The position numbers and the translations under genes are program-made. A model generated the notes under the pieces. That model made no database searches. It had not been told where the DNA came from and saw only the letters and a list, made by a program, of their open reading frames with translations. DNA of 64,000 nt from Xenophilus aerolatus (GTDB lineage: Bacteria; Pseudomonadota; Gammaproteobacteria; Burkholderiales; Burkholderiaceae_C). The DNA lies in NCBI GenBank assembly GCA_030418545.1, contig QAIB01000002.1, forward strand, positions 372,001-436,000. The letters are read 5' to 3'. This document shows positions 1 to 64,000 of the stretch, in pieces; position 1 is the first letter of the stretch, and each line of letters opens with the position of its first letter.

Positions 1-364
1 GGGCATAGAGGCTCGCGTTGGCCGACAGCGCCCCGGCTGCCCCCAACCCCAGCGTGTAGCCGTCGGGCGCGGCGCGGGCCACCACCGTGAGCCCGACATT
101 GCCGCCCGCGCCGGGCCGGTTGTCGACCACCACCGGCTGGCCGAGGCGCTCGTTCAGGCGCGGGACCAGCATGCGGAACACGGCGTCCGAGCTGCCGCCC
201 GGTGGGAAGGTCACCACCACGCGGATCGGCTTCGTCGGGTAGTCGGGCTGGGCCTGCGATGCCAGCGGTGCGGCCAGCGCGAAAGCGCCTGCGGCCAGGG
301 CGGCCAGGGCGCGGCGGCGGGCCAGGCAGGGCCGTGCGCTTGCGCGGCCTGAAGAGGGATGCAT
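1..364 (-). CDS. Bug/TctC-family periplasmic solute receptor, 5' part only
   Basis: Periplasmic binding protein of the tripartite tricarboxylate transporter type (Bug family), which captures a small, usually carboxylate, ligand. Only the first 121 codons are present; the gene leaves the window on the left. The start at 364 gives an Arg-rich n-region and an Ala/Leu-rich signal peptide ending near LASQA, followed by the family signature [19 protein letters not shown] and [14 protein letters not shown]. It is divergent from the LysR gene at 456, so that regulator probably controls it. The ligand cannot be predicted; this family is greatly expanded in Burkholderiales and members are often separate from their permeases. 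Confidence 0.9.
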
Positions 365-455
365 GCGTGTCTCCGGTTTCGGTGTTTTCCACATTGAAAC
401 CGCGGCGCATTCATTCGTAAATCAATAAATTCGAAAGCATTCTCAATATGACCTG
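365..455. promoter_or_regulatory. divergent Bug/LysR control region
   Basis: This 91-bp gap separates the divergent starts of the Bug receptor gene and the LysR gene. It holds an AT-rich block at about 408-450 with ATTCGTAAAT and AAATTCGAA, the only such block for over 1 kb on either side. A LysR-type operator (T-N11-A) and both promoters are expected here; I cannot place the -10 and -35 boxes with certainty. Confidence 0.45.
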
Positions 456-1367
456 ATGAATACCACCTTCGCGCCCACGATCCGCCAACTGCGTGCCTTC
501 GTGCAGGTGCACCGGCTGCGCAAGCTGAGTGCCGCGGCCGAGCAGCTCTTCGTTACGCAGTCGGCCGTGAGCATGCTGATCCGGCAGCTCGAGGAGGGGC
601 TGGACGCACGGCTCTTCGATCGGACCACGCGTTCGCTCCAGCCCACGGCCGCCGCGTCGGAGATGCTGCCGGTGGCCGAGCGCATCCTGCGCGATGTCGA
701 CGCGCTGGCCACGGGCTTTCGCGAGCTGGCGCAGCTGGAGCGCGGGCGCGTCAGCATCGCCATCACGCCCACGCTGGCGTCCTTCCTGTTGCCCGAGGCG
801 ATCCGCGCCTTCGCGCGCAGTCATCCGCAGGTGCGGGTGCTGGTGGACGATTGCGCGCCCGACCAGTTCGTCTCGCGCGTGATCGGCGAGCACGTGGACT
901 TCGGCATCGGCACGCCGGAGCGGCCCGGCGCCGAGGTCGACACGCAGACGCTGCTGCGCGACCACCTGGCGCTGGTGTGCCCGCGCACGCACCGGCTGGC
1001 CAACCAGCGCTCGGTGCGCTGGCGCGCCCTGGCCGGCGAGCCGCTGACCACCGTGCGGCCGGGGTACGGCATCCGTCCGCAGATCGAGGCGGCGGCGGCA
1101 CGCGCCGGCGTCGCGCTGGACGTGGTGCACGAGGTGTCTTTCCTTTCCACCGCGCTGTGGATGACGGCCAGCGGCATGGGCGCGGCCATCATGCCCTCGG
1201 CCTTCGCGCGGGCCGCCGGCGATGCCTCGCTCGCCATCCTGCCGCTGGTTGCGCCGCGCGTGTCGCGCGACGTGTCGGTGGTCACGCGGCGCGGTCGCTC
1301 GCTGTCGGCGGCCAGCCTGAGCTTCATCCGCACCCTGCGCACGACGCTGGCCGCGCACAAGGGCTGA
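456..1367 (+). CDS. LysR-family transcriptional regulator
   Basis: A 303-residue LysR-type regulator of normal family length. An N-terminal winged helix-turn-helix spans about residues 8-67 ([20 protein letters not shown], then [18 protein letters not shown]), followed by a periplasmic-binding-protein-like effector domain from about residue 90. It is divergent from the Bug receptor gene and lies 104 bp before amiE on the same strand, so it may regulate either or both. The 1368-1471 gap holds a small inverted repeat (TACGT, 6 nt, ACGTA at 1396-1411) that could belong to amiE control. The effector is unknown. Confidence 0.93.
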
Positions 1368-1471
1368 AGGGCGGCGCGCCACACGCGCCGCTGCGTACGT
1401 CAATCAACGTATGGGCCGGCCGCGCGGCGATTTCCAGAATGCCGGCATCGACATTCCCCCGGAGCGCAGCC

Positions 1472-2515
1472 ATGATCCACGGCGACATTTCCAGCAGCAA
1501 GGACACCGTCGGCGTCGCCGTCGTCAACTACAAGATGCCGCGCCTGCACACGCGCGCCGAGGTGCTCGCGAACGCGAAGCAGATCGCCGACATGGTGGTC
1601 GGCATGAAGGCCGGCCTGCCGGGCCTGGACCTCGTGGTCTTTCCCGAGTACAGCACGCACGGGATCATGTACGACAGCGCCGAGATGTACGAGAACGCAG
1701 CCAGCGTGCCGGGATTCGAGACCGAGATCTTCGCCGAGGCCTGCCGCAAGGCCAAGGTGTGGGGCGTGTTCTCGCTCACCGGCGAGCGCCATGAGGAGCA
1801 CCCCAACAAGGCGCCGTACAACACCCTGATCCTCATGAACGACCAGGGCGAGATCGTCCAGAAGTACCGCAAGATCATGCCCTGGGTGCCGATCGAGGGC
1901 TGGTACCCCGGCAACTGCACCTACGTGAGCGAAGGGCCCAAGGGCCTGAAGATCAGCCTCATCATCTGCGACGACGGCAACTACCCCGAGATCTGGCGCG
2001 ATTGCGCGATGAAGGGCGCCGAGCTGATCGTGCGCTGCCAGGGCTACATGTACCCGGCCAAGGAACAGCAGATCCTCATCAGCAAGGCCATGGCCTTCGC
2101 CAACAACGTGTACGTGGCGGTGGCCAACGCCAGCGGCTTCGACGGCGTGTATTCGTACTTCGGGCACTCGGCGCTGATCGGCTTCGACGGCCGCACGCTC
2201 GGCGAATGCGGCGAGGAGGAAATGGGCGTGCAGTACGCCGCCCTGTCCAAGAGCCTGATCCGGGACTTCCGCAAGAACGGGCAGAGCGAGAACCACCTCT
2301 TCAAGCTGCTGCACCGGGGCTACACCGGCGTCATCAATTCGCGCGAGGGCGACAAGGGCGTGGCCGACTGCCCCTATTCCTTCTACGGCAAGTGGGTGTC
2401 CGACCCGGAAGGCACGCGGGCGATGGTGGAGTCCTTCACGCGCAGCACCGTCGGCACCGCCGAGGCGCCGATCGAGGGCATCCCGAACGAAGAGACGGTG
2501 AACCTGCACCGCTGA
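1472..2515 (+). CDS. amiE: aliphatic amidase AmiE
   Basis: Cytoplasmic acylamide amidohydrolase of the nitrilase superfamily; hydrolyses short aliphatic amides such as acetamide to the acid and ammonia. The 347-residue product matches the usual AmiE length (about 346). The catalytic triad sits at the expected positions: Glu59 in VVFPEYS, Lys134 in KYRKIMPW and Cys166 in [10 protein letters not shown]. The start at 1472 gives [20 protein letters not shown], like known AmiE N-termini; the frame is open further upstream but that extension does not resemble AmiE. Only 23 bp separate it from the AAA+ ATPase gene, so they are probably cotranscribed. Confidence 0.96.
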
Positions 2516-2538
2516 CAAGCTTCTGAGCATTCGCAGGC

Positions 2539-3342
2539 ATGGACGCCCATGACCCGTTGCACGCCTGGCGCATCGCGCAGGAGCCCTTCTACAAGCCGGT
2601 GGGCGACGAATGCGCGCAGTTCGAGGCCGCCTGGTCGCGGCGCCTGCCGCTGCTGCTGAAGGGGCCGACCGGCTGCGGCAAGACCCGCTTCGTCGAGCAC
2701 ATGGCCTGGCGTCTGGGCCGGCCGCTGGTCACCGTGGCCTGCCACGAGGACACCGGCGCGGGTGACCTGGTGGGTCGCTGGCTGCTCGACGCCGACGGCA
2801 CGCGCTGGCAGGACGGCCCGCTGGCACTGGCGGCCCGCCACGGCGCCGTCTGCTACCTCGACGAACTGGCGGAGACGCGGCCGGAGACCGCCGTGGCCAT
2901 TCACCCGCTCACCGACACCCGGCGCATGCTGCCGCTGGACCGGCGCGGCGAGCTGCTGCGGGCGCATCCCGACTTCATGCTCGTGGTGTCCTTCAACCCC
3001 GGCCACGGCAGCCGGATGCTGCGCAGTGCGACGCGCCAGCGCTTCTGCGGCTTGGCCTTCGACCACCCGCAGGCCGAGGACGAGGCGCAGATCCTGATGC
3101 ACGAGGTGGGCATCGACGTCGAGCTGGCCAGCGCCCTGGTCGCGCTGGGGCGACGGTCCCGCCGGCTGGCGGGGCAGGGGCTGGAAGAGGGCGCGTCGAC
3201 GCGCATGCTGGTGCGCGCCGCGGAACTGGTGCGCGCCGGCATGGCGCCGCGCGAGGCCTGCCGCATGGCGCTGGTGGCGCCGCTGACCGACGACCCCACG
3301 CTGTCCGAGGCGCTGGGCGCGGCCATCGATGCCTCGTTCTGA
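2539..3342 (+). CDS. MoxR-type AAA+ ATPase, NorQ/NirQ/CbbQ-like
   Basis: A 267-residue AAA+ ATPase of the MoxR class, closest in build to NorQ/NirQ/CbbQ. Walker A is GPTGCGKT (residues 42-49), Walker B is the AVCYLDELAE block near residues 103-112, and an arginine-rich sensor region follows around RSATRQRF. In known systems these ATPases work with a VWA-domain partner to mature or reactivate a metalloenzyme (NO reductase, Rubisco). The partner is present: the next gene overlaps by 14 bp. No NO reductase or Rubisco gene is nearby; the only enzyme next door is AmiE. The actual target is therefore unknown. Confidence 0.88.
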   Translation: MDAHDPLHAWRIAQEPFYKPVGDECAQFEAAWSRRLPLLLKGPTGCGKTRFVEHMAWRLGRPLVTVACHEDTGAGDLVGRWLLDADGTRWQDGPLALAARHGAVCYLDELAETRPETAVAIHPLTDTRRMLPLDRRGELLRAHPDFMLVVSFNPGHGSRMLRSATRQRFCGLAFDHPQAEDEAQILMHEVGIDVELASALVALGRRSRRLAGQGLEEGASTRMLVRAAELVRAGMAPREACRMALVAPLTDDPTLSEALGAAIDASF

Positions 3343-4927
3343 GGCGCTGCCTGCGGCGCCGGGCCATGCGGTGCTGGAGCCTTACCTGCGGCTGCTTTGG
3401 AACATCGCGCCGCCGATCCATGCGCCGGCGCCGGGCGCAGACGCCGATACGGCCCCATTCCTGACGGAACAGGGCCTGCACCTTCCGTCGCCACCGACCG
3501 GACTCGAGGGCGCCGATGCCTGCGCGTGGCAGCGCGCTGCCGCGGCGCATGCGGCCGCCCACCTGGTGTTTTCGCGCCGCCTCTTCGCGCGCGTCGGTGT
3601 GGCGCCCGTCACGCAGGCCCTGGTCGACGTGCTGGAGGACGCCCGCGTCGAGGCCCTGGCGCGGCGCGCGCTGCCCGGTCTGCGCGCACTGTGGACGCGC
3701 TGGCACACCGCATCGCCCGCCGATGGCCAGGGCTTCGCGGCGCTCCTGGCACGGCTCGCACGTGCCCTGGCCGACCCCGGCTACGACGACCCGCATCCCT
3801 GGGTGCGCAAGGGCCGGGCGCTGTTCTTCCTCGACGCAGCAGGGGACGTGGTCTCACCGGCGCAGGGCCTGGCGCTGCGGCGCATGGCCTCCGCGCTCGG
3901 GCACGACCTCGGCCAGATGCGCATGGCCTTCGACCCGCGCACGCACCGCATCGTGCCTTCGTACCGAGACGACAACCGCTGGCTGTGGCTGGCGCCCGAG
4001 CAGGAGCAGGCGGCGCGGCCACCCGGACTCTCGCCGTCGCCGCAGGACGAAGCTGCGCCGGATGCTGCGCTCGTGCCGCCCGAGCGTGTTTATCCCGAAT
4101 GGGATGCGCGCATCGGCCGCCTCAGGGCGTCATGGTGCGAAGTGCGCGAGCGCCTGCCGTCGCCGGCCCCTGCGCGTGCGGCCGCAGCACAGCCCGCAGG
4201 GCTGCAGGCCTCCCTGCTTGCGGCCCTGCGCCGCCTGGCGCGGGCGCCGTCGCGCCGCGCGGGGCTGCGGTCGCTGGACGGTGAGGGCATCGACCTCGAC
4301 GCCGCCATCGAGGCCGCGGCGGCGCGGCGGCACCGTCTGCCCTTCGACCCGCGCGTGCACCGCCGCCCGATCACGACGCCGGAGCGCGGGGCGGCCTTCC
4401 TGCTGATCGACACCTCGGCCTCGAGCGAGGCCAGCCTGCCGCTCGCGCTGGCCGCGGCCGAAGCACTCGCGCAGGCGCTCGGCGACGCGGGCTGGTGCGT
4501 GATGGTGCAGGGCTTCGAGTCGCAGGGCCGGCGTGCCGTGACGCTGTGGCGGGTGCTCGACGCCGGCGAGCGCTGGAACGATCACGCGCGGGGCCGCCTG
4601 CACGCGCTGCGCGCGGCGCATTCCACGCGCCTGGGCGCCGCCCTGCGCCATGCCACCGGGCTGCTGGCGGCCTGGCCGGCGTCGCGACGCGTGCTGTGGC
4701 TGCTGGGCGATGCCGATGCGCACGACATCGACATCCACGAGCCCGGCTACCTCGCGGCCGACGCGCGACACGCGGTGCAGGCGGCTCGTCGGCAGGGCAT
4801 CGGCATGCGTGCGCTGGTCTGCGCCGACGACGACGGCAGCGCTGCGGCACGCATCTTCGGCCCCGGCGGCTGGGCACGGGTGCGCAGCCTGCAGGAACTG
4901 CCACAGGTGCTGGGCGGACCGGGCTGA
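3329..4927 (+). CDS. VWA-domain protein, NorD/CbbO-like
   Basis: A 532-residue partner of the preceding ATPase. The C-terminal von Willebrand A domain carries the MIDAS motif DTSAS at residues 361-365 and a NorD-like end with LLGDADAHDIDIHEPGYLAADARHA written here in part as DADAHDIDIHEPGY. The N-terminal 350 residues are the poorly conserved NorD/CbbO helical region. The ATG lies inside the last codons of the ATPase gene (14-bp overlap), so translation is coupled. In characterised pairs the VWA protein bridges the ATPase to its target enzyme. The target here is not evident from the neighbourhood. Confidence 0.85.
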   Translation: MPRSEALPAAPGHAVLEPYLRLLWNIAPPIHAPAPGADADTAPFLTEQGLHLPSPPTGLEGADACAWQRAAAAHAAAHLVFSRRLFARVGVAPVTQALVDVLEDARVEALARRALPGLRALWTRWHTASPADGQGFAALLARLARALADPGYDDPHPWVRKGRALFFLDAAGDVVSPAQGLALRRMASALGHDLGQMRMAFDPRTHRIVPSYRDDNRWLWLAPEQEQAARPPGLSPSPQDEAAPDAALVPPERVYPEWDARIGRLRASWCEVRERLPSPAPARAAAAQPAGLQASLLAALRRLARAPSRRAGLRSLDGEGIDLDAAIEAAAARRHRLPFDPRVHRRPITTPERGAAFLLIDTSASSEASLPLALAAAEALAQALGDAGWCVMVQGFESQGRRAVTLWRVLDAGERWNDHARGRLHALRAAHSTRLGAALRHATGLLAAWPASRRVLWLLGDADAHDIDIHEPGYLAADARHAVQAARRQGIGMRALVCADDDGSAAARIFGPGGWARVRSLQELPQVLGGPG

Positions 4928-4988
4928 GACGAGTCCGACTGCCTGGGTCCTGCCGAGTGCCGATCAGGCCTTTCGCGCGCCAGGCCCA

Positions 4989-5852
4989 TCACGCCGGCAG
5001 CGGACGCGGTGCCGCCGGCAAACCGTGGGGCATGGGTGTTCGCGCGAGGATGGGCATCCAGTTCGCCTGCCACTGCGCGAGCGCCGCACCACCGCGCCCG
5101 AACGCCAGGTCGAGGAACGCCAGGGCCAGATCCGCCGTGGCGGCCTTCACCTTGACGTTCAGCCCTGGCCCGCCGGTCAGCCGACGGTCGGTGAACATGC
5201 TGTGAGAGCCGCCATGGAAAACGGCCAGCAGCTTGTGCGGGTGGGGAATGGCGTCGAACACGGCCAGCCGATCCGCCATGCCGGAGCGATAGCCCGGAAT
5301 CTCGATGACATCGTCGGTCGCCGTCACGTGGACGGTCGGCACAGCGACCTTGCGCAGCACGGCCGCCAGATCGGGCTCGTTGTAGAAGGGCGGCGCGGAG
5401 ATGATGACTGCGGCAGCAAAGCGCGGGTCGTGGCAACCGACGGTCTGGCCGTCCCTGACGACCTCTGCACCGATCGCGAGCAGCGTGGTGTTCGCACCGT
5501 ACGAGTGGCCCGCCGCGATCAGTTGCTGCCGGTTCACTGCGGCACAGCGCTCGCCGATCTCCTCCGAGAGCATTCGATCGAGCGCAAATCGCAGGTCGGC
5601 AGCACGCGCAATCGCCTCTTGCTCCTGCGCCGCTGCCTGCAGGCGGCCGACCACACCGAACGGGTTGCCCGACCAGAGCCTCGCATCGCTGCCCACGTGC
5701 TGGACGTGCAGGCTGGCGACGCCATGACTCGACCAGTGCCTTCCAAGATAGCTGTAGCCCTGTCGCGAGCCGCCGATGCCATGCGAGAACACGACCAAGG
5801 GCACCGTGCCCTCGGGCGTGGCTCCCGCCGGCCAGTACAGCCGCGCCGGCAC
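4989..5852 (-). CDS. alpha/beta hydrolase, probably N-terminally truncated
   Basis: Hydrolase of the chlorophyllase/dienelactone-hydrolase type. Motifs are VVFSHGIGGS (oxyanion-hole region), the nucleophile elbow GHSYGA (Ser) and a late TDDV/GGSHSMF segment that can supply the acid and His. The only start in frame that keeps the domain is a GTG at 5852. Homology-like sequence continues upstream in the same frame (DWVDPARSRPVPARLYWPAG, from about 5882) and then becomes arbitrary before a stop at 5927. The natural 5' end therefore seems to be missing, lost at a junction with the TetR remnant near 5883-5890. Activity is possible if the GTG is used. Confidence 0.75.
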   Translation of the reverse strand: MPARLYWPAGATPEGTVPLVVFSHGIGGSRQGYSYLGRHWSSHGVASLHVQHVGSDARLWSGNPFGVVGRLQAAAQEQEAIARAADLRFALDRMLSEEIGERCAAVNRQQLIAAGHSYGANTTLLAIGAEVVRDGQTVGCHDPRFAAAVIISAPPFYNEPDLAAVLRKVAVPTVHVTATDDVIEIPGYRSGMADRLAVFDAIPHPHKLLAVFHGGSHSMFTDRRLTGGPGLNVKVKAATADLALAFLDLAFGRGGAALAQWQANWMPILARTPMPHGLPAAPRPLPA

Positions 5853-5887
5853 CGGCCGGGAGCGCGCGGGATCGACCCAGTCGCGGG

Positions 5888-6277
5888 ATGGAAGCCGATT
5901 CGGCCGAGTTGATCGCCGAACTGCTCAAGACATCGCCAGACGTGCCGCCGCTGGACGCCGTCCGCGATGTGATGGTCAAGCGCATTGCCCGCTACACGAC
6001 CGAGCAGATGACGGCCATCGACAACCTCATGCTCTCGAGCGAATCGCTGCTCGCACGCAAGCAGGCGTTCTACGCGAAGCAGGAGCAGGCGCTGTTTCTC
6101 GCGCTGCGTGAGGTCTGGCGGCAGCCCGAACGGCAGAGCGCGCTTCGGATGGTGGCCATGGTGTCCGTCGGCGCCATGAGGCTGGCGCTGCAGGCCTGGC
6201 GGGAGCAGACCGGCAAGCGAAAGCCCGCGGCCCAGTTTTTGCGCGACGCGTTCGACAGTCTTCGAACAGGGCTTTGA
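5888..6277 (+). pseudogene. TetR-family regulator remnant lacking its DNA-binding domain
   Basis: A 129-codon reading frame that resembles only the C-terminal ligand/dimer domain of a TetR regulator, with endings typical of the family (LRMVAMVSVGAMRLALQAW). TetR proteins are normally about 190-220 residues with an N-terminal helix-turn-helix of about 50 residues; none is encoded here or in any frame just upstream. The frame begins head-to-head with the truncated hydrolase gene, with about 35 bp between them. The simplest reading is that a deletion removed both 5' ends and the shared promoter region of a divergent regulator-hydrolase pair. It ends 40 bp before the convergent aldo-keto reductase gene. 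Confidence 0.7.
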
Positions 6278-6317
6278 CCGCGAACGCGGCGCGAGGCAAG
6301 AGCAGGGCGCTTGTGAA

Positions 6318-7421
6318 CTACAGCGCGTTGCGTGCCCTCAACGAGGCCTGCCCGCGTCGAATGAAGCCCTGGTACTGCCCTTCCTTGCCGGGATACCAGG
6401 GCATCGACGCAATCCCGGTGAATCCGGGGAGACGTTCGATGTGCCGCAGCATCCTTTCGCGCATGGCGGCGTCGGGCAGCGGGCCTCTCAACGCCCCCAC
6501 ATTCTCTGCCGCATGCTCGGGATTGGCCGTGGAACTCAGGCAGCAGGTGACGGCGGGATGCGACATCACGAACTTCAGGAAGTACTGCGCCCAGTTCTCG
6601 ATGCCGTACTCGCGCGCGAACGCCGGAACGGGTTGGCCTTCGACCACCTTGTGCAGCCGTCCCTTCTCCATCGCCATGTTGACCAGCACGCCGACGCCGT
6701 GCTCCCGGGCCGCCGGAAACACGCGCTTCTCGGCATTGCGGTTGAAGATGGAGTAGTTCACCTGGACGAAGTCCACGCTGCCGCGATCGATCCATTGCGC
6801 CAGCAGATCGTGATAGTCGCTTTCGTGGTGGGTGACGCCCACGAGCCGGATCCGCCCCTCCTTCTTCCAGACATTCAGCAAGGGCAGCACGGCATCGGCG
6901 TTGACGATGCTGTGGCATTGCATGAGGTCGAAGCGCTCGCGCCAGAGGCGCAACTGCGACTGCTCGAGGCTCCGGTTGGCGTGGCTCTCGTCGGTCAGGT
7001 AGTCGCCGGTGGTCCAGAGCTTGTTGGCCACGAAGAGCTCGGCATTGATGCCCAGGCCGGTGATGAAGTCGCCGACGGTGGTCTCGCCGCTTCCGTAGAG
7101 CGGCGAGGTGTCGAGCAGGCGCACGCCACCGTCCCAGTAGCGCTTGACCACTTCACGCAGGTTCTCGCGAGGCTGCCCCGGCAAAGCGTCGAAGGTCAGG
7201 AAGGTTCCGAGCCCGAGGGCCGAGACCGTTTCGCCGGTGCGCGCAATGGTCTTGGTCAGCACACCGGCGGGCGGCGGCGGCGGGGTCGATGGCGCGGACG
7301 GCGACGTCGCCTGCTGGCTGTGGGCGGAGAAGGTGGGCAGCGCCAGGGGCAGCGCGGCCGCGATGCCGGTGCCCGCCTGCAACAGCCTGCGCCGCGTGGA
7401 AGAAAAAGGAGGAGTGGTCAT
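6318..7421 (-). CDS. exported aldo-keto reductase (Tat signal)
   Basis: A 367-residue NAD(P)H-dependent aldo-keto reductase. The catalytic tetrad is recognisable at Asp104, Tyr109 (DTSPLYGSGE), Lys134 (VANKLW) and His170 (DLMQCHSIV). The N-terminus is a twin-arginine signal, STRRRLLQAG at residues 8-17, followed by a hydrophobic stretch and a Pro/Ser-rich linker to about residue 52. This predicts export of the folded, cofactor-loaded enzyme to the periplasm. It is divergent from the LysR gene at 7554 across 132 bp, so the two are probably a regulator-target pair. The substrate is unknown. Confidence 0.88.
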   Translation of the reverse strand: MTTPPFSSTRRRLLQAGTGIAAALPLALPTFSAHSQQATSPSAPSTPPPPPAGVLTKTIARTGETVSALGLGTFLTFDALPGQPRENLREVVKRYWDGGVRLLDTSPLYGSGETTVGDFITGLGINAELFVANKLWTTGDYLTDESHANRSLEQSQLRLWRERFDLMQCHSIVNADAVLPLLNVWKKEGRIRLVGVTHHESDYHDLLAQWIDRGSVDFVQVNYSIFNRNAEKRVFPAAREHGVGVLVNMAMEKGRLHKVVEGQPVPAFAREYGIENWAQYFLKFVMSHPAVTCCLSSTANPEHAAENVGALRGPLPDAAMRERMLRHIERLPGFTGIASMPWYPGKEGQYQGFIRRGQASLRARNAL

Positions 7422-7553
7422 TGCTGTCCTTGTGTGCAGCCGATGTGGCTTGCGTGAATTCGATACGACGACATCGACGTGCGAATGCTAGGAGCTCGAT
7501 CTGCGGCACACTAGATGGACAATCAGACATGGGCTGTTTACCGGGATTCAACA

Positions 7554-8453
7554 ATGGACAGATCGGTCCTGCCGGACCTCGACATGTTCTCTGCGGTGGC
7601 GAGGCATCGGAGCTTCCGTGCTGCGGCGGCCGAGAAGGGGGTTTCGGTCTCGCTCGTCAGCAAGACCATCCGTCGTCTGGAAGAGGAGTTGGGCGTCACC
7701 CTGCTCACGCGAACGACGCGCAGCGTCAGGCCCACGGCGGCCGGCAACGACCTGCTCGCGCAGCTCGAGCCCAGCCTGGCGACCATCAGGGGTGCACTCG
7801 AACGGCTGAACCAGCACCGCGGGTCTCCGCTGGGCACGTTGAAGATCAACGCGCCGGCGCCGATCGCGCAGTTCCTGCTGGCCGGCCTGGCCGCGCGCTT
7901 CACCGCGATGCACCCCGGTGTATCGGTGGAGATCACGGCCGATGCAGCGATGGCCGACATCGTCCGGGATGGCTACGACGCGGGCGTGCGCATCACCAAG
8001 GACCTGCAGCAGGACATGATCGCGGTCCGGATCGGGCCGCCGCAGCGTTATGCGGTGGTGGGCTCGCCGGCCTATTTCAAGCGGCGACCCGTACCGCAAT
8101 CGCCCCGCGATCTCGCAGGACACGACTGCATTCGCCGCCGATTCCCGGCGGGAGGCTTGCAGGAGTGGGCCTTCCAGCGCCGCAACGCCGCGCCCGAGAT
8201 GCCCGCGGCGCGGCTCATCGTCAACGATGCCCAGATCGCCGTGAACGCTGCCGCGGCCGGAGGAGGGCTCGCCTACGTGCACGAGAAGTACGTCGAGCGC
8301 GAGCTGGCCGATGGAGACCTGGTGCGGGTGCTGCAGGCGTGGTCGCCTGGCATCGGCGCCCCGTATCTCTACTACCCCAGGCAGCGCTTCCTTTCCGCGG
8401 CCTTGCGGGCATTTGTCGACTTCGCGCGATCTTCCGCGGCAGAAAGGCCATAG
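7554..8453 (+). CDS. LysR-family transcriptional regulator
   Basis: A 299-residue LysR regulator. The helix-turn-helix region reads [20 protein letters not shown], then [20 protein letters not shown], ending in RSVRPTAAG; the effector domain follows. I chose the ATG at 7554 ([12 protein letters not shown]) because family members start about 8 residues before this motif; an in-frame ATG at 7515 would add 13 atypical residues. It is divergent from the exported aldo-keto reductase and likely controls it. It ends 67 bp before the stop of the convergent icd gene, with icd's terminator between them. Confidence 0.9.
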
Positions 8454-8462
8454 CAGCAAATG

Positions 8463-8488
8463 AAAAAAGCCGTCCCGAAGGACGGCTT
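8463..8488 (-). terminator. intrinsic terminator of icd
   Basis: Read on the minus strand: a perfect 9-bp stem AAGCCGTCC / GGACGGCTT closed by the stable tetraloop TTCG, followed by a run of T. It lies 33 bp after the icd stop codon and suits icd; the opposite strand has no T-run after the stem. Confidence 0.9.
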
Positions 8489-8520
8489 GGCGCTCGCGCT
8501 CGACGCGCGTGGGCAGCGAC

Positions 8521-10758
<2,238 letters not shown>

Positions 10759-10943
10759 GGCGCTGGATGTCCTTGGGAAGATGGTGAACGGAACGGGCCG
10801 GCGGGCATTGTCGCGCCGAATGCGGCGCGGCCCGGCGCGGCGGGGCCGGCGACGGCAACCGCGAAGTATGCCGCGCCGCTGCGGCGTACGCGCCGCCGGT
10901 CTCACTCGCCGCAGGGCCGCGCTCGGAATTCAGGACCCGATCG

Positions 10944-10994
10944 GCCTGCAGCGCCCATGTGACGGGCGCCAGGCGCTATCGAAAGCGTAGCAAC
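10944..10994. repeat. dispersed GC-hairpin plus GCTAT-N7-GTAGC element (intergenic copy)
   Basis: Contains CCTGCAGCGCCC, a short loop and CGGGCGCCAGG, directly followed by the 17-nt motif GCTAT-CGAAAGC-GTAGC at 10975-10991. Copies at 29722-29767 and 63500-63559 have the same two-part structure. It lies between icd and the biotin carboxylase gene. Confidence 0.6.
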
Positions 10995-11026
10995 CGGCGT
11001 GCCGTGCCGGCGCCGGACGCCCGGGT

Positions 11027-12754
11027 TCAGCCGATGCGCGCGATCACGCTGCCGGCTGCCGCGTGCCGGCCGGCCTCGGCCTGGCGCGTCAGGCGCCCGC
11101 TGCGGTGCGCCGTCACCTGCATCTCCATCTTCATCGCCTCCATGACCGCGACGGTCTGGCCCTCGGCCACCTCGGCGCCGTCCTCCACCTTCCAGGCCTG
11201 CAGCGTGCCGGCGATGGGCGCCGTGACCGCGGCGGGGTCGGCGGCAGGCGCTTCCTGCGCCGGCGTGGCGGCGCCCGGGGCGCTCGCGGCCAGCCCGCGC
11301 AGCAGCACCGCCGGCAGGCCCAGGGCGACGCGCCGGCCGTCGATCTCGATGGCGGTGCGCTGCAGCGGCTCGGCGGCGGCGGGCTCGGCGCGCACGGCGG
11401 CGGCCAGCGGCTCGGCGAAGTCGGTCTCGATCCAGCGCGTGTGGACCTTGAAGCCCTCGGTGCCGACGAAGTCCGGCTGCTGCAGCACCGCGCGATGGAA
11501 GGGCAGCACCGTCGGCAGGCCCTCGATGCGGAACTCCGCCAGCGCGCGGCGCGCACGGGCCAAGGCCTGCGCGCGCGTGGCGCCGGTCACGATCAGCTTG
11601 GCCATCAGCGAGTCGAAGCTGCCGGGCACCACCGCGCCCGCGTGCACGCCGCTGTCCACGCGCACGCCGGGCCCGCCCGGCGGGTCGAAGACCTCGACCG
11701 GCCCGGGGGCGGGCAGGAAGCCGCGGCCCACGTCCTCGGCGTTGATGCGGAATTCGATCGCATGGCCGCGGGGCACGGGTGTCTCGCGCAGGCTGAGCGG
11801 CAGGCCGTCGGCCACGCGCAGCTGCTCGACCACCAGGTCCAGGCCGCAGGTCTCCTCCGTCACCGGGTGCTCGACCTGCAGCCGCGTGTTCACTTCCAGG
11901 AAGGAGATCGCGCCCGAGGCGCTGAGCAGGAACTCCACCGTGCCGGCGCCGACGTAGCCGGCCTCGGCGCAGATGTCGCGCGCCGCGGCGTGGATGCGCT
12001 CGCGCTGCCCGTCGTCGAGGAAGGGCGCCGGGGCTTCCTCCACCAGCTTCTGGTTGCGCCGCTGCAGCGAGCAGTCGCGCGTGCCCAGCACCAGCACATG
12101 GCCGTGCGTGTCGGCGATCACCTGCGCCTCGATGTGGCGCGGCCGGTCGAGGAACTGCTCGACGAAGCACTCGCCGCGACCGAATGCGGTGACGGCCTCG
12201 CGCACGGCGGATTCGTAGAGCTCGGCCACCTCGTCGAGACGCCACGCGATCTTCATCCCGCGCCCGCCGCCGCCGAAGGCGGCCTTGATGATGATGGGCA
12301 GGCCATGCGCGCGCGCGAAGGCCTCGACCTCGGCCGCGTCCTTCACCGGGTCGGCGGTGCCCTGGACCAGCGGCGCGCCGACCTTGAGCGCGATGCGCCG
12401 CGCCTCGACCTTGTCGCCCAGCCGCGCGATGGCCGAGGGCGGCGGGCCGACCCAGGTCAGGCCGGCGTCGATCACGGCCTGGGCGAAGCCGGCGTTCTCG
12501 GACAGGAAGCCGTAGCCCGGGTGCACCGCGTCGGCGCCGCTCCGGCGCGCCACGGCCAGCAGCTTGTCGATGGCGAGGTAGGTGTCGGCCGGGCGGTGGC
12601 CGTCCAGGCCCCAGGCCTCGTCGGCCACGCGCGCGTGCAGCGCGTCGAGGTCGGGGTCGGCATACACGGCGACCGACTGCACGCCGTAGTCGGCACAGGC
12701 GCGCGCGATGCGCACCGCAATCTCGCCGCGGTTGGCGATCAGGACTTTCTTCAT
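11027..12754 (-). CDS. biotin carboxylase-BCCP fusion in the 5-oxoprolinase operon
   Basis: A 575-residue protein combining a biotin carboxylase (about residues 1-450) with a C-terminal biotin carrier domain. It starts [20 protein letters not shown]; the ATP-grasp glycine loop [12 protein letters not shown] and the signature [15 protein letters not shown] are intact. The biotin-accepting lysine is Lys542 in EAMKMEM, 33 residues from the end as in true carriers. The start overlaps the pxpBC stop by 4 bp (ATGA), so the two are translationally coupled. No carboxyltransferase of the acyl-CoA type is nearby. PxpB and PxpC are related to the carboxyltransferase half of urea carboxylase, so this subunit may work with them. 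Confidence 0.92.
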
Positions 12755-14361
12755 GACGGGTCTCTCGAGGTTCGGCGGGGAAGGTCGATGGGGTCGAAGC
12801 CGGCGGCGACGCGGAAGCGGATGCGCGCGCCCACGGGCACCTGCCCCGCCAGGTCCAGGTGCCAGGGCGCGATGCAGCCGATGACGGGGTAGCCGCCGGT
12901 GAGCGGGTGGTCGGCCAGGAAGAGCACGGGCTGGCCGTTGGCGGGCACCTGGATGGCGCCGAGGGCCGTGCCTTCGCTGGGCAGTTCGGCCGGGATGGCG
13001 CGCGTCAGCGGCCGCTCGCCCTGCACGCGCACGCCGACCCGGTTGGACTGCGGCGTCACCGTCCAGTCCTGCGTGAACAGCAGCTCGAGCGCGTCGAGCG
13101 TGAACCAGTCGGCGCGCGGGCCGAGCTGCACGTCCAGCATGACCAGGTCGCCCGGCTTCGGCAGGTCGCGCGACAGCCCGGGCAGGCCGACCGGCGCGCC
13201 GCCTGGCTGCGGCCGCACGGCCAGCAGGTCGCCGGCCGCGAGCGGGGGCAGGCCCACCTGCGCCAGCGTGTCGAAGGCCAGGCTGCCTAGCACCGGAACG
13301 CGGTCGATGCCGCCGCGCACGGCGACGTAGCTGCGCACGCCGGCCTCGGGTTCGCCGAGGCGCAGGCGGTCGCCTTCGCTCAAGGCCAGCGGCGCATGGC
13401 GCGGCACGGGCCACTGTCTGCCGTCGGGGGCCGTGAGGGTCAGCGGGCCGCTGGCACCGGTGACTGCCACCACGGTGTCGCCACGGCTCGCCAGCTCGAA
13501 GCCGCCTTGGGCGACCTCGATGCAGGCGGCGTCGGCGGCGTTGCCGACCAGCCGGTTCGCGGCCCGCAGCGCGCCGCGGTCCATCGCACCCGACGCGGCC
13601 ACGCCCAGCCCTGCGCGGCCGGGGCGGCCCAGGTCCTGCAGCAGGGCCTGCAGGCCGGGGCTGCGGATCTCCAGCGCAGGTGCCTTCACCGGCGCAGTCG
13701 CGCGTGTCTCGGCGGGGGTGGATGTTTCGGCAGCACTGTCAGGGCGTTGGCCCGCATCGACGAAGCGCACCCGCTGGCCGGGCTGCAGCAGCGCGGGCGG
13801 GTCGCGCGCCAGGTCCCACATCGGCGTGAAGGTCTGGCCGAGGATCTGCCAGCCGCCGGGACTGGCCTTGGGATAGACGCCGCTGAAACCGCCGGCCACC
13901 GCCACCGCGCCGGGCGGGATGCGGGTGCGCGGCGAGGCGCGGCGCGGCACGCTGCGCAGCAGCTCGTCGCCGCCCGTGAGGTAGGCGAAGCCTGGCGCAA
14001 AGCCGGTGAAGGCGACGAACCAGTCGCTGCCGCTGTGGCGGCGCACCACCTCCTGCGGTGTGATCTGCAGCAGCTCGGCGACCTCGGCGAGGTCCTCGCC
14101 GTCGTAGTGCACCGGAATCTCGATGCGCGCGCCGGCACCGGCCGCGGCCAGCACGAGCGGCCGGCGCGCGAACTCGGCCGCGAGCGACGTGCGCGAGTGC
14201 CGGTGCGCGTCGAACGCGACCAGCAGCGTGCGCGCGCCGGGCACGATCTCGCCGACGCCCTCGATGGGCTCGGCCTGCAGTGACGCGAGCAGGCCCAGCG
14301 TCTGCGACAGATCGTCCAGTTCGACCAGGAGCATGCCGTCGCCGGCGGGCAGGACGCGCAT
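12751..14361 (-). CDS. pxpBC: 5-oxoprolinase subunits B and C fused (KipI-KipA / AHS1-AHS2)
   Basis: A 536-residue fusion of PxpB (KipI, AHS1 domain, about residues 1-220) and PxpC (KipA, AHS2 domain, from about 228). PxpB signatures: [18 protein letters not shown] and [11 protein letters not shown]. PxpC signatures: [20 protein letters not shown] and [20 protein letters not shown]. With PxpA, these proteins form the ATP-dependent prokaryotic 5-oxoprolinase that opens pyroglutamate to glutamate. A Pro/Ala/Thr-rich linker joins the halves. The start is 3 bp after the pxpA stop and the end overlaps the biotin carboxylase start by 4 bp. Confidence 0.93.
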
Positions 14362-14364
14362 CGC

Positions 14365-15144
14365 TCAGACCTCCTGCGCTTCGGCCGCATCCGCGAAGGC
14401 GCGGACGGCGATGCCCTCGGCCTCGAGCCGCTCGCGCACGCGCCGGGCCAGGGCGACGGCGCCGGGGCTGTCGCCGTGCACGCAGATGGACTCGGCGTCC
14501 ACGCGCACGGTGCTGCCGTCGTCGGCGACCATGGTGCCCTCGCGCGCGAGGCGCAGCATGCGCTCGGCGACGGCCTCGGGGTCGTGCAGCACCGCACCGG
14601 GCTGGTTGCGCGGCACCAGGCTGCCGTCGGCGCGGTAGCCGCGGTCGGCAAAGGCCTCGGCCACCGTGCGCAGGCCGGCATCGCGTGCCCAGCCCGCCAG
14701 CGGCGAGCCGGCCAGCACCACCAGCGCCAGGGTCGGGTCGATCGCGCGCACCGCCGCGATCACGTCCTGTGCCTGGCGCGCGTCGTGGGCGATGGTGTTG
14801 TAGAGCGCGCCGTGCGGCTTGACATAGCGCACGCGCGTGCCCGCGGCCGTGGCCAGGCCTTGCAGCGCGCCGATCTGGAAGATCACCGCTGCGCGCAGGT
14901 CGGCGCTGGCGATGTCCATGGCCCGGCGGCCGAAGCCGGCCAGGTCCGGGTAGGCCACGTGCGCGCCGATCGCCACGCCGCGCGCGGCGGCCGCGCGCAG
15001 GGTGGTGAGGATGCCGGCCGGGTCGCCGGCATGGAAGCCGCAGGCCACGTTGGCGCTGCTGACGAGGTCGAGCATGGCGGCGTCGTCGCCCATGCGCCAG
15101 GCACCGTAGCTTTCGCCGAGGTCGCTGTTGAGGTCGATGGTCAT
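14365..15144 (-). CDS. pxpA: 5-oxoprolinase subunit PxpA (LamB/YcsF family)
   Basis: A 259-residue LamB/YcsF protein, the third component of the bacterial 5-oxoprolinase. The family N-terminus [15 protein letters not shown] and the blocks [14 protein letters not shown] and KPHGALYN are all present. The ATG at 15144 places the family start at residue 1; the frame is open upstream but without homology. It sits 73 bp after pcp and 3 bp before pxpBC on the same strand. Function: conversion of intracellular 5-oxoproline to glutamate, together with PxpB and PxpC. Confidence 0.95.
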
Positions 15145-15163
15145 GGCAGGAATGGCAAGGGAA

Positions 15164-15193
15164 GGCCCTGCGGCTGCGCGCAGCCGCGGGCCG
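15164..15193. other. intercistronic hairpin between pcp and pxpA
   Basis: The gap between the pcp stop and the pxpA start contains an 18-bp perfect palindrome centred at 15178/15179 (arms GCGGCTGCG and CGCAGCCGC), with further imperfect pairing of GGCCC and GGGCC outside it. There is no T-run, so it is not a normal terminator; it may set mRNA stability between the two parts of the operon. Confidence 0.5.
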
Positions 15194-15217
15194 GATCGGG
15201 GAAGCGCAGGGCGCGGC

Positions 15218-15880
15218 CTAGTGCAGGCTGCCGCCTTGCGCGTGCAGGTCGGTGGTGGTGGTGAGCGCGGTGCGCAGCAGCACGCGCAGCGCCTCGACCT
15301 GGGTGGCGAGCGCGAGGCTCGGCATGCCGGGCACACGCGCGGCCTGTTCGGGCAGCGCGGGCAGGTGCACGAAGCCGCCGCGCGTGCGGGCCAGGGCCGG
15401 GCGCGTGGCGAGCCGGTGCATCAGCCCGTAGAAGGCGTGGTTGCACACGAAGGTGCCGGCCGTGTTCGACACCGAGGCCGGCAGGCCGGCCTGGCGCAGT
15501 GCATGGACGATGGCCTTGATCGGCAGCGTCGAGAAGTAGGCCGCCGGGCCGCGCGCCTCGACCGCCGCATCCACCGGCTGGCGGCCGGCGTTGTCGGGGA
15601 TGCGTGCGTCGTCGACGTTGATGGCCACGCGTTCGGGCGTGACCTCGGTGCGCCCGCCGGCCAGCCCGAGCCCGACGGCCAGCACCGGCGCCGGCCCGGC
15701 GGCAAGCGCCGCGTCCAGCGCGGCCAGTGCATCACCGAACACGCAGGGCATTTGCAGCGCCTGCACGGTGGCCCCCTCGCAGGCCCAGCCGTCGAGGGCG
15801 CGCGCCACTTCCCAGGACGGGTTCACCGTGTCGCGGTCGAAGGGTTCGAAGCCGGTGAGCAGGATGCGTTCGGATGCCAT
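15218..15880 (-). CDS. pcp: pyroglutamyl-peptidase I
   Basis: Cysteine peptidase that removes an N-terminal pyroglutamate from peptides, releasing the 5-oxoproline that PxpABC then opens. The 220-residue length fits the family (about 215). N-terminus [18 protein letters not shown]; catalytic residues Glu84 (PERVAIN), Cys146 ([12 protein letters not shown]) and His172 (GGFVHLP). I chose the ATG at 15880; an alternative ATG at 15892 would overlap the DUF979 stop (TGATG) and add four residues, favouring translational coupling. It belongs to the operon running from DUF969 to the biotin carboxylase gene. Confidence 0.94.
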
Positions 15881-15891
15881 GGCGGCCCTCA

Positions 15892-16848
15892 TCAACGGAA
15901 CATCAGGAAGTTCAGCAGGAACACGTTGACCAGCAGCAGCGTGAGCGCGGTGGGGATCTGCGCGCGGATCACGGCGTTCTTGTCGGGCAGTTCGAGCAGC
16001 GCCGCGGGCACGATGTTGAAGTTGGCGGCCATCGGCGTCATCAGTGTGCCGCAGTAGCCGGAGAGCATGCCGACCGCGGCCATCACTGCCGGGTCGCCGT
16101 GGTAGACGCCCACCAGGATCGGCACGCCGACGCCGCCCGTCATCACCGGGAAGGCCGCGAAGCCGTTGCCCATGATGATGGTGAAAAGCGCCATGCCCAC
16201 CACGTACACGGTGACGGCCAGGAAGCGCAGATCCATGTTGATGTAGCTGGTCGTCACGTGCGCCACCGCCTTGCCCACGCCGGCGTCGGAGAACACCAGG
16301 CCCAGCATGCCCAGCATCTGCGGCAGCACCAGCGCCCAGCCGAGCGCGTCGGTCAGGCGGCGCGACTCGCGCATGCCCTGCATCGGCGTCTCGCGCGTCA
16401 GCCAGCAGGCCAGTGCCAGCGCCACGATGCAGCCGATGCCCAGGCTCACCAGCGTGGTGTTCTTGGGGTCGAGCAGCGGCACGCCGCCGAAGACGAGGTA
16501 CTTGGCCGAGAGGGTGCCAACCATCGTGAGCAGCGGGATCGCCAGCGCAGGGATGAACAGCCGGTGGCCCAGCCGCTTCGCGCTGGCGAGGTACTGCTCG
16601 GCCGAGGGCAGCCTGTGCTTGCCGGCGCCCACGCCGCCGAAGCCGGCGATCAGCGCCATCACGATCACGCCGACGCCGACCCATTCGGGCGGCACCCATT
16701 GGCCGACGAGGAACACGAGGGCGTAGAGCGCCCAGAAGAGCGCACTCGCGTAACGGCGCGGGTGCGTCGGGTCGGCCAGCGTCATCACCGCGGTGATGGC
16801 GAGGATCAGGCCGACGAGGTCGTAGAGGAGGTCGATGGAGAGCGTCAT
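15892..16848 (-). CDS. DUF979 membrane protein, predicted permease subunit
   Basis: A 318-residue, highly hydrophobic inner-membrane protein with roughly eight to nine membrane segments; recognisable as DUF979 (start [20 protein letters not shown], then [19 protein letters not shown]). It is always found next to DUF969, as here: one base separates the DUF969 stop from this start. The pair lies with pyroglutamyl peptidase and 5-oxoprolinase genes, so transport of 5-oxoproline or pyroglutamyl peptides is the likely job. That role is inferred from context and not from a motif. Confidence 0.87.
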
Positions 16849-16849
16849 C

Positions 16850-17587
16850 TCAGGCCTCCCGGGGCAGTGTCGTCGGGGTGGCGGCGGCGGGCGCGCCGCC
16901 CGCGCCGAGCTCGCGCTCCAGCGCCTTGTCCAGCCGGCGCAGGCGCCAGGCGTGGATCACGAAGGCCGAGATGGCGGTGGGGATGCCCCACAGCGCGACG
17001 TGGATCGGCTCGACGTCGATGCCGGCCTCGTGCAGGAAGGTGGTCATCAGCACGATGGCGCCGAAGGCGACGAAGATGTCCTCGCCGAAGAACAGGCCCA
17101 CGTTGTCCGTCGAGGCCGCATAGGCGCGCAGCTTGTGGCGGATGCGGTCGGACAACGCCCCGTAGCGCGCCTCGGTCGCGCCTTCGGCCATGGGCGCGAG
17201 CAGCGGCCGCACCATCTGCGGGTGGCCGCCCAGGCTGGTCAGGCCGACGGCGGCCGTGAGCTGGCGCGCCAGCAGGTAGACGATGAGCAGGCGGCCGGCG
17301 GTGGCCGACTTGATGCGCCCGATCCAGGCCTGCGCATGCTGGCGCAGGCCGTGCCGCTCCAGCAGCCCGATGACGGCCAGCGGCAGCAGGATGATCAGCG
17401 GCAGGTTGCGCGTCTTGACGAAGCCGGTGCCGATCGTCGCCAGGACCTTCTGCACCGGGAAGCCGGCCGCGAAGGCCGTGACGAGGGCCGTGACGATCAC
17501 GACCAGCATCGGGTTGAAGCGCAGCACGAAGCCCGCAATGATGACCGCGACCCCGATCAGGGGCCACAGGGAAATGGTGCTCGCCAT
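16850..17587 (-). CDS. DUF969 membrane protein, predicted permease subunit
   Basis: A 245-residue inner-membrane protein of the DUF969 family, about six membrane helices (LWPLIGVAVIIAGFVLRF first) and a charged C-terminus. Motifs SLGGHPQMVRPLLAPMAEGA and STDNVGLFFGEDIF are family-typical. It is the first gene of the 5-oxoproline operon, with AAGGAG nine bases before the ATG. A sigma-54-type promoter lies 81 bp upstream. It presumably forms one transporter with DUF979. Confidence 0.87.
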   Translation of the reverse strand: MASTISLWPLIGVAVIIAGFVLRFNPMLVVIVTALVTAFAAGFPVQKVLATIGTGFVKTRNLPLIILLPLAVIGLLERHGLRQHAQAWIGRIKSATAGRLLIVYLLARQLTAAVGLTSLGGHPQMVRPLLAPMAEGATEARYGALSDRIRHKLRAYAASTDNVGLFFGEDIFVAFGAIVLMTTFLHEAGIDVEPIHVALWGIPTAISAFVIHAWRLRRLDKALERELGAGGAPAAATPTTLPREA

Positions 17588-17667
17588 GAGCTTTGCTCCT
17601 TGGATGTTGAAGTTGGGTTGGGGGGAGACGGGGTGGATCCGGGTGCGCGGTTACGCAGTCGTCGAGG

Positions 17668-17683
17668 TGCAAAACCTGTGCCA
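17668..17683 (-). promoter_or_regulatory. sigma-54 (-24/-12) promoter of the 5-oxoproline operon
   Basis: On the minus strand the sequence reads TGGCAC-AGGTT-TTGCA. GG and GC are separated by exactly 10 nt, and all positions of TGGCAC-N5-TTGCW match. It points into DUF969 with room for a leader of about 70 nt. It would place pyroglutamate use under RpoN, and therefore probably nitrogen control; a convincing activator site was not found. Confidence 0.7.
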
Positions 17684-17726
17684 ATCGATCAACAAGAATT
17701 TGGCGATGATTGGTTCGTAAATATCA

Positions 17727-17753
17727 ATTGTTGAACAATCAGTGGATTGTTGA
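17727..17753. promoter_or_regulatory. probable GntR operator
   Basis: A 13-bp perfect palindrome ATTGTT-G-AACAAT at 17727-17739 is followed 19 bp on by a second half ATTGTTGA at 17746-17753. It lies in the AT-rich divergent region between the 5-oxoproline operon and the GntR gene, upstream of the -24/-12 promoter. GntR/FCD regulators bind such short palindromes. The rest of the 17588-17898 gap shows nothing else clear. Confidence 0.55.
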
Positions 17754-17898
17754 TGCACTAAAACGGTGGATACATTGGTGCAAACCCGGGGCGCAGCGCA
17801 TCGAAGCGGGGCGCCTTGTGCAGGGATGGGAGCGGCGAGCGAGCGGCGATCTGCTACAACCGGCGGCCCGGGAACCATCCGGCAACGACGCCCGCTTC

Positions 17899-18588
17899 AT
17901 GACCGACGCCCATTCCACCCTGCCCAGCCTGACGCTGAGCGAACGCGTGGCCGAACAGCTGCGCCAGAAGATCACGGCCGGCGAATACCAGCCCGGCCAG
18001 CGGCTGTCGGAACAGGCGCTGAGCGATCAGCTGGGGATCTCGCGCAACACCTTGCGCGAGGTGTTTCGCGTGCTGACCAAGGACGGACTTCTGCGCCACG
18101 AGCCGAACCGCGGCGTGTTCGTCTCGGTGCCGAGCATCGCGGCCATCATCGACATCTACCGCGTGCGGCGCCTGATCGAGTGCCAGGCGCTGGCGCAGGC
18201 CTACCCGCGGCACCCGGCCAAGAAGCACATGCGCGAGGCGGTGCAGCAGGCCGTCAAGGCGCGCGAGGCGGGCGACTGGCTGGGCGTGGGCACGGCCAAC
18301 ATGGCCTTCCACATGGGGATCGTGGAGCTGGCCGACAGCGAGCGGCTGAACCTGCTGTTCGCGCAGGTGCTGGCCGAGCTGCGGCTGGCCTTCGGGCTGC
18401 TGCGCGACCCGGAGTTCCTCCACGCGCCCTACGTGGACATGAACCGCAGCATCCTCGAACTGGCCGAGGCGGGCGAGTTCGCCAAGGCATCGTCGGCGCT
18501 CAACGACTACCTCGTGCACTCCGAGCGCATCGTGCTGGCGGTCTACGCGCGGCAGTTGGGCGACGGCAGGGTGGGCGCGGGGGCGTAG
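17899..18588 (+). CDS. GntR-family (FadR/FCD) regulator of the 5-oxoproline locus
   Basis: A 229-residue GntR regulator with an FCD effector domain. The winged helix is at about residues 10-76 (LSERVAEQLRQKITAGEYQP, RLSEQALSDQLGISRNTLRE, then HEPNRGVFVSVPS); the all-helical FCD domain follows, with His and Asp residues that could hold a metal. The ATG at 17899 starts it at the usual distance before the helix-turn-helix; the frame is open to 17710 but that part overlaps the operator region. It is divergent from the DUF969-pxp operon and most likely regulates it, with 5-oxoproline or a related compound as effector. Confidence 0.9.
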   Translation: MTDAHSTLPSLTLSERVAEQLRQKITAGEYQPGQRLSEQALSDQLGISRNTLREVFRVLTKDGLLRHEPNRGVFVSVPSIAAIIDIYRVRRLIECQALAQAYPRHPAKKHMREAVQQAVKAREAGDWLGVGTANMAFHMGIVELADSERLNLLFAQVLAELRLAFGLLRDPEFLHAPYVDMNRSILELAEAGEFAKASSALNDYLVHSERIVLAVYARQLGDGRVGAGA

Positions 18589-18667
18589 GACGCCGCACGG
18601 CCGTGCCGGCGCTCCAAATTCCGAAGGTGCAGTCGGCCGCCAGCGCCCGCCCCGTGGGCGTTGGCGA

Positions 18668-18692
18668 CGAATTCGTCACGAACGTGACGATC
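18668..18692. repeat. 25-bp palindromic repeat between convergent genes, copy 1
   Basis: Begins CGAATTCG and contains the inverted repeat CGTCACG-AA-CGTGACG (18674-18689). An exact 25/25 copy in the other orientation is at 37656-37680. Both copies lie between the 3' ends of convergent genes, here the GntR gene and the class II aldolase gene. Confidence 0.8.
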
Positions 18693-18700
18693 CGCGGGGC

Positions 18701-19465
18701 TCAGTCCTTGTAGCCGGGGCTTTCGCGGTCCAGCTTGCGCAGCAGGGCCGGCCAGGCGATGTTCGCGCCCTGGCCGCTGGTGACCGTCTTCATGACCTGG
18801 GCCAGCCCTTCGAGGATGCGCGGGTCGACTTGCACCAGCTCGCCGCCGGCCTGGGCATCGATCTGGATGCGGCAGGTGTTTTCGAAGGTGTACATGTTGA
18901 GGAAGGCGTCGGCCACCGACTTGCCCACGGTGAGCAGGCCGTGGTTGCGCAGCATGAGGAAGTTCTTGTGGCCCAGGTCCTGCTGCAGTCGCGGCTTCTC
19001 GTCGTCGCGCAGCGCCACGCCCTCGTAGTCGTGGTACGCCAGCGACGACAGCACGAAGGTGCTCTGCTGGCTGATGGGCAGCACGCCGCCCTTTTGCGCG
19101 CTCACGGCGATGCCGGCGCGCGTGTGGGTGTGCAGCACGCACTGCACGTCTTCGCGCACCTCATGGATGGCGCTGTGGATCACGAAGCCCGCGGGGTTGA
19201 CCGGGTAGGGCGAGTCGATGACCTTGTTGCAGTTCATGTCCACCTTCACCAGGCTCGACGCCGTGATCTCGTCGAACATCAGCCCGTAGGGGTTGATGAG
19301 GAAGTGGTGCTCCGGTCCCGGGATGCGGGCCGTGATGTGCGTGAAGACGAGGTCGCTCCAGCCATACAGGGCGACGAGGCGGTAGCAGGCGGCGAGGTCG
19401 ACGCGCAGCTGCCATTCCTCGGCCGAGACGAGGTTCTGGATTTCGGAGGCGGTGGTGGCGTTCAT
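18701..19465 (-). CDS. class II aldolase/adducin-family protein
   Basis: A 254-residue member of the zinc-dependent class II aldolase/adducin family (L-fuculose-phosphate aldolase-like fold). Likely zinc ligands are His112 and His114 in VLHTHTRAG and His175 in MLRNHGLLTVG. The N-terminus has YGWSDLVFTHITARIPG, normal for the family. Many members of this subgroup lack a known substrate, and this one has no sugar kinase or isomerase neighbour. It is on the same strand as the HD-domain gene, 146 bp downstream of it, with a large hairpin repeat between them. Function beyond 'aldolase or decarboxylase' is unresolved. Confidence 0.88.
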   Translation of the reverse strand: MNATTASEIQNLVSAEEWQLRVDLAACYRLVALYGWSDLVFTHITARIPGPEHHFLINPYGLMFDEITASSLVKVDMNCNKVIDSPYPVNPAGFVIHSAIHEVREDVQCVLHTHTRAGIAVSAQKGGVLPISQQSTFVLSSLAYHDYEGVALRDDEKPRLQQDLGHKNFLMLRNHGLLTVGKSVADAFLNMYTFENTCRIQIDAQAGGELVQVDPRILEGLAQVMKTVTSGQGANIAWPALLRKLDRESPGYKD

Positions 19466-19502
19466 GGGTGGTCTCCTGTGGGATGACGAATACGGACTGC
19501 CG

Positions 19503-19600
19503 AACGCGAAGGGCGCGAAGATTGCGCGAAAGTCGCGAAAGCAATTCGGTCTGGTGGCTCTGTTTTGCGTCCTTCGCGGGACCTTCGCGTCTTTCGCGTA
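19503..19600. repeat. large imperfect hairpin of iterated CGCGAA motifs
   Basis: The left arm (19503-19541) and right arm (19566-19600) are inverted copies built from CGCGAAG/CGCGAAA units spaced about 9-10 nt apart. Some 27 of 35 positions pair, around a loop of about 25 nt. It lies between the HD-domain gene and the aldolase gene and has no T-run. It looks like a dispersed intergenic repeat unit or an mRNA-processing element and not a coding sequence. Confidence 0.65.
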
Positions 19601-19611
19601 CGGTTGCCGGA

Positions 19612-20202
19612 TCAGGCCGCCGCGGGCTCCTGCAGCGCGGCCTTGTAGATGCTCTGCTTCGGCTGCGCCATCAGACGGCGCAGCATGGGCTCGAACGCGC
19701 TCATCGGCAAGGTCTCGGCCTTCGGGTCGAAGGCCGGGTTGTCGTAGAGCTCGCAGAACTCGGCCGTGCGCTCGTAGTGCGGATGGGCCTTGAACTGCTC
19801 GCGCATGTCGCGGTCCAGCCCGATGTGGTGGAAGAAGTAGTGGCCCTGGAAGATGCCGTGGTTCTGCACCATCCAGTGATTGGCCTCGCTCACGAAGGGC
19901 TTGAGGATGGCGGCGGCGATGTCGGGGTGGTTGAAGCTGCCCAGCGTGTCGCCGATGTCGTGCAGCAGGGCGCAGACCACGTACTCCTCGTCGCGGCCGT
20001 CGCGCAGCGCGCGCGTGGCGGTCTGCAGCGAATGGGTGTAGCGGTCGACCGGGAAGCCGCCGTAATCGCCCTCGAGGATCTTCAGGTGCGCCATCACGCG
20101 GTCGGGCAGGCCGCGGGTGAAGTGCATGAACTCGCCGCCGATGGCTTGCCAGTCCTCGCGCGTGCTGTCCTGCATGCGCACGAAATTCGCCCTTGCGTTC
20201 AT
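19612..20202 (-). CDS. HD-domain protein, possibly a diiron oxygenase-type HD enzyme
   Basis: A 196-residue HD-superfamily protein. Metal-ligand candidates: His57 (RYTHSLQ), His81-Asp82 (ALLHDIGD), His92 (FNHPD), and further His residues in NHGIFQGHYFFHHIGLD. HD proteins are usually phosphohydrolases, but a subset with extra His ligands (MIOX, PhnZ, TmpB type) are mixed-valence diiron oxygenases. The build here (short, single-domain, no nucleotide motif) fits either. It is paired with a class II aldolase on the same strand and is divergent from a Crp/Fnr regulator, suggesting a small catabolic unit. Function not assigned. Confidence 0.78.
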   Translation of the reverse strand: MNARANFVRMQDSTREDWQAIGGEFMHFTRGLPDRVMAHLKILEGDYGGFPVDRYTHSLQTATRALRDGRDEEYVVCALLHDIGDTLGSFNHPDIAAAILKPFVSEANHWMVQNHGIFQGHYFFHHIGLDRDMREQFKAHPHYERTAEFCELYDNPAFDPKAETLPMSAFEPMLRRLMAQPKQSIYKAALQEPAAA

Positions 20203-20262
20203 CGTTGTCTCCGGGTCGTGGGATGGGATGGGCCCACTGTAGGCCGGGGCGCAGTGGCAAAC

Positions 20263-20278
20263 TGTCCGGAATCGGACA
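20263..20278. promoter_or_regulatory. operator-like palindrome between HD gene and Crp/Fnr gene
   Basis: Inverted repeat TGTCCG-GAAT-CGGACA centred in the divergent gap. Its position, 53 bp before the Crp/Fnr start and 61 bp before the HD-gene start, suits autoregulation plus control of the HD-aldolase unit. Confidence 0.5.
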
Positions 20279-20330
20279 ATCCAGCGCCCGCGTTTACCCG
20301 GCCCGGCGCTCGCATCCGCGCCCTTGTTGC

Positions 20331-21041
20331 ATGGCCTCCGCCTCCCGTCTCCGGGCTGCCCAGCGTGGCGCCTTCCTCGCCAACCCGTGGTTCGCGTCGC
20401 TCACGCGCGGCCAGCGCGAGGCGCTGCTCGGCGCGGCGGAGGTGCTGCACCTGCGCCGCGGCGAAATGCTGTTCCGCCAGGGCGATCCGGTGGGTGCGGC
20501 GGGCAGCGGCTTCTACGGGCTGGCCGCGGGGCTGCTGAAGGCGTCCACGCTGCGCGGCGACGGGCGCGAGGCCATCCTGGCCGTGCTGGAGCCCGGCAAC
20601 TGGTTCGGCGAGATCACGCTCATCGACGGCGAACCGCGCACCCATGATGCGACGGCCCTGTCGTCGGTCGACGTGCTGGTGGTGCCGCCGGCGGCCTTCA
20701 CCCAGCTCATGCGCGATGCGGCCTTCGCCAACGCGATGGCGCGGCTGCTGGCGGGGCGCGTGCGCGTGCTCTACGGCCTGGCCGAGGACAACACCCTGCG
20801 CGACCTGCGCGCACGCGTCGCGCGCCGGCTGCTGACGCTCGCACGGGGCGACGCGACCCAGTCGCCGCGCGCGCGGCCGCGCGTGACGCTGCCGCAGGAG
20901 GCGCTGGCCATGATGCTCGGCGTCACGCGGCAGACCCTGTCGCTGCAGCTGAACGCGCTGGCCGGCGAGGGCGTGATCCGCCTGGGCTACCGGCGCGTGG
21001 ACATCCTCGACGCCGAGGCGCTGGCGCAGCGCGCGCGCTAG
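20331..21041 (+). CDS. Crp/Fnr-family transcriptional regulator
   Basis: A 236-residue regulator with an N-terminal cyclic-nucleotide-binding-type beta-roll (about residues 15-130; LEPGNWFGEITLIDGEPRTH) and a C-terminal helix-turn-helix (LPQEALAMMLGVTRQTLSLQ). The cNMP phosphate-binding loop is present in the form FGEITLIDGEPRTHDA; no Cys cluster of the FNR type is seen, so oxygen sensing by an iron-sulfur centre is unlikely. The ATG at 20331 is preferred to the longer open frame, which would run through the operator. It is divergent from the HD-domain gene. Confidence 0.9.
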   Translation: MASASRLRAAQRGAFLANPWFASLTRGQREALLGAAEVLHLRRGEMLFRQGDPVGAAGSGFYGLAAGLLKASTLRGDGREAILAVLEPGNWFGEITLIDGEPRTHDATALSSVDVLVVPPAAFTQLMRDAAFANAMARLLAGRVRVLYGLAEDNTLRDLRARVARRLLTLARGDATQSPRARPRVTLPQEALAMMLGVTRQTLSLQLNALAGEGVIRLGYRRVDILDAEALAQRAR

Positions 21042-21063
21042 CGACGGCCGCCGCGGCACCCGC

Positions 21064-22188
21064 TCAGCGGATCACGCGCCCGTCGGCCGTGATCGACACC
21101 AGGTCGATGGCCGAGGTGGCCTCGCGCACGCCGGCGCGCAGATTCAGGCGGAAGCCGCCGACGTCGTAGGTCGTCATGCCTGCCAGCGTGCGTGCCAGCG
21201 TCGGCCCGCGGCCGCCGCGGCGCGCTGCCTCGCAGATGGCCTTGGCGGCGATGAAGCCCTCCAATCCCTCGTAGCCGGGGCTGAGGTCGGACTGGTCGAT
21301 CGCGGACAGGTATTCGCGCACGATGGGCGTGGCCCGGCTGCGCGGCGAAGGCACCACCTGCGACACCACCACGCCGCCGATGTCCTTGTCCAGCGCGATG
21401 TACAGCGGGTCGATACCCACCGCCGAGAAATTGAGGAAGGCGCCTGCGTAGCCGGTCTTGCGCATCTTCTGGATGAAGGCGGCCGTGCTCTGGAACAGCG
21501 CGGCCTGGATCACCGCCTGCGGCTGGGCCGCCTGCACGGTGGCCACGGCCGCATCGACCTGCTTCGACTGGCCGGGCATGAAGGCCGTCGCCACCGGCGC
21601 CGGCAGCTTCAGCTCCCTGATCGCACGGTGGACGGCCTCCACGCCGGCGCGGCCCATGGCGTCGTCCTCGCCCACCACGGCGATGCGCGTGAGCCCGAGC
21701 GTGGCGCAGTGCTGCACCATCTTGAACGCCTCGTCGGCCATGCTGGGGCGCACGAAGAACACGTTCGGATGCGCCGCATCGCGCAGCGAATCGGGCGGCG
21801 CGAAGGGCGCGAAGAGCACGGCCCCCTGAGCCTTGGCGACCGTCGCGGCGGCAAGCGTGCTGGCAGTGCCGACGAAGCCGAAGAGGGCGTCCGCCCCCTC
21901 GGCCAGCAACTGGCGCGCGTTGGCGCCGGCCTTCTCGGCCACGTAGCCGTCGTCGAGCTGGCGCAGCTCCACGCGCACCGGCGCGTCCGGACGCTGGTTG
22001 AAGCCATCCACGTACAGTTTGGCCCCGGCGGCGAAGGCCAGGCCGATCTCGCTGGCCGCGCCGGTGAGCGGTGCCGACTGGCCGAGCACGAAGACGGGCC
22101 GACCGCCGGCAGGGGGTGCCGCCCAGGCGGCAGGAGAGAAGGCCGCGGCACCGGCCCACTGGATCAACGCGCGTCGACGTAACTTCAT
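21064..22188 (-). CDS. ABC-type branched-chain amino-acid-like substrate-binding protein
   Basis: A 374-residue periplasmic binding protein of the LivJ/LivK class. The signal peptide is MKLRRRALIQWAGAAAFSPA ending at AWA; the mature protein starts with VFVLGQSAPLTGAASEIGLA, the family opening, and continues with FVRPSMADEAFKMV and GYEGLEGFIAAKA. No permease or ATPase gene is adjacent, so it either shares a transporter coded elsewhere or serves as a sensor. It is divergent from the TonB-like lipoprotein gene, with a small AT-rich promoter region between them. Confidence 0.9.
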   Translation of the reverse strand: MKLRRRALIQWAGAAAFSPAAWAAPPAGGRPVFVLGQSAPLTGAASEIGLAFAAGAKLYVDGFNQRPDAPVRVELRQLDDGYVAEKAGANARQLLAEGADALFGFVGTASTLAAATVAKAQGAVLFAPFAPPDSLRDAAHPNVFFVRPSMADEAFKMVQHCATLGLTRIAVVGEDDAMGRAGVEAVHRAIRELKLPAPVATAFMPGQSKQVDAAVATVQAAQPQAVIQAALFQSTAAFIQKMRKTGYAGAFLNFSAVGIDPLYIALDKDIGGVVVSQVVPSPRSRATPIVREYLSAIDQSDLSPGYEGLEGFIAAKAICEAARRGGRGPTLARTLAGMTTYDVGGFRLNLRAGVREATSAIDLVSITADGRVIR

Positions 22189-22195
22189 GGCGGAA

Positions 22196-22231
22196 TGACG
22201 TTTAGTAACAATTCATTCATGTTAGCAACAT
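22196..22231. promoter_or_regulatory. AT-rich divergent promoter region
   Basis: This is the only AT-rich stretch between the binding-protein gene (start 22188) and the lipoprotein gene. It contains the palindrome ATGTT-AGC-AACAT at 22219-22231. A plausible minus-strand -35 (TTGCTA) and a weak -10 (ACTAAA) lie about 16 nt apart. Because it is a promoter region, coding starts at 22195 or 22219 are unlikely for the lipoprotein. Confidence 0.4.
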
Positions 22232-22278
22232 GTGTGCCGCGGCGGTATGAATGTCCTGCATCGCGGGATGCCTGTTCC

Positions 22279-22785
22279 GTGTGGCGGGGCGTTCTGCTGG
22301 CCGCACTGGTGCTGCTGGCGGGCTGCCTGCCCGAGCGACGCGCGGAGGACATCCAGGCGCGCCCCACGGCCGAGTCGGCGAGCGTGGGCGGGACGGGGGC
22401 CGTGGCCGAGATCGAGCCGCCGTCACCGGCGCCCCTGCCGCCCGGACAGCTTGACGGCCCGCCTCGGGCAGCGCCGCCGCGCGTGGCCAGCACGCGGCCC
22501 GCCCTGGGTGCGGTGGCCGAAGCGCCGCGGCCGATCGCGCAGCTGGCGCCGCGCTACCCGGTGGCGCTGCGCGAGAGCGGCGTCGAAGGCCGGGTGGTGG
22601 CGAGCTTCGTCGTCGACGCCGACGGACGGGCGCGGGACGTGGAGGCGCAGGCCTCGCATGCGGCCTTCGCACAGGAGGTGCGCGAGGTGCTGCCGCGCTG
22701 GCGTTTCCAGCCGGCGCGCGATGCGGCCGGCCAGCCGGTGGCCGCGGCGGTGCGCCAGGTCTTCCGTTTCCGGATCGGGGACTGA
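22279..22785 (+). CDS. TonB C-terminal-domain lipoprotein
   Basis: A small envelope protein with a lipoprotein signal (VWRGVLLAALVLLAGC, lipobox LAGC), a Pro/Ala-rich linker and a TonB C-terminal domain (PIAQLAPRYPVALRESGVEG through VPRWRFQPARD-like LPRWRFQPARD). I chose the GTG at 22279 because it gives a standard short signal peptide; the frame stays open to ATGs at 22219 and 22195, but those add 20-28 residues rich in Cys and acidic residues in front of the signal and begin in the promoter region. With Leu after the lipidated Cys, outer-membrane sorting is expected. No ExbB/ExbD genes are near. Confidence 0.78.
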   Translation: MWRGVLLAALVLLAGCLPERRAEDIQARPTAESASVGGTGAVAEIEPPSPAPLPPGQLDGPPRAAPPRVASTRPALGAVAEAPRPIAQLAPRYPVALRESGVEGRVVASFVVDADGRARDVEAQASHAAFAQEVREVLPRWRFQPARDAAGQPVAAAVRQVFRFRIGD

Positions 22786-22816
22786 CGGCCGGGCGTGGTT
22801 GCGTGGTGCGCGCGGC

Positions 22817-23566
22817 TCAGCGCCGGCGGAACACCACGTCCCACACGCCGTGTCCGAGCTTGAGGCCGCGGTTCTCGAACTTGGTCAGCGGCCGGTAGTC
22901 GGGCTTGGGCGCCCAGCCGTCCGCTGCGGCACTGGTGTTCGCCAGCAGGGGCTCGGCGCCCAGCACCTCGCGCATCTGCTCGGCATAGGGCTGCCAGTCG
23001 GTGGCGCAGTGCAGGTAGCCGCCGGGCTGGAGGTGCTCGGCCAGCTGGCGCACGAAGGGCGGCTGGATCAGCCGCCGCTTGTTGTGGCGCTTCTTGTGCC
23101 AGGGGTCGGGGAAGAACACGTGGATCCCGGCCAGCGAGCCGGGCGCGAGCATGTGTTCCAGCACCTCGACCGCGTCGTGCGCGCAGATGCGGATGTTGGT
23201 GATCTGCTGCTCCCCGATGCGCTTGAGCAGCGCGCCGACGCCGGGCTCGTGCACCTCGCAGCACAGGAAGTTGTCCTCGGGCCGCACGCGGGCGATGTGC
23301 GCCGTGGCCTCGCCCATGCCGAAGCCGATCTCCAGGATGGTGGGCGCGTGGCGGCCGAAGGCGGCGTCGAGGTCCAGGCGCTCTTCGCGGTAGGGCAGCA
23401 GGAACTCCGGGCCCCAGGTCTCGAAGGCCTTGGCCTGGCCGCCGGTGGTGCGCCCGGCGCGGCGCACGAAGCTCTTCAGGCGCCGGTGCGGGAAGCCCTG
23501 CGGGGTGGTGGCGTCGTCGTTGTCGGAGCCGTCGGCGGTCGGGGGCGAGGCAGGGATGTCGATCAC
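22817..23566 (-). CDS. trmB: tRNA (guanine-N7-)-methyltransferase TrmB
   Basis: Methylates G46 of tRNA using S-adenosylmethionine. The 249-residue product carries the SAM site [30 protein letters not shown], and the diagnostic [15 protein letters not shown] block near the active site, ending in [17 protein letters not shown]. The start is a GTG at 23566 that overlaps the gluQ stop (GTGA), so the two are coupled. A TACAAT box lies 8 nt before the GTG and may give an additional near-leaderless transcript. Confidence 0.95.
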
Positions 23567-24519
23567 GGGCGCGGATTGTAGAGAGCGGCCCAGGGTGCCA
23601 CCCACTGCGCCAGTGCCTCGGCGGGCGTGGCCGCGGCGGAAGGCGGCAGCCCGAGCACGGCCGCCGCCGCCTGCAGCGCGCCCAGGGCTTCGGCCAGCGC
23701 GCCGGTGGTGAGCGCGGTGGCGCCGTTCTGCTTCGACAGCTTCTGCCCGTCGGCGCCCATCACCAGCGGCGTGTGCAGGTAGCGCGGTGCGGGACAGCCC
23801 AGCGCTCGCTGCAGCAGGATCTGGCGCGGCGTGTTGTCGGCCAGGTCTTCGCCGCGCACGACGTCGGTGATGCCCTGCGCCGCATCGTCCACCACGACCG
23901 CCAGCTGGTAGGCCCACGGGCCGTCGGCGCGGCGCAGCACGAAGTCGCCGACCTCGCGCGCCACGGCCTGCCGTTGCGGGCCGAGCCGCCGGTCCGTCCA
24001 GCGCACCTCGTCCGCTATGGTTTCGATAGCTGCCTGCGCAGGCGGGGCGGACGCTGCGGGCACTTCTTGTTCGAATTTCCAGGTCGCGAAGCGCCAGGCC
24101 CGCGCGGGCTTGCCGTGCAGACCGTCGCGGCAGGTGCCGGGGTAGACGCGCTCGCCATGGCGCTCATGCGCCACGCCGCGCGCGGCCAGGGCGGCGTCGA
24201 TCTCGCGGCGCGTGCAGCCGCAGGGGTAGGCCAGGCCGGCCGCCATGAGGCGCTGCAGTGCGGCCTCGTACAGCGCGCCGCGCGCGCTTTGCCACACGGG
24301 CGCCTCGTCGGCGATCAGCCCGCAGGCCGCGAGCTGGCCGAGGATGTGCTCGCCCAGCCCGGGCAGGCAGCGCTCGGTGTCGGCGTCCTCGATGCGTACC
24401 AGCCAGCGCCCGCCGGCGGCGCGGGCATCGAGCCAGCTGGCGAGCGCGGCGACCAGCGAGCCCGCATGCAGCGGCCCGGTCGGCGAGGGGGCAAAGCGGC
24501 CGATGTATGTGGCCCCCAC
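23563..24519 (-). CDS. gluQ: glutamyl-Q tRNA(Asp) synthetase
   Basis: A 318-residue truncated GluRS paralogue that glutamylates the queuosine base of tRNA(Asp). It has [20 protein letters not shown] (HIGH-type signature), KLSKQNG (KMSKS-type) and zinc-ligand cysteines in [10 protein letters not shown] and YPGTCRDG, and lacks an anticodon-binding domain. The start is a GTG at 24519 four codons before YIGRF; the upstream frame is repeat sequence. A 17-nt repeat motif lies in frame around codon 164 (AIETIA), inside an Ala/Pro-rich insertion relative to the expected domain. The stop overlaps trmB. Confidence 0.94.
23575..23580 (-). promoter_or_regulatory. -10 box TACAAT 8 nt before trmB
   Basis: On the minus strand, GGCCGCTCTC-TACAAT is followed by 8 nt and the GTG of trmB. 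The same layout, with 6 nt, precedes trhO, dnaE and pip. No clear -35 box is visible. It lies inside the 3' end of gluQ. Confidence 0.4.
24014..24030. repeat. GCTAY-N7 stem-loop motif inside gluQ
   Basis: GCTAT-GGTTTCG-ATAGC, a 5-bp stem with a 7-nt loop, followed by TGCCTGCGCAGGC. On the coding strand it is read in frame as AIETIA. Same geometry as seven other copies in the window. Confidence 0.65.
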
Positions 24520-24601
24520 GCTCCCCGCTGCGCGAGGTTCGCTGCCCCCCGAGGGGGTGCTCGCCGCCTTGGGGCGGCCCGGCGGCGGCTCGGGGCCTTG
24601 G
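24511..24601. repeat. GC-rich double-hairpin repeat spanning the gluQ start
   Basis: Contains CCCCC-GA-GGGGG at about 24547-24558 and GCCGCC-TTGG-GGCGGC at about 24568-24585. It fills the gap between the FAD-oxidoreductase stop and gluQ and runs into the first codons of gluQ, including its GTG. The structure and composition are those of a dispersed intergenic repeat; only one copy is in this window. Confidence 0.5.
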
Positions 24602-24610
24602 GTCACGCGC

Positions 24611-25684
24611 TCAGGCGACGTCGAGCGCGAGCGAAAGGCCCGAGACGAAGGCGTCCTCGACCCGGTGCCCGGTGCACCAGTCGCCGGCCACGCCGAGGCC
24701 GGCCGCGTCGTCCCACAGGTGCGTCTTGCCCAGCGGCGTCTGCGTCTTGGCCTCGGTCCACAGGCGGGCCTGGGCGAAGGAGGGCGTGGCGAGGATGCCG
24801 GTGATCTCGGCAAAGGCGCGCTGCAGCTTGGCCTCGATGCGCGGCGCGTCGTCGCGCAGGTGCTCCTGCGACCACGCGGGGCTGGCCTGCACCGTCCAGC
24901 GTTCGACCTGCGTGCGGCCGGGCTTGGAGGATTCGCGCGCCACCCAGGCCACGCGGTGGTGGGTGGAGAGCGCGGCGTTCCACTGCGGGCCCAGCGACCA
25001 CAGCGCCGGCTGGTTGGCCTGCGGGTAGGCGAGGTTCAGCGACCAGCAGGGCGCGATGGTCACGCCGCCGAGCGCCTCGAAGAGGGCCGGCGCCGCGCCG
25101 CGCAGCAGCACGCGCGCGGCACCGGGCGTGACGGCCAGCAGCACGGCGTCGAAGCCCGCCTGCACCGACTGCGCACCTTCGGCTTCGGCGATGCGCAACT
25201 GCCAGCCGCGCTCGGTCAGCGGGTCGCGTTCGATCGCCGTGACGCCGCAGCCGGTGCGCACGTGCGTACCTAGCGGCGCGGCCCAGTGCGTGGCCAGGGC
25301 ATCCATGCGCGGCGTCGCGACCCAGTGCGACTCGCGTCGGGGCAGCGCCGCCTCGGCCACGCGGCCATGGGCGTCGAGCACGCGCACGGCGTTGGCGCTC
25401 CAGCGCTTGCAGGGGGCGTACGTCGCGTCCAGCGCCTGCTGGAAGCGCGGGTCGCGCACGGTGAAGTACTGCGCGCCGGAATCGAAGCTGCCGAAGGGCG
25501 TGTCCTCGCTGGCCATGCGGCCGCCGACCTGCGCCGCCCGCTCGAAGACCGTGACCTCGTGCCCGGCCTGCACCAGGGTGCGTGCGGCCGTGAGTCCGGC
25601 CAGGCCGGCACCGACGATGGCGATGCGGCGCGGGGCCGCGGCGGAGGCAGGGGGGCGGGAAGTGCGAGGGCGGCGGGTCGTCAT
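24611..25684 (-). CDS. FAD-dependent amine-oxidase/renalase-like oxidoreductase
   Basis: A 357-residue flavoprotein. The Rossmann FAD site is [19 protein letters not shown] (GxGxxG at residues 25-30), followed by [15 protein letters not shown]; the C-terminus has the second FAD contact [20 protein letters not shown]. Overall build is that of bacterial renalase-like NAD(P)/FAD oxidoreductases rather than large amine oxidases. Residues 1-20 form a basic, Pro/Ser/Ala-rich extension. It lies upstream of gluQ on the same strand across a repeat and may be cotranscribed. Substrate unknown. Confidence 0.88.
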
Positions 25685-25758
25685 GGTTGTTGTGCGGAGG
25701 CGGCGAGAGGGATGGATGCCGGGCCGACTCTACAACTTCCCGCGCCGGGTCCCGGCGA

Positions 25759-26748
25759 TCAACGTCCGCGGTGCCGGTGCAGCAGCGCCTCGCGCGTGCC
25801 TTCGTGCTCGAAGCGCTGCAGCCACCATTGCAGCGCCAGCCCGGGGCTGCCGGCGGCGCGCACCCGCCAGGCGCAGTGCAGCGAGCCGGCGGGCGGCACC
25901 CGCTCGGTGGCGCGCACGACGAGGTGGCCGGCTTCCACGTAGGGCCGCGCCAAGGGCTCGGGCAGGAAGCCGCCGCCCAGCCCGTGCAGCTGCGCATGCA
26001 GCTTGGCCTGCATGGTCGGCACGGTGAGGATGTCCTGCCCGCCCACCAGGTTGACGTTCATGCTCTGGCCCTGCCGCGCCGAGTCGGCCGCCGCCACGCC
26101 GCGGTGGGTGCGGATGGTGGCGTCGCTCAGCGGCTCGGCCGCGCGCGCCAGCGGATGGTTCGGCGCCACCGCGTAGACGAAGCGGATCTCGCCCAGCGGC
26201 CGGCTGCGGATGCCCGTGGCCGTGAAGGACAGGCTCGCCGCGTCGAGCACGGTGCCGATGGCCAGGTCGGCCTCGCCGCGGGTCAGGGCCTCGATGGTGC
26301 CCAGCAGCGTCTCGTCGCGCAGCTTCAGGCGCGTGGGCGGCTCTTCGGCGTAGAAGGCACCCACCAGGTCGAACAGCGGGTCGCGCGCGATCACGCTGTC
26401 GATGGCGATGGTGAACTGCGGCTCCCAGCCGGTGGCCACGCGGCGCACGCGGTTGGCCACGGCGTCGATCTCGCCGAGCAGGCGGCCGGCCTCGCGCAGC
26501 AGTTCGGCACCGGCTTCGGTCAGGCGCGCCTGGCGGGCGCTGCGGTCGAAGAGCAGCACGTCCAGCGCGTCCTCGATCTGTCGCACGCGGTAGCTCAGGG
26601 CGCTGGGCACCAGGTCGAGCGTGCGTGCGGCGCCGGCAAAGCTGCCCGCCTGCACGATGGTCTGCAGCATGGCCAGGGCGTCGGGCGTGAGCACGTCGCG
26701 GGGGCTGGGCGGCGGCGGCGTGGCAGGGGTGCGGGGCGGTCTGGGCAT
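25759..26748 (-). CDS. LysR-family regulator divergent from the pirin operon
   Basis: A 329-residue LysR regulator. The DNA-binding domain begins only after a Pro/Thr-rich tail of about 20 residues (DVLTPDALAMLQTIVQAGSF, then LDLVPSALSYRVRQIEDAL). The effector domain contains ATGIRSRPLGEIRFVYAVAP. I chose the ATG at 26748; another in frame at 26766 lies inside the operator palindrome. It is divergent from pirin-DoxX-flavodoxin-pirin and is the obvious candidate regulator of that operon. Confidence 0.9.
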   Translation of the reverse strand: MPRPPRTPATPPPPSPRDVLTPDALAMLQTIVQAGSFAGAARTLDLVPSALSYRVRQIEDALDVLLFDRSARQARLTEAGAELLREAGRLLGEIDAVANRVRRVATGWEPQFTIAIDSVIARDPLFDLVGAFYAEEPPTRLKLRDETLLGTIEALTRGEADLAIGTVLDAASLSFTATGIRSRPLGEIRFVYAVAPNHPLARAAEPLSDATIRTHRGVAAADSARQGQSMNVNLVGGQDILTVPTMQAKLHAQLHGLGGGFLPEPLARPYVEAGHLVVRATERVPPAGSLHCAWRVRAAGSPGLALQWWLQRFEHEGTREALLHRHRGR

Positions 26749-26758
26749 CGCCCGATTC

Positions 26759-26779
26759 TCATTCAAAAAATTTGAATGA
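26759..26779. promoter_or_regulatory. 21-bp palindromic operator for the LysR/pirin pair
   Basis: Perfect 9-bp arms TCATTCAAA and TTTGAATGA around a central AAA. It lies just before the LysR start and about 130 bp before the pirin start. The T-N11-A spacing of LysR sites is satisfied within it. The remaining gap to 26908 shows no clear -10/-35 pair. Confidence 0.65.
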
Positions 26780-26908
26780 TGTCTTCAAGTCCGCACGTCT
26801 TTTCGCTCGGGCCCAAGGCCTAAAGTTCATTCCATCGCGGCGCATCCGGCGCTGCTCACGAGAGGGGCGAGGCAAGGCCCGCCTCCGATGCAGACAAGGA
26901 GTTCAACG

Positions 26909-27610
26909 ATGTTGCAAGTCCGCAAGTCCCAGGAACGAGGCTACGCCGACCACGGCTGGCTCAAGTCCTTCCACAGCTTTTCCTTCGCCGGCTACTACGA
27001 CCCGAAATTCATGGGTTGGGGCAACCTGCGGGTGATCAACGAAGACCGCGTGGCGGGCGGTGCCGGCTTCGGCACCCACGGCCACAAGGACATGGAGATC
27101 ATCAGCTACGTGCTCGACGGCGAGCTGGCGCACAAGGACAGCATGGGCAACGTGGAGTCGATCCCGCCCGGCGAGGTGCAGCGCATGAGCGCCGGCCGCG
27201 GCGTGATGCACAGCGAGTTCAACCACAAGCAGGACTCGACCACGCACTTCCTGCAGATCTGGATCGAACCCAACCAGCGCGGCATCACGCCCGGCTACGA
27301 GCAGAAGAAGTTCGACGCGGCCGACAAGCGTGGCAAGCTGCGCCTGGTGGCTTCGCCCGACGGCGCCGACGGCTCGGTGACGGTGCATGCCGATGCGAAA
27401 CTCTATGCCGGCCTGCTCGACGGCGCCGAATCGGCCGACCTGGTGCTGGACCCGAAGCGCAAGAGCTACGTGCACCTGGTGCGCGGCGAGCTCGAGGTCA
27501 ACGGCCAGAAGCTCAGCGGCGGTGATGCCGCGCTGATCGCCGACGAGAGTGCCCTGCACCTGGCCGGCGGCAAGGACGCCGAGGTGCTGGTCTTCGACCT
27601 CGCCGCCTGA
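26909..27610 (+). CDS. pirin-family protein (YhhW type)
   Basis: A 233-residue bicupin of the pirin family. The family core FHSFSFAGYYDPKFMGWGNL, the metal-site His residues in FGTHGHKDMEIISYVLDGEL and MSAGRGVMHSEFN, and EVLVFDLA at the end are clear. Pirins of the YhhW type show quercetinase activity in vitro, though the physiological role is usually redox or stress related. The ATG at 26909 has AAGGAG at an ideal distance; an in-frame ATG at 26888 lacks one. First gene of the pirin-DoxX-flavodoxin-pirin unit, followed by a strong hairpin terminator. Confidence 0.93.
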   Translation: MLQVRKSQERGYADHGWLKSFHSFSFAGYYDPKFMGWGNLRVINEDRVAGGAGFGTHGHKDMEIISYVLDGELAHKDSMGNVESIPPGEVQRMSAGRGVMHSEFNHKQDSTTHFLQIWIEPNQRGITPGYEQKKFDAADKRGKLRLVASPDGADGSVTVHADAKLYAGLLDGAESADLVLDPKRKSYVHLVRGELEVNGQKLSGGDAALIADESALHLAGGKDAEVLVFDLAA

Positions 27611-27616
27611 GTCCCC

Positions 27617-27652
27617 GGGCCGGCACCGCCGAAAGGCGGTGCCGGCCCTTTT
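27617..27652 (+). terminator. strong intrinsic terminator after pirin 1
   Basis: A 14-bp perfect stem (GGGCCGGCACCGCC pairing with GGCGGTGCCGGCCC) closed by GAAA and followed by TTTT. It starts 7 bp after the pirin stop and should end most transcripts before doxX. Confidence 0.92.
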
Positions 27653-27662
27653 CGTGTTCGAC

Positions 27663-27718
27663 GTTTTCTTTTTTCTTTCTTTCTTTCTTCCTCGTTTTTC
27701 TTTTTCAACAGGAGTTTT
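27663..27718 (+). promoter_or_regulatory. polypyrimidine leader of doxX
   Basis: Some 44 bases are almost only T and C, including four tandem TTTC units, followed by CAACAGGAG and the doxX ATG. No promoter boxes are recognisable in the 69 bp between the terminator and the start. It is the longest low-complexity tract in the window. Confidence 0.5.
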
Positions 27719-27720
27719 CC

Positions 27721-28143
27721 ATGGCCATCACCAACACCTCGACCACCACCCCCACGCAAGACGGCGTGGCGCTTCTCGGCCGCGTGCTGATCGCAGCGCT
27801 GTTCATTCCCGCCGGCTTCGGCAAGCTGATGGGCTTCGCCGGAACGACCGGCTACATCGCGTCGGTCGGACTGCCACTGCCGCAGGTCGGCGCCGTGATC
27901 GCCATCCTGGTCGAACTCGTGCTCGGCATCGCGCTGCTGGTGGGCTTCAAGACCCGCATCGCCGCGCTGCTGATCGCCATCTTCACGGTGGTCGCCGCCA
28001 TCTTCTTCCACAACTACTGGGCGATGCCGGCCGACAAAGCCTTCGTGAACCAGCTCATGTTCTGGAAGAACATCGCCATCGCCGGCGGCCTGCTGGGCTT
28101 CTTCGCCTTCGGCCCGGGCCGCTTCAGCATCGACAAGAAGTAA
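27721..28143 (+). CDS. DoxX-family membrane protein
   Basis: A 140-residue inner-membrane protein of the DoxX family with about four membrane helices. Family features are LLGRVLIAALFIPAGFGKLM, VAIVELVLGIALLVGF-type helix (here AILVELVLGIALLVGFKTRI) and a His/Asn/Trp patch FHNYWAMP. AGGAG precedes the ATG. DoxX proteins are often encoded beside pirins and flavodoxins and have been linked to thiol/quinone redox stress. It is separated from pirin 1 by a terminator and a pyrimidine-rich leader, so its expression may be set separately. Confidence 0.9.
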   Translation: MAITNTSTTTPTQDGVALLGRVLIAALFIPAGFGKLMGFAGTTGYIASVGLPLPQVGAVIAILVELVLGIALLVGFKTRIAALLIAIFTVVAAIFFHNYWAMPADKAFVNQLMFWKNIAIAGGLLGFFAFGPGRFSIDKK

Positions 28144-28165
28144 TTCCGCGCAAGGACACGCCACC

Positions 28166-28717
28166 ATGAGCGATATCGTCATCGTCTACCACTCCGGCTA
28201 CGGCCATACCCAGCGCGTGGCGCAGGCCGTGGCGCAGGGCGCGCAGGCCGAGCTGCTCGCCATCGATGCGGACGGCAACCTGCCGGAAGGCGGCTGGGAG
28301 CTGCTGGCCGGCGCCAAGACCATCGTGCTGGGCTCGCCCACCTACATGGGCGGGCCGAGCTGGCAGTTCAAGAAGTTCGCCGACGCCTCGTCGAAGGTCT
28401 GGTACGCCCAGGGCTGGAAGGACAAGCTCTTCGCCGGCTTCACCAACAGCGCGACCATGAACGGCGACAAGTTCTCCACGCTGACCTACCTGTGGCAGCT
28501 GGCGATGCAGCACAGCGGGCTGTGGCTGAGCATCGGCATCAAGCCGCACAACGACAAGGCCGCCACGCGCCATTCGCCCAACTACGTGGGCGGCTACGGT
28601 GGCCTGCTGACCACCTCGCCGTCGGACGCGAGCGCCGCCGAGGTGCCGCAGGGTGACCTCGATACGGCGCAGGCCTTTGGCGAACGTATCGCCGAGGTCA
28701 CGGCCGCTCGCGGCTGA
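28166..28717 (+). CDS. flavodoxin-fold NAD(P)H:quinone oxidoreductase (WrbA-like)
   Basis: A 183-residue flavodoxin-fold protein. The FMN phosphate loop is YHSGYGHTQRVAQAV at residues 8-22; GSPTYMGGPSWQFKKF and GGYGGLLTTSPSD supply the other FMN contacts, as in WrbA-type quinone reductases. Two-electron reduction of quinones without radical formation is the expected reaction. It starts 22 bp after doxX and is followed by the second pirin gene, so all four proteins point to protection against quinones or electrophiles. Confidence 0.9.
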   Translation: MSDIVIVYHSGYGHTQRVAQAVAQGAQAELLAIDADGNLPEGGWELLAGAKTIVLGSPTYMGGPSWQFKKFADASSKVWYAQGWKDKLFAGFTNSATMNGDKFSTLTYLWQLAMQHSGLWLSIGIKPHNDKAATRHSPNYVGGYGGLLTTSPSDASAAEVPQGDLDTAQAFGERIAEVTAARG

Positions 28718-28785
28718 ACGCAGGCCGCAGGCAAAGGCGGGATACTGCCGCCTTGTTTCCCCACGACCACGAAGGAGCTCCCCGC

Positions 28786-29703
28786 ATGACCGACACCCTG
28801 CTGCTGAAGCCGCACGACAAGGACCTGGGGGGCGGCTTCCATGTGCGCCGCCTGCTGCCGGCGGCCCAGAAGCGGGCCGTGGGGCCCTTCGTGTTCTTCG
28901 ACCATTTCGGCCCGGCCACCGAGAAGCCGGGCGACCAGCACGACGTGCGGCCGCACCCGCACATCGGCCTGGCCACGGTGACCTACCTGTTCGAGGGCGC
29001 GATGATGCACCGCGACAGCCTGGGCACCGTGCAGGAGATCCGCCCCGGGGCCATCAACTGGATGACCGCCGGCCGCGGCATCGTGCATTCGGAGCGCAAG
29101 CCCGAGCCGCTCAAGACCGAGACCTACGTCAACCATGGCCTGCAGCTGTGGTGCGCACTGCCACGGGCGCACGAGGAGGACGAGCCCAGCTTCTCGCACA
29201 CCGCCGCGGCCGACATTCCCGCGCTGACGGTGCAGGGCGTGCCGGTGCGCGTGCTCGTGGGCGAGGCCTTCGGTGCGCGCTCGCCGGTGCCCACCGTCAT
29301 GCAGACCCTGTACCTGGACATCGAGCTGCCGGCAGGCGGCCGCTTCGAGCTGCCCGCGTTGGCGCCGGAGCTGGCGATCTACGCGGTCGATGGCGAGGTG
29401 CAACTCGACGGCCAGGCCGTGCCGGCGCACACCATGGCGGCGCTGCCTGCCGGCCAGGCGGTGGTGCTGACGGCCGCGCAGGCCGTGCGCCTGGTCGTGG
29501 TCGGCGGCGAGCCGCTCGACGGCCCGCGCTACATCACCTGGAACTTCGTCTCCAGCCGCCGCGAGCGCATCCTGCAGGCCGGCGAGGACTGGGCCGCGCA
29601 GCGTATGGGCCACGTGCCGGGCGAGAGCGAATTCATCCCGCTGCCGGGCCATCCCTTCCAGGTGCAGTCACCGACGCCCGATACCGGCAGCACACCGGCC
29701 TGA
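28786..29703 (+). CDS. pirin-family protein, second copy
   Basis: A 305-residue bicupin, longer than the first pirin and of the canonical pirin subgroup: GGGFHVRRLLPAAQKRAVGP, FVFFDHFGP, RPHPHIGLATVTYLFEG and MTAGRGIVHSER carry the four metal ligands. The C-terminal cupin has FVSSRRERI and ESEFIPLP. The ATG at 28786 follows AAGGAG; the open frame before it is not homologous. It closes the operon and is followed by a repeat-derived terminator. Two distinct pirins in one operon suggest different substrates or a paired role. Confidence 0.93.
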   Translation: MTDTLLLKPHDKDLGGGFHVRRLLPAAQKRAVGPFVFFDHFGPATEKPGDQHDVRPHPHIGLATVTYLFEGAMMHRDSLGTVQEIRPGAINWMTAGRGIVHSERKPEPLKTETYVNHGLQLWCALPRAHEEDEPSFSHTAAADIPALTVQGVPVRVLVGEAFGARSPVPTVMQTLYLDIELPAGGRFELPALAPELAIYAVDGEVQLDGQAVPAHTMAALPAGQAVVLTAAQAVRLVVVGGEPLDGPRYITWNFVSSRRERILQAGEDWAAQRMGHVPGESEFIPLPGHPFQVQSPTPDTGSTPA

Positions 29704-29721
29704 TATTCAAGCCAGAAGTGC

Positions 29722-29767
29722 CTGCAGCGCCCGTCCAGCGGGCGCGGGCAGCTCACTTTTTGATAGC
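29722..29767 (+). terminator. repeat-derived terminator between pirin 2 and trhO
   Basis: Stem CTGC/GCAG plus GCGCCCG/CGGGCGC with a small internal loop, followed by CTCACTTTTTG. The trailing part (29751-29767) is, on the minus strand, the motif GCTAT-CAAAAAG-TGAGC, which supplies the last codons and the TGA stop of trhO. So one repeat copy acts as terminator for one gene and 3' coding end for the other. Confidence 0.7.
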
Positions 29768-30538
29768 GATGTCGGGGTCTTCGCTGCGCCGCGCGCTGGC
29801 GTGCTGCGCGCGGGCGCTCAGGTCGGGCGCCAGCGCCTCCCGGCCGTCGAACACGAAGCAGTCGCCGCGGTAGTGCGCGCCGCCGACTTCCTCGAAGTAT
29901 TTGAGGATGCCGCCGTCGAGCTGCAGCACGTTCGGCAAGCCGGCCTCGTGCATGTAGATCGCCGCCTTCTCGCAGCGGATGCCGCCGGTGCAGAAGCTCA
30001 CCACCGTCTTGCCCTCGAGCTCCGCGCGGTGGTCGATCACCGCCTGCGGGAATTCGGTGAACTTCGTGATGCGCCAGTCGATGGCGTTCTCGAAGGTGCC
30101 GTAGTCGACCTCGAAGGCGTTGCGCGTGTCGAGCAGCACCACTTGCTGGCCGGCGTCGTCGTGCCCCTGGTCCAGCCAGCGCTTGAGCGTGCGCGCATCC
30201 ACGCCCGGCGCGCGGCCGGCCGCCGGCTGGATGGCCGGGTGGTTCATGCGGATGATCTCGCGCTTGAGCTTGACCAGGAGGCGCCGGAAGGGCTGCTGCG
30301 CCGACCAGCTCTCCTTGGCTTCCAGCGGCGCGAAGCGCGGGTCGGCCCGCAGTTCGTCGAGGAAGCCGCGCACGCCGTCGGCAGCACCCGCCAGAAAGAG
30401 GTTGATGCCCTCTTCGGCAAGCAGCACGGTGCCCATCAATTGGCGCGCGCGCGCCGACTCGAACAGCCTCGGCCGCAGCGTCTCGCGGTCGTGGATGGGG
30501 ACGAAGAGGTAGGCGGAGATGTTGAGGACGTCGGACAC
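29753..30538 (-). CDS. trhO: tRNA uridine(34) hydroxylase TrhO (rhodanese-like)
   Basis: A 261-residue rhodanese-domain protein of the TrhO/YceA family, which makes 5-hydroxyuridine at the wobble position of tRNAs. N-terminal domain [20 protein letters not shown]; rhodanese loop [13 protein letters not shown] with Cys183 and Cys189. The start is a GTG at 30538, exactly 6 nt after a TACAAT box and with no Shine-Dalgarno sequence. Its last residues IAIKK and stop lie inside a repeat copy. It faces the second pirin gene tail to tail. Confidence 0.93.
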
Positions 30539-30544
30539 CGGCCG

Positions 30545-30550
30545 ATTGTA
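30545..30550 (-). promoter_or_regulatory. -10 box TACAAT 6 nt before trhO
   Basis: Minus strand GGCCGCTTTT-TACAAT then 6 nt then the GTG start. With standard spacing the first transcribed base would be the first base of the start codon. No good -35 hexamer at 16-18 nt. Confidence 0.5.
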
Positions 30551-30585
30551 AAAAGCGGCCCGCCGGGCCCCGGTCGAGCGCCCCG

Positions 30586-31518
30586 TCAGCGGCGGGGCCG
30601 CGTGCGCGCGGCCAGGTCGGCAAGCGCCCCGGCGAGCGTCGGGAAGGCGAAGCCGTAGCCCGCCCGGGCGGCGACCGCCGGCACCACGCGGCGCCCAGCC
30701 AGCAGCAGGTCGCCCATCTCGCCCAGGGCCAGGCGCAGGGCCGACGCCGGCACGCGAAGGTGCACGCCGCGGCCGTACGAGGCCGCCAGCGCGCGCACGA
30801 ACCCGGCCTGCGACGGCGTCTGCGGCGCCACGACGTTCATCGGCCCCACCAGGTCCTCGCGCGCGAGTGCGAGGCGCGCCAGGCCGACCGCGTCGTCCAC
30901 GTGCACCCAGGGCGCCGGCTGCCGACCATCGCCCAGCACGGCGCCCAGACCCAGGCGGGCCGCGAGCGCCTGGGGCGGGTAGGCGCCGCCGTCGTGGCCG
31001 AGCACCACGCCCAGGCGCAGGCGCACCACGCGCACGCCCAGGGCCTCGGCCCGCAGCGCGTCGCGTTCGATCGCCATGCACAGCTCCGACTGGAACTGGC
31101 CGGGGCGGGGCGGCTCGGTCTCGTCGCAGGGCGCGTCGGCCGCGCCATCCACGCGGCCGTACCACCCGATCGCCGAGGCGACCACCAGCACCGCGGGCGG
31201 CCGCTGCAGGCGCCGCATCAGGGCCAGCAACTGCGCGGCCGGCTCGGCACGGCTGCGCAGCAGCGTCTCGCGCTGCGCGCGGGTCCAGGGCGGCCCCAGC
31301 ACGCGCGCACCCGCGAGCTGCACGCAGGCATCGATGGGCGTGTGCGCCGGCAGCTCCGCCAGGGTCGTCACGCACTGCACCCGCGGCCCGAGGCGGCGCG
31401 CCGCCTTTGCGGCGTCGCGCGTGGCCGCGATCACCCGGTGGCCGTCGGCCAGCAGCGCGGCGACCAGGTGGCCGCCGACGAAGCCGGTGGCGCCGGTGAC
31501 GAGGACGGTACGGCTCAT
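30586..31518 (-). CDS. TIGR01777-family NAD(P)-dependent epimerase-like protein
   Basis: A 310-residue short-chain dehydrogenase of the TIGR01777 (YfcH/SDR39U1) group. The dinucleotide site is [20 protein letters not shown]; an ASAIGWYG block and the C-terminal [16 protein letters not shown] and GPMNVVAPQ are family hallmarks. The enzymatic substrate of this group is unknown. The ATG at 31518 overlaps the stop of the DUF2256 gene by 4 bp (ATGA). The two genes are probably one transcription unit, divergent from dnaE. Confidence 0.92.
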
Positions 31519-31700
31519 GCGGCGTCCGCAGGGCCGGCCCGCGCGTCGGTGCGCCGGCGCCGGCACGCGTCGGAGCAGTAGCGCACCTCGTCCCAGTGGC
31601 GGGCCCAGGCCTTGCGCCAGCTCATGGGCCGGCCGCAGACGGCGCACGGCTTGCTCGGCAGGGCCGCCTTGTTGCCCTTGAATGGACGTGGATCCGGCAT
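31515..31700 (-). CDS. DUF2256 small zinc-binding protein
   Basis: A 61-residue protein with the DUF2256 layout: [20 protein letters not shown], then [20 protein letters not shown]. The CxxC...CxxxC pattern suggests a single zinc site. Members are small, conserved and without known function, often next to deoxyribodipyrimidine photolyase-like or SDR genes. I chose the ATG at 31700; one in frame at 31727 would add nine residues. It is translationally coupled to the downstream epimerase-like gene. Confidence 0.85.
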
Positions 31701-31801
31701 GAGGGACGAGGGAGGAAGGTTCGACAACCGATCTTAGGCGCGCGCTCCATCGGCCGTGCCGGCCGGCAACCCGACCGAATGCCGGTCACCCGGCCGGTTT
31801 T

Positions 31802-31807
31802 TACAAT
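31802..31807 (+). promoter_or_regulatory. -10 box TACAAT 6 nt before dnaE
   Basis: TTTTTACAAT followed by GGCGCG and the ATG of dnaE. Spacing predicts transcription starting at the A of the ATG. The upstream 31 bp hold the GC palindrome CCGG...CCGG and no clear -35. Confidence 0.5.
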
Positions 31808-31813
31808 GGCGCG

Positions 31814-34800
31814 ATGTTTGTTCACCTGCGCCTGCACACCGAGTTCTCCGTCGTCGACGGCACCACCCGCATCGACGAAGTCGTCAAGGCCGCGGCCAAG
31901 GACGGCCAGCCCGCGCTGGCCATCACCGACCTGAACAACCTGTTCGGCGGCGTGAAGTTCTACAAGCAGGCGCGCGGCAAGGGCGTGAAGCCCGTGCTGG
32001 GCTGCGAGGTGATGATCGAGGGTCTGGACGCCGACGCCGCCCCCAGCCGCATCGTGCTGCTGGTGCAGAGCTTCGAGGGCTATCTCAACCTGTGCGAGAT
32101 CCTGGCGCGCGCCTGGACCCAGAACGTGGGCCGCGGCCAGACCCAGGCGGTGGCCAAGTGGGCCTGGCTGCAGGAGCTCAACGGCGGGCTGATCTGCCTG
32201 GCCGGCGCCCAGGCCGGCCCGCTGGGCGCGCCGCTGATGGCCGGCAACGCCGAACGGGCGCGCGAGATCGCGCTGCAGCTCGCGGGCCTTTTCACGCATC
32301 GCTTCTACATCGAGCTGCAGCGCGCGGGACGCACCGACGACGAGGCGCACGTGGTGGCGGCGGTGCAACTGGCCGCGCGGCTCAATCTGCCGGTGGTGGC
32401 GACGCACCCCGTGCAGTTCCTGGAGCCCGACGAGTTCGAGGCCCACGAGGCGCGCGTGTGCATCTCCGAGGGCGAGATCCTGGGCAACCAGCGCCGGGTG
32501 CGCAAGTTCACGCGCGAGCAGTATTTCAAGTCGGCCGCCGAGATGGAGCGGCTCTTCGCCGACGTGCCCAGCGCGATCGCCAACACGGTCGAGATCGCCA
32601 AGCGCTGCAACCTCACGCTGGTGCTGGGCAAGCCGCAGCTGCCCAACTTCCCGACGCCGCTGGAAGACGGCGTGCCGATGCCGATCGAGAAGTACTTCCG
32701 CGTGCTCTCCTTCGAGGGGCTGGAGGAGCGGCTCGCGCACCTGTACCCCGATCCCGCCAAGCGCGACGCGCAGCGCCCGCGCTACGTGGAAAGGCTGGAG
32801 TTCGAGATCGGCACCATCCTGAAGATGGGCTTCCCCGGCTACTTCCTGATCGTGGGCGACTTCATCAACTGGGCCAAGAACAACGGCTGCCCGGTGGGCC
32901 CGGGCCGGGGCTCGGGCGCGGGTTCGCTGGTGGCCTATGCGCTGAAGATCACCGACCTGGACCCGCTCGAATACAACCTGCTCTTCGAGCGCTTCCTGAA
33001 CCCGGAGCGGGTGTCGATGCCCGACTTCGACATCGACTTCTGCCAGGGCAACCGCGACCGCGTCATCGACTACGTCAAGGACAAGTACGGGCGCAACGCG
33101 GTGAGCCAGATCGCCACCTTCGGCACCATGGCCGCGCGCGCCGCCATTCGCGACGTGGGCCGCGTGATGGACATGAGCTACGGCTTTTGCGACGGCATCA
33201 GCAAGCTGATCCCGAACAAGCCGGGCAAGCCGGTCACGCTGCAGTACCCGCCTGCGAACCTCTCCGAGGAGGACAAGGAGAAGTACGCGATCGCCGCCGA
33301 GCCGCAGCTGGCCGAGCGCATCGAGCGCGAGGAAGAGGTCAAGTCGCTGGTCGAGATGGCGCAGAAACTCGAGGGCATGACCCGCAACATCGGCATGCAC
33401 GCCGGCGGCGTGCTGATCGCGCCGGGCAAGCTGACCGATTTCTGCCCGCTGTACCAGCAGCCGGGCAGCGACTCGGCCGTGAGCCAGTACGACAAGGACG
33501 ACGTGGAGGCGATCGGCCTCGTCAAGTTCGACTTTTTGGGGCTGGCGACGCTCACCATCCTGGAGATCGCGCGCGAGTTCATCGTCAGGCGGCACAAGGG
33601 GCAGGAGGGCTTCGCCTACGAGAACATCCCGCTGGACGACCGGGCGACCTACAAGCTCTTCTCCGACGGCAAGACCGAGGCCGTGTTCCAGTTCGAATCG
33701 CGCGGCATGCAGGGCATGCTCAAGGACGCGCGGCCGACGCGGCTGGAAGACCTGATCGCGCTGAACGCGCTGTACCGCCCGGGGCCGATGGACCTGATCC
33801 CCAGCTTCGTGGCGCGCAAGCACGGCCGCGAGGAGGTGGAGTACCCGCACCCGGCGGTGGCCGAGATGCTCAGCGAGACCTACGGGATCATGGTCTACCA
33901 GGAGCAGGTGATGCAGACCGCGCAGATCCTGGGCGGCTACAGCCTGGGCGGCGCCGACTTGCTGCGCCGCGCGATGGGCAAGAAGAAGGCCGAGGAAATG
34001 GCCGAGCACCGCGAGAAGTTCCGCGCCGGTGCCCTGGCCACGCACGGCATCCCGCAGGAGAAGGCCGACGAGATCTTCGACCTGATGGAGAAGTTCGCGG
34101 GCTACGGCTTCAACAAGTCGCACGCCGCCGCCTACTCGCTGCTGGCCTACCACACGGGCTGGCTGAAGGTGCACTACACGGCCGAGTTCTACTGCGCCAA
34201 CATGACGGTGGAAATGGACAACACCGACAAGCTGAAGGTGCTGTTCGAGGACGCGACCAAGAACTTCGGCATGAGCTTCGAGCCGCCGGACGTGAACCGC
34301 GGCTTCTACCGTTTCGAGCCGGTGAGCGACAAGGTGATCCGCTACGGCCTGGGCGCGGTCAAGGGCACCGGCCAGCTGGCGATCGAGGCGATCGTCCGGG
34401 CGCGCGAGGAGGGCGGGCCCTTCAAGAGCCTGTACGACTTCTGCGCGCGGGTGGATCGCCAGCGCATCAACAAGCGCACGGTGGAGGCGCTCATCAAGGC
34501 CGGCGCCTTCGACGCGCTGCAGCCCAACCGGGCGGCGCTGGTCGCCTCGCTGGACCGCGCCTTCGAATACGCCGCGGCGCAGGAAGCCAACGCCAACCAG
34601 GGCGGCCTGTTCGACCTGGGCGACGACGTGCACGGATCGAGCACGCAGGAGCCCGACCTGGTCGAAACCACGCCCTGGGGCGTGAAGGAACGCCTCACGC
34701 TCGAGAAGACGGCCATCGGCTTCTACCTCTCGGGCCACCTGTTCGATGAGGTGGCGCGCGAGGTGCGCCAGTTCGCGCGGCGGCAGATCGACGAACTGCT

Positions 34801-35332
34801 CGACAGCCGCGAGCCGCAGGTGATCGCCGGCATCGTCAGCGGCCTGCGTGTCATCAACGGCAACCGCGGTCGCCTGGCCATCTTCGTGCTCGACGACAAG
34901 ACCGACACCATCGAGGCCGTGGCCGACGAGGCCGTGTTCGACGCCGCGCGCAACCAGCTCAAGGAAGACGAGCTGGTCATCGTGAGCGGCCGGCTGCAGC
35001 CCGGCCGGGGCGGCTTCGAGGCGCGCTTCAACGTGCAGCAGGTGTGGGACCTGGCGACGGCGCGTTGCCGCTTCGGCAAGTTCCTGCGCGTGGCCGTCAA
35101 CGGCAAGCTGCCGGACATCGCGCGCATCGTGCGCGACTTCCCGCCGCGCAGGGAGGCGACCGAACATGGCGAGGTGCAGCAGGGGCTGGGGGTGCGCCTG
35201 GCGATGGCGCGCTCGGGCGCGCAGGTCGAACTGCAACTGGGCGAGGCGGCGCGCTTCTTTCCGGTCGACGCGGCACTGGCCAGCTGGATGGCGCAGGCCG
35301 AAGCGGGCAAGGCAACCATCGTGTACGAATGA
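31814..35332 (+). CDS. dnaE: DNA polymerase III alpha subunit
   Basis: Replicative polymerase catalytic subunit, 1172 residues, normal for DnaE1. The N-terminal PHP domain opens with FVHLRLHTEFSVVDGTTRI; the catalytic aspartates Asp404 and Asp406 are in MPDFDIDFCQGNRDRVIDYV; GYGFNKSHAAAYSLLAYHTG is the conserved fingers block; the OB-fold follows near residue 1010 and a divergent tau-binding end closes the protein. The start codon is 6 nt after a TACAAT box and lacks a Shine-Dalgarno sequence. Monocistronic; the next gene is of different composition. Confidence 0.98.
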   Translation: MFVHLRLHTEFSVVDGTTRIDEVVKAAAKDGQPALAITDLNNLFGGVKFYKQARGKGVKPVLGCEVMIEGLDADAAPSRIVLLVQSFEGYLNLCEILARAWTQNVGRGQTQAVAKWAWLQELNGGLICLAGAQAGPLGAPLMAGNAERAREIALQLAGLFTHRFYIELQRAGRTDDEAHVVAAVQLAARLNLPVVATHPVQFLEPDEFEAHEARVCISEGEILGNQRRVRKFTREQYFKSAAEMERLFADVPSAIANTVEIAKRCNLTLVLGKPQLPNFPTPLEDGVPMPIEKYFRVLSFEGLEERLAHLYPDPAKRDAQRPRYVERLEFEIGTILKMGFPGYFLIVGDFINWAKNNGCPVGPGRGSGAGSLVAYALKITDLDPLEYNLLFERFLNPERVSMPDFDIDFCQGNRDRVIDYVKDKYGRNAVSQIATFGTMAARAAIRDVGRVMDMSYGFCDGISKLIPNKPGKPVTLQYPPANLSEEDKEKYAIAAEPQLAERIEREEEVKSLVEMAQKLEGMTRNIGMHAGGVLIAPGKLTDFCPLYQQPGSDSAVSQYDKDDVEAIGLVKFDFLGLATLTILEIAREFIVRRHKGQEGFAYENIPLDDRATYKLFSDGKTEAVFQFESRGMQGMLKDARPTRLEDLIALNALYRPGPMDLIPSFVARKHGREEVEYPHPAVAEMLSETYGIMVYQEQVMQTAQILGGYSLGGADLLRRAMGKKKAEEMAEHREKFRAGALATHGIPQEKADEIFDLMEKFAGYGFNKSHAAAYSLLAYHTGWLKVHYTAEFYCANMTVEMDNTDKLKVLFEDATKNFGMSFEPPDVNRGFYRFEPVSDKVIRYGLGAVKGTGQLAIEAIVRAREEGGPFKSLYDFCARVDRQRINKRTVEALIKAGAFDALQPNRAALVASLDRAFEYAAAQEANANQGGLFDLGDDVHGSSTQEPDLVETTPWGVKERLTLEKTAIGFYLSGHLFDEVAREVRQFARRQIDELLDSREPQVIAGIVSGLRVINGNRGRLAIFVLDDKTDTIEAVADEAVFDAARNQLKEDELVIVSGRLQPGRGGFEARFNVQQVWDLATARCRFGKFLRVAVNGKLPDIARIVRDFPPRREATEHGEVQQGLGVRLAMARSGAQVELQLGEAARFFPVDAALASWMAQAEAGKATIVYE

Positions 35333-35409
35333 CGACAAGATGCCGTGACGGCCAGCCTGAACTGAAGAAGTAGTTGTTTTTTGCGTCGTCCCTTCCCCGG
35401 CGGCATGTC

Positions 35410-36477
35410 ATGTCGTCGACGCGCAAGCTCCGGAACGGCGACGATTTCGAGGAGCTGGCTGGGGAGATGGGGCGCCGGGCGCTCATGCTCGCGCCCACCT
35501 TCTTGAAACAGCCATTTGCATTTGTCAGTAAAAAGGATACATTTCTCCACGAAGATGCGACATGGTGGGCAAAACAGCACCACCGGTTTGACGAGGAGAA
35601 ATGGATGCGTTGTTTCCGGGATGAGGCCTGTCTGGATTTGCTGGATCGGCAGACTTTCAAGTTCCAGCACCAGTTGATGGACCACCCTGCGCTGAGCTTG
35701 CAGAACCTGGCCAACGTGCTGCCAGCGCTGCCTGCCCACAGCGTGATGTCGTCCAAGGGGCTGCTGAGCAACGGCGACGATTTCGAAGACGTGATGTGCG
35801 GAAACACGGGGAGCCGGTTCGCGATCGAGGCAGTGATCGAGAACATCCGCACCAGTGACTCCTACATCATGGTGAATGGACCCGAGGAGCATCCGTCGTT
35901 CCAGCCGCTGTACAAGGAACTGATCGCCGACGTCGAGCAGATCATGAAGCGTCGCGGCCTGGGCAATGTGGCCATCAGCCCGAAGCTCTATCTGTTCATT
36001 GCGTCCCCCAACAGCGTGACGCCGTTCCATATCGACCGGTACTCGGGCTTCCTGATGCAATTTCGGGGCAGCAAACACGTCTCGATCTTTCCGCAATGGG
36101 ACGAGCGTGTGGTGAGCTCTCAGAACAAGGAAGCCTACGTCGCCAACAAGAACACACGCCTGCCCTGGGACCACAGCATGAACGAACTGGGCAAGACTTT
36201 CGAGTTCCATCCCGGCGAGGCGCTGCATATTCCTTTCTCGGCTGGCCATCACGTCCGCAACGGCAGCGAGGACGTGTCGATCTCGATGTCCATTTTCTTC
36301 AGCACCGACCAGAGCCACGCCTGGCGTCAGGCGCTTCGCTTCAATCACGCCGCGCGGCCGGTCTTGCGGCGCCTGGGCCTGAAGCCCGCGGCCGTGGGGC
36401 GGGCGCAGTGGCGCGACAGCGCCAAATCGGGCGCGTGGACCGCCATTCGCAAGCTCAAAAGCCTTCGAGGCGCTTGA
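35410..36477 (+). CDS. JmjC/cupin-like domain protein
   Basis: A 355-residue protein with a cupin-like (JmjC-type) 2-oxoglutarate/iron oxygenase core. The iron site is His207-x-Asp209 in SVTPFHIDRYSG, with the distal His at 273 or 280/281 (LHIPFSAGHHV). FLMQFRGSKHVSIFPQWD is the usual strand after the HxD motif. The N-terminal 25 residues (MSSTRKLRNGDDFEEL) imitate residues 114-130 (MSSKGLLSNGDDFEDV), an internal duplication, so the true start may be later; a TTG at 35374 is a less likely alternative. GC content is visibly lower than in its neighbours, suggesting transfer. Substrate unknown. Confidence 0.78.
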   Translation: MSSTRKLRNGDDFEELAGEMGRRALMLAPTFLKQPFAFVSKKDTFLHEDATWWAKQHHRFDEEKWMRCFRDEACLDLLDRQTFKFQHQLMDHPALSLQNLANVLPALPAHSVMSSKGLLSNGDDFEDVMCGNTGSRFAIEAVIENIRTSDSYIMVNGPEEHPSFQPLYKELIADVEQIMKRRGLGNVAISPKLYLFIASPNSVTPFHIDRYSGFLMQFRGSKHVSIFPQWDERVVSSQNKEAYVANKNTRLPWDHSMNELGKTFEFHPGEALHIPFSAGHHVRNGSEDVSISMSIFFSTDQSHAWRQALRFNHAARPVLRRLGLKPAAVGRAQWRDSAKSGAWTAIRKLKSLRGA

Positions 36478-36585
36478 GAGCCGGTCGGGAGCACACGGGC
36501 GCTCGGGAGCACAACCGAGCTTGTCCGGAGAGGGCACGGACAGTCACGGCATTGGCCCGGTTGCCAGCACTCGCACGCTCTTTGA

Positions 36586-37641
<1,056 letters not shown>

Positions 37642-37655
37642 AGTGTCGCAGCGGA

Positions 37656-37680
37656 GATCGTCACGTTCGTGACGAATTCG
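37656..37680. repeat. 25-bp palindromic repeat between convergent genes, copy 2
   Basis: Exact reverse complement of 18668-18692, with the core CGTCACG-TT-CGTGACG. It lies between the convergent pip and tolA genes. A GC-rich hairpin (CAGCCC / GGGCTGC region, 37684-37715) follows; a less clear one precedes copy 1. Confidence 0.8.
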
Positions 37681-37759
37681 GCCGCAGCCCATGGCTGGCG
37701 GGGGCTGCAGCCCGATAGCACTTTTGCTGTTCCTGCCCTCCTGGGGCTTCCCGGCGCCG

Positions 37760-38800
37760 TCAGGACTTGGGCCGCAGCGAGATCTCGGGGAAGGGCGAGG
37801 GCACACGGCCGTCGGTGTCGCGCGGCATCACTTCCGTGCGCTGGATGGCACGGATGGCCGCGTCGTCCCAAGCCGGGTTGCCGCTGGACTTGACGATGCG
37901 CGGGGTACCGACGATGGTGCCGTCGGGGGAGGTCTCGATCTTCACGATGACCTCCGGGTTGCCCGGCACCGAGGTCGGGTCGAACACCACATTGCGCTTG
38001 ATCAGCGCCGCCACCCGGCCGAAGTAGCCGGCCGAGACGCCGCCGCTGCCGTTGCCGCGACCCGAGCGCGGCCCGCTGTTCTGGTCGGCGGTGCCGCTGG
38101 CGGAACCGGCGGCCTGGCCCATCATGCGGGCGATGTTGGCCTGACGCTCCTTCTCGGCCGCCGCGGCGGCGGCCTTCTGCTGGGCCGCCTTCTGCTGCGC
38201 TGCCTTTTCCTGCGCGGCCTTCTCCTGCGCCGCCTTCTCGGCCGCCTCGCGCTTGCGCTGCTCGGCCAGCTTCTGCTGCTGCTCCTGCTTGCGCTGCGCC
38301 TCGAGCTGCTCCTTGCGGTCCTGTTCGCGCTCGCGGGCCTCGCGCTCCTTCCTCTCCTGCGCTGCCTTCTCGGCCTGCTGGCGCTTGAGTTCCTGCTGGC
38401 GCTGCTGCTCCTGCTCGCGTTCGCGCTGTTGCTGCTGCTCGCGCAGGCGGCGTTCACGCTCCAGGGCGATGTCCGGGTCCTTCGGCGGCGGGGGCGCGGG
38501 CGGCGGCTTCACCGCCTCGGGCGGCGGCGGGGGAGGAGGGGGCGGCGGTGGCGGTGCGGGCTGGGGCGCCGGTGCCGGGGGCGGCGGCGGCGCCACGGCC
38601 GTGCGCTGCGCCGCCTGCTGGGTGGTGGACGACCAGATCTCGGCCTCGATGGCGTCGTCGTCGCCCTCGCGCTTCCAACGCACGCCCCAGGTCAGGGCCG
38701 CGATGAGCAGCGCGTGCGCGATCAGCGCCAGCACCAGGGCACGCAGCGTGCCGCGCTGGGGCGGCGGAGCGAATTCGGGGCGGTCGGCGACGAGCGACAT
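37760..38800 (-). CDS. tolA: cell-envelope protein TolA
   Basis: Inner-membrane-anchored linker of the Tol-Pal system, 346 residues. It has one membrane helix near residues 19-40 (LRALVLALIAHALLIAALTW), a polyproline segment (over ten prolines in a row near residues 83-95), a long Glu/Gln/Lys/Ala coiled coil (KAAQEKAAQEKAAQQKAAQQ) and a C-terminal TolA/TonB-like domain (GYFGRVAALIKRNVVFD). tolQ and tolR are directly upstream. tolB and pal, which usually follow, are not here: the next gene, pip, is convergent. Confidence 0.94.
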   Translation of the reverse strand: MSLVADRPEFAPPPQRGTLRALVLALIAHALLIAALTWGVRWKREGDDDAIEAEIWSSTTQQAAQRTAVAPPPPPAPAPQPAPPPPPPPPPPPPEAVKPPPAPPPPKDPDIALERERRLREQQQQREREQEQQRQQELKRQQAEKAAQERKEREAREREQDRKEQLEAQRKQEQQQKLAEQRKREAAEKAAQEKAAQEKAAQQKAAQQKAAAAAAEKERQANIARMMGQAAGSASGTADQNSGPRSGRGNGSGGVSAGYFGRVAALIKRNVVFDPTSVPGNPEVIVKIETSPDGTIVGTPRIVKSSGNPAWDDAAIRAIQRTEVMPRDTDGRVPSPFPEISLRPKS

Positions 38801-38821
38801 GCGTGCGTGCGGCTCCCGCGC

Positions 38822-39262
38822 TCAGCGGCGTCCGCCGGTGGTCTGCACCGACAGGCCCACGCGCTCGATGCCGGCGCGCTTGAGCTGGTTCATGGTGGCG
38901 ACGACGGTTTCGTACTTCACGGACTTGTCGGCGCTGATGACCACCGGGCGCTGGTCGTCGCCGCCCTGGGCGGCCTTCACGGCCTGGCCGATCTGGTTCA
39001 TCGGGATCTGCTGCGCCGGCATGGAGCCGGTCGAGTCCTTCTTGAACTCGATCACGTCGTCGTTCTTGACCACGATCTCCAGCGGCTTGTCGGGCTGCTT
39101 GTTGGCGCGGTCGACGCTGGGCAGGTTGATCACGCTCGGCGTGATGAGCGGGGCGGTCACCATGAAGATGATCAGCAGCACCAGCATCACGTCGATGAAC
39201 GGGACCATGTTGATCTCGTTGATCGTGCGGCGTCCGCGGCCGCGGGAGGAGACGGCGGGCAT
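38822..39262 (-). CDS. tolR: Tol-Pal protein TolR
   Basis: A 146-residue ExbD/TolR protein. The single membrane helix carries the proton-path aspartate Asp24 in INMVPFIDVMLVLLIIFMVT; the periplasmic domain follows with VISADKSVKYETVVATMNQL. Together with TolQ it forms the proton-driven motor that energises TolA at the division site. It lies 18 bp after tolQ and 21 bp before tolA on the same strand. Confidence 0.96.
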   Translation of the reverse strand: MPAVSSRGRGRRTINEINMVPFIDVMLVLLIIFMVTAPLITPSVINLPSVDRANKQPDKPLEIVVKNDDVIEFKKDSTGSMPAQQIPMNQIGQAVKAAQGGDDQRPVVISADKSVKYETVVATMNQLKRAGIERVGLSVQTTGGRR

Positions 39263-39280
39263 GGCAGGACTCTCCGGGGC

Positions 39281-39997
39281 TCAGTGGCCCGAGGCCGCGC
39301 TGCTCTGCGCCGCATGGGCGCTGGCGGCCGACAGGTTGCGCTGCAGGATGTTGGAGAACTCCTCGATGAAGGTCTCCAGGGCGATGGCGATCTTGTCGAT
39401 CTCGCGCGCGAAGCGGTTGTAGCCCACCACGGCCGGGATGGCGGCGAACAGGCCGATGGCGGTGGCGACCAGCGCCTCGGCGATGCCGGGCGCGACGGTG
39501 GACAGCGTGACCTGCGCCAGCGCAGCGAGGCCGGTGAAGGCATGCATGATCCCCCACACCGTGCCGAAGAGGCCGACGTAGGGCGACACCGAGCCGACCG
39601 TGGCGAGGAAGGACAGGTTCGATTCGGCGGCGTCCATCTCGCGCTGGAAGCTCGCGCGCATCGCGCGGCGGGCGCCGTCGAGCAGGGTGCCGGCGTCGCT
39701 GATGTGGCGCTCGCGCAGCTTCTGGTACTCGCGCATGCCGGACGCGAAGATGCGCTCCATCGGGCCGGCGAACTTGGCGTTCTGCGCCGCCGAGGCGAAG
39801 AGTTCGTTCAGGCTGGTGCCCGACCAGAACTCGCGCTCGAAGTCTTCGTTGAGCGCGCGCATGCGCTTGAGCGCGAAGAACTTGCGGATGATCGCGGCCC
39901 AGCTGGCCACCGAGATCACGACCAGCAGCAGCACGACGAGCTGCACCGCGAGGCTGGCATGCAGGAGGAGGGTGGTGATCGACAGGTCTTGGTTCAT
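39281..39997 (-). CDS. tolQ: Tol-Pal protein TolQ
   Basis: A 238-residue MotA/TolQ/ExbB protein with three membrane helices (about 16-40, 137-160 and 170-192). The conserved stretch SVSPYVGLFGTVWGIMHAFT and the third helix GIAEALVATAIGLFAAIPAV identify it as TolQ. It starts 43 bp after ybgC and 18 bp before tolR, in the classic ybgC-tolQ-tolR-tolA order. Confidence 0.97.
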   Translation of the reverse strand: MNQDLSITTLLLHASLAVQLVVLLLVVISVASWAAIIRKFFALKRMRALNEDFEREFWSGTSLNELFASAAQNAKFAGPMERIFASGMREYQKLRERHISDAGTLLDGARRAMRASFQREMDAAESNLSFLATVGSVSPYVGLFGTVWGIMHAFTGLAALAQVTLSTVAPGIAEALVATAIGLFAAIPAVVGYNRFAREIDKIAIALETFIEEFSNILQRNLSAASAHAAQSSAASGH

Positions 39998-40040
39998 GGC
40001 ATGAAAGGATCGGACGCGATGCGGGCCGGCACGGTGGCGC

Positions 40041-40514
40041 TCAGGACAGCAGGCTCACGCGGGCCGGGCGCTGCGCATCCCTGGGAGACATGGAGCCGAG
40101 AAAACGTTCGAGGGTTCCCACCAGCTCGGTGGGCATACGCGCGGGCCGCATGCGGCCCGCGTCCACCCAGCCGATGCGGATGGACCCCTCGCAAAGGACG
40201 CTATTGTGCTCTGTTTTTGATAGCACACGCTGCGCGATGATCATCGACGCCGGGCCGATCTGCTGCAGCGTGGCCGTGACGAGCAGCTCGTCGTCGAGAC
40301 GGGCCGGGCGGTGGTACTTGAGCTGGGTTTCGCTGACGACGAACATGCCGCCGCTGCGCTCGCGCAGCATGCGTTGCTCGATGCCCATGGCGCGCAGCCA
40401 CTCGGTGCGGGCGCGTTCCATGAACTTGAGGTAGTTGGCGTAGAAGACGATGCCCCCGGCGTCGGTGTCTTCCCAGTACACGCGCAGCGGCAGCGTGAAG
40501 CCGTCGGCGCTCAT
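40041..40514 (-). CDS. ybgC: tol-pal-associated acyl-CoA thioesterase YbgC
   Basis: A 157-residue hotdog-fold thioesterase. The motif YWEDTDAGGIVFYANYLKFM contains the catalytic Asp18. The start at 40514 (MSADGF) is preceded by CGGAGG with an 8-nt spacer and lies at the end of a 65-bp tandem repeat; its A-T-G overlaps the stop of a repeat-encoded mini-ORF. A 17-nt repeat motif is read in frame near residue 98 (LSKTEH), where related proteins are shorter and different. Upstream of tolQ as in most proteobacteria. Confidence 0.94.
   Translation of the reverse strand: MSADGFTLPLRVYWEDTDAGGIVFYANYLKFMERARTEWLRAMGIEQRMLRERSGGMFVVSETQLKYHRPARLDDELLVTATLQQIGPASMIIAQRVLSKTEHNSVLCEGSIRIGWVDAGRMRPARMPTELVGTLERFLGSMSPRDAQRPARVSLLS
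40208..40224. repeat. GCTAY-N7 motif inside ybgC
   Basis: On the coding strand GCTAT-CAAAAAC-AGAGC, read as part of VLSKTEH. One of eight copies. Confidence 0.55.
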
Positions 40515-40579
40515 TGGACTAGCCTCCGTGCTGCGCACTGCCGGTGCGAGCGCCTCCGGAGCGGCCGAGCGGCGCTCAT
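40511..40579 (-). CDS. repeat-encoded 22-residue mini-ORF 2
   Basis: A near copy of mini-ORF 1 (MSAARPLRRRS, then HRQC instead of RPQC). It has CGGAGG 8 nt before its ATG and ends with a TGA overlapping the ybgC ATG. The arrangement makes ybgC translation dependent on, or helped by, its reading. Confidence 0.4.
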   Translation of the reverse strand: MSAARPLRRRSHRQCAARRLVQ

Positions 40580-40644
40580 TGGACTACCCTCCGTGCTACG
40601 CACTGCGGGCGCGAGCGCCTCCGGAGCGGCCGAGCGGCGCTCAT
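40576..40644 (-). CDS. repeat-encoded 22-residue mini-ORF 1
   Basis: Begins MSAARPLRRRS and ends VVQ. Its ATG overlaps the aminotransferase TGA (ATGA), and its own TGA overlaps the next ATG. It has no good Shine-Dalgarno sequence of its own but contains one for the following start. It may only serve re-initiation; a peptide function is not supported by anything else. Confidence 0.4.
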   Translation of the reverse strand: MSAARPLRRRSRPQCVARRVVQ

Positions 40645-41834
40645 GCCGTCAACGCCTTCAGCCGCGCCGCGGCCTCTTGCAGGTGGGCCATCGAGCTGGC
40701 GGTCGAGAAGCGCACGAAGCGCCGCGTCTCGGCCGTGCCGAAGTCGCGCCCCGGCGTGATCGCGACATGGGCCCGCTTCATCAACTCGAAGGCGAAGTCC
40801 CAGCTCGTGTCCGTGCCCGAGATGCCCAGGCGTTCGGCCAGCGCGCTGCAGTCGGCCCAGGCGTAGAAGGCGCCGTCGGGCATGACGGGCACGTCCAGCC
40901 CGGTCGCCTGCAATTGCGGGATGAACCAGTCGCGCCGTGCCTTGAACTCGGCGCGGCGGCGTTCGTACTCGGCGATGCTCTCGGGCTCGAAGCAGGCGAG
41001 GGCGGCGTACTGCGAGACGGTGCTCGGGCAGATGAACAGGTTCTGCGCCAGCCGCTCGACCACCGGCACGAGGGCCTCGGGCACCACCAGCCAGCCCAGG
41101 CGCCAGCCGGTCATGTTGAAGTACTTGCTGAAGCTGTTGATGCTGATGACCTGCTCGTCGATCGCCAGGGCGCTCTGGCCATACGCGTCATCGTAGGAGA
41201 GCCCCAGGTAGATCTCGTCGATCAGCGTGATGCCGCCGCGACGGCGCACGACGTCGTGGATACGGCGCAGTTCGTCGGGGGCGATCGAGGTGCCGGTCGG
41301 GTTGGAGGGCGAGGCGAGCAGCACGCCGCGCGTCCTGTCGGTCCAGGCCGCTTCCACCTTGTCGGCGCTGAGCTGGTAGCGCTCGGCCGCCGTGGTCGGC
41401 ACCAGCACGGCCGTGCCCTCCGCGGCGCTCACGAAGTGGCGGTTGCAGGGGTAGCTCGGGTCCGGCATCAGGATCTCGTCGCCGGCCTCGATCAGGGCCA
41501 GGCAGGCGAGCTGCAGCGCGGCCGAAGCCCCGGCCGTGACCACGATGCGGCGAGCGGGCACTTGCAGGCCGAAGCGCTGGGCGTACCAGGCGCTGATGCG
41601 CTCGCGCAGGGGCTCCAGGCCGGTCGCCTGCGTGTATTGCGTGGCGCCGGCACGCACGGCGCGGGCTGCGGCTTCCTGCACCAGGGGCGGCGCGGTGAAA
41701 TCCGGTTCGCCGATGTTCAGGAAGATCATCGGCCGATCGGTGCGGGCCACCTCGCGCGCCAGCACGCCGGCCGCCTTGGCGACCTCCATCACGTAGAAGG
41801 GCTCGATGCGCTCGGCGCGGGAGGCGATCCGCAT
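40641..41834 (-). CDS. class I/II pyridoxal-phosphate aminotransferase
   Basis: A 397-residue fold-type I aminotransferase. SPSNPTGT at 175-182 and the PLP lysine Lys237 in INSFSKYFNMTGWRLGW are intact, as is the late Arg in FVRFSTAS that binds the substrate carboxylate. The N-terminus (FYVMEVAKAAGVLA) is that of the aspartate/alanine-type family; the exact amino donor is not clear. The ATG at 41834 is 14 bp after nusB. It ends at the tandem repeat before ybgC. Confidence 0.92.
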   Translation of the reverse strand: MRIASRAERIEPFYVMEVAKAAGVLAREVARTDRPMIFLNIGEPDFTAPPLVQEAAARAVRAGATQYTQATGLEPLRERISAWYAQRFGLQVPARRIVVTAGASAALQLACLALIEAGDEILMPDPSYPCNRHFVSAAEGTAVLVPTTAAERYQLSADKVEAAWTDRTRGVLLASPSNPTGTSIAPDELRRIHDVVRRRGGITLIDEIYLGLSYDDAYGQSALAIDEQVISINSFSKYFNMTGWRLGWLVVPEALVPVVERLAQNLFICPSTVSQYAALACFEPESIAEYERRRAEFKARRDWFIPQLQATGLDVPVMPDGAFYAWADCSALAERLGISGTDTSWDFAFELMKRAHVAITPGRDFGTAETRRFVRFSTASSMAHLQEAAARLKALTA

Positions 41835-41848
41835 GGTGCGTCCCGCCT

Positions 41849-42349
41849 TCAGCCGCGCAGCTTGCCGGCGGCGCGGTCGGCGTCCACCTCGGGCGCGCGC
41901 AGCTTCGGGGCCAGGCCGTTGAGCACGCCGTTGACGTACTTGTGGCCGTCGGTGCCGCCGAATTCCTTGGCCAGCTCCACGCACTCGTTGATGACCACGC
42001 GCCACGGCACGTCGGCGCAGTGGCGGAATTCGTAGACGCCGATCCACATGACGGCATGTTCGATGGGCGAGATCTCCTCGAGCTTGCGGTCGAGCAGGGG
42101 CGCGATGAGGCCGTCGAATTCGGCCGACTCGCGGATCGAGCCGTGCAGCAGCGCGTCGTAATGGGCCGAGTCGGCCTTGTGGAAGCCGGAGAGGTCGCGC
42201 GTGAAGGCGTCGATGGACTCGGGCTCGTTGCGCCCGACGAGGTGCTGGTACAGCGCCTGGACGGCGAACTCGCGCGCCCGCGTGCGGGCCGAGCGGGACG
42301 AGGCCTTGCGCGGCGCACTGGCGCGCGGGGGCGGGGTGGTCTCGCTCAT
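41849..42349 (-). CDS. nusB: transcription antitermination protein NusB
   Basis: A 166-residue NusB, an all-helical RNA-binding factor that acts with NusE (S10) in rRNA antitermination. The N-terminal tail is basic and Pro/Ser/Ala-rich (to about residue 24), followed by [20 protein letters not shown] and the conserved [19 protein letters not shown]. It overlaps the ribH stop by 4 bp (ATGA), the usual ribH-nusB pairing. Confidence 0.95.
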
Positions 42350-42819
42350 GCCGCGGCCGCCATGTTCTTCACCAGCAGCGCCATCTCGACGGCAACCTGG
42401 GCGGCGTCGCGGCCCTTGTCGGTCTGGCGCGCCACGGCCTGCTCGAGGTTCTCGGTGGTCAGGATGGCGTTGGCGATCGGCAGGTGGTGGTCGAGGCCGA
42501 TGCGAGTCACGCCGGCGCCGGATTCGTTGGCCACCAGTTCGAAGTGGTAGGTCTCGCCGCGGATGATGCAGCCCAAGGCCACCAGCGCGTCGTAGCCGCC
42601 GCGGCGCGCCATCGCCTGCAGCGCCAGCGGCACCTCGAGCGCACCGGGCACCAGTTGGTGGTCGATGCGCTCGGCCTTCACGCCGAGCCTGTCGAGCTCG
42701 GCCAGGCAGGCCGAGGCCAGCGCGTTCGTGATGTCTTCGTTGAAACGGGCCTGCACGATGCCGATGCGCAGGCTGCTGCCGTCGAGCGGGCCGGCCGCTC
42801 CCTTGTTGGCGTTGAGCAT
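42346..42819 (-). CDS. ribH: 6,7-dimethyl-8-ribityllumazine synthase
   Basis: A 157-residue lumazine synthase, penultimate enzyme of riboflavin synthesis. Key segments: [16 protein letters not shown], the substrate-site [12 protein letters not shown] and [20 protein letters not shown] with the catalytic His in the expected place ([16 protein letters not shown]). It starts 12 bp after ribBX and overlaps nusB by 4 bp. Confidence 0.97.
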
Positions 42820-42831
42820 TTTTTTCGAGGT

Positions 42832-43995
42832 CTATTCTTTGGTGATGTAGCCGGCGATCTCGAGGCCATAGCCTGCCGCCATGCTGGGCATGCGTCGTGG
42901 CGTGCCCATGAGTTGCATCTTCTGCACGCCGCACTCGCGCAGCACCTGGGCGCCGACGCCGTAGCTGCGCAGGTCCATGCGGCCACGCTCGGGGGCTTGC
43001 GCCGGCCGGGCCGTGCCCTCGAACTGGGCCAGCAGTTCGCCAGCGCTTTCGCCGCAATTGAGCAGAACGGCCACGCCCTTGCCTTCGGCCGCGATGTGGG
43101 CCAGGCTGGCGTCGAGGCTCCAGGAATGCATGGGGCGCTCGAGCTCGAGCGCGTCGAGCACCGACAGCGGCTCGTGCACGCGCACCGGGATCACCTCGTC
43201 GGCGCCCCACTGGCCGCGCACCAGCGCGAGATGCACGCCGTGGCTGGGCTTGTCCTTGAAGGCATGCAGCGTGAACCAGCCGTGCGCGGTGCGGATCTCG
43301 CGGCTGCCGACGCGCTCGACGAGTGTCTCGGTGCGGCTGCGGTATTCGATGAGCGCGGCGATGGTGCCGATCTTCAGGCCGTGCTCGGCCGCGAACAGCT
43401 GCAGGTCGGGCAGGCGGGCCATGGTCCCGTCCTCGTTCATCACTTCGCAGATGACCGAGGCGGGCGAGCACCCGGCCATGGCGGCCAGGTCGCAACCGGC
43501 TTCGGTGTGGCCGGCGCGCATGAGCACGCCGCCGTCGACCGCCTGCAGCGGGAAGATGTGGCCCGGCTGCACCAGGTCGGCCGCGACGGCGTTCGGCGCG
43601 ACGGCGGCCTGCACGGTGCGGGCGCGGTCGGCGGCGGAGATGCCCGTGGTCACGCCTTCGGCGGCTTCGATGGACACGGTGAAGGCGGTCGAGTGCTTGG
43701 CGCCATTGCGCGTCACCATGGGCGGCAGGTTCAGGCGCTCGCACATCTCGCGCGAGAGCGTCAGGCAGATCAGGCCGCGGGCATGGCGGGCCATGAAGTT
43801 GATCGCCTGCGGCGTGACGTGGTCGGCCGCCAGGACGATGTCGCCCTCGTTCTCGCGGTCTTCCTCGTCGACCAGGATGACCATGCGGCCGGCCCGCATG
43901 TCGGCCACGATCTCCTCCACCGAGGAGATGGGGGCGGCTTCGATCGGCGCCTTGCGACCGGCGGCGGGGTTGAGGGAGGTGACGGAGGCGTTCAT
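42832..43995 (-). CDS. ribB: RibBX: DHBP synthase with a degenerate GTP cyclohydrolase II domain
   Basis: A 387-residue two-domain protein. The N-terminal 3,4-dihydroxy-2-butanone-4-phosphate synthase is intact ([36 protein letters not shown]). The C-terminal half is homologous to GTP cyclohydrolase II, but the zinc-binding Cys cluster and its GDxxxSxRCDC surroundings are replaced ([20 protein letters not shown]). GTP cyclohydrolase activity is therefore unlikely and a separate ribA is needed elsewhere. The start overlaps the ribE stop by 4 bp. Confidence 0.93.
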
Positions 43996-44639
43996 GGTTG
44001 CAGGCCGGTGGTGGGCAGGGCGCCCGCCTGGAGCATGCGCTCCACGTAGCGGGCGACGGTGTCGATCTCGAGGTTCACGCGGCTGCCGGCGCGCAACTGC
44101 CCCAGGCCGGTGTGTTCCACCGTGTGGGGAATGAGGTTGATGCTGATCTCGGTGCCCTCGGCCGCGTCCTTGACGCTGTTGACGGTGAGGCTGACGCCGT
44201 TGACCGTGATGGAGCCCTTGTAGGCCAGGAAGCGGGCAAGGGCCGGCGGGGCCACCACGCGCAATTCCCAACTTTCGCCCTGCGGCGCGAAGTGGCTGAC
44301 GGTGCCGATGCCGTCGACGTGGCCCGAGACGATGTGGCCGCCGAGCCGGTCGTGGGCGCGCAGCGCCTTCTCGAGGTTGACGGCAGTGCCGGCGTCGGCC
44401 AGCCCGGCGGTCTTGTCCAGCGATTCGGCCGAGATGTCGATGGTGAACTGGCCGGCTGAGGCATCGAAGCTCGTGACGGTCATGCAGGCGCCGTTGAGCG
44501 CGATGCTGTCACCGAGCCCCACGTCGTCCAGGTAGCCCGGCGGTGCCGAGATGGACAGGCGCTTGCCGTGGGCGGAGGAGGAGCCGAGGTCGTGGACGGC
44601 GGCGATGCGCCCCACGCCGGTGATGATGCCGGTGAACAT
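43992..44639 (-). CDS. ribE: riboflavin synthase alpha chain
   Basis: A 215-residue riboflavin synthase built of two lumazine-binding repeats: [17 protein letters not shown] plus [13 protein letters not shown], and [13 protein letters not shown] plus [13 protein letters not shown]. Converts two molecules of dimethylribityllumazine to riboflavin. It lies 46 bp after ribD and overlaps ribBX. Confidence 0.97.
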
Positions 44640-44685
44640 AACCCGGCATTTTCGCAGAGAAGCGCGACGCCGCCCCGGGCAAACC

Positions 44686-45810
44686 CTAGAAGGCGTCGCG
44701 GCCGGTCACCCGCGCGACGATGCGCAGGTCGCCGCCCAGGCGGTCCACCGAGCGAAATTCCAGCGGCAGCGCGCCCGCGAGCGAGCTCAGCGGCCCGTCG
44801 GCGAAGGCGTTGGAGGCGATGCCCAGGCCGTCGCCGAGCAGCTTGGGGGCGAGGTACAGCAGCAGTTCGTCGACCAGGCCTTCGCGCAGCAGCGAACCGT
44901 TGAGCTTGTGGCCGGCCTCGACGTGCAGTTCGTTCACTTCACGCCGCGCCAGGTCGGTCATGAGGGCGGCGAGGTCGACCTTGCCCTGCGTGTTGGGCAG
45001 GTAGGTAATCGTCGCGCCACGTGCTTCCAGCGCCGCTGCCTTGGCATCGTTTCGGGCTGCAGCGTAGATCCAGACTGGGCGAGGTGCTATGAAAATATGA
45101 GCGTCGAGCGGTGTCTGGAGCTGGCTGTCGACCACCACCAGCTGCGGCTGGCGGGCGGCGTCCGCATGACGGACGTCCAGGCGGGGGTTGTCGTCCAGCA
45201 CCGTGCCCACGCCCGTGAGGATGGCGCTGGCGCGGGCGCGCCAGGCATGCCCGTCGGCGCGCGCAGCCTCGCCGGTGATCCACTGGCTGGCGCCATTGGG
45301 CAGCGCGGTCTTGCCGTCGAGCGAGGCCGCGGTCTTGAGCCGCACCCAGGGGGTCTTGCGCACCATGCGGCTGAAGAAACCGATGTTCAGCTCGCGCGAC
45401 TCGGCGGCGCCGGGGCCGACCTCCACCTCCACCCCTGCCGCCCGCAGCCGCTCGAAGCCCTGCCCGGCGACCAGCGGGTTGGGATCGGCGAGGGAGGCAA
45501 CCACCCTGCGCACGCCGGCAGCCGTCAGCGCATCGCAGCAGGGGCCGGTGCGGCCGTGGTGGGAGCAGGGTTCCAGCGTGACGTAGGCCGTCGCGCCTTC
45601 GGTCGTGTGGCCGCGCGCTGCGGCGTCGCGCAGGGCCATGATTTCGGCGTGGGGGCCGCCCGCAGGCTGTGTCGAACCATGGCCGATCACCTCGCCATTC
45701 CCGTCGACCAACACGCAGCCGACGCTGGGATTCGGCGGCGTGCGGTTCCGGCTTCCGCGAGCGGCATCCAGGGCCGCGACCATGTGGGGAGAGACCGGGG
45801 AGGACGACAC
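44686..45810 (-). CDS. ribD: bifunctional riboflavin deaminase/reductase RibD
   Basis: A 374-residue enzyme. N-terminal cytidine-deaminase-like domain with zinc ligands in GGPHAEIMALRDA (His54, Glu56) and PCSHHGRTGPCCDAL (Cys82, Cys91); C-terminal dihydrofolate-reductase-like domain (ASLDGKTALPNGASQWITG). The start is a GTG at 45810; a TATGAT box ends 9 nt before it. A 17-nt repeat motif is read in frame as AHIFIA at residues 237-242 in the reductase domain. No FMN riboswitch is visible upstream. Confidence 0.95.
   Translation of the reverse strand: MSSSPVSPHMVAALDAARGSRNRTPPNPSVGCVLVDGNGEVIGHGSTQPAGGPHAEIMALRDAAARGHTTEGATAYVTLEPCSHHGRTGPCCDALTAAGVRRVVASLADPNPLVAGQGFERLRAAGVEVEVGPGAAESRELNIGFFSRMVRKTPWVRLKTAASLDGKTALPNGASQWITGEAARADGHAWRARASAILTGVGTVLDDNPRLDVRHADAARQPQLVVVDSQLQTPLDAHIFIAPRPVWIYAAARNDAKAAALEARGATITYLPNTQGKVDLAALMTDLARREVNELHVEAGHKLNGSLLREGLVDELLLYLAPKLLGDGLGIASNAFADGPLSSLAGALPLEFRSVDRLGGDLRIVARVTGRDAF
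45086..45102. repeat. GCTAY-N7 motif inside ribD
   Basis: GCTAT-GAAAATA-TGAGC, in frame on the minus strand as AHIFIA. One of eight copies; the stem is incomplete here. Confidence 0.45.
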
Positions 45811-45847
45811 GATGGCGCGATCATAGTGGGCGCCGAATGCGTGCGCG

Positions 45848-46429
45848 TCAGCTGCCGCTGGTCGGCGGGCAAGCGCCGTCGGTGGGGCTGGCGGGGGTGC
45901 AGATGCGGACGCGGCCCGTCGCTGCGAGGATGAGGCGCCGTGTCTGCCTGTAGGCGGTGCTCGCCGGCACGTCGTTGCGCACGAGGCTCAGCGTCAGGTT
46001 GCCCGCGGAGCCGTCGGTCTGCGTGGCGAAGCCGCTGCCGTCGTAGCGAAGGTAGGGGCGCGCTTCAGCGGCGGTGCGGGTGCCGGAGGCTTCCAGGTAG
46101 GCCGGCCAGGGTGTCGTCTCCTGCAGGAACAGCACATCTTTGGCGGGGTCGAAGGCGCCGTCGCGGTCCATGTCCACGAAGGCGATGAATCCGTTCTTCC
46201 AGCCTCCCGGCTGGGCGATCACCATCGCGGGCCGATTGCGTTTCATCGCCTCCGAGCGCGCAGCAGCCAAGGCGCTGCTCAGGTTGTTGGCCGCCGAAGT
46301 GAGGTTGGAATTGCGCACGAAATCGGTGAGATGGGGCGCGGCCATCGTGGCGAGGACGGCCAGGATGGCCAGCGTCACCATCATCTCGATCAACGTGAAA
46401 GCGCGCGCACGGGACCGGATCGCCGTCAT
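45848..46429 (-). CDS. fimT: type IV pilus minor pilin, FimT/GspH type
   Basis: A 193-residue pseudopilin. The prepilin site is RARA|FTLIEMMVTLAILAVLA, with Glu at position 5 of the mature protein; the GspH domain follows (LRYDGSGFATQTDGSAGNLT, LSLVRNDV, GRVRICTP). FimT-like proteins are minor pilins; some bind DNA in natural transformation. Last gene of the pilus operon; its start overlaps the pilE stop by 4 bp and it ends 37 bp before ribD. Confidence 0.88.
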   Translation of the reverse strand: MTAIRSRARAFTLIEMMVTLAILAVLATMAAPHLTDFVRNSNLTSAANNLSSALAAARSEAMKRNRPAMVIAQPGGWKNGFIAFVDMDRDGAFDPAKDVLFLQETTPWPAYLEASGTRTAAEARPYLRYDGSGFATQTDGSAGNLTLSLVRNDVPASTAYRQTRRLILAATGRVRICTPASPTDGACPPTSGS

Positions 46430-46887
46430 TTCCAGCAGACTCCCTTGCTGCTGTCGGTGCAGCCTTTTTCGCCCGTGCTCGTGATCCACAGATCTCCGAT
46501 GGGGTCGGCACGCCGGGGCACAGCGGTGAGTTTGACGCAAAGGGCGAGCGCGATGCCGGCCTGGCAAGCTTCGGCCTTCATCAGGTAGCTGGCTGCTGCC
46601 GCCCCCGAATCGCCGGACCATGTCTTGAAGGCGGCGCTCGTATCACCGAGCGACACTGCCTTGTAGGTCCCCTGTTGCGTCATGTACCGTTCCTGCTGCT
46701 GCATGAATTCGGTAAGCGCTGCGCGAGCTTCGGCACGCCGCCCTTTCAGGACCGAGTCCCGGTAGGTCGGGTAGGCGATCGCCGCCAGGATGCCGATGGC
46801 CACCACGACGATCATGACTTCGATCAGCGTGAAGCCGGCCATTCGCCCTTGGCTTCGCTGCGAGCGGCGAAAGGAAGGCATGGTCAT
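46426..46887 (-). CDS. pilE: type IV minor pilin PilE
   Basis: A 153-residue pilin-like protein with a class III signal GRMAG|FTLIEVMIVVVAIGILA and a ComP/PilE-like body (YRDSVLKGRRAEARAALTEF, QQQERYMTQQGTY), ending with two Cys (GCTDSSKGVCWK) for the pilin disulfide loop. The ATG at 46887 overlaps the pilY1 stop (ATGA); an ATG two codons later is also possible. As in other minor-pilin operons it follows pilY1. Confidence 0.92.
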   Translation of the reverse strand: MTMPSFRRSQRSQGRMAGFTLIEVMIVVVAIGILAAIAYPTYRDSVLKGRRAEARAALTEFMQQQERYMTQQGTYKAVSLGDTSAAFKTWSGDSGAAAASYLMKAEACQAGIALALCVKLTAVPRRADPIGDLWITSTGEKGCTDSSKGVCWK

Positions 46888-49800
46888 GGTTGGCTGTGCA
46901 GATCGTCGTAGTTGGTGATGCGGCGCCATGACAGGCGTCCGACCAGGCTCTTGTGCTTCAGCAGCTCGGAGTCGATCTTCACCCGCCCCGTCCCGCCCGA
47001 GCCCTGGCCGATGAGGGTGCCGGTCACCGTCTTGTAGCGTTGCCCTGCGCTGTCGGAGTCCGAATAGCTCGCGCCGGCATTCAGCACCAGGGGCTCGCCC
47101 AGCAGGCCGAGGGTCGACGCCCGGCTGCTGCCTTTTCCGGTGGCGATGTTCAGCACGTACTGGTTGCCGCCGCCCAGTCCGCACGGGTCGGCCGCGTCGG
47201 GCGGAATCAGGCTGCCGAAGATGAGCGCCGTGCCCAGCCCCGCGGCGCTGCTGACCTGGCGCTCTCCGCGCGCGAGGAAGTCGAAATACCAGCCCGAGCG
47301 CTGCGTCTTGTCGCCATCGCTGGTCGCATGGCCCCAGAGGAAATCGGGCATGCCGACCGATCCGTCGGCGGCGACCGTCCCGCCGGCCAGTCGGCCTCGG
47401 CCGGCAATGCCCGCGCCGCTCTCGGTCTGCGAGCTGTCGTCGTCGTAGAGGGCGTAGACCGACTGCACCTGGGTACTGGCACTGATCTGGTTGTCGGCGC
47501 CTTCCAGATACTTGCCGGTGCCGAAGGACACGATCACGCTGCCGGCGGGACCGGAGATGAGACTGGGCGGCATGGAGATCGGTTGACGCACGTCCGCTGC
47601 GTCCTTGGCCACATACAGGGGCAGTGGGTCGCCGCCGCTCACGAAGGGCGAGAGGTACTTGCTCGTCCACTGCGCTTGCGACGTCGGCCGCGAGAAATCG
47701 AACTTCCACAGGTTGCCGTGCAAATCGCCCGCGTAGATGCGCTGCACCTCGCCGGCAGGCCCCGAGGTGGCGCGGAACTCGATCACGCCGGGCGCCATGC
47801 CGGTTGCCACCGCGTCGCTGACCGGCAGCGACAACTTGAAGTAGTTCGTGCCGAGCACCCAGGCGGCGCCCGCCGGCTTGGACAGGTCCAGCAAGAACAA
47901 GGCGGGCTTGCCGCTCGTACTGGCATGCCCGTCCGGCGCCGTGTTGTTGACCCCGCTCGCCACCACGGCGAACGAGCGGTACGTGGCGGTGGTTGCGTTC
48001 GAGGCGCTGGTCCGAAAGCGCAGGATCTGCGGCCGGCCGACCACGTTGCCGAGGTCGAGGTCGTCGCGGTCGGTGAATTCCCACAGCACCTTGCCGGCGT
48101 CGAAAGCCGCGGGATTGCTCACGTCCAGCGCGTAGACGCCCTGTCCGCCGGCGCCCGTGCCGCCCACGAGCACGGTCTTCCATGTGGTGGTGCTGCCACT
48201 GACGATCTCGGCCTCGGCCACGCGGGGCGTCGCATCGACGAAGCTCTGGTGCGCGCTGGTGCCGTAGGTGGGGGAGGTCAAGAGCGACAGGCGCGCGCCC
48301 ATCCAGCTCGGGATGTAGGCGAACAGTTCGGCGCCCGTGGCGGCATCGAACGCGTGCAGCATGCCGTCGTTGGCTCCGGCGTACACGGCAGCGGGCCGGC
48401 TCTTGTAGGTGTCGTAGAAGCTGCGGTAGGCGTCCGTGCTGTAGCGCTGCGAGGGCGCCCCCGCATAGACGACGCCGGAGTTGATCACGTCACCGAGGCG
48501 GCTGGCGCGTTGGCGAAAGAGGCTGCCTTCGTCCCTTCGTACGCCGCGGATGAAATCCAGGCGCTTCTCGCCCAGGCCATCGGCGGGGCTGCCGGGCGCA
48601 GGACGATTCAGCTGTTCCTTCAGGCGCTCATTGGCAGCGGCCCCGCCGCTTTCGATCTGGTTCCAACGCAGTTCGGTGGCGGCCCCTGCGCTGCGGTCGA
48701 CTTTGCCGACGAAGATCTTGCGGAGATCGGGATCGGCCCGGTCCAGCAGTGCTGCGGCCGACCACAGCGGCGCGCTGCCCACGTCGATGGTGCCATCTGC
48801 AGCCAGCACCAGGGGCGTCGCGACCACATTGCCGCTCCAGCGGTCGGGATTGAAGCTGGCCTGATAGATGGCCGCGCCGCCGGGACCGACTTCCTGGGCC
48901 GACACCGAGCCGCCAGCAATGCTGTTGGCGCTGCTCGCGATGTTGGCGAACATCTCGTCCAGGCCCCGGAGGATGAGCTCCGGACTGCTCGCCAGATAGA
49001 AAGTCAGCGCATCGCCGCGAGGCGTGCCCGGACGTTCCCAGCCGCCGTTGTCGATCGTTTGGCCGTCCTTGCCGAGAAAGGGGTGGCCGAAGCCCGAACT
49101 GTCCTTGAAACCTCCGTACTTCGCGGCCAGGAAGTATTTGCTGCGCATCCGTTCTTCGTTCTCACCGCCCCCCACCTGATTGTGGTTCTCGTCCACGTCG
49201 AGCGCATAGGTCTTCACTCGCATGCCTGGACGCTGCTTGCTGGGGCCATCTCCCGCTGTCCAGGCCTTGCCGCGAATGTCGTGCGTGGCCGCCCAGTACG
49301 CCATGCCGGCAATGTAGTAGTTCGTGTGGTTGCCGTAGATTTGATCGCCGAGGTTTGCCAAAGAGCCTAAGGGGCGCTCAGGCGAAGCTGCAGGGTTCGG
49401 GTTTGTGGCTTTTCTGCCGCTGACGCCATTGCCGTCCGTGTAGCTCATGCCGCCGTTGCTGGCGAAGCTGCCCACGACGTTGGTCCAGAACCTGAAGTCG
49501 GGCTCGTTGTCGGCATCGTTGGCCGCTCTCGTGCGGTCCACGCCGTCATCGATCGTGTTGCCGGGGATGAACTTGTCGTAATGCGTGTTGACGTCGCCGA
49601 TCGTCATGATGTTGTTCTTGACACAGGCGTAGTTCTTCGCGGGCGAACCGTTCGCATCCGGGTCGACCCAATCGGTGTAGACGGGAAATCCGTCCTTCAT
49701 GCCATCGGTCATGTCCTTGGTAGCTTCAGGCGTCGGCGGCTTGCCCTGCAGGTATCGCAAGGCCTCGTAGTAGAGCTCGTTGATGGGGTCGTAGGTCTTG

Positions 49801-50975
49801 TACATCCCGGCCACGGGGCCGGTCCGGCCGAAGCGGTTCAGATAGTTGAGAACCCCACTGATGCGCTCGGGAGCGCCATCGGGGTTGAGTTCGAGCACGC
49901 CGGAGTTGGCGTCCCATTCGGCCACCGAGTTCGTGACGCCGAGTGGTGAGCCGCTGGCGTCGAAGGCCTTGGGGCCGACGTACTTCATGGGCGCACGAAG
50001 CACGCCGCCGTAGCGCTCGACCCTTTGATCCATCAGGTAGCCGAATGCGGCCACGCGAATGCGATCGCTGTATTTCTGGATGTTGCCGACCGGCTTGTAT
50101 CTGCCGTTCGGGTAGCGTTGGCACAGGCTGGAGCGCGGATCGGTGAGCGCGCCTGAGCTGTCCGACTCGCAGACCCTGACGCGGGCATAGAAAAAGCTGT
50201 CGCTGCTGAGCGCGGCGCTTTCGTACTGGGGAGCGTTGATGCCGAGGTTCGAGTTGTTGCCCGGCGCGTCGCACGAACCCGTGGCCGACGTGCCGAAGTG
50301 CACACGGTTCAGGCAATTGGCAACGTAGATGGTGCCCGTCCAGCGTCCCCTCAGGCTGGCAGGGACCGCGTCGGCCGCCAACCTGGCAGGAAGCTGCTTC
50401 GACGGGAGATTGCCCCCGTTCCAGAAGTTGTTGCTGACGCTGGTGTTGGGCAGCACCGCGCGCTGGAGCACGGTGAGGTCGACCTCGTCCACGATCCGGT
50501 CACCCCCCGACAGGCCCAGGCGAAGCGCGTCGATGGCGGACCCTGTCGCCCAGTTCATGAAGTTGCCGCTGAACCCGGCGCCACCACATCCATGGTTGTT
50601 GGCCGGTCCCGTGCGGTCGAATCGACGTCGGAGGGCGTTTGCGTCGTTGACATACTTGTAGCAGCTGTTGGCGTCGAAGTACCCGAGGTACTCCTTGTCG
50701 ACGGCATAGTCGGTGCCTCCGGTGTACATGGCACCGACCGTCGGGAACTCGACCGACAGTGCCAGCGTCAGTGTCGGCTTCTGCCCGGCACCGGTTGCGT
50801 AGAGCGGCTCCGACGACAGTGCCGTCAACTTGAATGCCGAGATGTCCTGGCCCGTGGCCACCAGCGCCGTCCCGACAGCGGCGGCACACAAGCCCGCCGC
50901 CACGACGATGGTCCGGATCCCCACGCCGTAGACGACGCGTCGCGCGCGCGGTTGCTTGTTGTCCCTTGTCTGCAT
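46884..50975 (-). CDS. pilY1: type IV pilus tip/assembly protein PilY1
   Basis: A 1363-residue secreted protein. The N-terminus has a positive n-region and a hydrophobic segment (GIRTIVVAAGLCAAAVGTAL). The C-terminal 600-700 residues are the PilY1/PilC beta-propeller (VYAGANDGMLHAFDAATGAE, YALDVSNPAAF, IYAGDLHGNLWKFDFS). PilY1 is needed for pilus assembly and adhesion and primes the minor-pilin complex. No clear integrin-type VWA MIDAS motif is seen in the N-terminal half. It starts 5 bp after pilX, with AGGAA before the ATG. Confidence 0.93.
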   Translation of the reverse strand: MQTRDNKQPRARRVVYGVGIRTIVVAAGLCAAAVGTALVATGQDISAFKLTALSSEPLYATGAGQKPTLTLALSVEFPTVGAMYTGGTDYAVDKEYLGYFDANSCYKYVNDANALRRRFDRTGPANNHGCGGAGFSGNFMNWATGSAIDALRLGLSGGDRIVDEVDLTVLQRAVLPNTSVSNNFWNGGNLPSKQLPARLAADAVPASLRGRWTGTIYVANCLNRVHFGTSATGSCDAPGNNSNLGINAPQYESAALSSDSFFYARVRVCESDSSGALTDPRSSLCQRYPNGRYKPVGNIQKYSDRIRVAAFGYLMDQRVERYGGVLRAPMKYVGPKAFDASGSPLGVTNSVAEWDANSGVLELNPDGAPERISGVLNYLNRFGRTGPVAGMYKTYDPINELYYEALRYLQGKPPTPEATKDMTDGMKDGFPVYTDWVDPDANGSPAKNYACVKNNIMTIGDVNTHYDKFIPGNTIDDGVDRTRAANDADNEPDFRFWTNVVGSFASNGGMSYTDGNGVSGRKATNPNPAASPERPLGSLANLGDQIYGNHTNYYIAGMAYWAATHDIRGKAWTAGDGPSKQRPGMRVKTYALDVDENHNQVGGGENEERMRSKYFLAAKYGGFKDSSGFGHPFLGKDGQTIDNGGWERPGTPRGDALTFYLASSPELILRGLDEMFANIASSANSIAGGSVSAQEVGPGGAAIYQASFNPDRWSGNVVATPLVLAADGTIDVGSAPLWSAAALLDRADPDLRKIFVGKVDRSAGAATELRWNQIESGGAAANERLKEQLNRPAPGSPADGLGEKRLDFIRGVRRDEGSLFRQRASRLGDVINSGVVYAGAPSQRYSTDAYRSFYDTYKSRPAAVYAGANDGMLHAFDAATGAELFAYIPSWMGARLSLLTSPTYGTSAHQSFVDATPRVAEAEIVSGSTTTWKTVLVGGTGAGGQGVYALDVSNPAAFDAGKVLWEFTDRDDLDLGNVVGRPQILRFRTSASNATTATYRSFAVVASGVNNTAPDGHASTSGKPALFLLDLSKPAGAAWVLGTNYFKLSLPVSDAVATGMAPGVIEFRATSGPAGEVQRIYAGDLHGNLWKFDFSRPTSQAQWTSKYLSPFVSGGDPLPLYVAKDAADVRQPISMPPSLISGPAGSVIVSFGTGKYLEGADNQISASTQVQSVYALYDDDSSQTESGAGIAGRGRLAGGTVAADGSVGMPDFLWGHATSDGDKTQRSGWYFDFLARGERQVSSAAGLGTALIFGSLIPPDAADPCGLGGGNQYVLNIATGKGSSRASTLGLLGEPLVLNAGASYSDSDSAGQRYKTVTGTLIGQGSGGTGRVKIDSELLKHKSLVGRLSWRRITNYDDLHSQP

Positions 50976-50980
50976 TTTTC

Positions 50981-51619
50981 TTATTCCTTTCGGTAGATCA
51001 TCTGGACGACCGCCTGAAGGTCGGGCCGCGGGCCGAAGCCCATTGCGGTGATGCGGTACACCGCTCTGGATGCGCCGGTCTGGGCGTCCAGGAACTGACC
51101 CGCATCGGCGTCGGGCAGCACTTCGATGATGTAGCGGGGCTTCCGGGCCGGCTTCAGGCCGAGGCCGTCGCCCGACGACGCCGCGTCGAAGGCGCGTTGG
51201 GTGAAATCGCCGAAGGCGGCCGAGCGTGCCGAGCTGCCGCTGTCGGTGAAGTCGACGGCGAGCCAGACGGGCTTGCCGGCGTCCGACGGCAGACACAGGC
51301 CTTTGCGATGGCCATCGCCGGCAGTGCCGCAGCCGGCAAGAAAGTCCATGCGATTGGCGGCGGTGAAGGTGCTCATCCGCGTGGCGGTGCCAGGGCCGCG
51401 CATGTCGTATTCGGCGTCGGCCAGCGCTGCTTCGGCCGACTGGAGCGCGATCTGGATGTCTCGGTCGTTGCGGGCGCCGCGTTCGCCGAGCATGGACAGC
51501 TGCATGGCGAGCAGCCCGAGCAAGGAGGCGACGAGCATCACCACCATCACGGCGATCAACGAAACACCGCGCTGCGACCGCGGCATGTGTCGATTGAGGG
51601 GAGCTTGGGGCAGCCGCAT
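50981..51619 (-). CDS. pilX: type IV minor pilin PilX
   Basis: A 212-residue pilus assembly protein. The prepilin-like start is PRSQRG|VSLIAVMVVMLVASLLG; position 5 is Ala and not Glu, as is common in PilX/GspK-like tip subunits. The body holds LGERGARNDRDIQIALQSAE and AALADAEYDM, typical of PilX. Its start overlaps the pilW stop by one base (TGATG). Confidence 0.88.
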   Translation of the reverse strand: MRLPQAPLNRHMPRSQRGVSLIAVMVVMLVASLLGLLAMQLSMLGERGARNDRDIQIALQSAEAALADAEYDMRGPGTATRMSTFTAANRMDFLAGCGTAGDGHRKGLCLPSDAGKPVWLAVDFTDSGSSARSAAFGDFTQRAFDAASSGDGLGLKPARKPRYIIEVLPDADAGQFLDAQTGASRAVYRITAMGFGPRPDLQAVVQMIYRKE

Positions 51620-52632
51620 CAGTGGACCTGCGGGTTGTGAAGGTAGACGGTGAAGCTCACGGTCTGCCGCAGGCGTCCGTCGGCCGGCACGGCCAACGCC
51701 GTGCCCGGGTCTGCAGCGCTGCTGTAGCCGCCGACGCCGAAGGGATATCTGGTCGTTGCGGAGGACTCCTGTGCCGAGTTCGCGGGGCTGCGCAGAAGCA
51801 GGCCGATCTTGATGGCCCGCACACGCTGCCAGTTGGCCAGGCTGGCCGCAGCATCGCCTGGCACGTCGAGCTGGTCAGCACGCAGATAGCGGTCCACGAC
51901 GCTGTTGGCGGGTATCATTGCCTTGCCGGGATCCACGCCGTCGACGCCGTAGAGCACCTGGAAGCTCTCGACGCCGGAGACCAATGGGACGGTCGAAAAC
52001 CGGTTCTGACCCTTGGAGTTGGTTCCGTTCGCATGGCACATAAGGGTCGGTTCCCCGGTGTTCGTGTCGACCCGAACGAAAAATATGCTGGTGATGACGT
52101 CGGACGCATCGGTTGGCACCGTCGACTCGGCGCTGCCCCGGCAATTGGTCGTGACGCCGTCGGCCTCGTTCGCATTCCGGGCGGCGGCCTGCGCCCGCAC
52201 GATCAGGACATCGCTTCCGTTCTTGCAGGCGGTGCCTGCGGTGCCTGGGCAGCTGCTGCGATTGCCGTTGACCGAGAAGGGCTCGACGTCGGGCGGGTCC
52301 GGCATCTGTGCATCGTTGTAGCCATGCACCATGGGAAGAGCGGCGGCGGCCTTGGCGAGCTTGAACTGGCCGGCGGTGGTTCCCGTGGCGAAGGCGACGT
52401 CGAGGAAGCCGGCCTGTGCGATCGTCCTGCGCAGGATCTCGGTCGTGAAGCGCGCGTTTTCGTCCAGCTGACTGACGGCGTCGACCGTCGAAAAGCCGCG
52501 GCGGGACACGATCAGAGTGGCGACGGCCGCGGTCACGATCAGCAGGGTCAGGGCGAGCGCCACCAGAAGTTCGACAAGGGTGAAGCCGACTTGCCGCAGG
52601 CGGGTGCCCGCAGAATGTGTGGCGGCCCTCAT
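51619..52632 (-). CDS. pilW: type IV minor pilin PilW
   Basis: A 337-residue PilW-type protein with signal RQVG|FTLVELLVALALTLLIV and RRGFSTVDAVSQLDENARFT after the helix, as in PilW. The C-terminal part is Cys-containing and variable. The ATG at 52632 overlaps the pilV stop by 4 bp. It is one of four minor pilins that prime pilus assembly together with PilY1. Confidence 0.9.
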   Translation of the reverse strand: MRAATHSAGTRLRQVGFTLVELLVALALTLLIVTAAVATLIVSRRGFSTVDAVSQLDENARFTTEILRRTIAQAGFLDVAFATGTTAGQFKLAKAAAALPMVHGYNDAQMPDPPDVEPFSVNGNRSSCPGTAGTACKNGSDVLIVRAQAAARNANEADGVTTNCRGSAESTVPTDASDVITSIFFVRVDTNTGEPTLMCHANGTNSKGQNRFSTVPLVSGVESFQVLYGVDGVDPGKAMIPANSVVDRYLRADQLDVPGDAAASLANWQRVRAIKIGLLLRSPANSAQESSATTRYPFGVGGYSSAADPGTALAVPADGRLRQTVSFTVYLHNPQVH

Positions 52633-53228
52633 TGCCTGTTCCCGGGGGTGATGGGCAAGACGAGGTACGGTCGCGATTTCGCGTCGCTCACCTCGAAGGC
52701 ATCCGGTGCGGCGGCGGATCGCCGGGTCTTGCCCCGTGTCCATCCAAGCTTCACCTGGACCACGCCGGTGTTGCCATTGGAGGTGCAGCCCCATCGGGGC
52801 AGGCCGTCCGCGTCGTACGGGCTGGCGTCGAAGCAGACCACCACGCGCGCGCCCGGCAGCTGCGCCACGACCTGCGTGAGCCACTGCTGCATGTCATAGC
52901 GCGCAGCATCCAGCGGGGCGGTGCAACCCTGGACGCAGTCCACGTCCCGCGCGGGCGCAGGCCCGCGGAAATCAGCTTGGAGGTAAGGGTTGGCCGTCGC
53001 GTCGAGCTGTGTGGCGACCTGCTTGTTGCCGCGCATGAGCTCGGCAAGCTCGCTGGCGAGCCGGACGCCGGCCGATTGCAGACGCGCCTCTCGATGCGCG
53101 TTCAAGGAGGCGGCCTGCAGGCCCACCATGCCCAGCACACCGAACGAAAGCACCACGATCGCGACAAGGACCTCGAGCAGAGTGAACCCTGCCGCAACGC
53201 CCCCCCGAGCGCCTGCAGCCACATGCAT
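52629..53228 (-). CDS. pilV: type IV minor pilin PilV
   Basis: A 199-residue PilV-type protein with signal VAAG|FTLLEVLVAIVVLSFGVLG followed by MVGLQAASLNAHREARLQSA. GGGAG lies before the ATG. First gene of the operon pilV-pilW-pilX-pilY1-pilE-fimT. The 139-bp gap to nrdR contains an 8-bp hairpin (TTGAGCGG / CCGCTCAA, 53317-53340) without a T-run, and no sigma-54 promoter, although pilin operons often use one. Confidence 0.9.
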   Translation of the reverse strand: MHVAAGARGGVAAGFTLLEVLVAIVVLSFGVLGMVGLQAASLNAHREARLQSAGVRLASELAELMRGNKQVATQLDATANPYLQADFRGPAPARDVDCVQGCTAPLDAARYDMQQWLTQVVAQLPGARVVVCFDASPYDADGLPRWGCTSNGNTGVVQVKLGWTRGKTRRSAAAPDAFEVSDAKSRPYLVLPITPGNRQ

Positions 53229-53367
53229 TTGAATCTCCCTTCCGGTCTTGGCCGGCGGGACGATTTTCGAAGCGCGCTGTGGTGCCTGTGTGCCGCTTAT
53301 CCGGAACGGGTTGCCGTTGAGCGGTCCGAGGGCCGCTCAAATGTCAGCCGCTTGCTGCAAAAGTTTC

Positions 53368-53811
53368 CTAGATGTCTCGCAGCAGCTGCCTGAACTCTTC
53401 CACATCCTCGAAGCTGCGATACACCGACGCGAAGCGCACGTAAGCGACCTTGTCCAGCTTCTTCAGCTCGCGCATGACCAGCTCGCCCAGCTTGTGCGAC
53501 GGAATCTCCCGCTGGGCGCTGGCGAGGAGTTTCTGTTCGATGCGCAGCAGCGCGTCATCGATCTGCTCGATGCTCACGGGCCGCTTGCGCAGCGCCAGCA
53601 TCATCGATGCACGCACCTTGCCGGCATCAAAGTCGGCGCGGCTGCCGTCCTTCTTGACGACGACGGGGTAGTTGACGTCCGGTCGCTCGTAGGTGGTGAA
53701 GCGCTTGTCGCAGGCGCTGCACTGGCGGCGGCGGCGCACGAAGTCGCCGTCTTCCGAGACGCGGGTCTCGACGACCTGCGTCTCGGGGTGGCCGCAGAAG
53801 GGGCACTTCAT
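53368..53811 (-). CDS. nrdR: transcriptional repressor NrdR
   Basis: A 147-residue ATP-cone repressor of ribonucleotide reductase genes. Zinc-ribbon cysteines Cys3, Cys6, Cys31 and Cys34 ([21 protein letters not shown]) precede the ATP-cone ([36 protein letters not shown]). It lies 22 bp after glyA on the same strand, the standard glyA-nrdR pairing. Confidence 0.97.
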
Positions 53812-53833
53812 ACCGCCGCGGCCCCTGTCGTGC

Positions 53834-55078
53834 TCAACGGTAGACCGGGAAGCGGCTGGTCAAGGCATGCACCTTGGCGCGCACCGCCTCGATGTTGGCC
53901 GCGTCGCGCGGGTTGTCCAGCACGTCGGCGATCAGGTTGGCGGTGATGCGCGCCTCTTCGTCCTTGAAGCCACGCGTGGTCATGGCCGGCGTGCCGACGC
54001 GCACGCCGCTGGTGACCATCGGCTTTTCCGGATCCTTGGGGATCGCATTCTTGTTGATGGTCATGTGGGCGCTGCCCAGCACGGCCTCGGCTTCCTTGCC
54101 GGTGATGCCCTTGGCGCGCAGGTCGACCAGCATGACGTGGCTCTGCGTGCCGCCGCTCACGATGCGCAGGCCGCGCTCGGTCAGGGTCCTGGCCACGATG
54201 TCCGCGTTCTTGACCACCTGTTGCTGGTAGCTCTTGAATTCGGGCGTCAGCGCTTCCTTGAAGGCCACCGCCTTGGCCGCGATCACGTGCATCAGCGGGC
54301 CGCCCTGCAGGCCGGGGAAGATGGCGCTGTTGATGGCCTTCTCGTGCTGCGACTTCATCAGGATGATGCCGCCGCGCGGTCCGCGCAGGCTTTTGTGGGT
54401 CGTGGACGTGACGACGTCGGCATGGGGCACGGGGTTGGGGTACACGCCCGCGGCGATGAGGCCGGCGTAGTGGGCCATGTCGACCATGAAGATCGCGCCC
54501 ACGTCCTTCGCCACCTTGGCGAAACGCTCGAAGTCGATGTGCAGCGAGTAGGCCGAGGCGCCGGCGATGATGAGCTTGGGGTGGTGCTCGTGCGCCTTGC
54601 GCTCCATCTCGTCGTAGTCGAGCACCTCGTTGGCGTCGAGGCCGTAGCTCACCACGTTGAACCACTTGCCGCTCATGTTCAACGGCATGCCGTGGGTCAG
54701 GTGGCCGCCTTCGGCCAGGCTCATGCCCATGATCGTGTCGCCGGGCTTGAGGAAGGCCAGCATGACGGCCTCGTTGGCCGACGCGCCGCAGTGGGCCTGC
54801 ACGTTGGCGGCGTCGGCACCGAAGAGCTGCTTGACGCGGTCGATGGCCAGCTGCTCGGCGATGTCGACGAACTCGCAGCCGCCGTAGTAACGCTTGCCGG
54901 GATAGCCTTCGGCGTACTTGTTGGTGAGCTGCGAGCCCTGGGCGGCCATGACGGCTGGCGAGGCGTAGTTCTCGCTGGCGATCAGCTCGATGTGGTGTTC
55001 CTGGCGGGCGTTTTCCTGCTGGATGGCGGCCCAGAGTTCGGGGTCGGTCTGTTCGACCAGGATGTCGCGGTGGTACAT
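53834..55078 (-). CDS. glyA: serine hydroxymethyltransferase
   Basis: A 414-residue PLP enzyme that makes glycine and methylene-tetrahydrofolate from serine. [20 protein letters not shown], the PLP lysine in [15 protein letters not shown], and the N-terminal tetrahydrofolate-site YGGCEFVD are intact. The ATG at 55078 follows AAGGA. A ZTP-type riboswitch precedes the gene, so expression should rise when 10-formyl-tetrahydrofolate is short. Probably cotranscribed with nrdR. Confidence 0.98.
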
Positions 55079-55124
55079 GGCAGTCCTTCGATGAAGATGG
55101 TCCTTGCGGGTTCAAACCAGACAA

Positions 55125-55250
55125 GGGCTGCCCAGGCGAACGGCTGAACGCCTGCGGAGCAGGCGGTGCGCTTCCCAGTGGTCATTCCACGTCAGCGCAG
55201 GCGTCCGTCACCGTGAGTGAGGGCGCTGCGCTTATCGCCAGTCGCGCACG
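55125..55250 (-). promoter_or_regulatory. ZTP (pfl) riboswitch upstream of glyA
   Basis: On the minus strand, in order: GCGACTGGCGA (55235-55245), a variable arm, then GTGG-AATGA-CCAC-TGGGAAGCGC, a variable hairpin, and CCGTTCGCCTGGGCAG (55128 onward), matching the conserved parts of ZTP riboswitches. Just downstream, GCAGCCCTT can pair with AAGGACTGC (8 of 9), which contains the glyA Shine-Dalgarno sequence, suggesting translational control. Ligand binding would free it by holding the CCTGGGC strand in the pseudoknot. Confidence 0.8.
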
Positions 55251-55298
55251 CGAAGAGTGTAGCCGACAGCCTGCACTCCGGAGGCAGGGGCTACCGGC

Positions 55299-56123
55299 TC
55301 AGGAGTCGGACAGCAGGGCCACCTTCTGTTCGGCGCTTTCCGGCTTGGCAGGTGCCACCACGGGCAGCGGCTGCGGCCGGACGTTGGGCGGCAGCGTCGG
55401 CACCGCGCGGCCGCCGGCCACCTGCTGCAGGCGCGCGTGCTCGGCCAGCACCTTGGCGGCATAGCCGCCGTCGTCCTCGAGGTTGGCTGCGCCGACGTAG
55501 TAGCGCAGGCCGCCTTCGAGGGAGCCCGCGCGGGCGATGCATTCCTGCAGCACCTTCACGCCGACGCGCATGTTCGTGACGGGGTCGAAGGCGGTGAGGA
55601 TGCCGCCGGCGCTCTCGTACTTGTCGCCATGGACACGGGTCATGACCTGCATCAGGCCCTGTGCGCCGACATGGCTCTGTGCGAAGGGGTTGAAGCTCGA
55701 TTCCACGGCCATGATGGCCAGGATGAGCGTCGGATCGAGCTTGGTCTTCCCGCCGATCTCGTAGGCCTCGGCAACCAGCACGCTCAGCGGCTCCACCGCG
55801 ACGCGGTACTTCTTGCTGAGCCAGTAGGCCACGGCGGCCTGCTGCTTCGGCAACTCGGCAGGACTCGCCGCCGTAGTGCGCTCGATCGCGTTGGGCTGCA
55901 GGTCGGTCGGCTCGGGCGCAGGCTTGCGCGACTCCAGCCAGGCCACCAGCTGCTGCTCGCCGGCATGCTGGAGGTCGGGGCGGGCGATCAGCGCGACCAC
56001 GGCGAACACCAGGGCCAGGCCGATGAGGGCGAAGCCGTTGTGCGTGATCTCGAAAAAGCCGTCGGCAATGTCGCCGGCCACGGTCCGCAGACTTCGGGCG
56101 CCGGCTTGCAGGGCCTGTTTCAT
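55299..56123 (-). CDS. membrane-anchored lytic transglycosylase (SLT domain)
   Basis: A 274-residue peptidoglycan lytic transglycosylase. A membrane anchor at about residues 29-48 (NGFALIGLALVFAVVALIAR) is followed by the SLT domain: TLILAIMAVESSFNPFAQSH with catalytic Glu141, GAQGLMQVMTRVHGDKY, and GGLRYYVGAANLEDDGGYAA. The C-terminus is Pro/Val-rich. The ATG at 56123 was preferred over a much longer frame that is not homologous. A good promoter is at 56324-56352 on the same strand. Confidence 0.9.
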   Translation of the reverse strand: MKQALQAGARSLRTVAGDIADGFFEITHNGFALIGLALVFAVVALIARPDLQHAGEQQLVAWLESRKPAPEPTDLQPNAIERTTAASPAELPKQQAAVAYWLSKKYRVAVEPLSVLVAEAYEIGGKTKLDPTLILAIMAVESSFNPFAQSHVGAQGLMQVMTRVHGDKYESAGGILTAFDPVTNMRVGVKVLQECIARAGSLEGGLRYYVGAANLEDDGGYAAKVLAEHARLQQVAGGRAVPTLPPNVRPQPLPVVAPAKPESAEQKVALLSDS

Positions 56124-56323
56124 TCTTCGCTCTTCCTTTCGATGCGGGTTTCGAGCGGAGGCAGGCACCCTGAGGTGGTGCCCGGCCGGGCATCGATGCG
56201 TCGCTTGGATTGGTAGGAACCGGCGCGTGCTGTGGAGGTTTGCACACGGGGCCGGTCTCGCCGGGGAGTCCGGCGGCGGTGGGAGCCCGGAAAGGACACA
56301 AGCGAAGTCCTGGGGCACGGCGC

Positions 56324-56352
56324 ATTCTAAAAACCGCTTAATACCCGGTCAA
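56324..56352 (-). promoter_or_regulatory. sigma-70 promoter of the lytic transglycosylase gene
   Basis: Minus strand TTGACC (56352-56347), 17 nt, TAGAAT (56329-56324). Near-consensus boxes with ideal spacing. The leader would be about 195 nt. It lies beside the probable plus-strand promoter region of the structured leader RNA (possible -10 TATGCT at 56372-56377). Confidence 0.75.
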
Positions 56353-56451
56353 TACTTAAGAATTCATTCTTTATGCTAACGGGGTATGTTCGAAGAAGGC
56401 CATGGACCACCCCGGTGCCATAAATAAATCGACTTGCGTTGCTGCTTTCAT

Positions 56452-56677
56452 GGGCCTAATCTGGCCCTGCCTGTTCTTCAGGCGCTTGCCGAGGCCCAGG
56501 ATCGACGTGGCGTTCCGCCCAACCGATTCGCCAGCCGAGGCCCCCAACGGTGGCAATCTCTTGCCACCTGCGAGGACGGAACCATTGACCTTCCGTCCGA
56601 GCAAAGAGATGGCAGCGGACTTGAGCCGGCCATCAAGCCCGGTGGCAAGACTTCACGGTCTGGCCATCGGGCTTTTT
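56452..56677 (+). ncRNA. candidate structured leader RNA / attenuator upstream of the DUF748 gene
   Basis: Five consecutive hairpins on the plus strand: GGGCC/GGCCC (56452-56467), GCCTG/CAGGC (56469-56483), GGTGGCA/TGCCACC (56549-56568), GGACGGAA/TTCCGTCC (56574-56598), and a terminator with a 16-position stem (15 paired) at 56636-56673 followed by five T. GGTGGCAA occurs both in hairpin 3 and in the terminator's 5' arm, and TTGCCACC (56561-56568) can pair with either, so antitermination is possible. GCAAAGAGAT (56601-56610) can also pair with ATCTCTTGC in hairpin 3. The RNA ends 44 bp before the DUF748 start. It matches no riboswitch class I recognise. Together with 56124-56323 this fills the 597-bp gap. 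Confidence 0.6.
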
Positions 56678-56720
56678 CATTGGGGGGAACGGCCGCGCAC
56701 TTCGGGCACACTCAGCCGTG

Positions 56721-59700
56721 ATGAAGAACGCTGCTTGGCTGAAACAGAACAAATGGGTGCGGCGCGGGATCGTCGCCTTGGCGTCGCTGCTGGTGCTGTG
56801 GCTGGTGCTCTGGCTGGCCGTGCCGCCGATTGCCAAGAGCCAGCTGCAGAAGATCGCCAGCGAGAAGCTCGGGCGCACCGTCACGGTCGGCAAGGTCGAC
56901 TTCAAGCCCTGGAGCCTCGAACTCACCATCGACGATCTGCGCATCGCGTCGGCCCAGGCCGGCGCGCCGCCGCAGCTCGAGGTGCGGCGCCTGTATGCCG
57001 ATGCCGAACTCCAGTCGGTGCTGCGCCTGGCGCCGGTGATCGACGCCGTGAGCATCGAAGGCCCCACCGTCCGGCTCGCCCATCTGACGGACGGCAAATA
57101 CGACATCGACGACATCCTGGCGCGCTTCGCGCCCAAGCCTGACGATCCGCCGCCGGGCGAGCCGCAGCGATTCGCCATCTACAACATCGCCATCACCGGC
57201 GGTTCGGTCGATTTCGACGACCAGCCCGTCAAGCGCAAGCACGAACTGCGCGAGCTCGAACTCAAGGTGCCGTTCATCAGCAACCTGGCGTCCAAGCGCG
57301 AGGTCAAGGTCGAGCCCAAGCTGGCCTTCGCGCTCAACGGCTCGCATTTCGACTCGTCCGCCTTCAGCACGCCCTTCGCCGACAACCGCAAGACCGACGC
57401 ACAGCTGCGCTTCGCCGACCTGGACCTCGCCCCCTACCTGGGCTACGTCCCGAGCAGCCTGCCGGTGAAGGTGCTGGCAGGCACGCTCGGTGCCGACCTG
57501 AAGGTGGACTTCGAGCGCGCCGACGCGGCGGCGCTGAGCATCAGCGGCACCGTCGAGGCCCGCAACATCAAGGTGGCCGACGCGCAGGGCCGCGACCTGC
57601 TGGGCTTCGGTTCGCTCAAGATCGGGTTGGCCGACGTCCGGCCGCTGGACCGCAAGGTGCACCTGGGCAGCGTGGCGCTGGCCGACCCGCAGTTGGCCGT
57701 GGCCCGCGATGCGGCCGGCAAGCTCAATCTCCTGGCCACCAATCCGGCCACCGGCGCTACAGAAAAAGTAGCGCCTCCCGCAGCAGCGGCGAGCGCTCCG
57801 GCCCAGAATGCCCCTGCAGCTGCGGGCTGGGCATTGCAGGTCGACAAGGTGGCGCTCCAGGGCGGCAGCGTGACCTGGCGCGACGAAACCACGCAGCCCG
57901 CAGCGGCCGTGCAGATCAAGGACTTGCAGGTGGAGGCCAGCGGGATCGTCTGGCCCATGGCGAAGCCGGCGCGCTTCGGCGGCTCGCTCAACCTGGCAGG
58001 CGCACCCTTCAAGTTCCAGGGCGAGGGGACCGACAAGGCGGCGCAGGTCCAGACCGAGGTCGAGGCGCTGCCGCTGTCGCTGGCCGCGCCTTATCTTGCC
58101 AAGAGCATGGAACCGACGCTCGACGGCAAGCTGGGCGGCCAGGTCGACGTCAGCTGGGCGGCGCCGAACCTGCAACTCCACGCCCGCAAGGTCTCGGTCG
58201 ACAACCTCGCGCTGACGCAGGGCAAGACGGCGCTTGCCAGTGCCGGCCGTTTCGAGGTTGCCGACGCCCGGGCCGACCTGACCGCGCACACGCTGGCCAT
58301 CGGCAGCTTCACCGCGACCAATCCGAAGGTGCGGGTCGAGCGCGATGGCGAGAAGCGCTGGATGTTCGAGCGCTGGATGCGCACGCCCGCGGGCGGCGGC
58401 GACGCTCCCGTGGCCGCGCCCAAGGCGCCGGGCGCCGAAGCCGCGCCGGGCAACGCCAAGCCCTGGCAGCTCAGCATCGCCACGCTGGCGGTGGACAACG
58501 GCGCCGTCAGCTACGCCGACAAGGCCAACGCCGGCACGCCGGTCGAGGTCGAGATCACCGCGCTGAAGCTCAAGCTGAACAAGCTGGCACCGAACACGGC
58601 CACGGTGTCACCCGTCGAGCTGTCGGGCCGCATCGGAGCGGGCCGTCGGGCCGATCCGGGCCGCTTCGACTTCAAGGGCCAGCTGGTGCTCAAGCCCCTG
58701 TCGGCCGAGGGCCGGCTGGAGACCTCGGCCATCCCTTCGCATGCCTTCAAGGCCTACTACGCCGACGCGCTCAACGTCGACATCCGCCGCTCTTACACCA
58801 ACTACCGCGGCACGCTGCGCTTCGCGCAGCTGCCGGCCGGCATCAGCCTCAAGCTCGCCGGGGACACGGCGATCGAGGATTTCCGCGCCAACAGCGCCAC
58901 GCTCACGCAGAAGGGCAGCTTCGGCAACGGCAACCAGCAACTGCTGAGCTGGAAGGCGTTGAGCCTGCGCGGCCTGCAGGTGGACCTGTCGCCCGGCGCG
59001 CCGCTCAAGGTGGATGTGCGCGAAACCACGCTCACCGACGTGTTCGCGCGGATCATCGTCGAGGAGAGCGGCCGGCTGAACCTGCAGGGCCTGACCAAGA
59101 AGGGCGCCGAAGAATCCTCGGTCGCCGATGCGTCCAGGCCTGACCCGGCCACCCGGCGCCAGCGCGGCGGCGGCACCGTCACCACCAACGAGCCGGGGGC
59201 GGCGCCCGCACGCCCGGTGTCGGCCGAGGAGATGGTCGGCGGCGCGGCGCCGGCGGCGCCCACGGCACAGGCCGCCCGGGCCGAGGCGGCGCCCGACCCG
59301 ATGGCGCCGGTCATCAACTTCGGCCCGGTCAGCGTGGTCAACGGCAAGGTCGACTTCACCGACCTCTTCATCAAGCCCAACTATTCGGCCGACCTGAGCG
59401 AGCTCACCGGCAAGCTCAGCGCCTTCTCGTCGCGGCCCAGGGAGGGCCAGCCGGCGCTGGCGGATCTCGAGTTGCGCGGCAAGGCGCAACAGACTGCGGC
59501 GCTGGAGATCACCGGCAAGCTCAACCCCCTGGCCAAGCCGCTGGAGCTGGACATCACCGCCAAGATGCGCGACCTCGATCTGCCGCCGCTGTCGCCGTAT
59601 TCGGTGCGTTATGCCGGCCATGGCATCGAGCGGGGCAAGCTCAGCCTGGACGTGAACTACAAGGTGGCGCCCGACGGCCGCCTCACGGCCACCAACAACC

Positions 59701-60503
59701 TCGTGCTCAACCAGCTGCAGTTCGGCGAGGAAGTGAAGGGCGCCCCCAACAGCCTGCCGGTGCGGCTGGCCGTTGCGCTGCTGGCCGATCGCAACGGCGT
59801 GATCGACGTCGACCTGCCGCTGTCCGGCTCGCTCAACGACCCGCAGTTCAGCGTCGGCCCGCTGATCTGGAAGGCGGTGCTCAACCTCATCACCAAGGCC
59901 ATCACGGCGCCCTTCAGCCTGCTGACGGGGGGGCTCGGCGGCGGGGGCGGCGATTCCAGCGTCGTGCCCTTCGACCCCGGCAGTTCGACCCTGACGCCGG
60001 CGGCCACGCAGAGCCTGGACAAGGTCATCAAGGCCCTGAACGACCGCCCGGCCTTGCGCATGACCGTGGTCGGCGTCTCGAGCTTCGAGAAGGAGCGCGA
60101 GGCCTACAAGCGCCAGCGCCTGCGCCAGCTCGCGCTGTCCGAGAAGCGGCGCGTCGCCGTGCGCGCCGGGCAGGACCCGGCCCAGGTCGAGCCCGTGACC
60201 GACGCCGAATACCCGAAGCTGCTGGAGGCGGTCTACAAGCGCGCGGACATCACCAAGCCGCGCAACATGGTCGGCCTGGCCAAGGACCTGCCTACCGAGG
60301 AAATGGAGAAGCTGCTGCTGGCCAGCATCCCGGTCGACGAGCAGGCGATCCGGGAGCTGGCCGTGGCGCGCGGCGCGGCCGTGCGCGACTACCTGCTGGA
60401 GCACAAGCTCGCCTCCGATCGCCTCTTCCTCGGTGCCGTGCGAACCGACGGCGGCGGTGCGGACTGGAAGCCCGGGGCCGAGCTCAAGCTCGACACCCGC
60501 TGA
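56721..60503 (+). CDS. DUF748 (AsmA-like) envelope protein
   Basis: A 1260-residue protein with an N-terminal membrane helix (WVRRGIVALASLLVLWLVLW), then long AsmA-like repeats (FKPWSLELTIDDLRIASA, GSVDFDDQPVKRKHELRELE, VNGKVDFTDLFIKPNYSADL) and the DUF748 end VVPFDPGSSTLTPAATQSLD. Such proteins span the periplasm and are linked to outer-membrane lipid transport or assembly. Starts are ATG 56721 or the preceding GTG. An Ala/Pro-rich insertion at residues about 345-370 contains a repeat read as GATEKVA. It follows the terminator-bearing leader by 44 bp. Confidence 0.9.
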   Translation: MKNAAWLKQNKWVRRGIVALASLLVLWLVLWLAVPPIAKSQLQKIASEKLGRTVTVGKVDFKPWSLELTIDDLRIASAQAGAPPQLEVRRLYADAELQSVLRLAPVIDAVSIEGPTVRLAHLTDGKYDIDDILARFAPKPDDPPPGEPQRFAIYNIAITGGSVDFDDQPVKRKHELRELELKVPFISNLASKREVKVEPKLAFALNGSHFDSSAFSTPFADNRKTDAQLRFADLDLAPYLGYVPSSLPVKVLAGTLGADLKVDFERADAAALSISGTVEARNIKVADAQGRDLLGFGSLKIGLADVRPLDRKVHLGSVALADPQLAVARDAAGKLNLLATNPATGATEKVAPPAAAASAPAQNAPAAAGWALQVDKVALQGGSVTWRDETTQPAAAVQIKDLQVEASGIVWPMAKPARFGGSLNLAGAPFKFQGEGTDKAAQVQTEVEALPLSLAAPYLAKSMEPTLDGKLGGQVDVSWAAPNLQLHARKVSVDNLALTQGKTALASAGRFEVADARADLTAHTLAIGSFTATNPKVRVERDGEKRWMFERWMRTPAGGGDAPVAAPKAPGAEAAPGNAKPWQLSIATLAVDNGAVSYADKANAGTPVEVEITALKLKLNKLAPNTATVSPVELSGRIGAGRRADPGRFDFKGQLVLKPLSAEGRLETSAIPSHAFKAYYADALNVDIRRSYTNYRGTLRFAQLPAGISLKLAGDTAIEDFRANSATLTQKGSFGNGNQQLLSWKALSLRGLQVDLSPGAPLKVDVRETTLTDVFARIIVEESGRLNLQGLTKKGAEESSVADASRPDPATRRQRGGGTVTTNEPGAAPARPVSAEEMVGGAAPAAPTAQAARAEAAPDPMAPVINFGPVSVVNGKVDFTDLFIKPNYSADLSELTGKLSAFSSRPREGQPALADLELRGKAQQTAALEITGKLNPLAKPLELDITAKMRDLDLPPLSPYSVRYAGHGIERGKLSLDVNYKVAPDGRLTATNNLVLNQLQFGEEVKGAPNSLPVRLAVALLADRNGVIDVDLPLSGSLNDPQFSVGPLIWKAVLNLITKAITAPFSLLTGGLGGGGGDSSVVPFDPGSSTLTPAATQSLDKVIKALNDRPALRMTVVGVSSFEKEREAYKRQRLRQLALSEKRRVAVRAGQDPAQVEPVTDAEYPKLLEAVYKRADITKPRNMVGLAKDLPTEEMEKLLLASIPVDEQAIRELAVARGAAVRDYLLEHKLASDRLFLGAVRTDGGGADWKPGAELKLDTR
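57753..57775. repeat. GGCGCTAC-N7-GTAGCGCC hairpin inside the DUF748 gene
   Basis: Perfect 8-bp stem around AGAAAAA. Read in frame as GATEKVAP. The copy in the DUF349 gene has the same stem and loop length and is read as GATEVVAP. Confidence 0.8.
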
Positions 60504-60650
60504 GCGCGGGCGGCCGCGTCACCCCCGGGCTGACGCGGCCCGCAAGCTCGGAGACAATACGCAGTTCGCGCCGGCCTTGCCGGCGCCTTCGCTTGCGCGC
60601 CGGACGCACCGGCGCCGGGCCTTCAGCCACACGACACCTTCTCACGCGCA

Positions 60651-63476
60651 GTGACCCAAGCTACCCCCAAACACGACCTTTCGTCCCTCGACCAGCTCAC
60701 GGGCGGCGCTTTCACCGCGCCCACCTCGGGCGAGCGAGCGCAGCGCATCCGCGACTGGCTCGCCACCGACCCGGCGGCGGAGCTGATGCAGGAGGTCTTC
60801 AAGGAGCTCAGCGGGCGCGACAAGGGCGCCGCCCGTGCGTTGCGCGAGCGGCTGGACGAGATCAAGCGCGCCAAGGGCCAGGAGGCGATCGCCGCCGAGT
60901 GGTCCGACAAGGCGCGCGCGCTGCTGGAGCAGCCGCGCCTGAACATCGCCGACGCGATGGCCTGGCAGCGCGACGCCGCCAAGGCCGGCGCGCCGCTGTC
61001 GCGCGAGCCGCTGGCCGGCTTCAAGACGCAGCTGGCCGAGCGCATCAAGGGCATCGAGGACCTGCAGCACCGCGCGCAGGTCCACCGCGAAGCCGCCGTG
61101 CTGCTCGCGCAGCGCTTCGAGGTGCTGTCCACCAAGGGTTGGCAGGACGCCCGGGCCGCCGAGGAGGGCCTGCGCGGCGACGTGCAGCACTGGCTGGCCC
61201 AGGCGCAGGAAATCACGCAGGACGCCAACTGGGGCAGCCTCGACGCCCGCTTCGCGCCGCAGCTGGACGCCTCGAAGGCGCAGCTGCAGGTGGTGTCGGA
61301 CGCCTTCCACAGCGCGCTGGCGCAGACCGTGGCTGCCGCCGCGGACGCCGCCGCGCCGCTGCCGCCCGTGCCCGTCTGGGCCGACGAGATCCGTGCTTCT
61401 CGCGGGCTGCCGCTCGAATCGGCACCTCCCGCACCGGCCAAGCCCGCGGCGCCCAAGGTCGACCCGGCCGCCCGCGCCGCGGCCGAGCAGGCCGTGCAGG
61501 CGGCGCTCGCCAAGCTCGAGCAGGAAACCGCCGAAGGCCACGGCAAGGCCAGCCAGGGCGCCGCGGCCGCGCTGCGCGCCGTGCTCAAGGAACACGGCCG
61601 CCTGGTCGGCAACGAGCTCGAGGCGCGCGTGCATGCCGCGCTCGTGGCCGCCGGCGAACTCGAAGGCTGGCAGCGCTGGAGCGCCGACAAGGTGCGCGAA
61701 GACCTGGTCGCCAAGGCCGAGGGCCTGCTCAACCGCCCAGAAGGCCAGGCACTGGGCGGCCGCAAGATGCAGGAACAGCTGCGCGCCCTGCGCGAGCAGT
61801 GGAAGCAGGCCGACCAGGGCGGCGCCCCCAACCATGCGCTGTGGAAGCGCTTCGACGAGGCCTGCAACCAGGCCCACAAGGTGGTCGAGGCCTGGCTGGA
61901 GAAGGTGCGTGCCGACGCGGCCGAGCACCGCGCCCAGCGCCTGGCGCTGATCGAGGAACTCAAGGCCTGGGCGGCGGCCCATGCCGACGACGACCTGAAG
62001 TCGCGCAACCGCAGCCTGCACCAGTTCGCCAACCGCTGGCGCGATGCGGGCCACGTGAGCGAGAAGGTCTTCGCCGAGCTGCAGCCGCAGTGGAACGAGG
62101 CCATGGCCGCTGCCCGCGGCCCGCTCGAAGCGGCCCAGAAGGCCAGCGTCGAGCGTCGCCAGCAGATGATTGCCGAGGCCACCGAGCTCGGCGCCGCGCC
62201 GCAGCTGCGCATCGACGCCGTCAAGGCGCTGCAGCAGCGCTGGCAGGCCGAGGCCCAGGCCGTGCCGCTGGAGCGTCGCCACGAACAGAAGCTGTGGGAC
62301 GCGTTCCGCAAGCCGATCGACGACGCCTTCCAGCGCAAGACGGCCGACCGCGAGCGCGCCGCCGCCGCGCTGGGCGAACATGACCGCGCCGTGCTCGAGG
62401 CCTCGAAGGCGCTGGAGGCCGCCAACGGCACCGGCGACGCGCAGAAGATCCGTGCCGCCATGGCCGCCCTCGAGGCCGCGCTGCGCGGCCAGCGCGCGGC
62501 GCAGTCGGCCCCTGTTTCCGACGCCAGTCCGGCTGCAGCGCCCGACGGTCCTGCGCAGGGCGCTACGGAAGTCGTAGCGCCTGGCCAGGCCGCCGCCGAG
62601 TTCGCGGAGAGCGCACAGCTCAGCGACGAAGGCACGGCCGATGCCGGCAGCGCCGCGCCTGCTCCTGCGGCCGCCGACCTGGTCGCGCCGGCGGACGGCG
62701 CCGATCCGTCGGCGCGCGCCGACGCCGAGGAAGCGCGCGAGGCCGCCGCACCCGCCGCGGCACCCAAGCCCGCGCCGCGTCCCGTGGTCGCCGTGCGTGG
62801 TGACGACCGGCCCGGTGCCCAGCGCCCGGCCACGGCTGCAGTCCAGGGCGGCCGCGGCCGTCCGGGCGACCGGCGCGACGCGCGTGGCGCACCGGCCGGC
62901 CGTGGCAACGACCGCGCCGGCCCCCGCAGCGACGACCGACGTGGCGGCGGCGACCGCTTCGGCGGGGACCGGGGTGGCCGCTTCGGCGACCGCCCGCCGC
63001 GCGAAGACCGCGGTCCGCGCCTGGGCGATACCGCCTTCCGCGCGCAGCGCGACGCGCTCGAGCACGCCCAGGCCGCCCTGCGCAAGCTGGCGGCGCAGGC
63101 GCAGGGCGAGGTCGTCACCCAACTGCTCGGGGCCTGGGAGCAGCGCGACGGCGCGGCCCTGCCCAGCCCGCAGGACCTGGGCCGCGGCGTGTCGGCGTCG
63201 GTGCGCTCGCAATGGGCGCAGGCGATCGGCGGTGCGCCCGCCGGCGACGCGGGCGAAGCGCTGCTGCGTCTGGAGATGGCGGCCGACGTGCCGACGCCGG
63301 CCGACCAGCTCGACGCGCGCCGCGCTCTGCAGCTCAAGCTGCTCACCCAGCGCAACCAGCCCGGCCCGGCCGAGACCTGGGCGCAGGATGCCGGCCGCGT
63401 GCTGGCGACAGCGCACGACGCGGCCAACGCGCGGCGCCTGCAGAGCGCGCTGCGTACGCTGCTGCGCAAGGGCTGA
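60651..63476 (+). CDS. DUF349 protein with RG-rich disordered tail
   Basis: A 941-residue, mostly helical protein with several DUF349 repeats (LREQWKQADQGGAPNHALWK, QFANRWRDAGHVSEKVFAEL, ALQQRWQAEAQAVPLERRHE). A repeat-derived Ala/Pro linker lies near residues 628-690 (GATEVVA at 637). Residues about 735-800 are an Arg/Gly/Asp-rich segment with many RGG/RG units (GGDRFGGDRGGRFGDR), like RNA-binding disordered tails. A final helical domain follows. The start is a GTG at 60651 without a clear Shine-Dalgarno sequence. DUF349 function is poorly known; RNA binding is plausible. Confidence 0.82.
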   Translation: MTQATPKHDLSSLDQLTGGAFTAPTSGERAQRIRDWLATDPAAELMQEVFKELSGRDKGAARALRERLDEIKRAKGQEAIAAEWSDKARALLEQPRLNIADAMAWQRDAAKAGAPLSREPLAGFKTQLAERIKGIEDLQHRAQVHREAAVLLAQRFEVLSTKGWQDARAAEEGLRGDVQHWLAQAQEITQDANWGSLDARFAPQLDASKAQLQVVSDAFHSALAQTVAAAADAAAPLPPVPVWADEIRASRGLPLESAPPAPAKPAAPKVDPAARAAAEQAVQAALAKLEQETAEGHGKASQGAAAALRAVLKEHGRLVGNELEARVHAALVAAGELEGWQRWSADKVREDLVAKAEGLLNRPEGQALGGRKMQEQLRALREQWKQADQGGAPNHALWKRFDEACNQAHKVVEAWLEKVRADAAEHRAQRLALIEELKAWAAAHADDDLKSRNRSLHQFANRWRDAGHVSEKVFAELQPQWNEAMAAARGPLEAAQKASVERRQQMIAEATELGAAPQLRIDAVKALQQRWQAEAQAVPLERRHEQKLWDAFRKPIDDAFQRKTADRERAAAALGEHDRAVLEASKALEAANGTGDAQKIRAAMAALEAALRGQRAAQSAPVSDASPAAAPDGPAQGATEVVAPGQAAAEFAESAQLSDEGTADAGSAAPAPAAADLVAPADGADPSARADAEEAREAAAPAAAPKPAPRPVVAVRGDDRPGAQRPATAAVQGGRGRPGDRRDARGAPAGRGNDRAGPRSDDRRGGGDRFGGDRGGRFGDRPPREDRGPRLGDTAFRAQRDALEHAQAALRKLAAQAQGEVVTQLLGAWEQRDGAALPSPQDLGRGVSASVRSQWAQAIGGAPAGDAGEALLRLEMAADVPTPADQLDARRALQLKLLTQRNQPGPAETWAQDAGRVLATAHDAANARRLQSALRTLLRKG
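62559..62581. repeat. GGCGCTAC-N7-GTAGCGCC hairpin inside the DUF349 gene
   Basis: Perfect 8-bp stem around GGAAGTC. In frame as GATEVVAP, close to the copy in the DUF748 gene. Confidence 0.8.
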
Positions 63477-63499
63477 GCACGGGCGGCCTCGGCTGCCTT

Positions 63500-63559
63500 G
63501 CTACCAAATCGATGGCTGCTGGCGCCCGTCCGACGGGCGCTGGCAGCTTATTTTTTTTG
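63500..63559 (+). terminator. repeat-derived intrinsic terminator after the DUF349 gene
   Basis: Begins with GCTAC-CAAATCG-ATGGC (63500-63516), then a 14-bp stem from GCTGCTGGCGCCCG to CGGGCGCTGGCAGC with a TCCGA loop, followed by TTATTTTTTTT. It suits the DUF349 gene. The element has the same two-part build as the copies at 10944 and 29722. Confidence 0.85.
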
Positions 63560-63602
63560 AGGCTTTGCCACGCCGAACCTAGTGATCGGTGCGTGCGCTG
63601 GC

Positions 63603-64000
63603 TCAGGCGTGGTCGGCGCGCTGTTCGGCGCGGCCGAGGAAGAACTCGTCGAACAGCGGTCGCAGCGTCGGCATTTCGGTCGCGAAGCGGGCCGGTTCGA
63701 CGAAGTAGGCCTCGCAGGCGACGGCGAAGAACTCGCCCATCGACGAGGCGGCATAGCCGTCCAGCCATGGCGGCTCGCCGCCGAAGCGCTCGGCCACGAT
63801 GGCCTGTTCGCGAAAGACGTCGTAGGCGGCCTGCATCGTCGCCAGCCAGTGCGCATGGGCCTCGCGCGCGGTCGCTTGGCCGCCGAAGCCGGCCGGCAGG
63901 GGCGGGCAGCCGTCGACGCCACCACCGCGCATGTCGATCTTGTGGGCGAACTCGTGGATCACCACGTTCAGGATCGGCCCGGTTGCCTGGCCGCCGCCTT
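63603..64000 (-). CDS. mtfA: zinc-dependent peptidase MtfA, 3' part only
   Basis: C-terminal 132 codons of an MtfA-type protein (Mlc/DgsA anti-repressor fold with metallopeptidase activity). The zinc motif is GPILNVVIHEFAHKIDMRGG (HEFAH); the downstream Glu ligand is in SSMGEFFAVACEAYF, and YFVEPARFATEMPTLRPLFD closes the conserved part. The gene enters the window from the right edge and ends convergent with the DUF349 gene. Confidence 0.93.
   Translation of the reverse strand, partial: GGGQATGPILNVVIHEFAHKIDMRGGGVDGCPPLPAGFGGQATAREAHAHWLATMQAAYDVFREQAIVAERFGGEPPWLDGYAASSMGEFFAVACEAYFVEPARFATEMPTLRPLFDEFFLGRAEQRADHA

Follow-up and report, generated by a model that had tools for sequence, protein, structure and literature searches.

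Results

The region studied lies in a window (the whole 64,000-nucleotide stretch of Xenophilus aerolatus DNA that was analysed) between a lytic transglycosylase gene and a DUF748/AsmA-like gene, and carries a predicted small RNA with its promoter, a row of hairpins and a terminator (Table 1). In the window, ~43 nt separate the end of the terminator from the DUF748 ATG. The strong promoter of the transglycosylase gene is located ~200 nt upstream of its ATG and therefore a long GC-rich leader is predicted for this gene (56124-56324, minus strand), which is kept only in close relatives. The ZMP/ZTP riboswitch is the sole Rfam match in the window and is also found at two further loci (L014 and L050). 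A tRNA-Ala (cgc) called by ARAGORN inside the DUF349 gene (62685-62773, minus strand) is probably a false positive.

Table 1. Features of the locus and its surroundings, in window coordinates
Feature	Position	Strand	Remarks
-35 element TTGCGT of the small RNA promoter	56434-56439	+	17-nt spacer to the -10 element
-10 element TAATCT	56457-56462	+	TA invariant across the family alignment
Predicted small RNA, ~209 nt	56469-56677	+	conserved promoter, covarying structure and terminator; inferred ends
5' hairpin GCCTG-TTCTT-CAGGC	56469-56483	+	at the predicted start; compensatory variants among relatives
Domain 2 (middle domain)	56488-56541	+	variable; degenerate in the window
Hairpin 3, GGTGGCAA-TCTC-TTGCCACC	56549-56568	+	significant covariation at 3/8 pairs
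Hairpin 4, TGC..GGACGGAA...TTCCGTCC..GCA	56569-56603	+	double changes at 11/11 pairs, 7 significant
Hairpin 5, GATGGCAGCGGACTTGAGCCGGCCATC	56608-56634	+	compensatory GATGG/CCATC vs GACGG/CCGTC; one inner pair significant
Intrinsic terminator, AAGCCCGGTGGCAAGAC...GGTCTGGCCATCGGGCTTTTT	56635-56677	+	CCCG/CGGG core; 9 covarying pairs
-10-like box CACACT	56707-56712	+	8 nt upstream of the DUF748 ATG; may be a promoter of DUF748 itself, giving a leaderless mRNA
DUF748/AsmA-like gene, C-terminal OmpA domain	56721-60503	+	usual, not constant, downstream neighbour of the RNA
SLT-domain lytic transglycosylase gene	55299-56123	-	divergent upstream neighbour; PF01464, E 3.4e-17
Promoter TTGACC-17-TAGAAT of the transglycosylase gene	56324-56352	-	10/12 consensus matches
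ZMP/ZTP riboswitch (RF01750)	55123-55255	-	upstream of glyA; Rfam match, 53.5 bits
glyA	53834-55078	-	

A sigma70-type promoter, TTGCGT-17-TAATCT (56434-56462), is predicted directly upstream of the RNA, with a -35 element that matches at 3 of 6 positions in the window, and in most homologues a sigma70-like promoter precedes the 5' hairpin by 5-7 nt. A TANNNT box adjoins a perfect hairpin in 126 of 141 homologues compared to 95 of 705 shuffled sequences (13%). With a -35 element of at least 4/6 matches at a distance of 16-18 nt included, these counts become 107 of 141 and 9 of 705 (1.3%). The original prediction had described a leader with five hairpins, the first of which (GGGCCTAATCTGGCCC, 56452-56467) is the -10 region of this conserved promoter; we therefore place the start of the RNA near 56469. 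Six structural elements are counted instead. At its other end the RNA has an intrinsic terminator of its own, and the strong terminator with five T that had been predicted is indeed present, with the T run at 56673-56677. Approximately 10 nt upstream of the -35 element, a ATTGAAAA tract is conserved across many genera and is possibly a UP element or a regulator site.

The plus strand of 56452-56720 folds with -138.7 kcal/mol (z -5.9 against dinucleotide shuffles), and the RNA trimmed to 56469-56676 reaches a z of -6.1 against shuffles. The minus strand, too, has a stable fold (z -4.8), but a T run follows the last hairpin on the plus strand only, which is also the direction of the promoter.

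The secondary structure of the RNA is conserved. In the four modelled elements (hairpins 3, 4 and 5 and the terminator, 44 base pairs), 90.9% of cells are paired and double changes occur at 35 of the 44 pairs among 100 distinct sequences, while shifting the partners by one column lowers the pairing from 91% to 45-50%. An unfitted MAFFT alignment agrees, with 87% of cells paired and double changes at 35 pairs. We used a custom-made covariation test with a tree-based null, in which parsimony substitutions were redistributed over a FastTree tree, and scored pairs by the G statistic with average-product correction. In an alignment that was fitted to the structure, which favours covariation, this test is significant for 20 of the 44 structure pairs compared to 1 of 8602 other pairs, where ~10 are expected by the null. 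With the unfitted MAFFT alignment and a stricter all-pairs threshold, no more than 2 pairs are significant, and both belong to the structure. Hairpin 3 is paired in 99.5% of cells, and the CCCG/CGGG core of the terminator is retained in all but one of the 100 sequences. The variants of the 5' hairpin likewise compensate each other (GCCTG/CAGGC, GCTTG/CAAGC, GTCTG/CAGAC and GTCCG/CGGAC). Domain 2, between the 5' hairpin and hairpin 3, is a conserved GCCGGTAGGAGCCAG...GAAGCAGCCCCGGC in many other genera and absent in a few; it has diverged in the group of the window. At two loci (L074 and L086) the middle domain is wholly missing and hairpins 3-5 and the terminator are retained.

A DNA search matched the core in 12 of 13 other genomes of the same genus and in one other genus. 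A covariance model built from the core alignment (R1) matched 74 of 201 family genomes; R1 matches below ~31 bits are mostly terminator-only, and neighbourhood and score were used to sort the true homologues, with L087 (29 bits, R1) retained because of its locus. Within the window's family, a second model (R2), built from 73 sequences, detects the RNA in 157 of 401 genomes, representing 61 of the 141 genera (E<=1e-6). In 399 order-level and 274 class-level genomes from outside the family, all matches score 33 bits or less; those of 26-32 bits, including the inspected L112, resemble unrelated terminators and were rejected as homologues in other families or orders. In a pattern scan of named genomes, the matches belong to the Comamonadaceae wherever the genus is given, namely to Variovorax, Acidovorax, Paracidovorax, Ramlibacter, Hylemonella, Hydrogenophaga, Curvibacter, Rhodoferax, Xenophilus, Pseudacidovorax, Verminephrobacter, Caenimonas and Alicycliphilus. 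The RNA is single copy and located between protein genes, and no plasmid copies were found.

As to INDEPENDENCE from DUF748, an analysis with anchor proteins shows that the RNA is divergent from an SLT lytic transglycosylase gene and glyA nearly everywhere. Among the 79 true homologues left once false matches had been removed, the downstream gene is DUF748 in 56, and DUF349, with DUF748 absent, in 16; DUF748 or DUF349 adjoins the RNA in approximately nine of ten genomes. At the remaining loci other arrangements are found: the next gene is a convergent cytochrome c gene (L080 and L082), an antisense IS4/5-type transposase gene lies between the RNA and the next gene (L085), PqqD and asparagine-synthase genes are downstream (L055), or the RNA is flanked by a tRNA and other genes in the vicinity of dnaX (L086). 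The relocated copies L080, L082 and L086 retain the promoter with its 17-nt spacer and the terminator. The conservation of the RNA is independent of the neighbouring gene. In the gap between the RNA and DUF349, a conserved TATATATAGATAATGGGG box occurs ~60-130 nt past the terminator (L041, L046 and L048) and is probably the DUF349 promoter.

Discussion

Taken together, the promoter, covarying fold, terminator and distribution make it likely that the plus strand of 56469-56677 is a separate, stand-alone gene and that its product, a structured non-coding RNA of ~209 nt, belongs to a new, Comamonadaceae-wide family. RNA polymerase would transcribe the RNA as a separate unit, and its end hairpins would stabilise it; its terminator is predicted to be unconditional. 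The RNA is non-coding: its ORFs are shorter than those of shuffled sequences, and a small protein was rejected as the product on this ground. The original prediction was right to see here an unrecognised structured RNA that falls outside every Rfam class and has a real terminator, and the reading that it held in reserve, an independent small RNA that ends just before the gene, is the one that our analysis supports.

Does the RNA also serve its downstream gene? As a tentative refinement of the stand-alone reading, our confidence in the two being overlapping, the RNA may be mainly an independent small RNA while partial read-through supplies some of the transcription of DUF748 or DUF349. The lasting synteny and the short gap speak for this. 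In the window there is no full-consensus promoter between the terminator and the DUF748 ATG, nor is such a promoter enriched in the gap, and read-through into DUF748 is therefore possible. Against this stand the contexts in which a downstream partner is missing, and the many DUF748 starts that have a -10-like box of their own: 31 of all 56 DUF748 loci (26 of 26 in a hand-picked subset) have a NANANT box 4-10 nt upstream of the start, compared to 4.4% in shuffles, with a pattern that was chosen after the sequences had been viewed. Shine-Dalgarno tetramers precede DUF748 at only 4 of the 56 loci. The NANANT box and the rarity of Shine-Dalgarno sequences together suggest that the DUF748 mRNA is separate and leaderless. 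A GAAAACTC/AAACTC box recurs ~20 nt before the DUF748 ATG at five loci (L030, L034, L036, L038 and L059), where there is little Shine-Dalgarno signal at DUF748 and a leaderless mRNA is possible.

We regard it as improbable that the region is a cis-acting leader, a riboswitch or attenuator with conditional termination, of a DUF748-DUF349 operon, which is how it was originally interpreted. Strong same-strand synteny with DUF748 or DUF349, a complex conserved fold that ends in a terminator and the short distance to the ATG in the window would fit such a leader. The sequence elements on which the proposed switch was built are also as described: the 8-mer GGTGGCAA occurs twice (56549-56556 and 56641-56648), and its complement TTGCCACC lies at 56561-56568. 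However, a single 8-mer repeat is in line with chance for 269 nt (~0.5 repeated pairs expected by a hand calculation). The original prediction had looked to compensatory changes in hairpins 3 and 4 and to conservation of the alternate GGTGGCAA/TTGCCACC pair; the former are present, and the latter is not found, as only 3 of 73 sequences can form the full alternate helix, against 68 of 73 for the full hairpin 3. The alternate helix is paired in 62.5% of cells compared to 61.3% in shuffles, and the two-copy match therefore characterises a small clade and is not shared family-wide. The mutually exclusive terminator and antiterminator that had been proposed is thus not conserved; other possible antiterminators were looked for only by eye. 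Hairpin 5 abuts the terminator, which stays free to form. The additional suggestion that GCAAAGAGAT competes for the same strand did not hold either, as a complete helix with the hairpin 3 loop, as pseudoknot or competitor, exists in only two close relatives (2 of 73). Finally, constant placement in the 5' leader of a regulated gene fails on convergent, unrelated and IS-interrupted downstream contexts, as loss, replacement or antisense orientation of DUF748 leaves the RNA in place, and the -10-like box that often precedes DUF748 argues in the same direction.

It is very unlikely that the RNA is a divergent form of a known class, for example of 6S RNA (RF00013). The length of ~200 nt, the single copy and the conservation are shared with 6S RNA, but no Rfam 15 family matches the RNA in the window (E<=10) or in the homologous loci (E<=1), there is no RF00013 match at the locus, and the RNA folds into several hairpins in a row and not into one long bulged hairpin. 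Another contig of this genome carries a separate, weak 6S candidate, which at 32 bits stays below the cut-off. The ZMP/ZTP riboswitch, ~1.3 kb away, is likewise a structured leader in the same neighbourhood, but it is on the minus strand, of a known class and unrelated in sequence. S17/bdhR1-type RNAs are, like the RNA described here, conserved betaproteobacterial small RNAs with an intrinsic terminator; they measure 67-190 nt, have glycosyltransferase and coq7 neighbours, and contain a stretch of 27 nt that is 100% conserved and takes in single-stranded pairing sites (PMC11722255). In contrast, our RNA has other gene neighbours and no conserved unpaired run, and S17 of Bordetella pertussis, checked against the description in that paper, is a different RNA (PMC11722255). 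No description of the RNA was found in the open-access papers that we searched. Hairpins that arose by chance or from repeats, for instance a cluster of terminators without RNA function, would suit a GC-rich intergenic region but are scarcely credible, as they are refuted by the covariation and also run counter to the family-wide conservation and the conserved promoter.

How might the stand-alone RNA act? It is probably trans-acting. With Hfq- and ProQ-associated small RNAs it shares an own promoter, stable hairpins, an intrinsic terminator and a single intergenic copy, but it differs from these in that its conserved bases are concentrated in helices and a conserved single-stranded seed is lacking: no unpaired run of at least 3 nt is conserved at 85% identity in the RNA. 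An anti-Shine-Dalgarno loop seed was rejected on the same count, and the loop letters vary. With these features, recognition by a protein or by hairpin loops seems likelier than linear-seed antisense pairing, and the RNA seems to stand apart from the classic small RNAs that pair through a seed. It might, speculatively, act in trans via an RNA-binding protein (of the ProQ or Hfq type, or a regulator that is sequestered) or via hairpin-loop pairing. A further, doubtful possibility is that it constitutes a new, family-wide class of structured RNA that binds protein in place of seed pairing, as a housekeeping or global regulator of the rank of 6S or CsrB.

Soil, water and plants are rich in Comamonadaceae, which include Variovorax, Acidovorax, Paracidovorax, Ramlibacter, Rhodoferax, Hydrogenophaga and others. 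We found no catalogued RNA of this kind for the family, and the RNA, present in at least 61 genera, is not in Rfam 15. One false riboswitch candidate is hereby removed, the covariance model can be used for annotating Comamonadaceae genomes, and the RNA lends itself to expression mapping and deletion.
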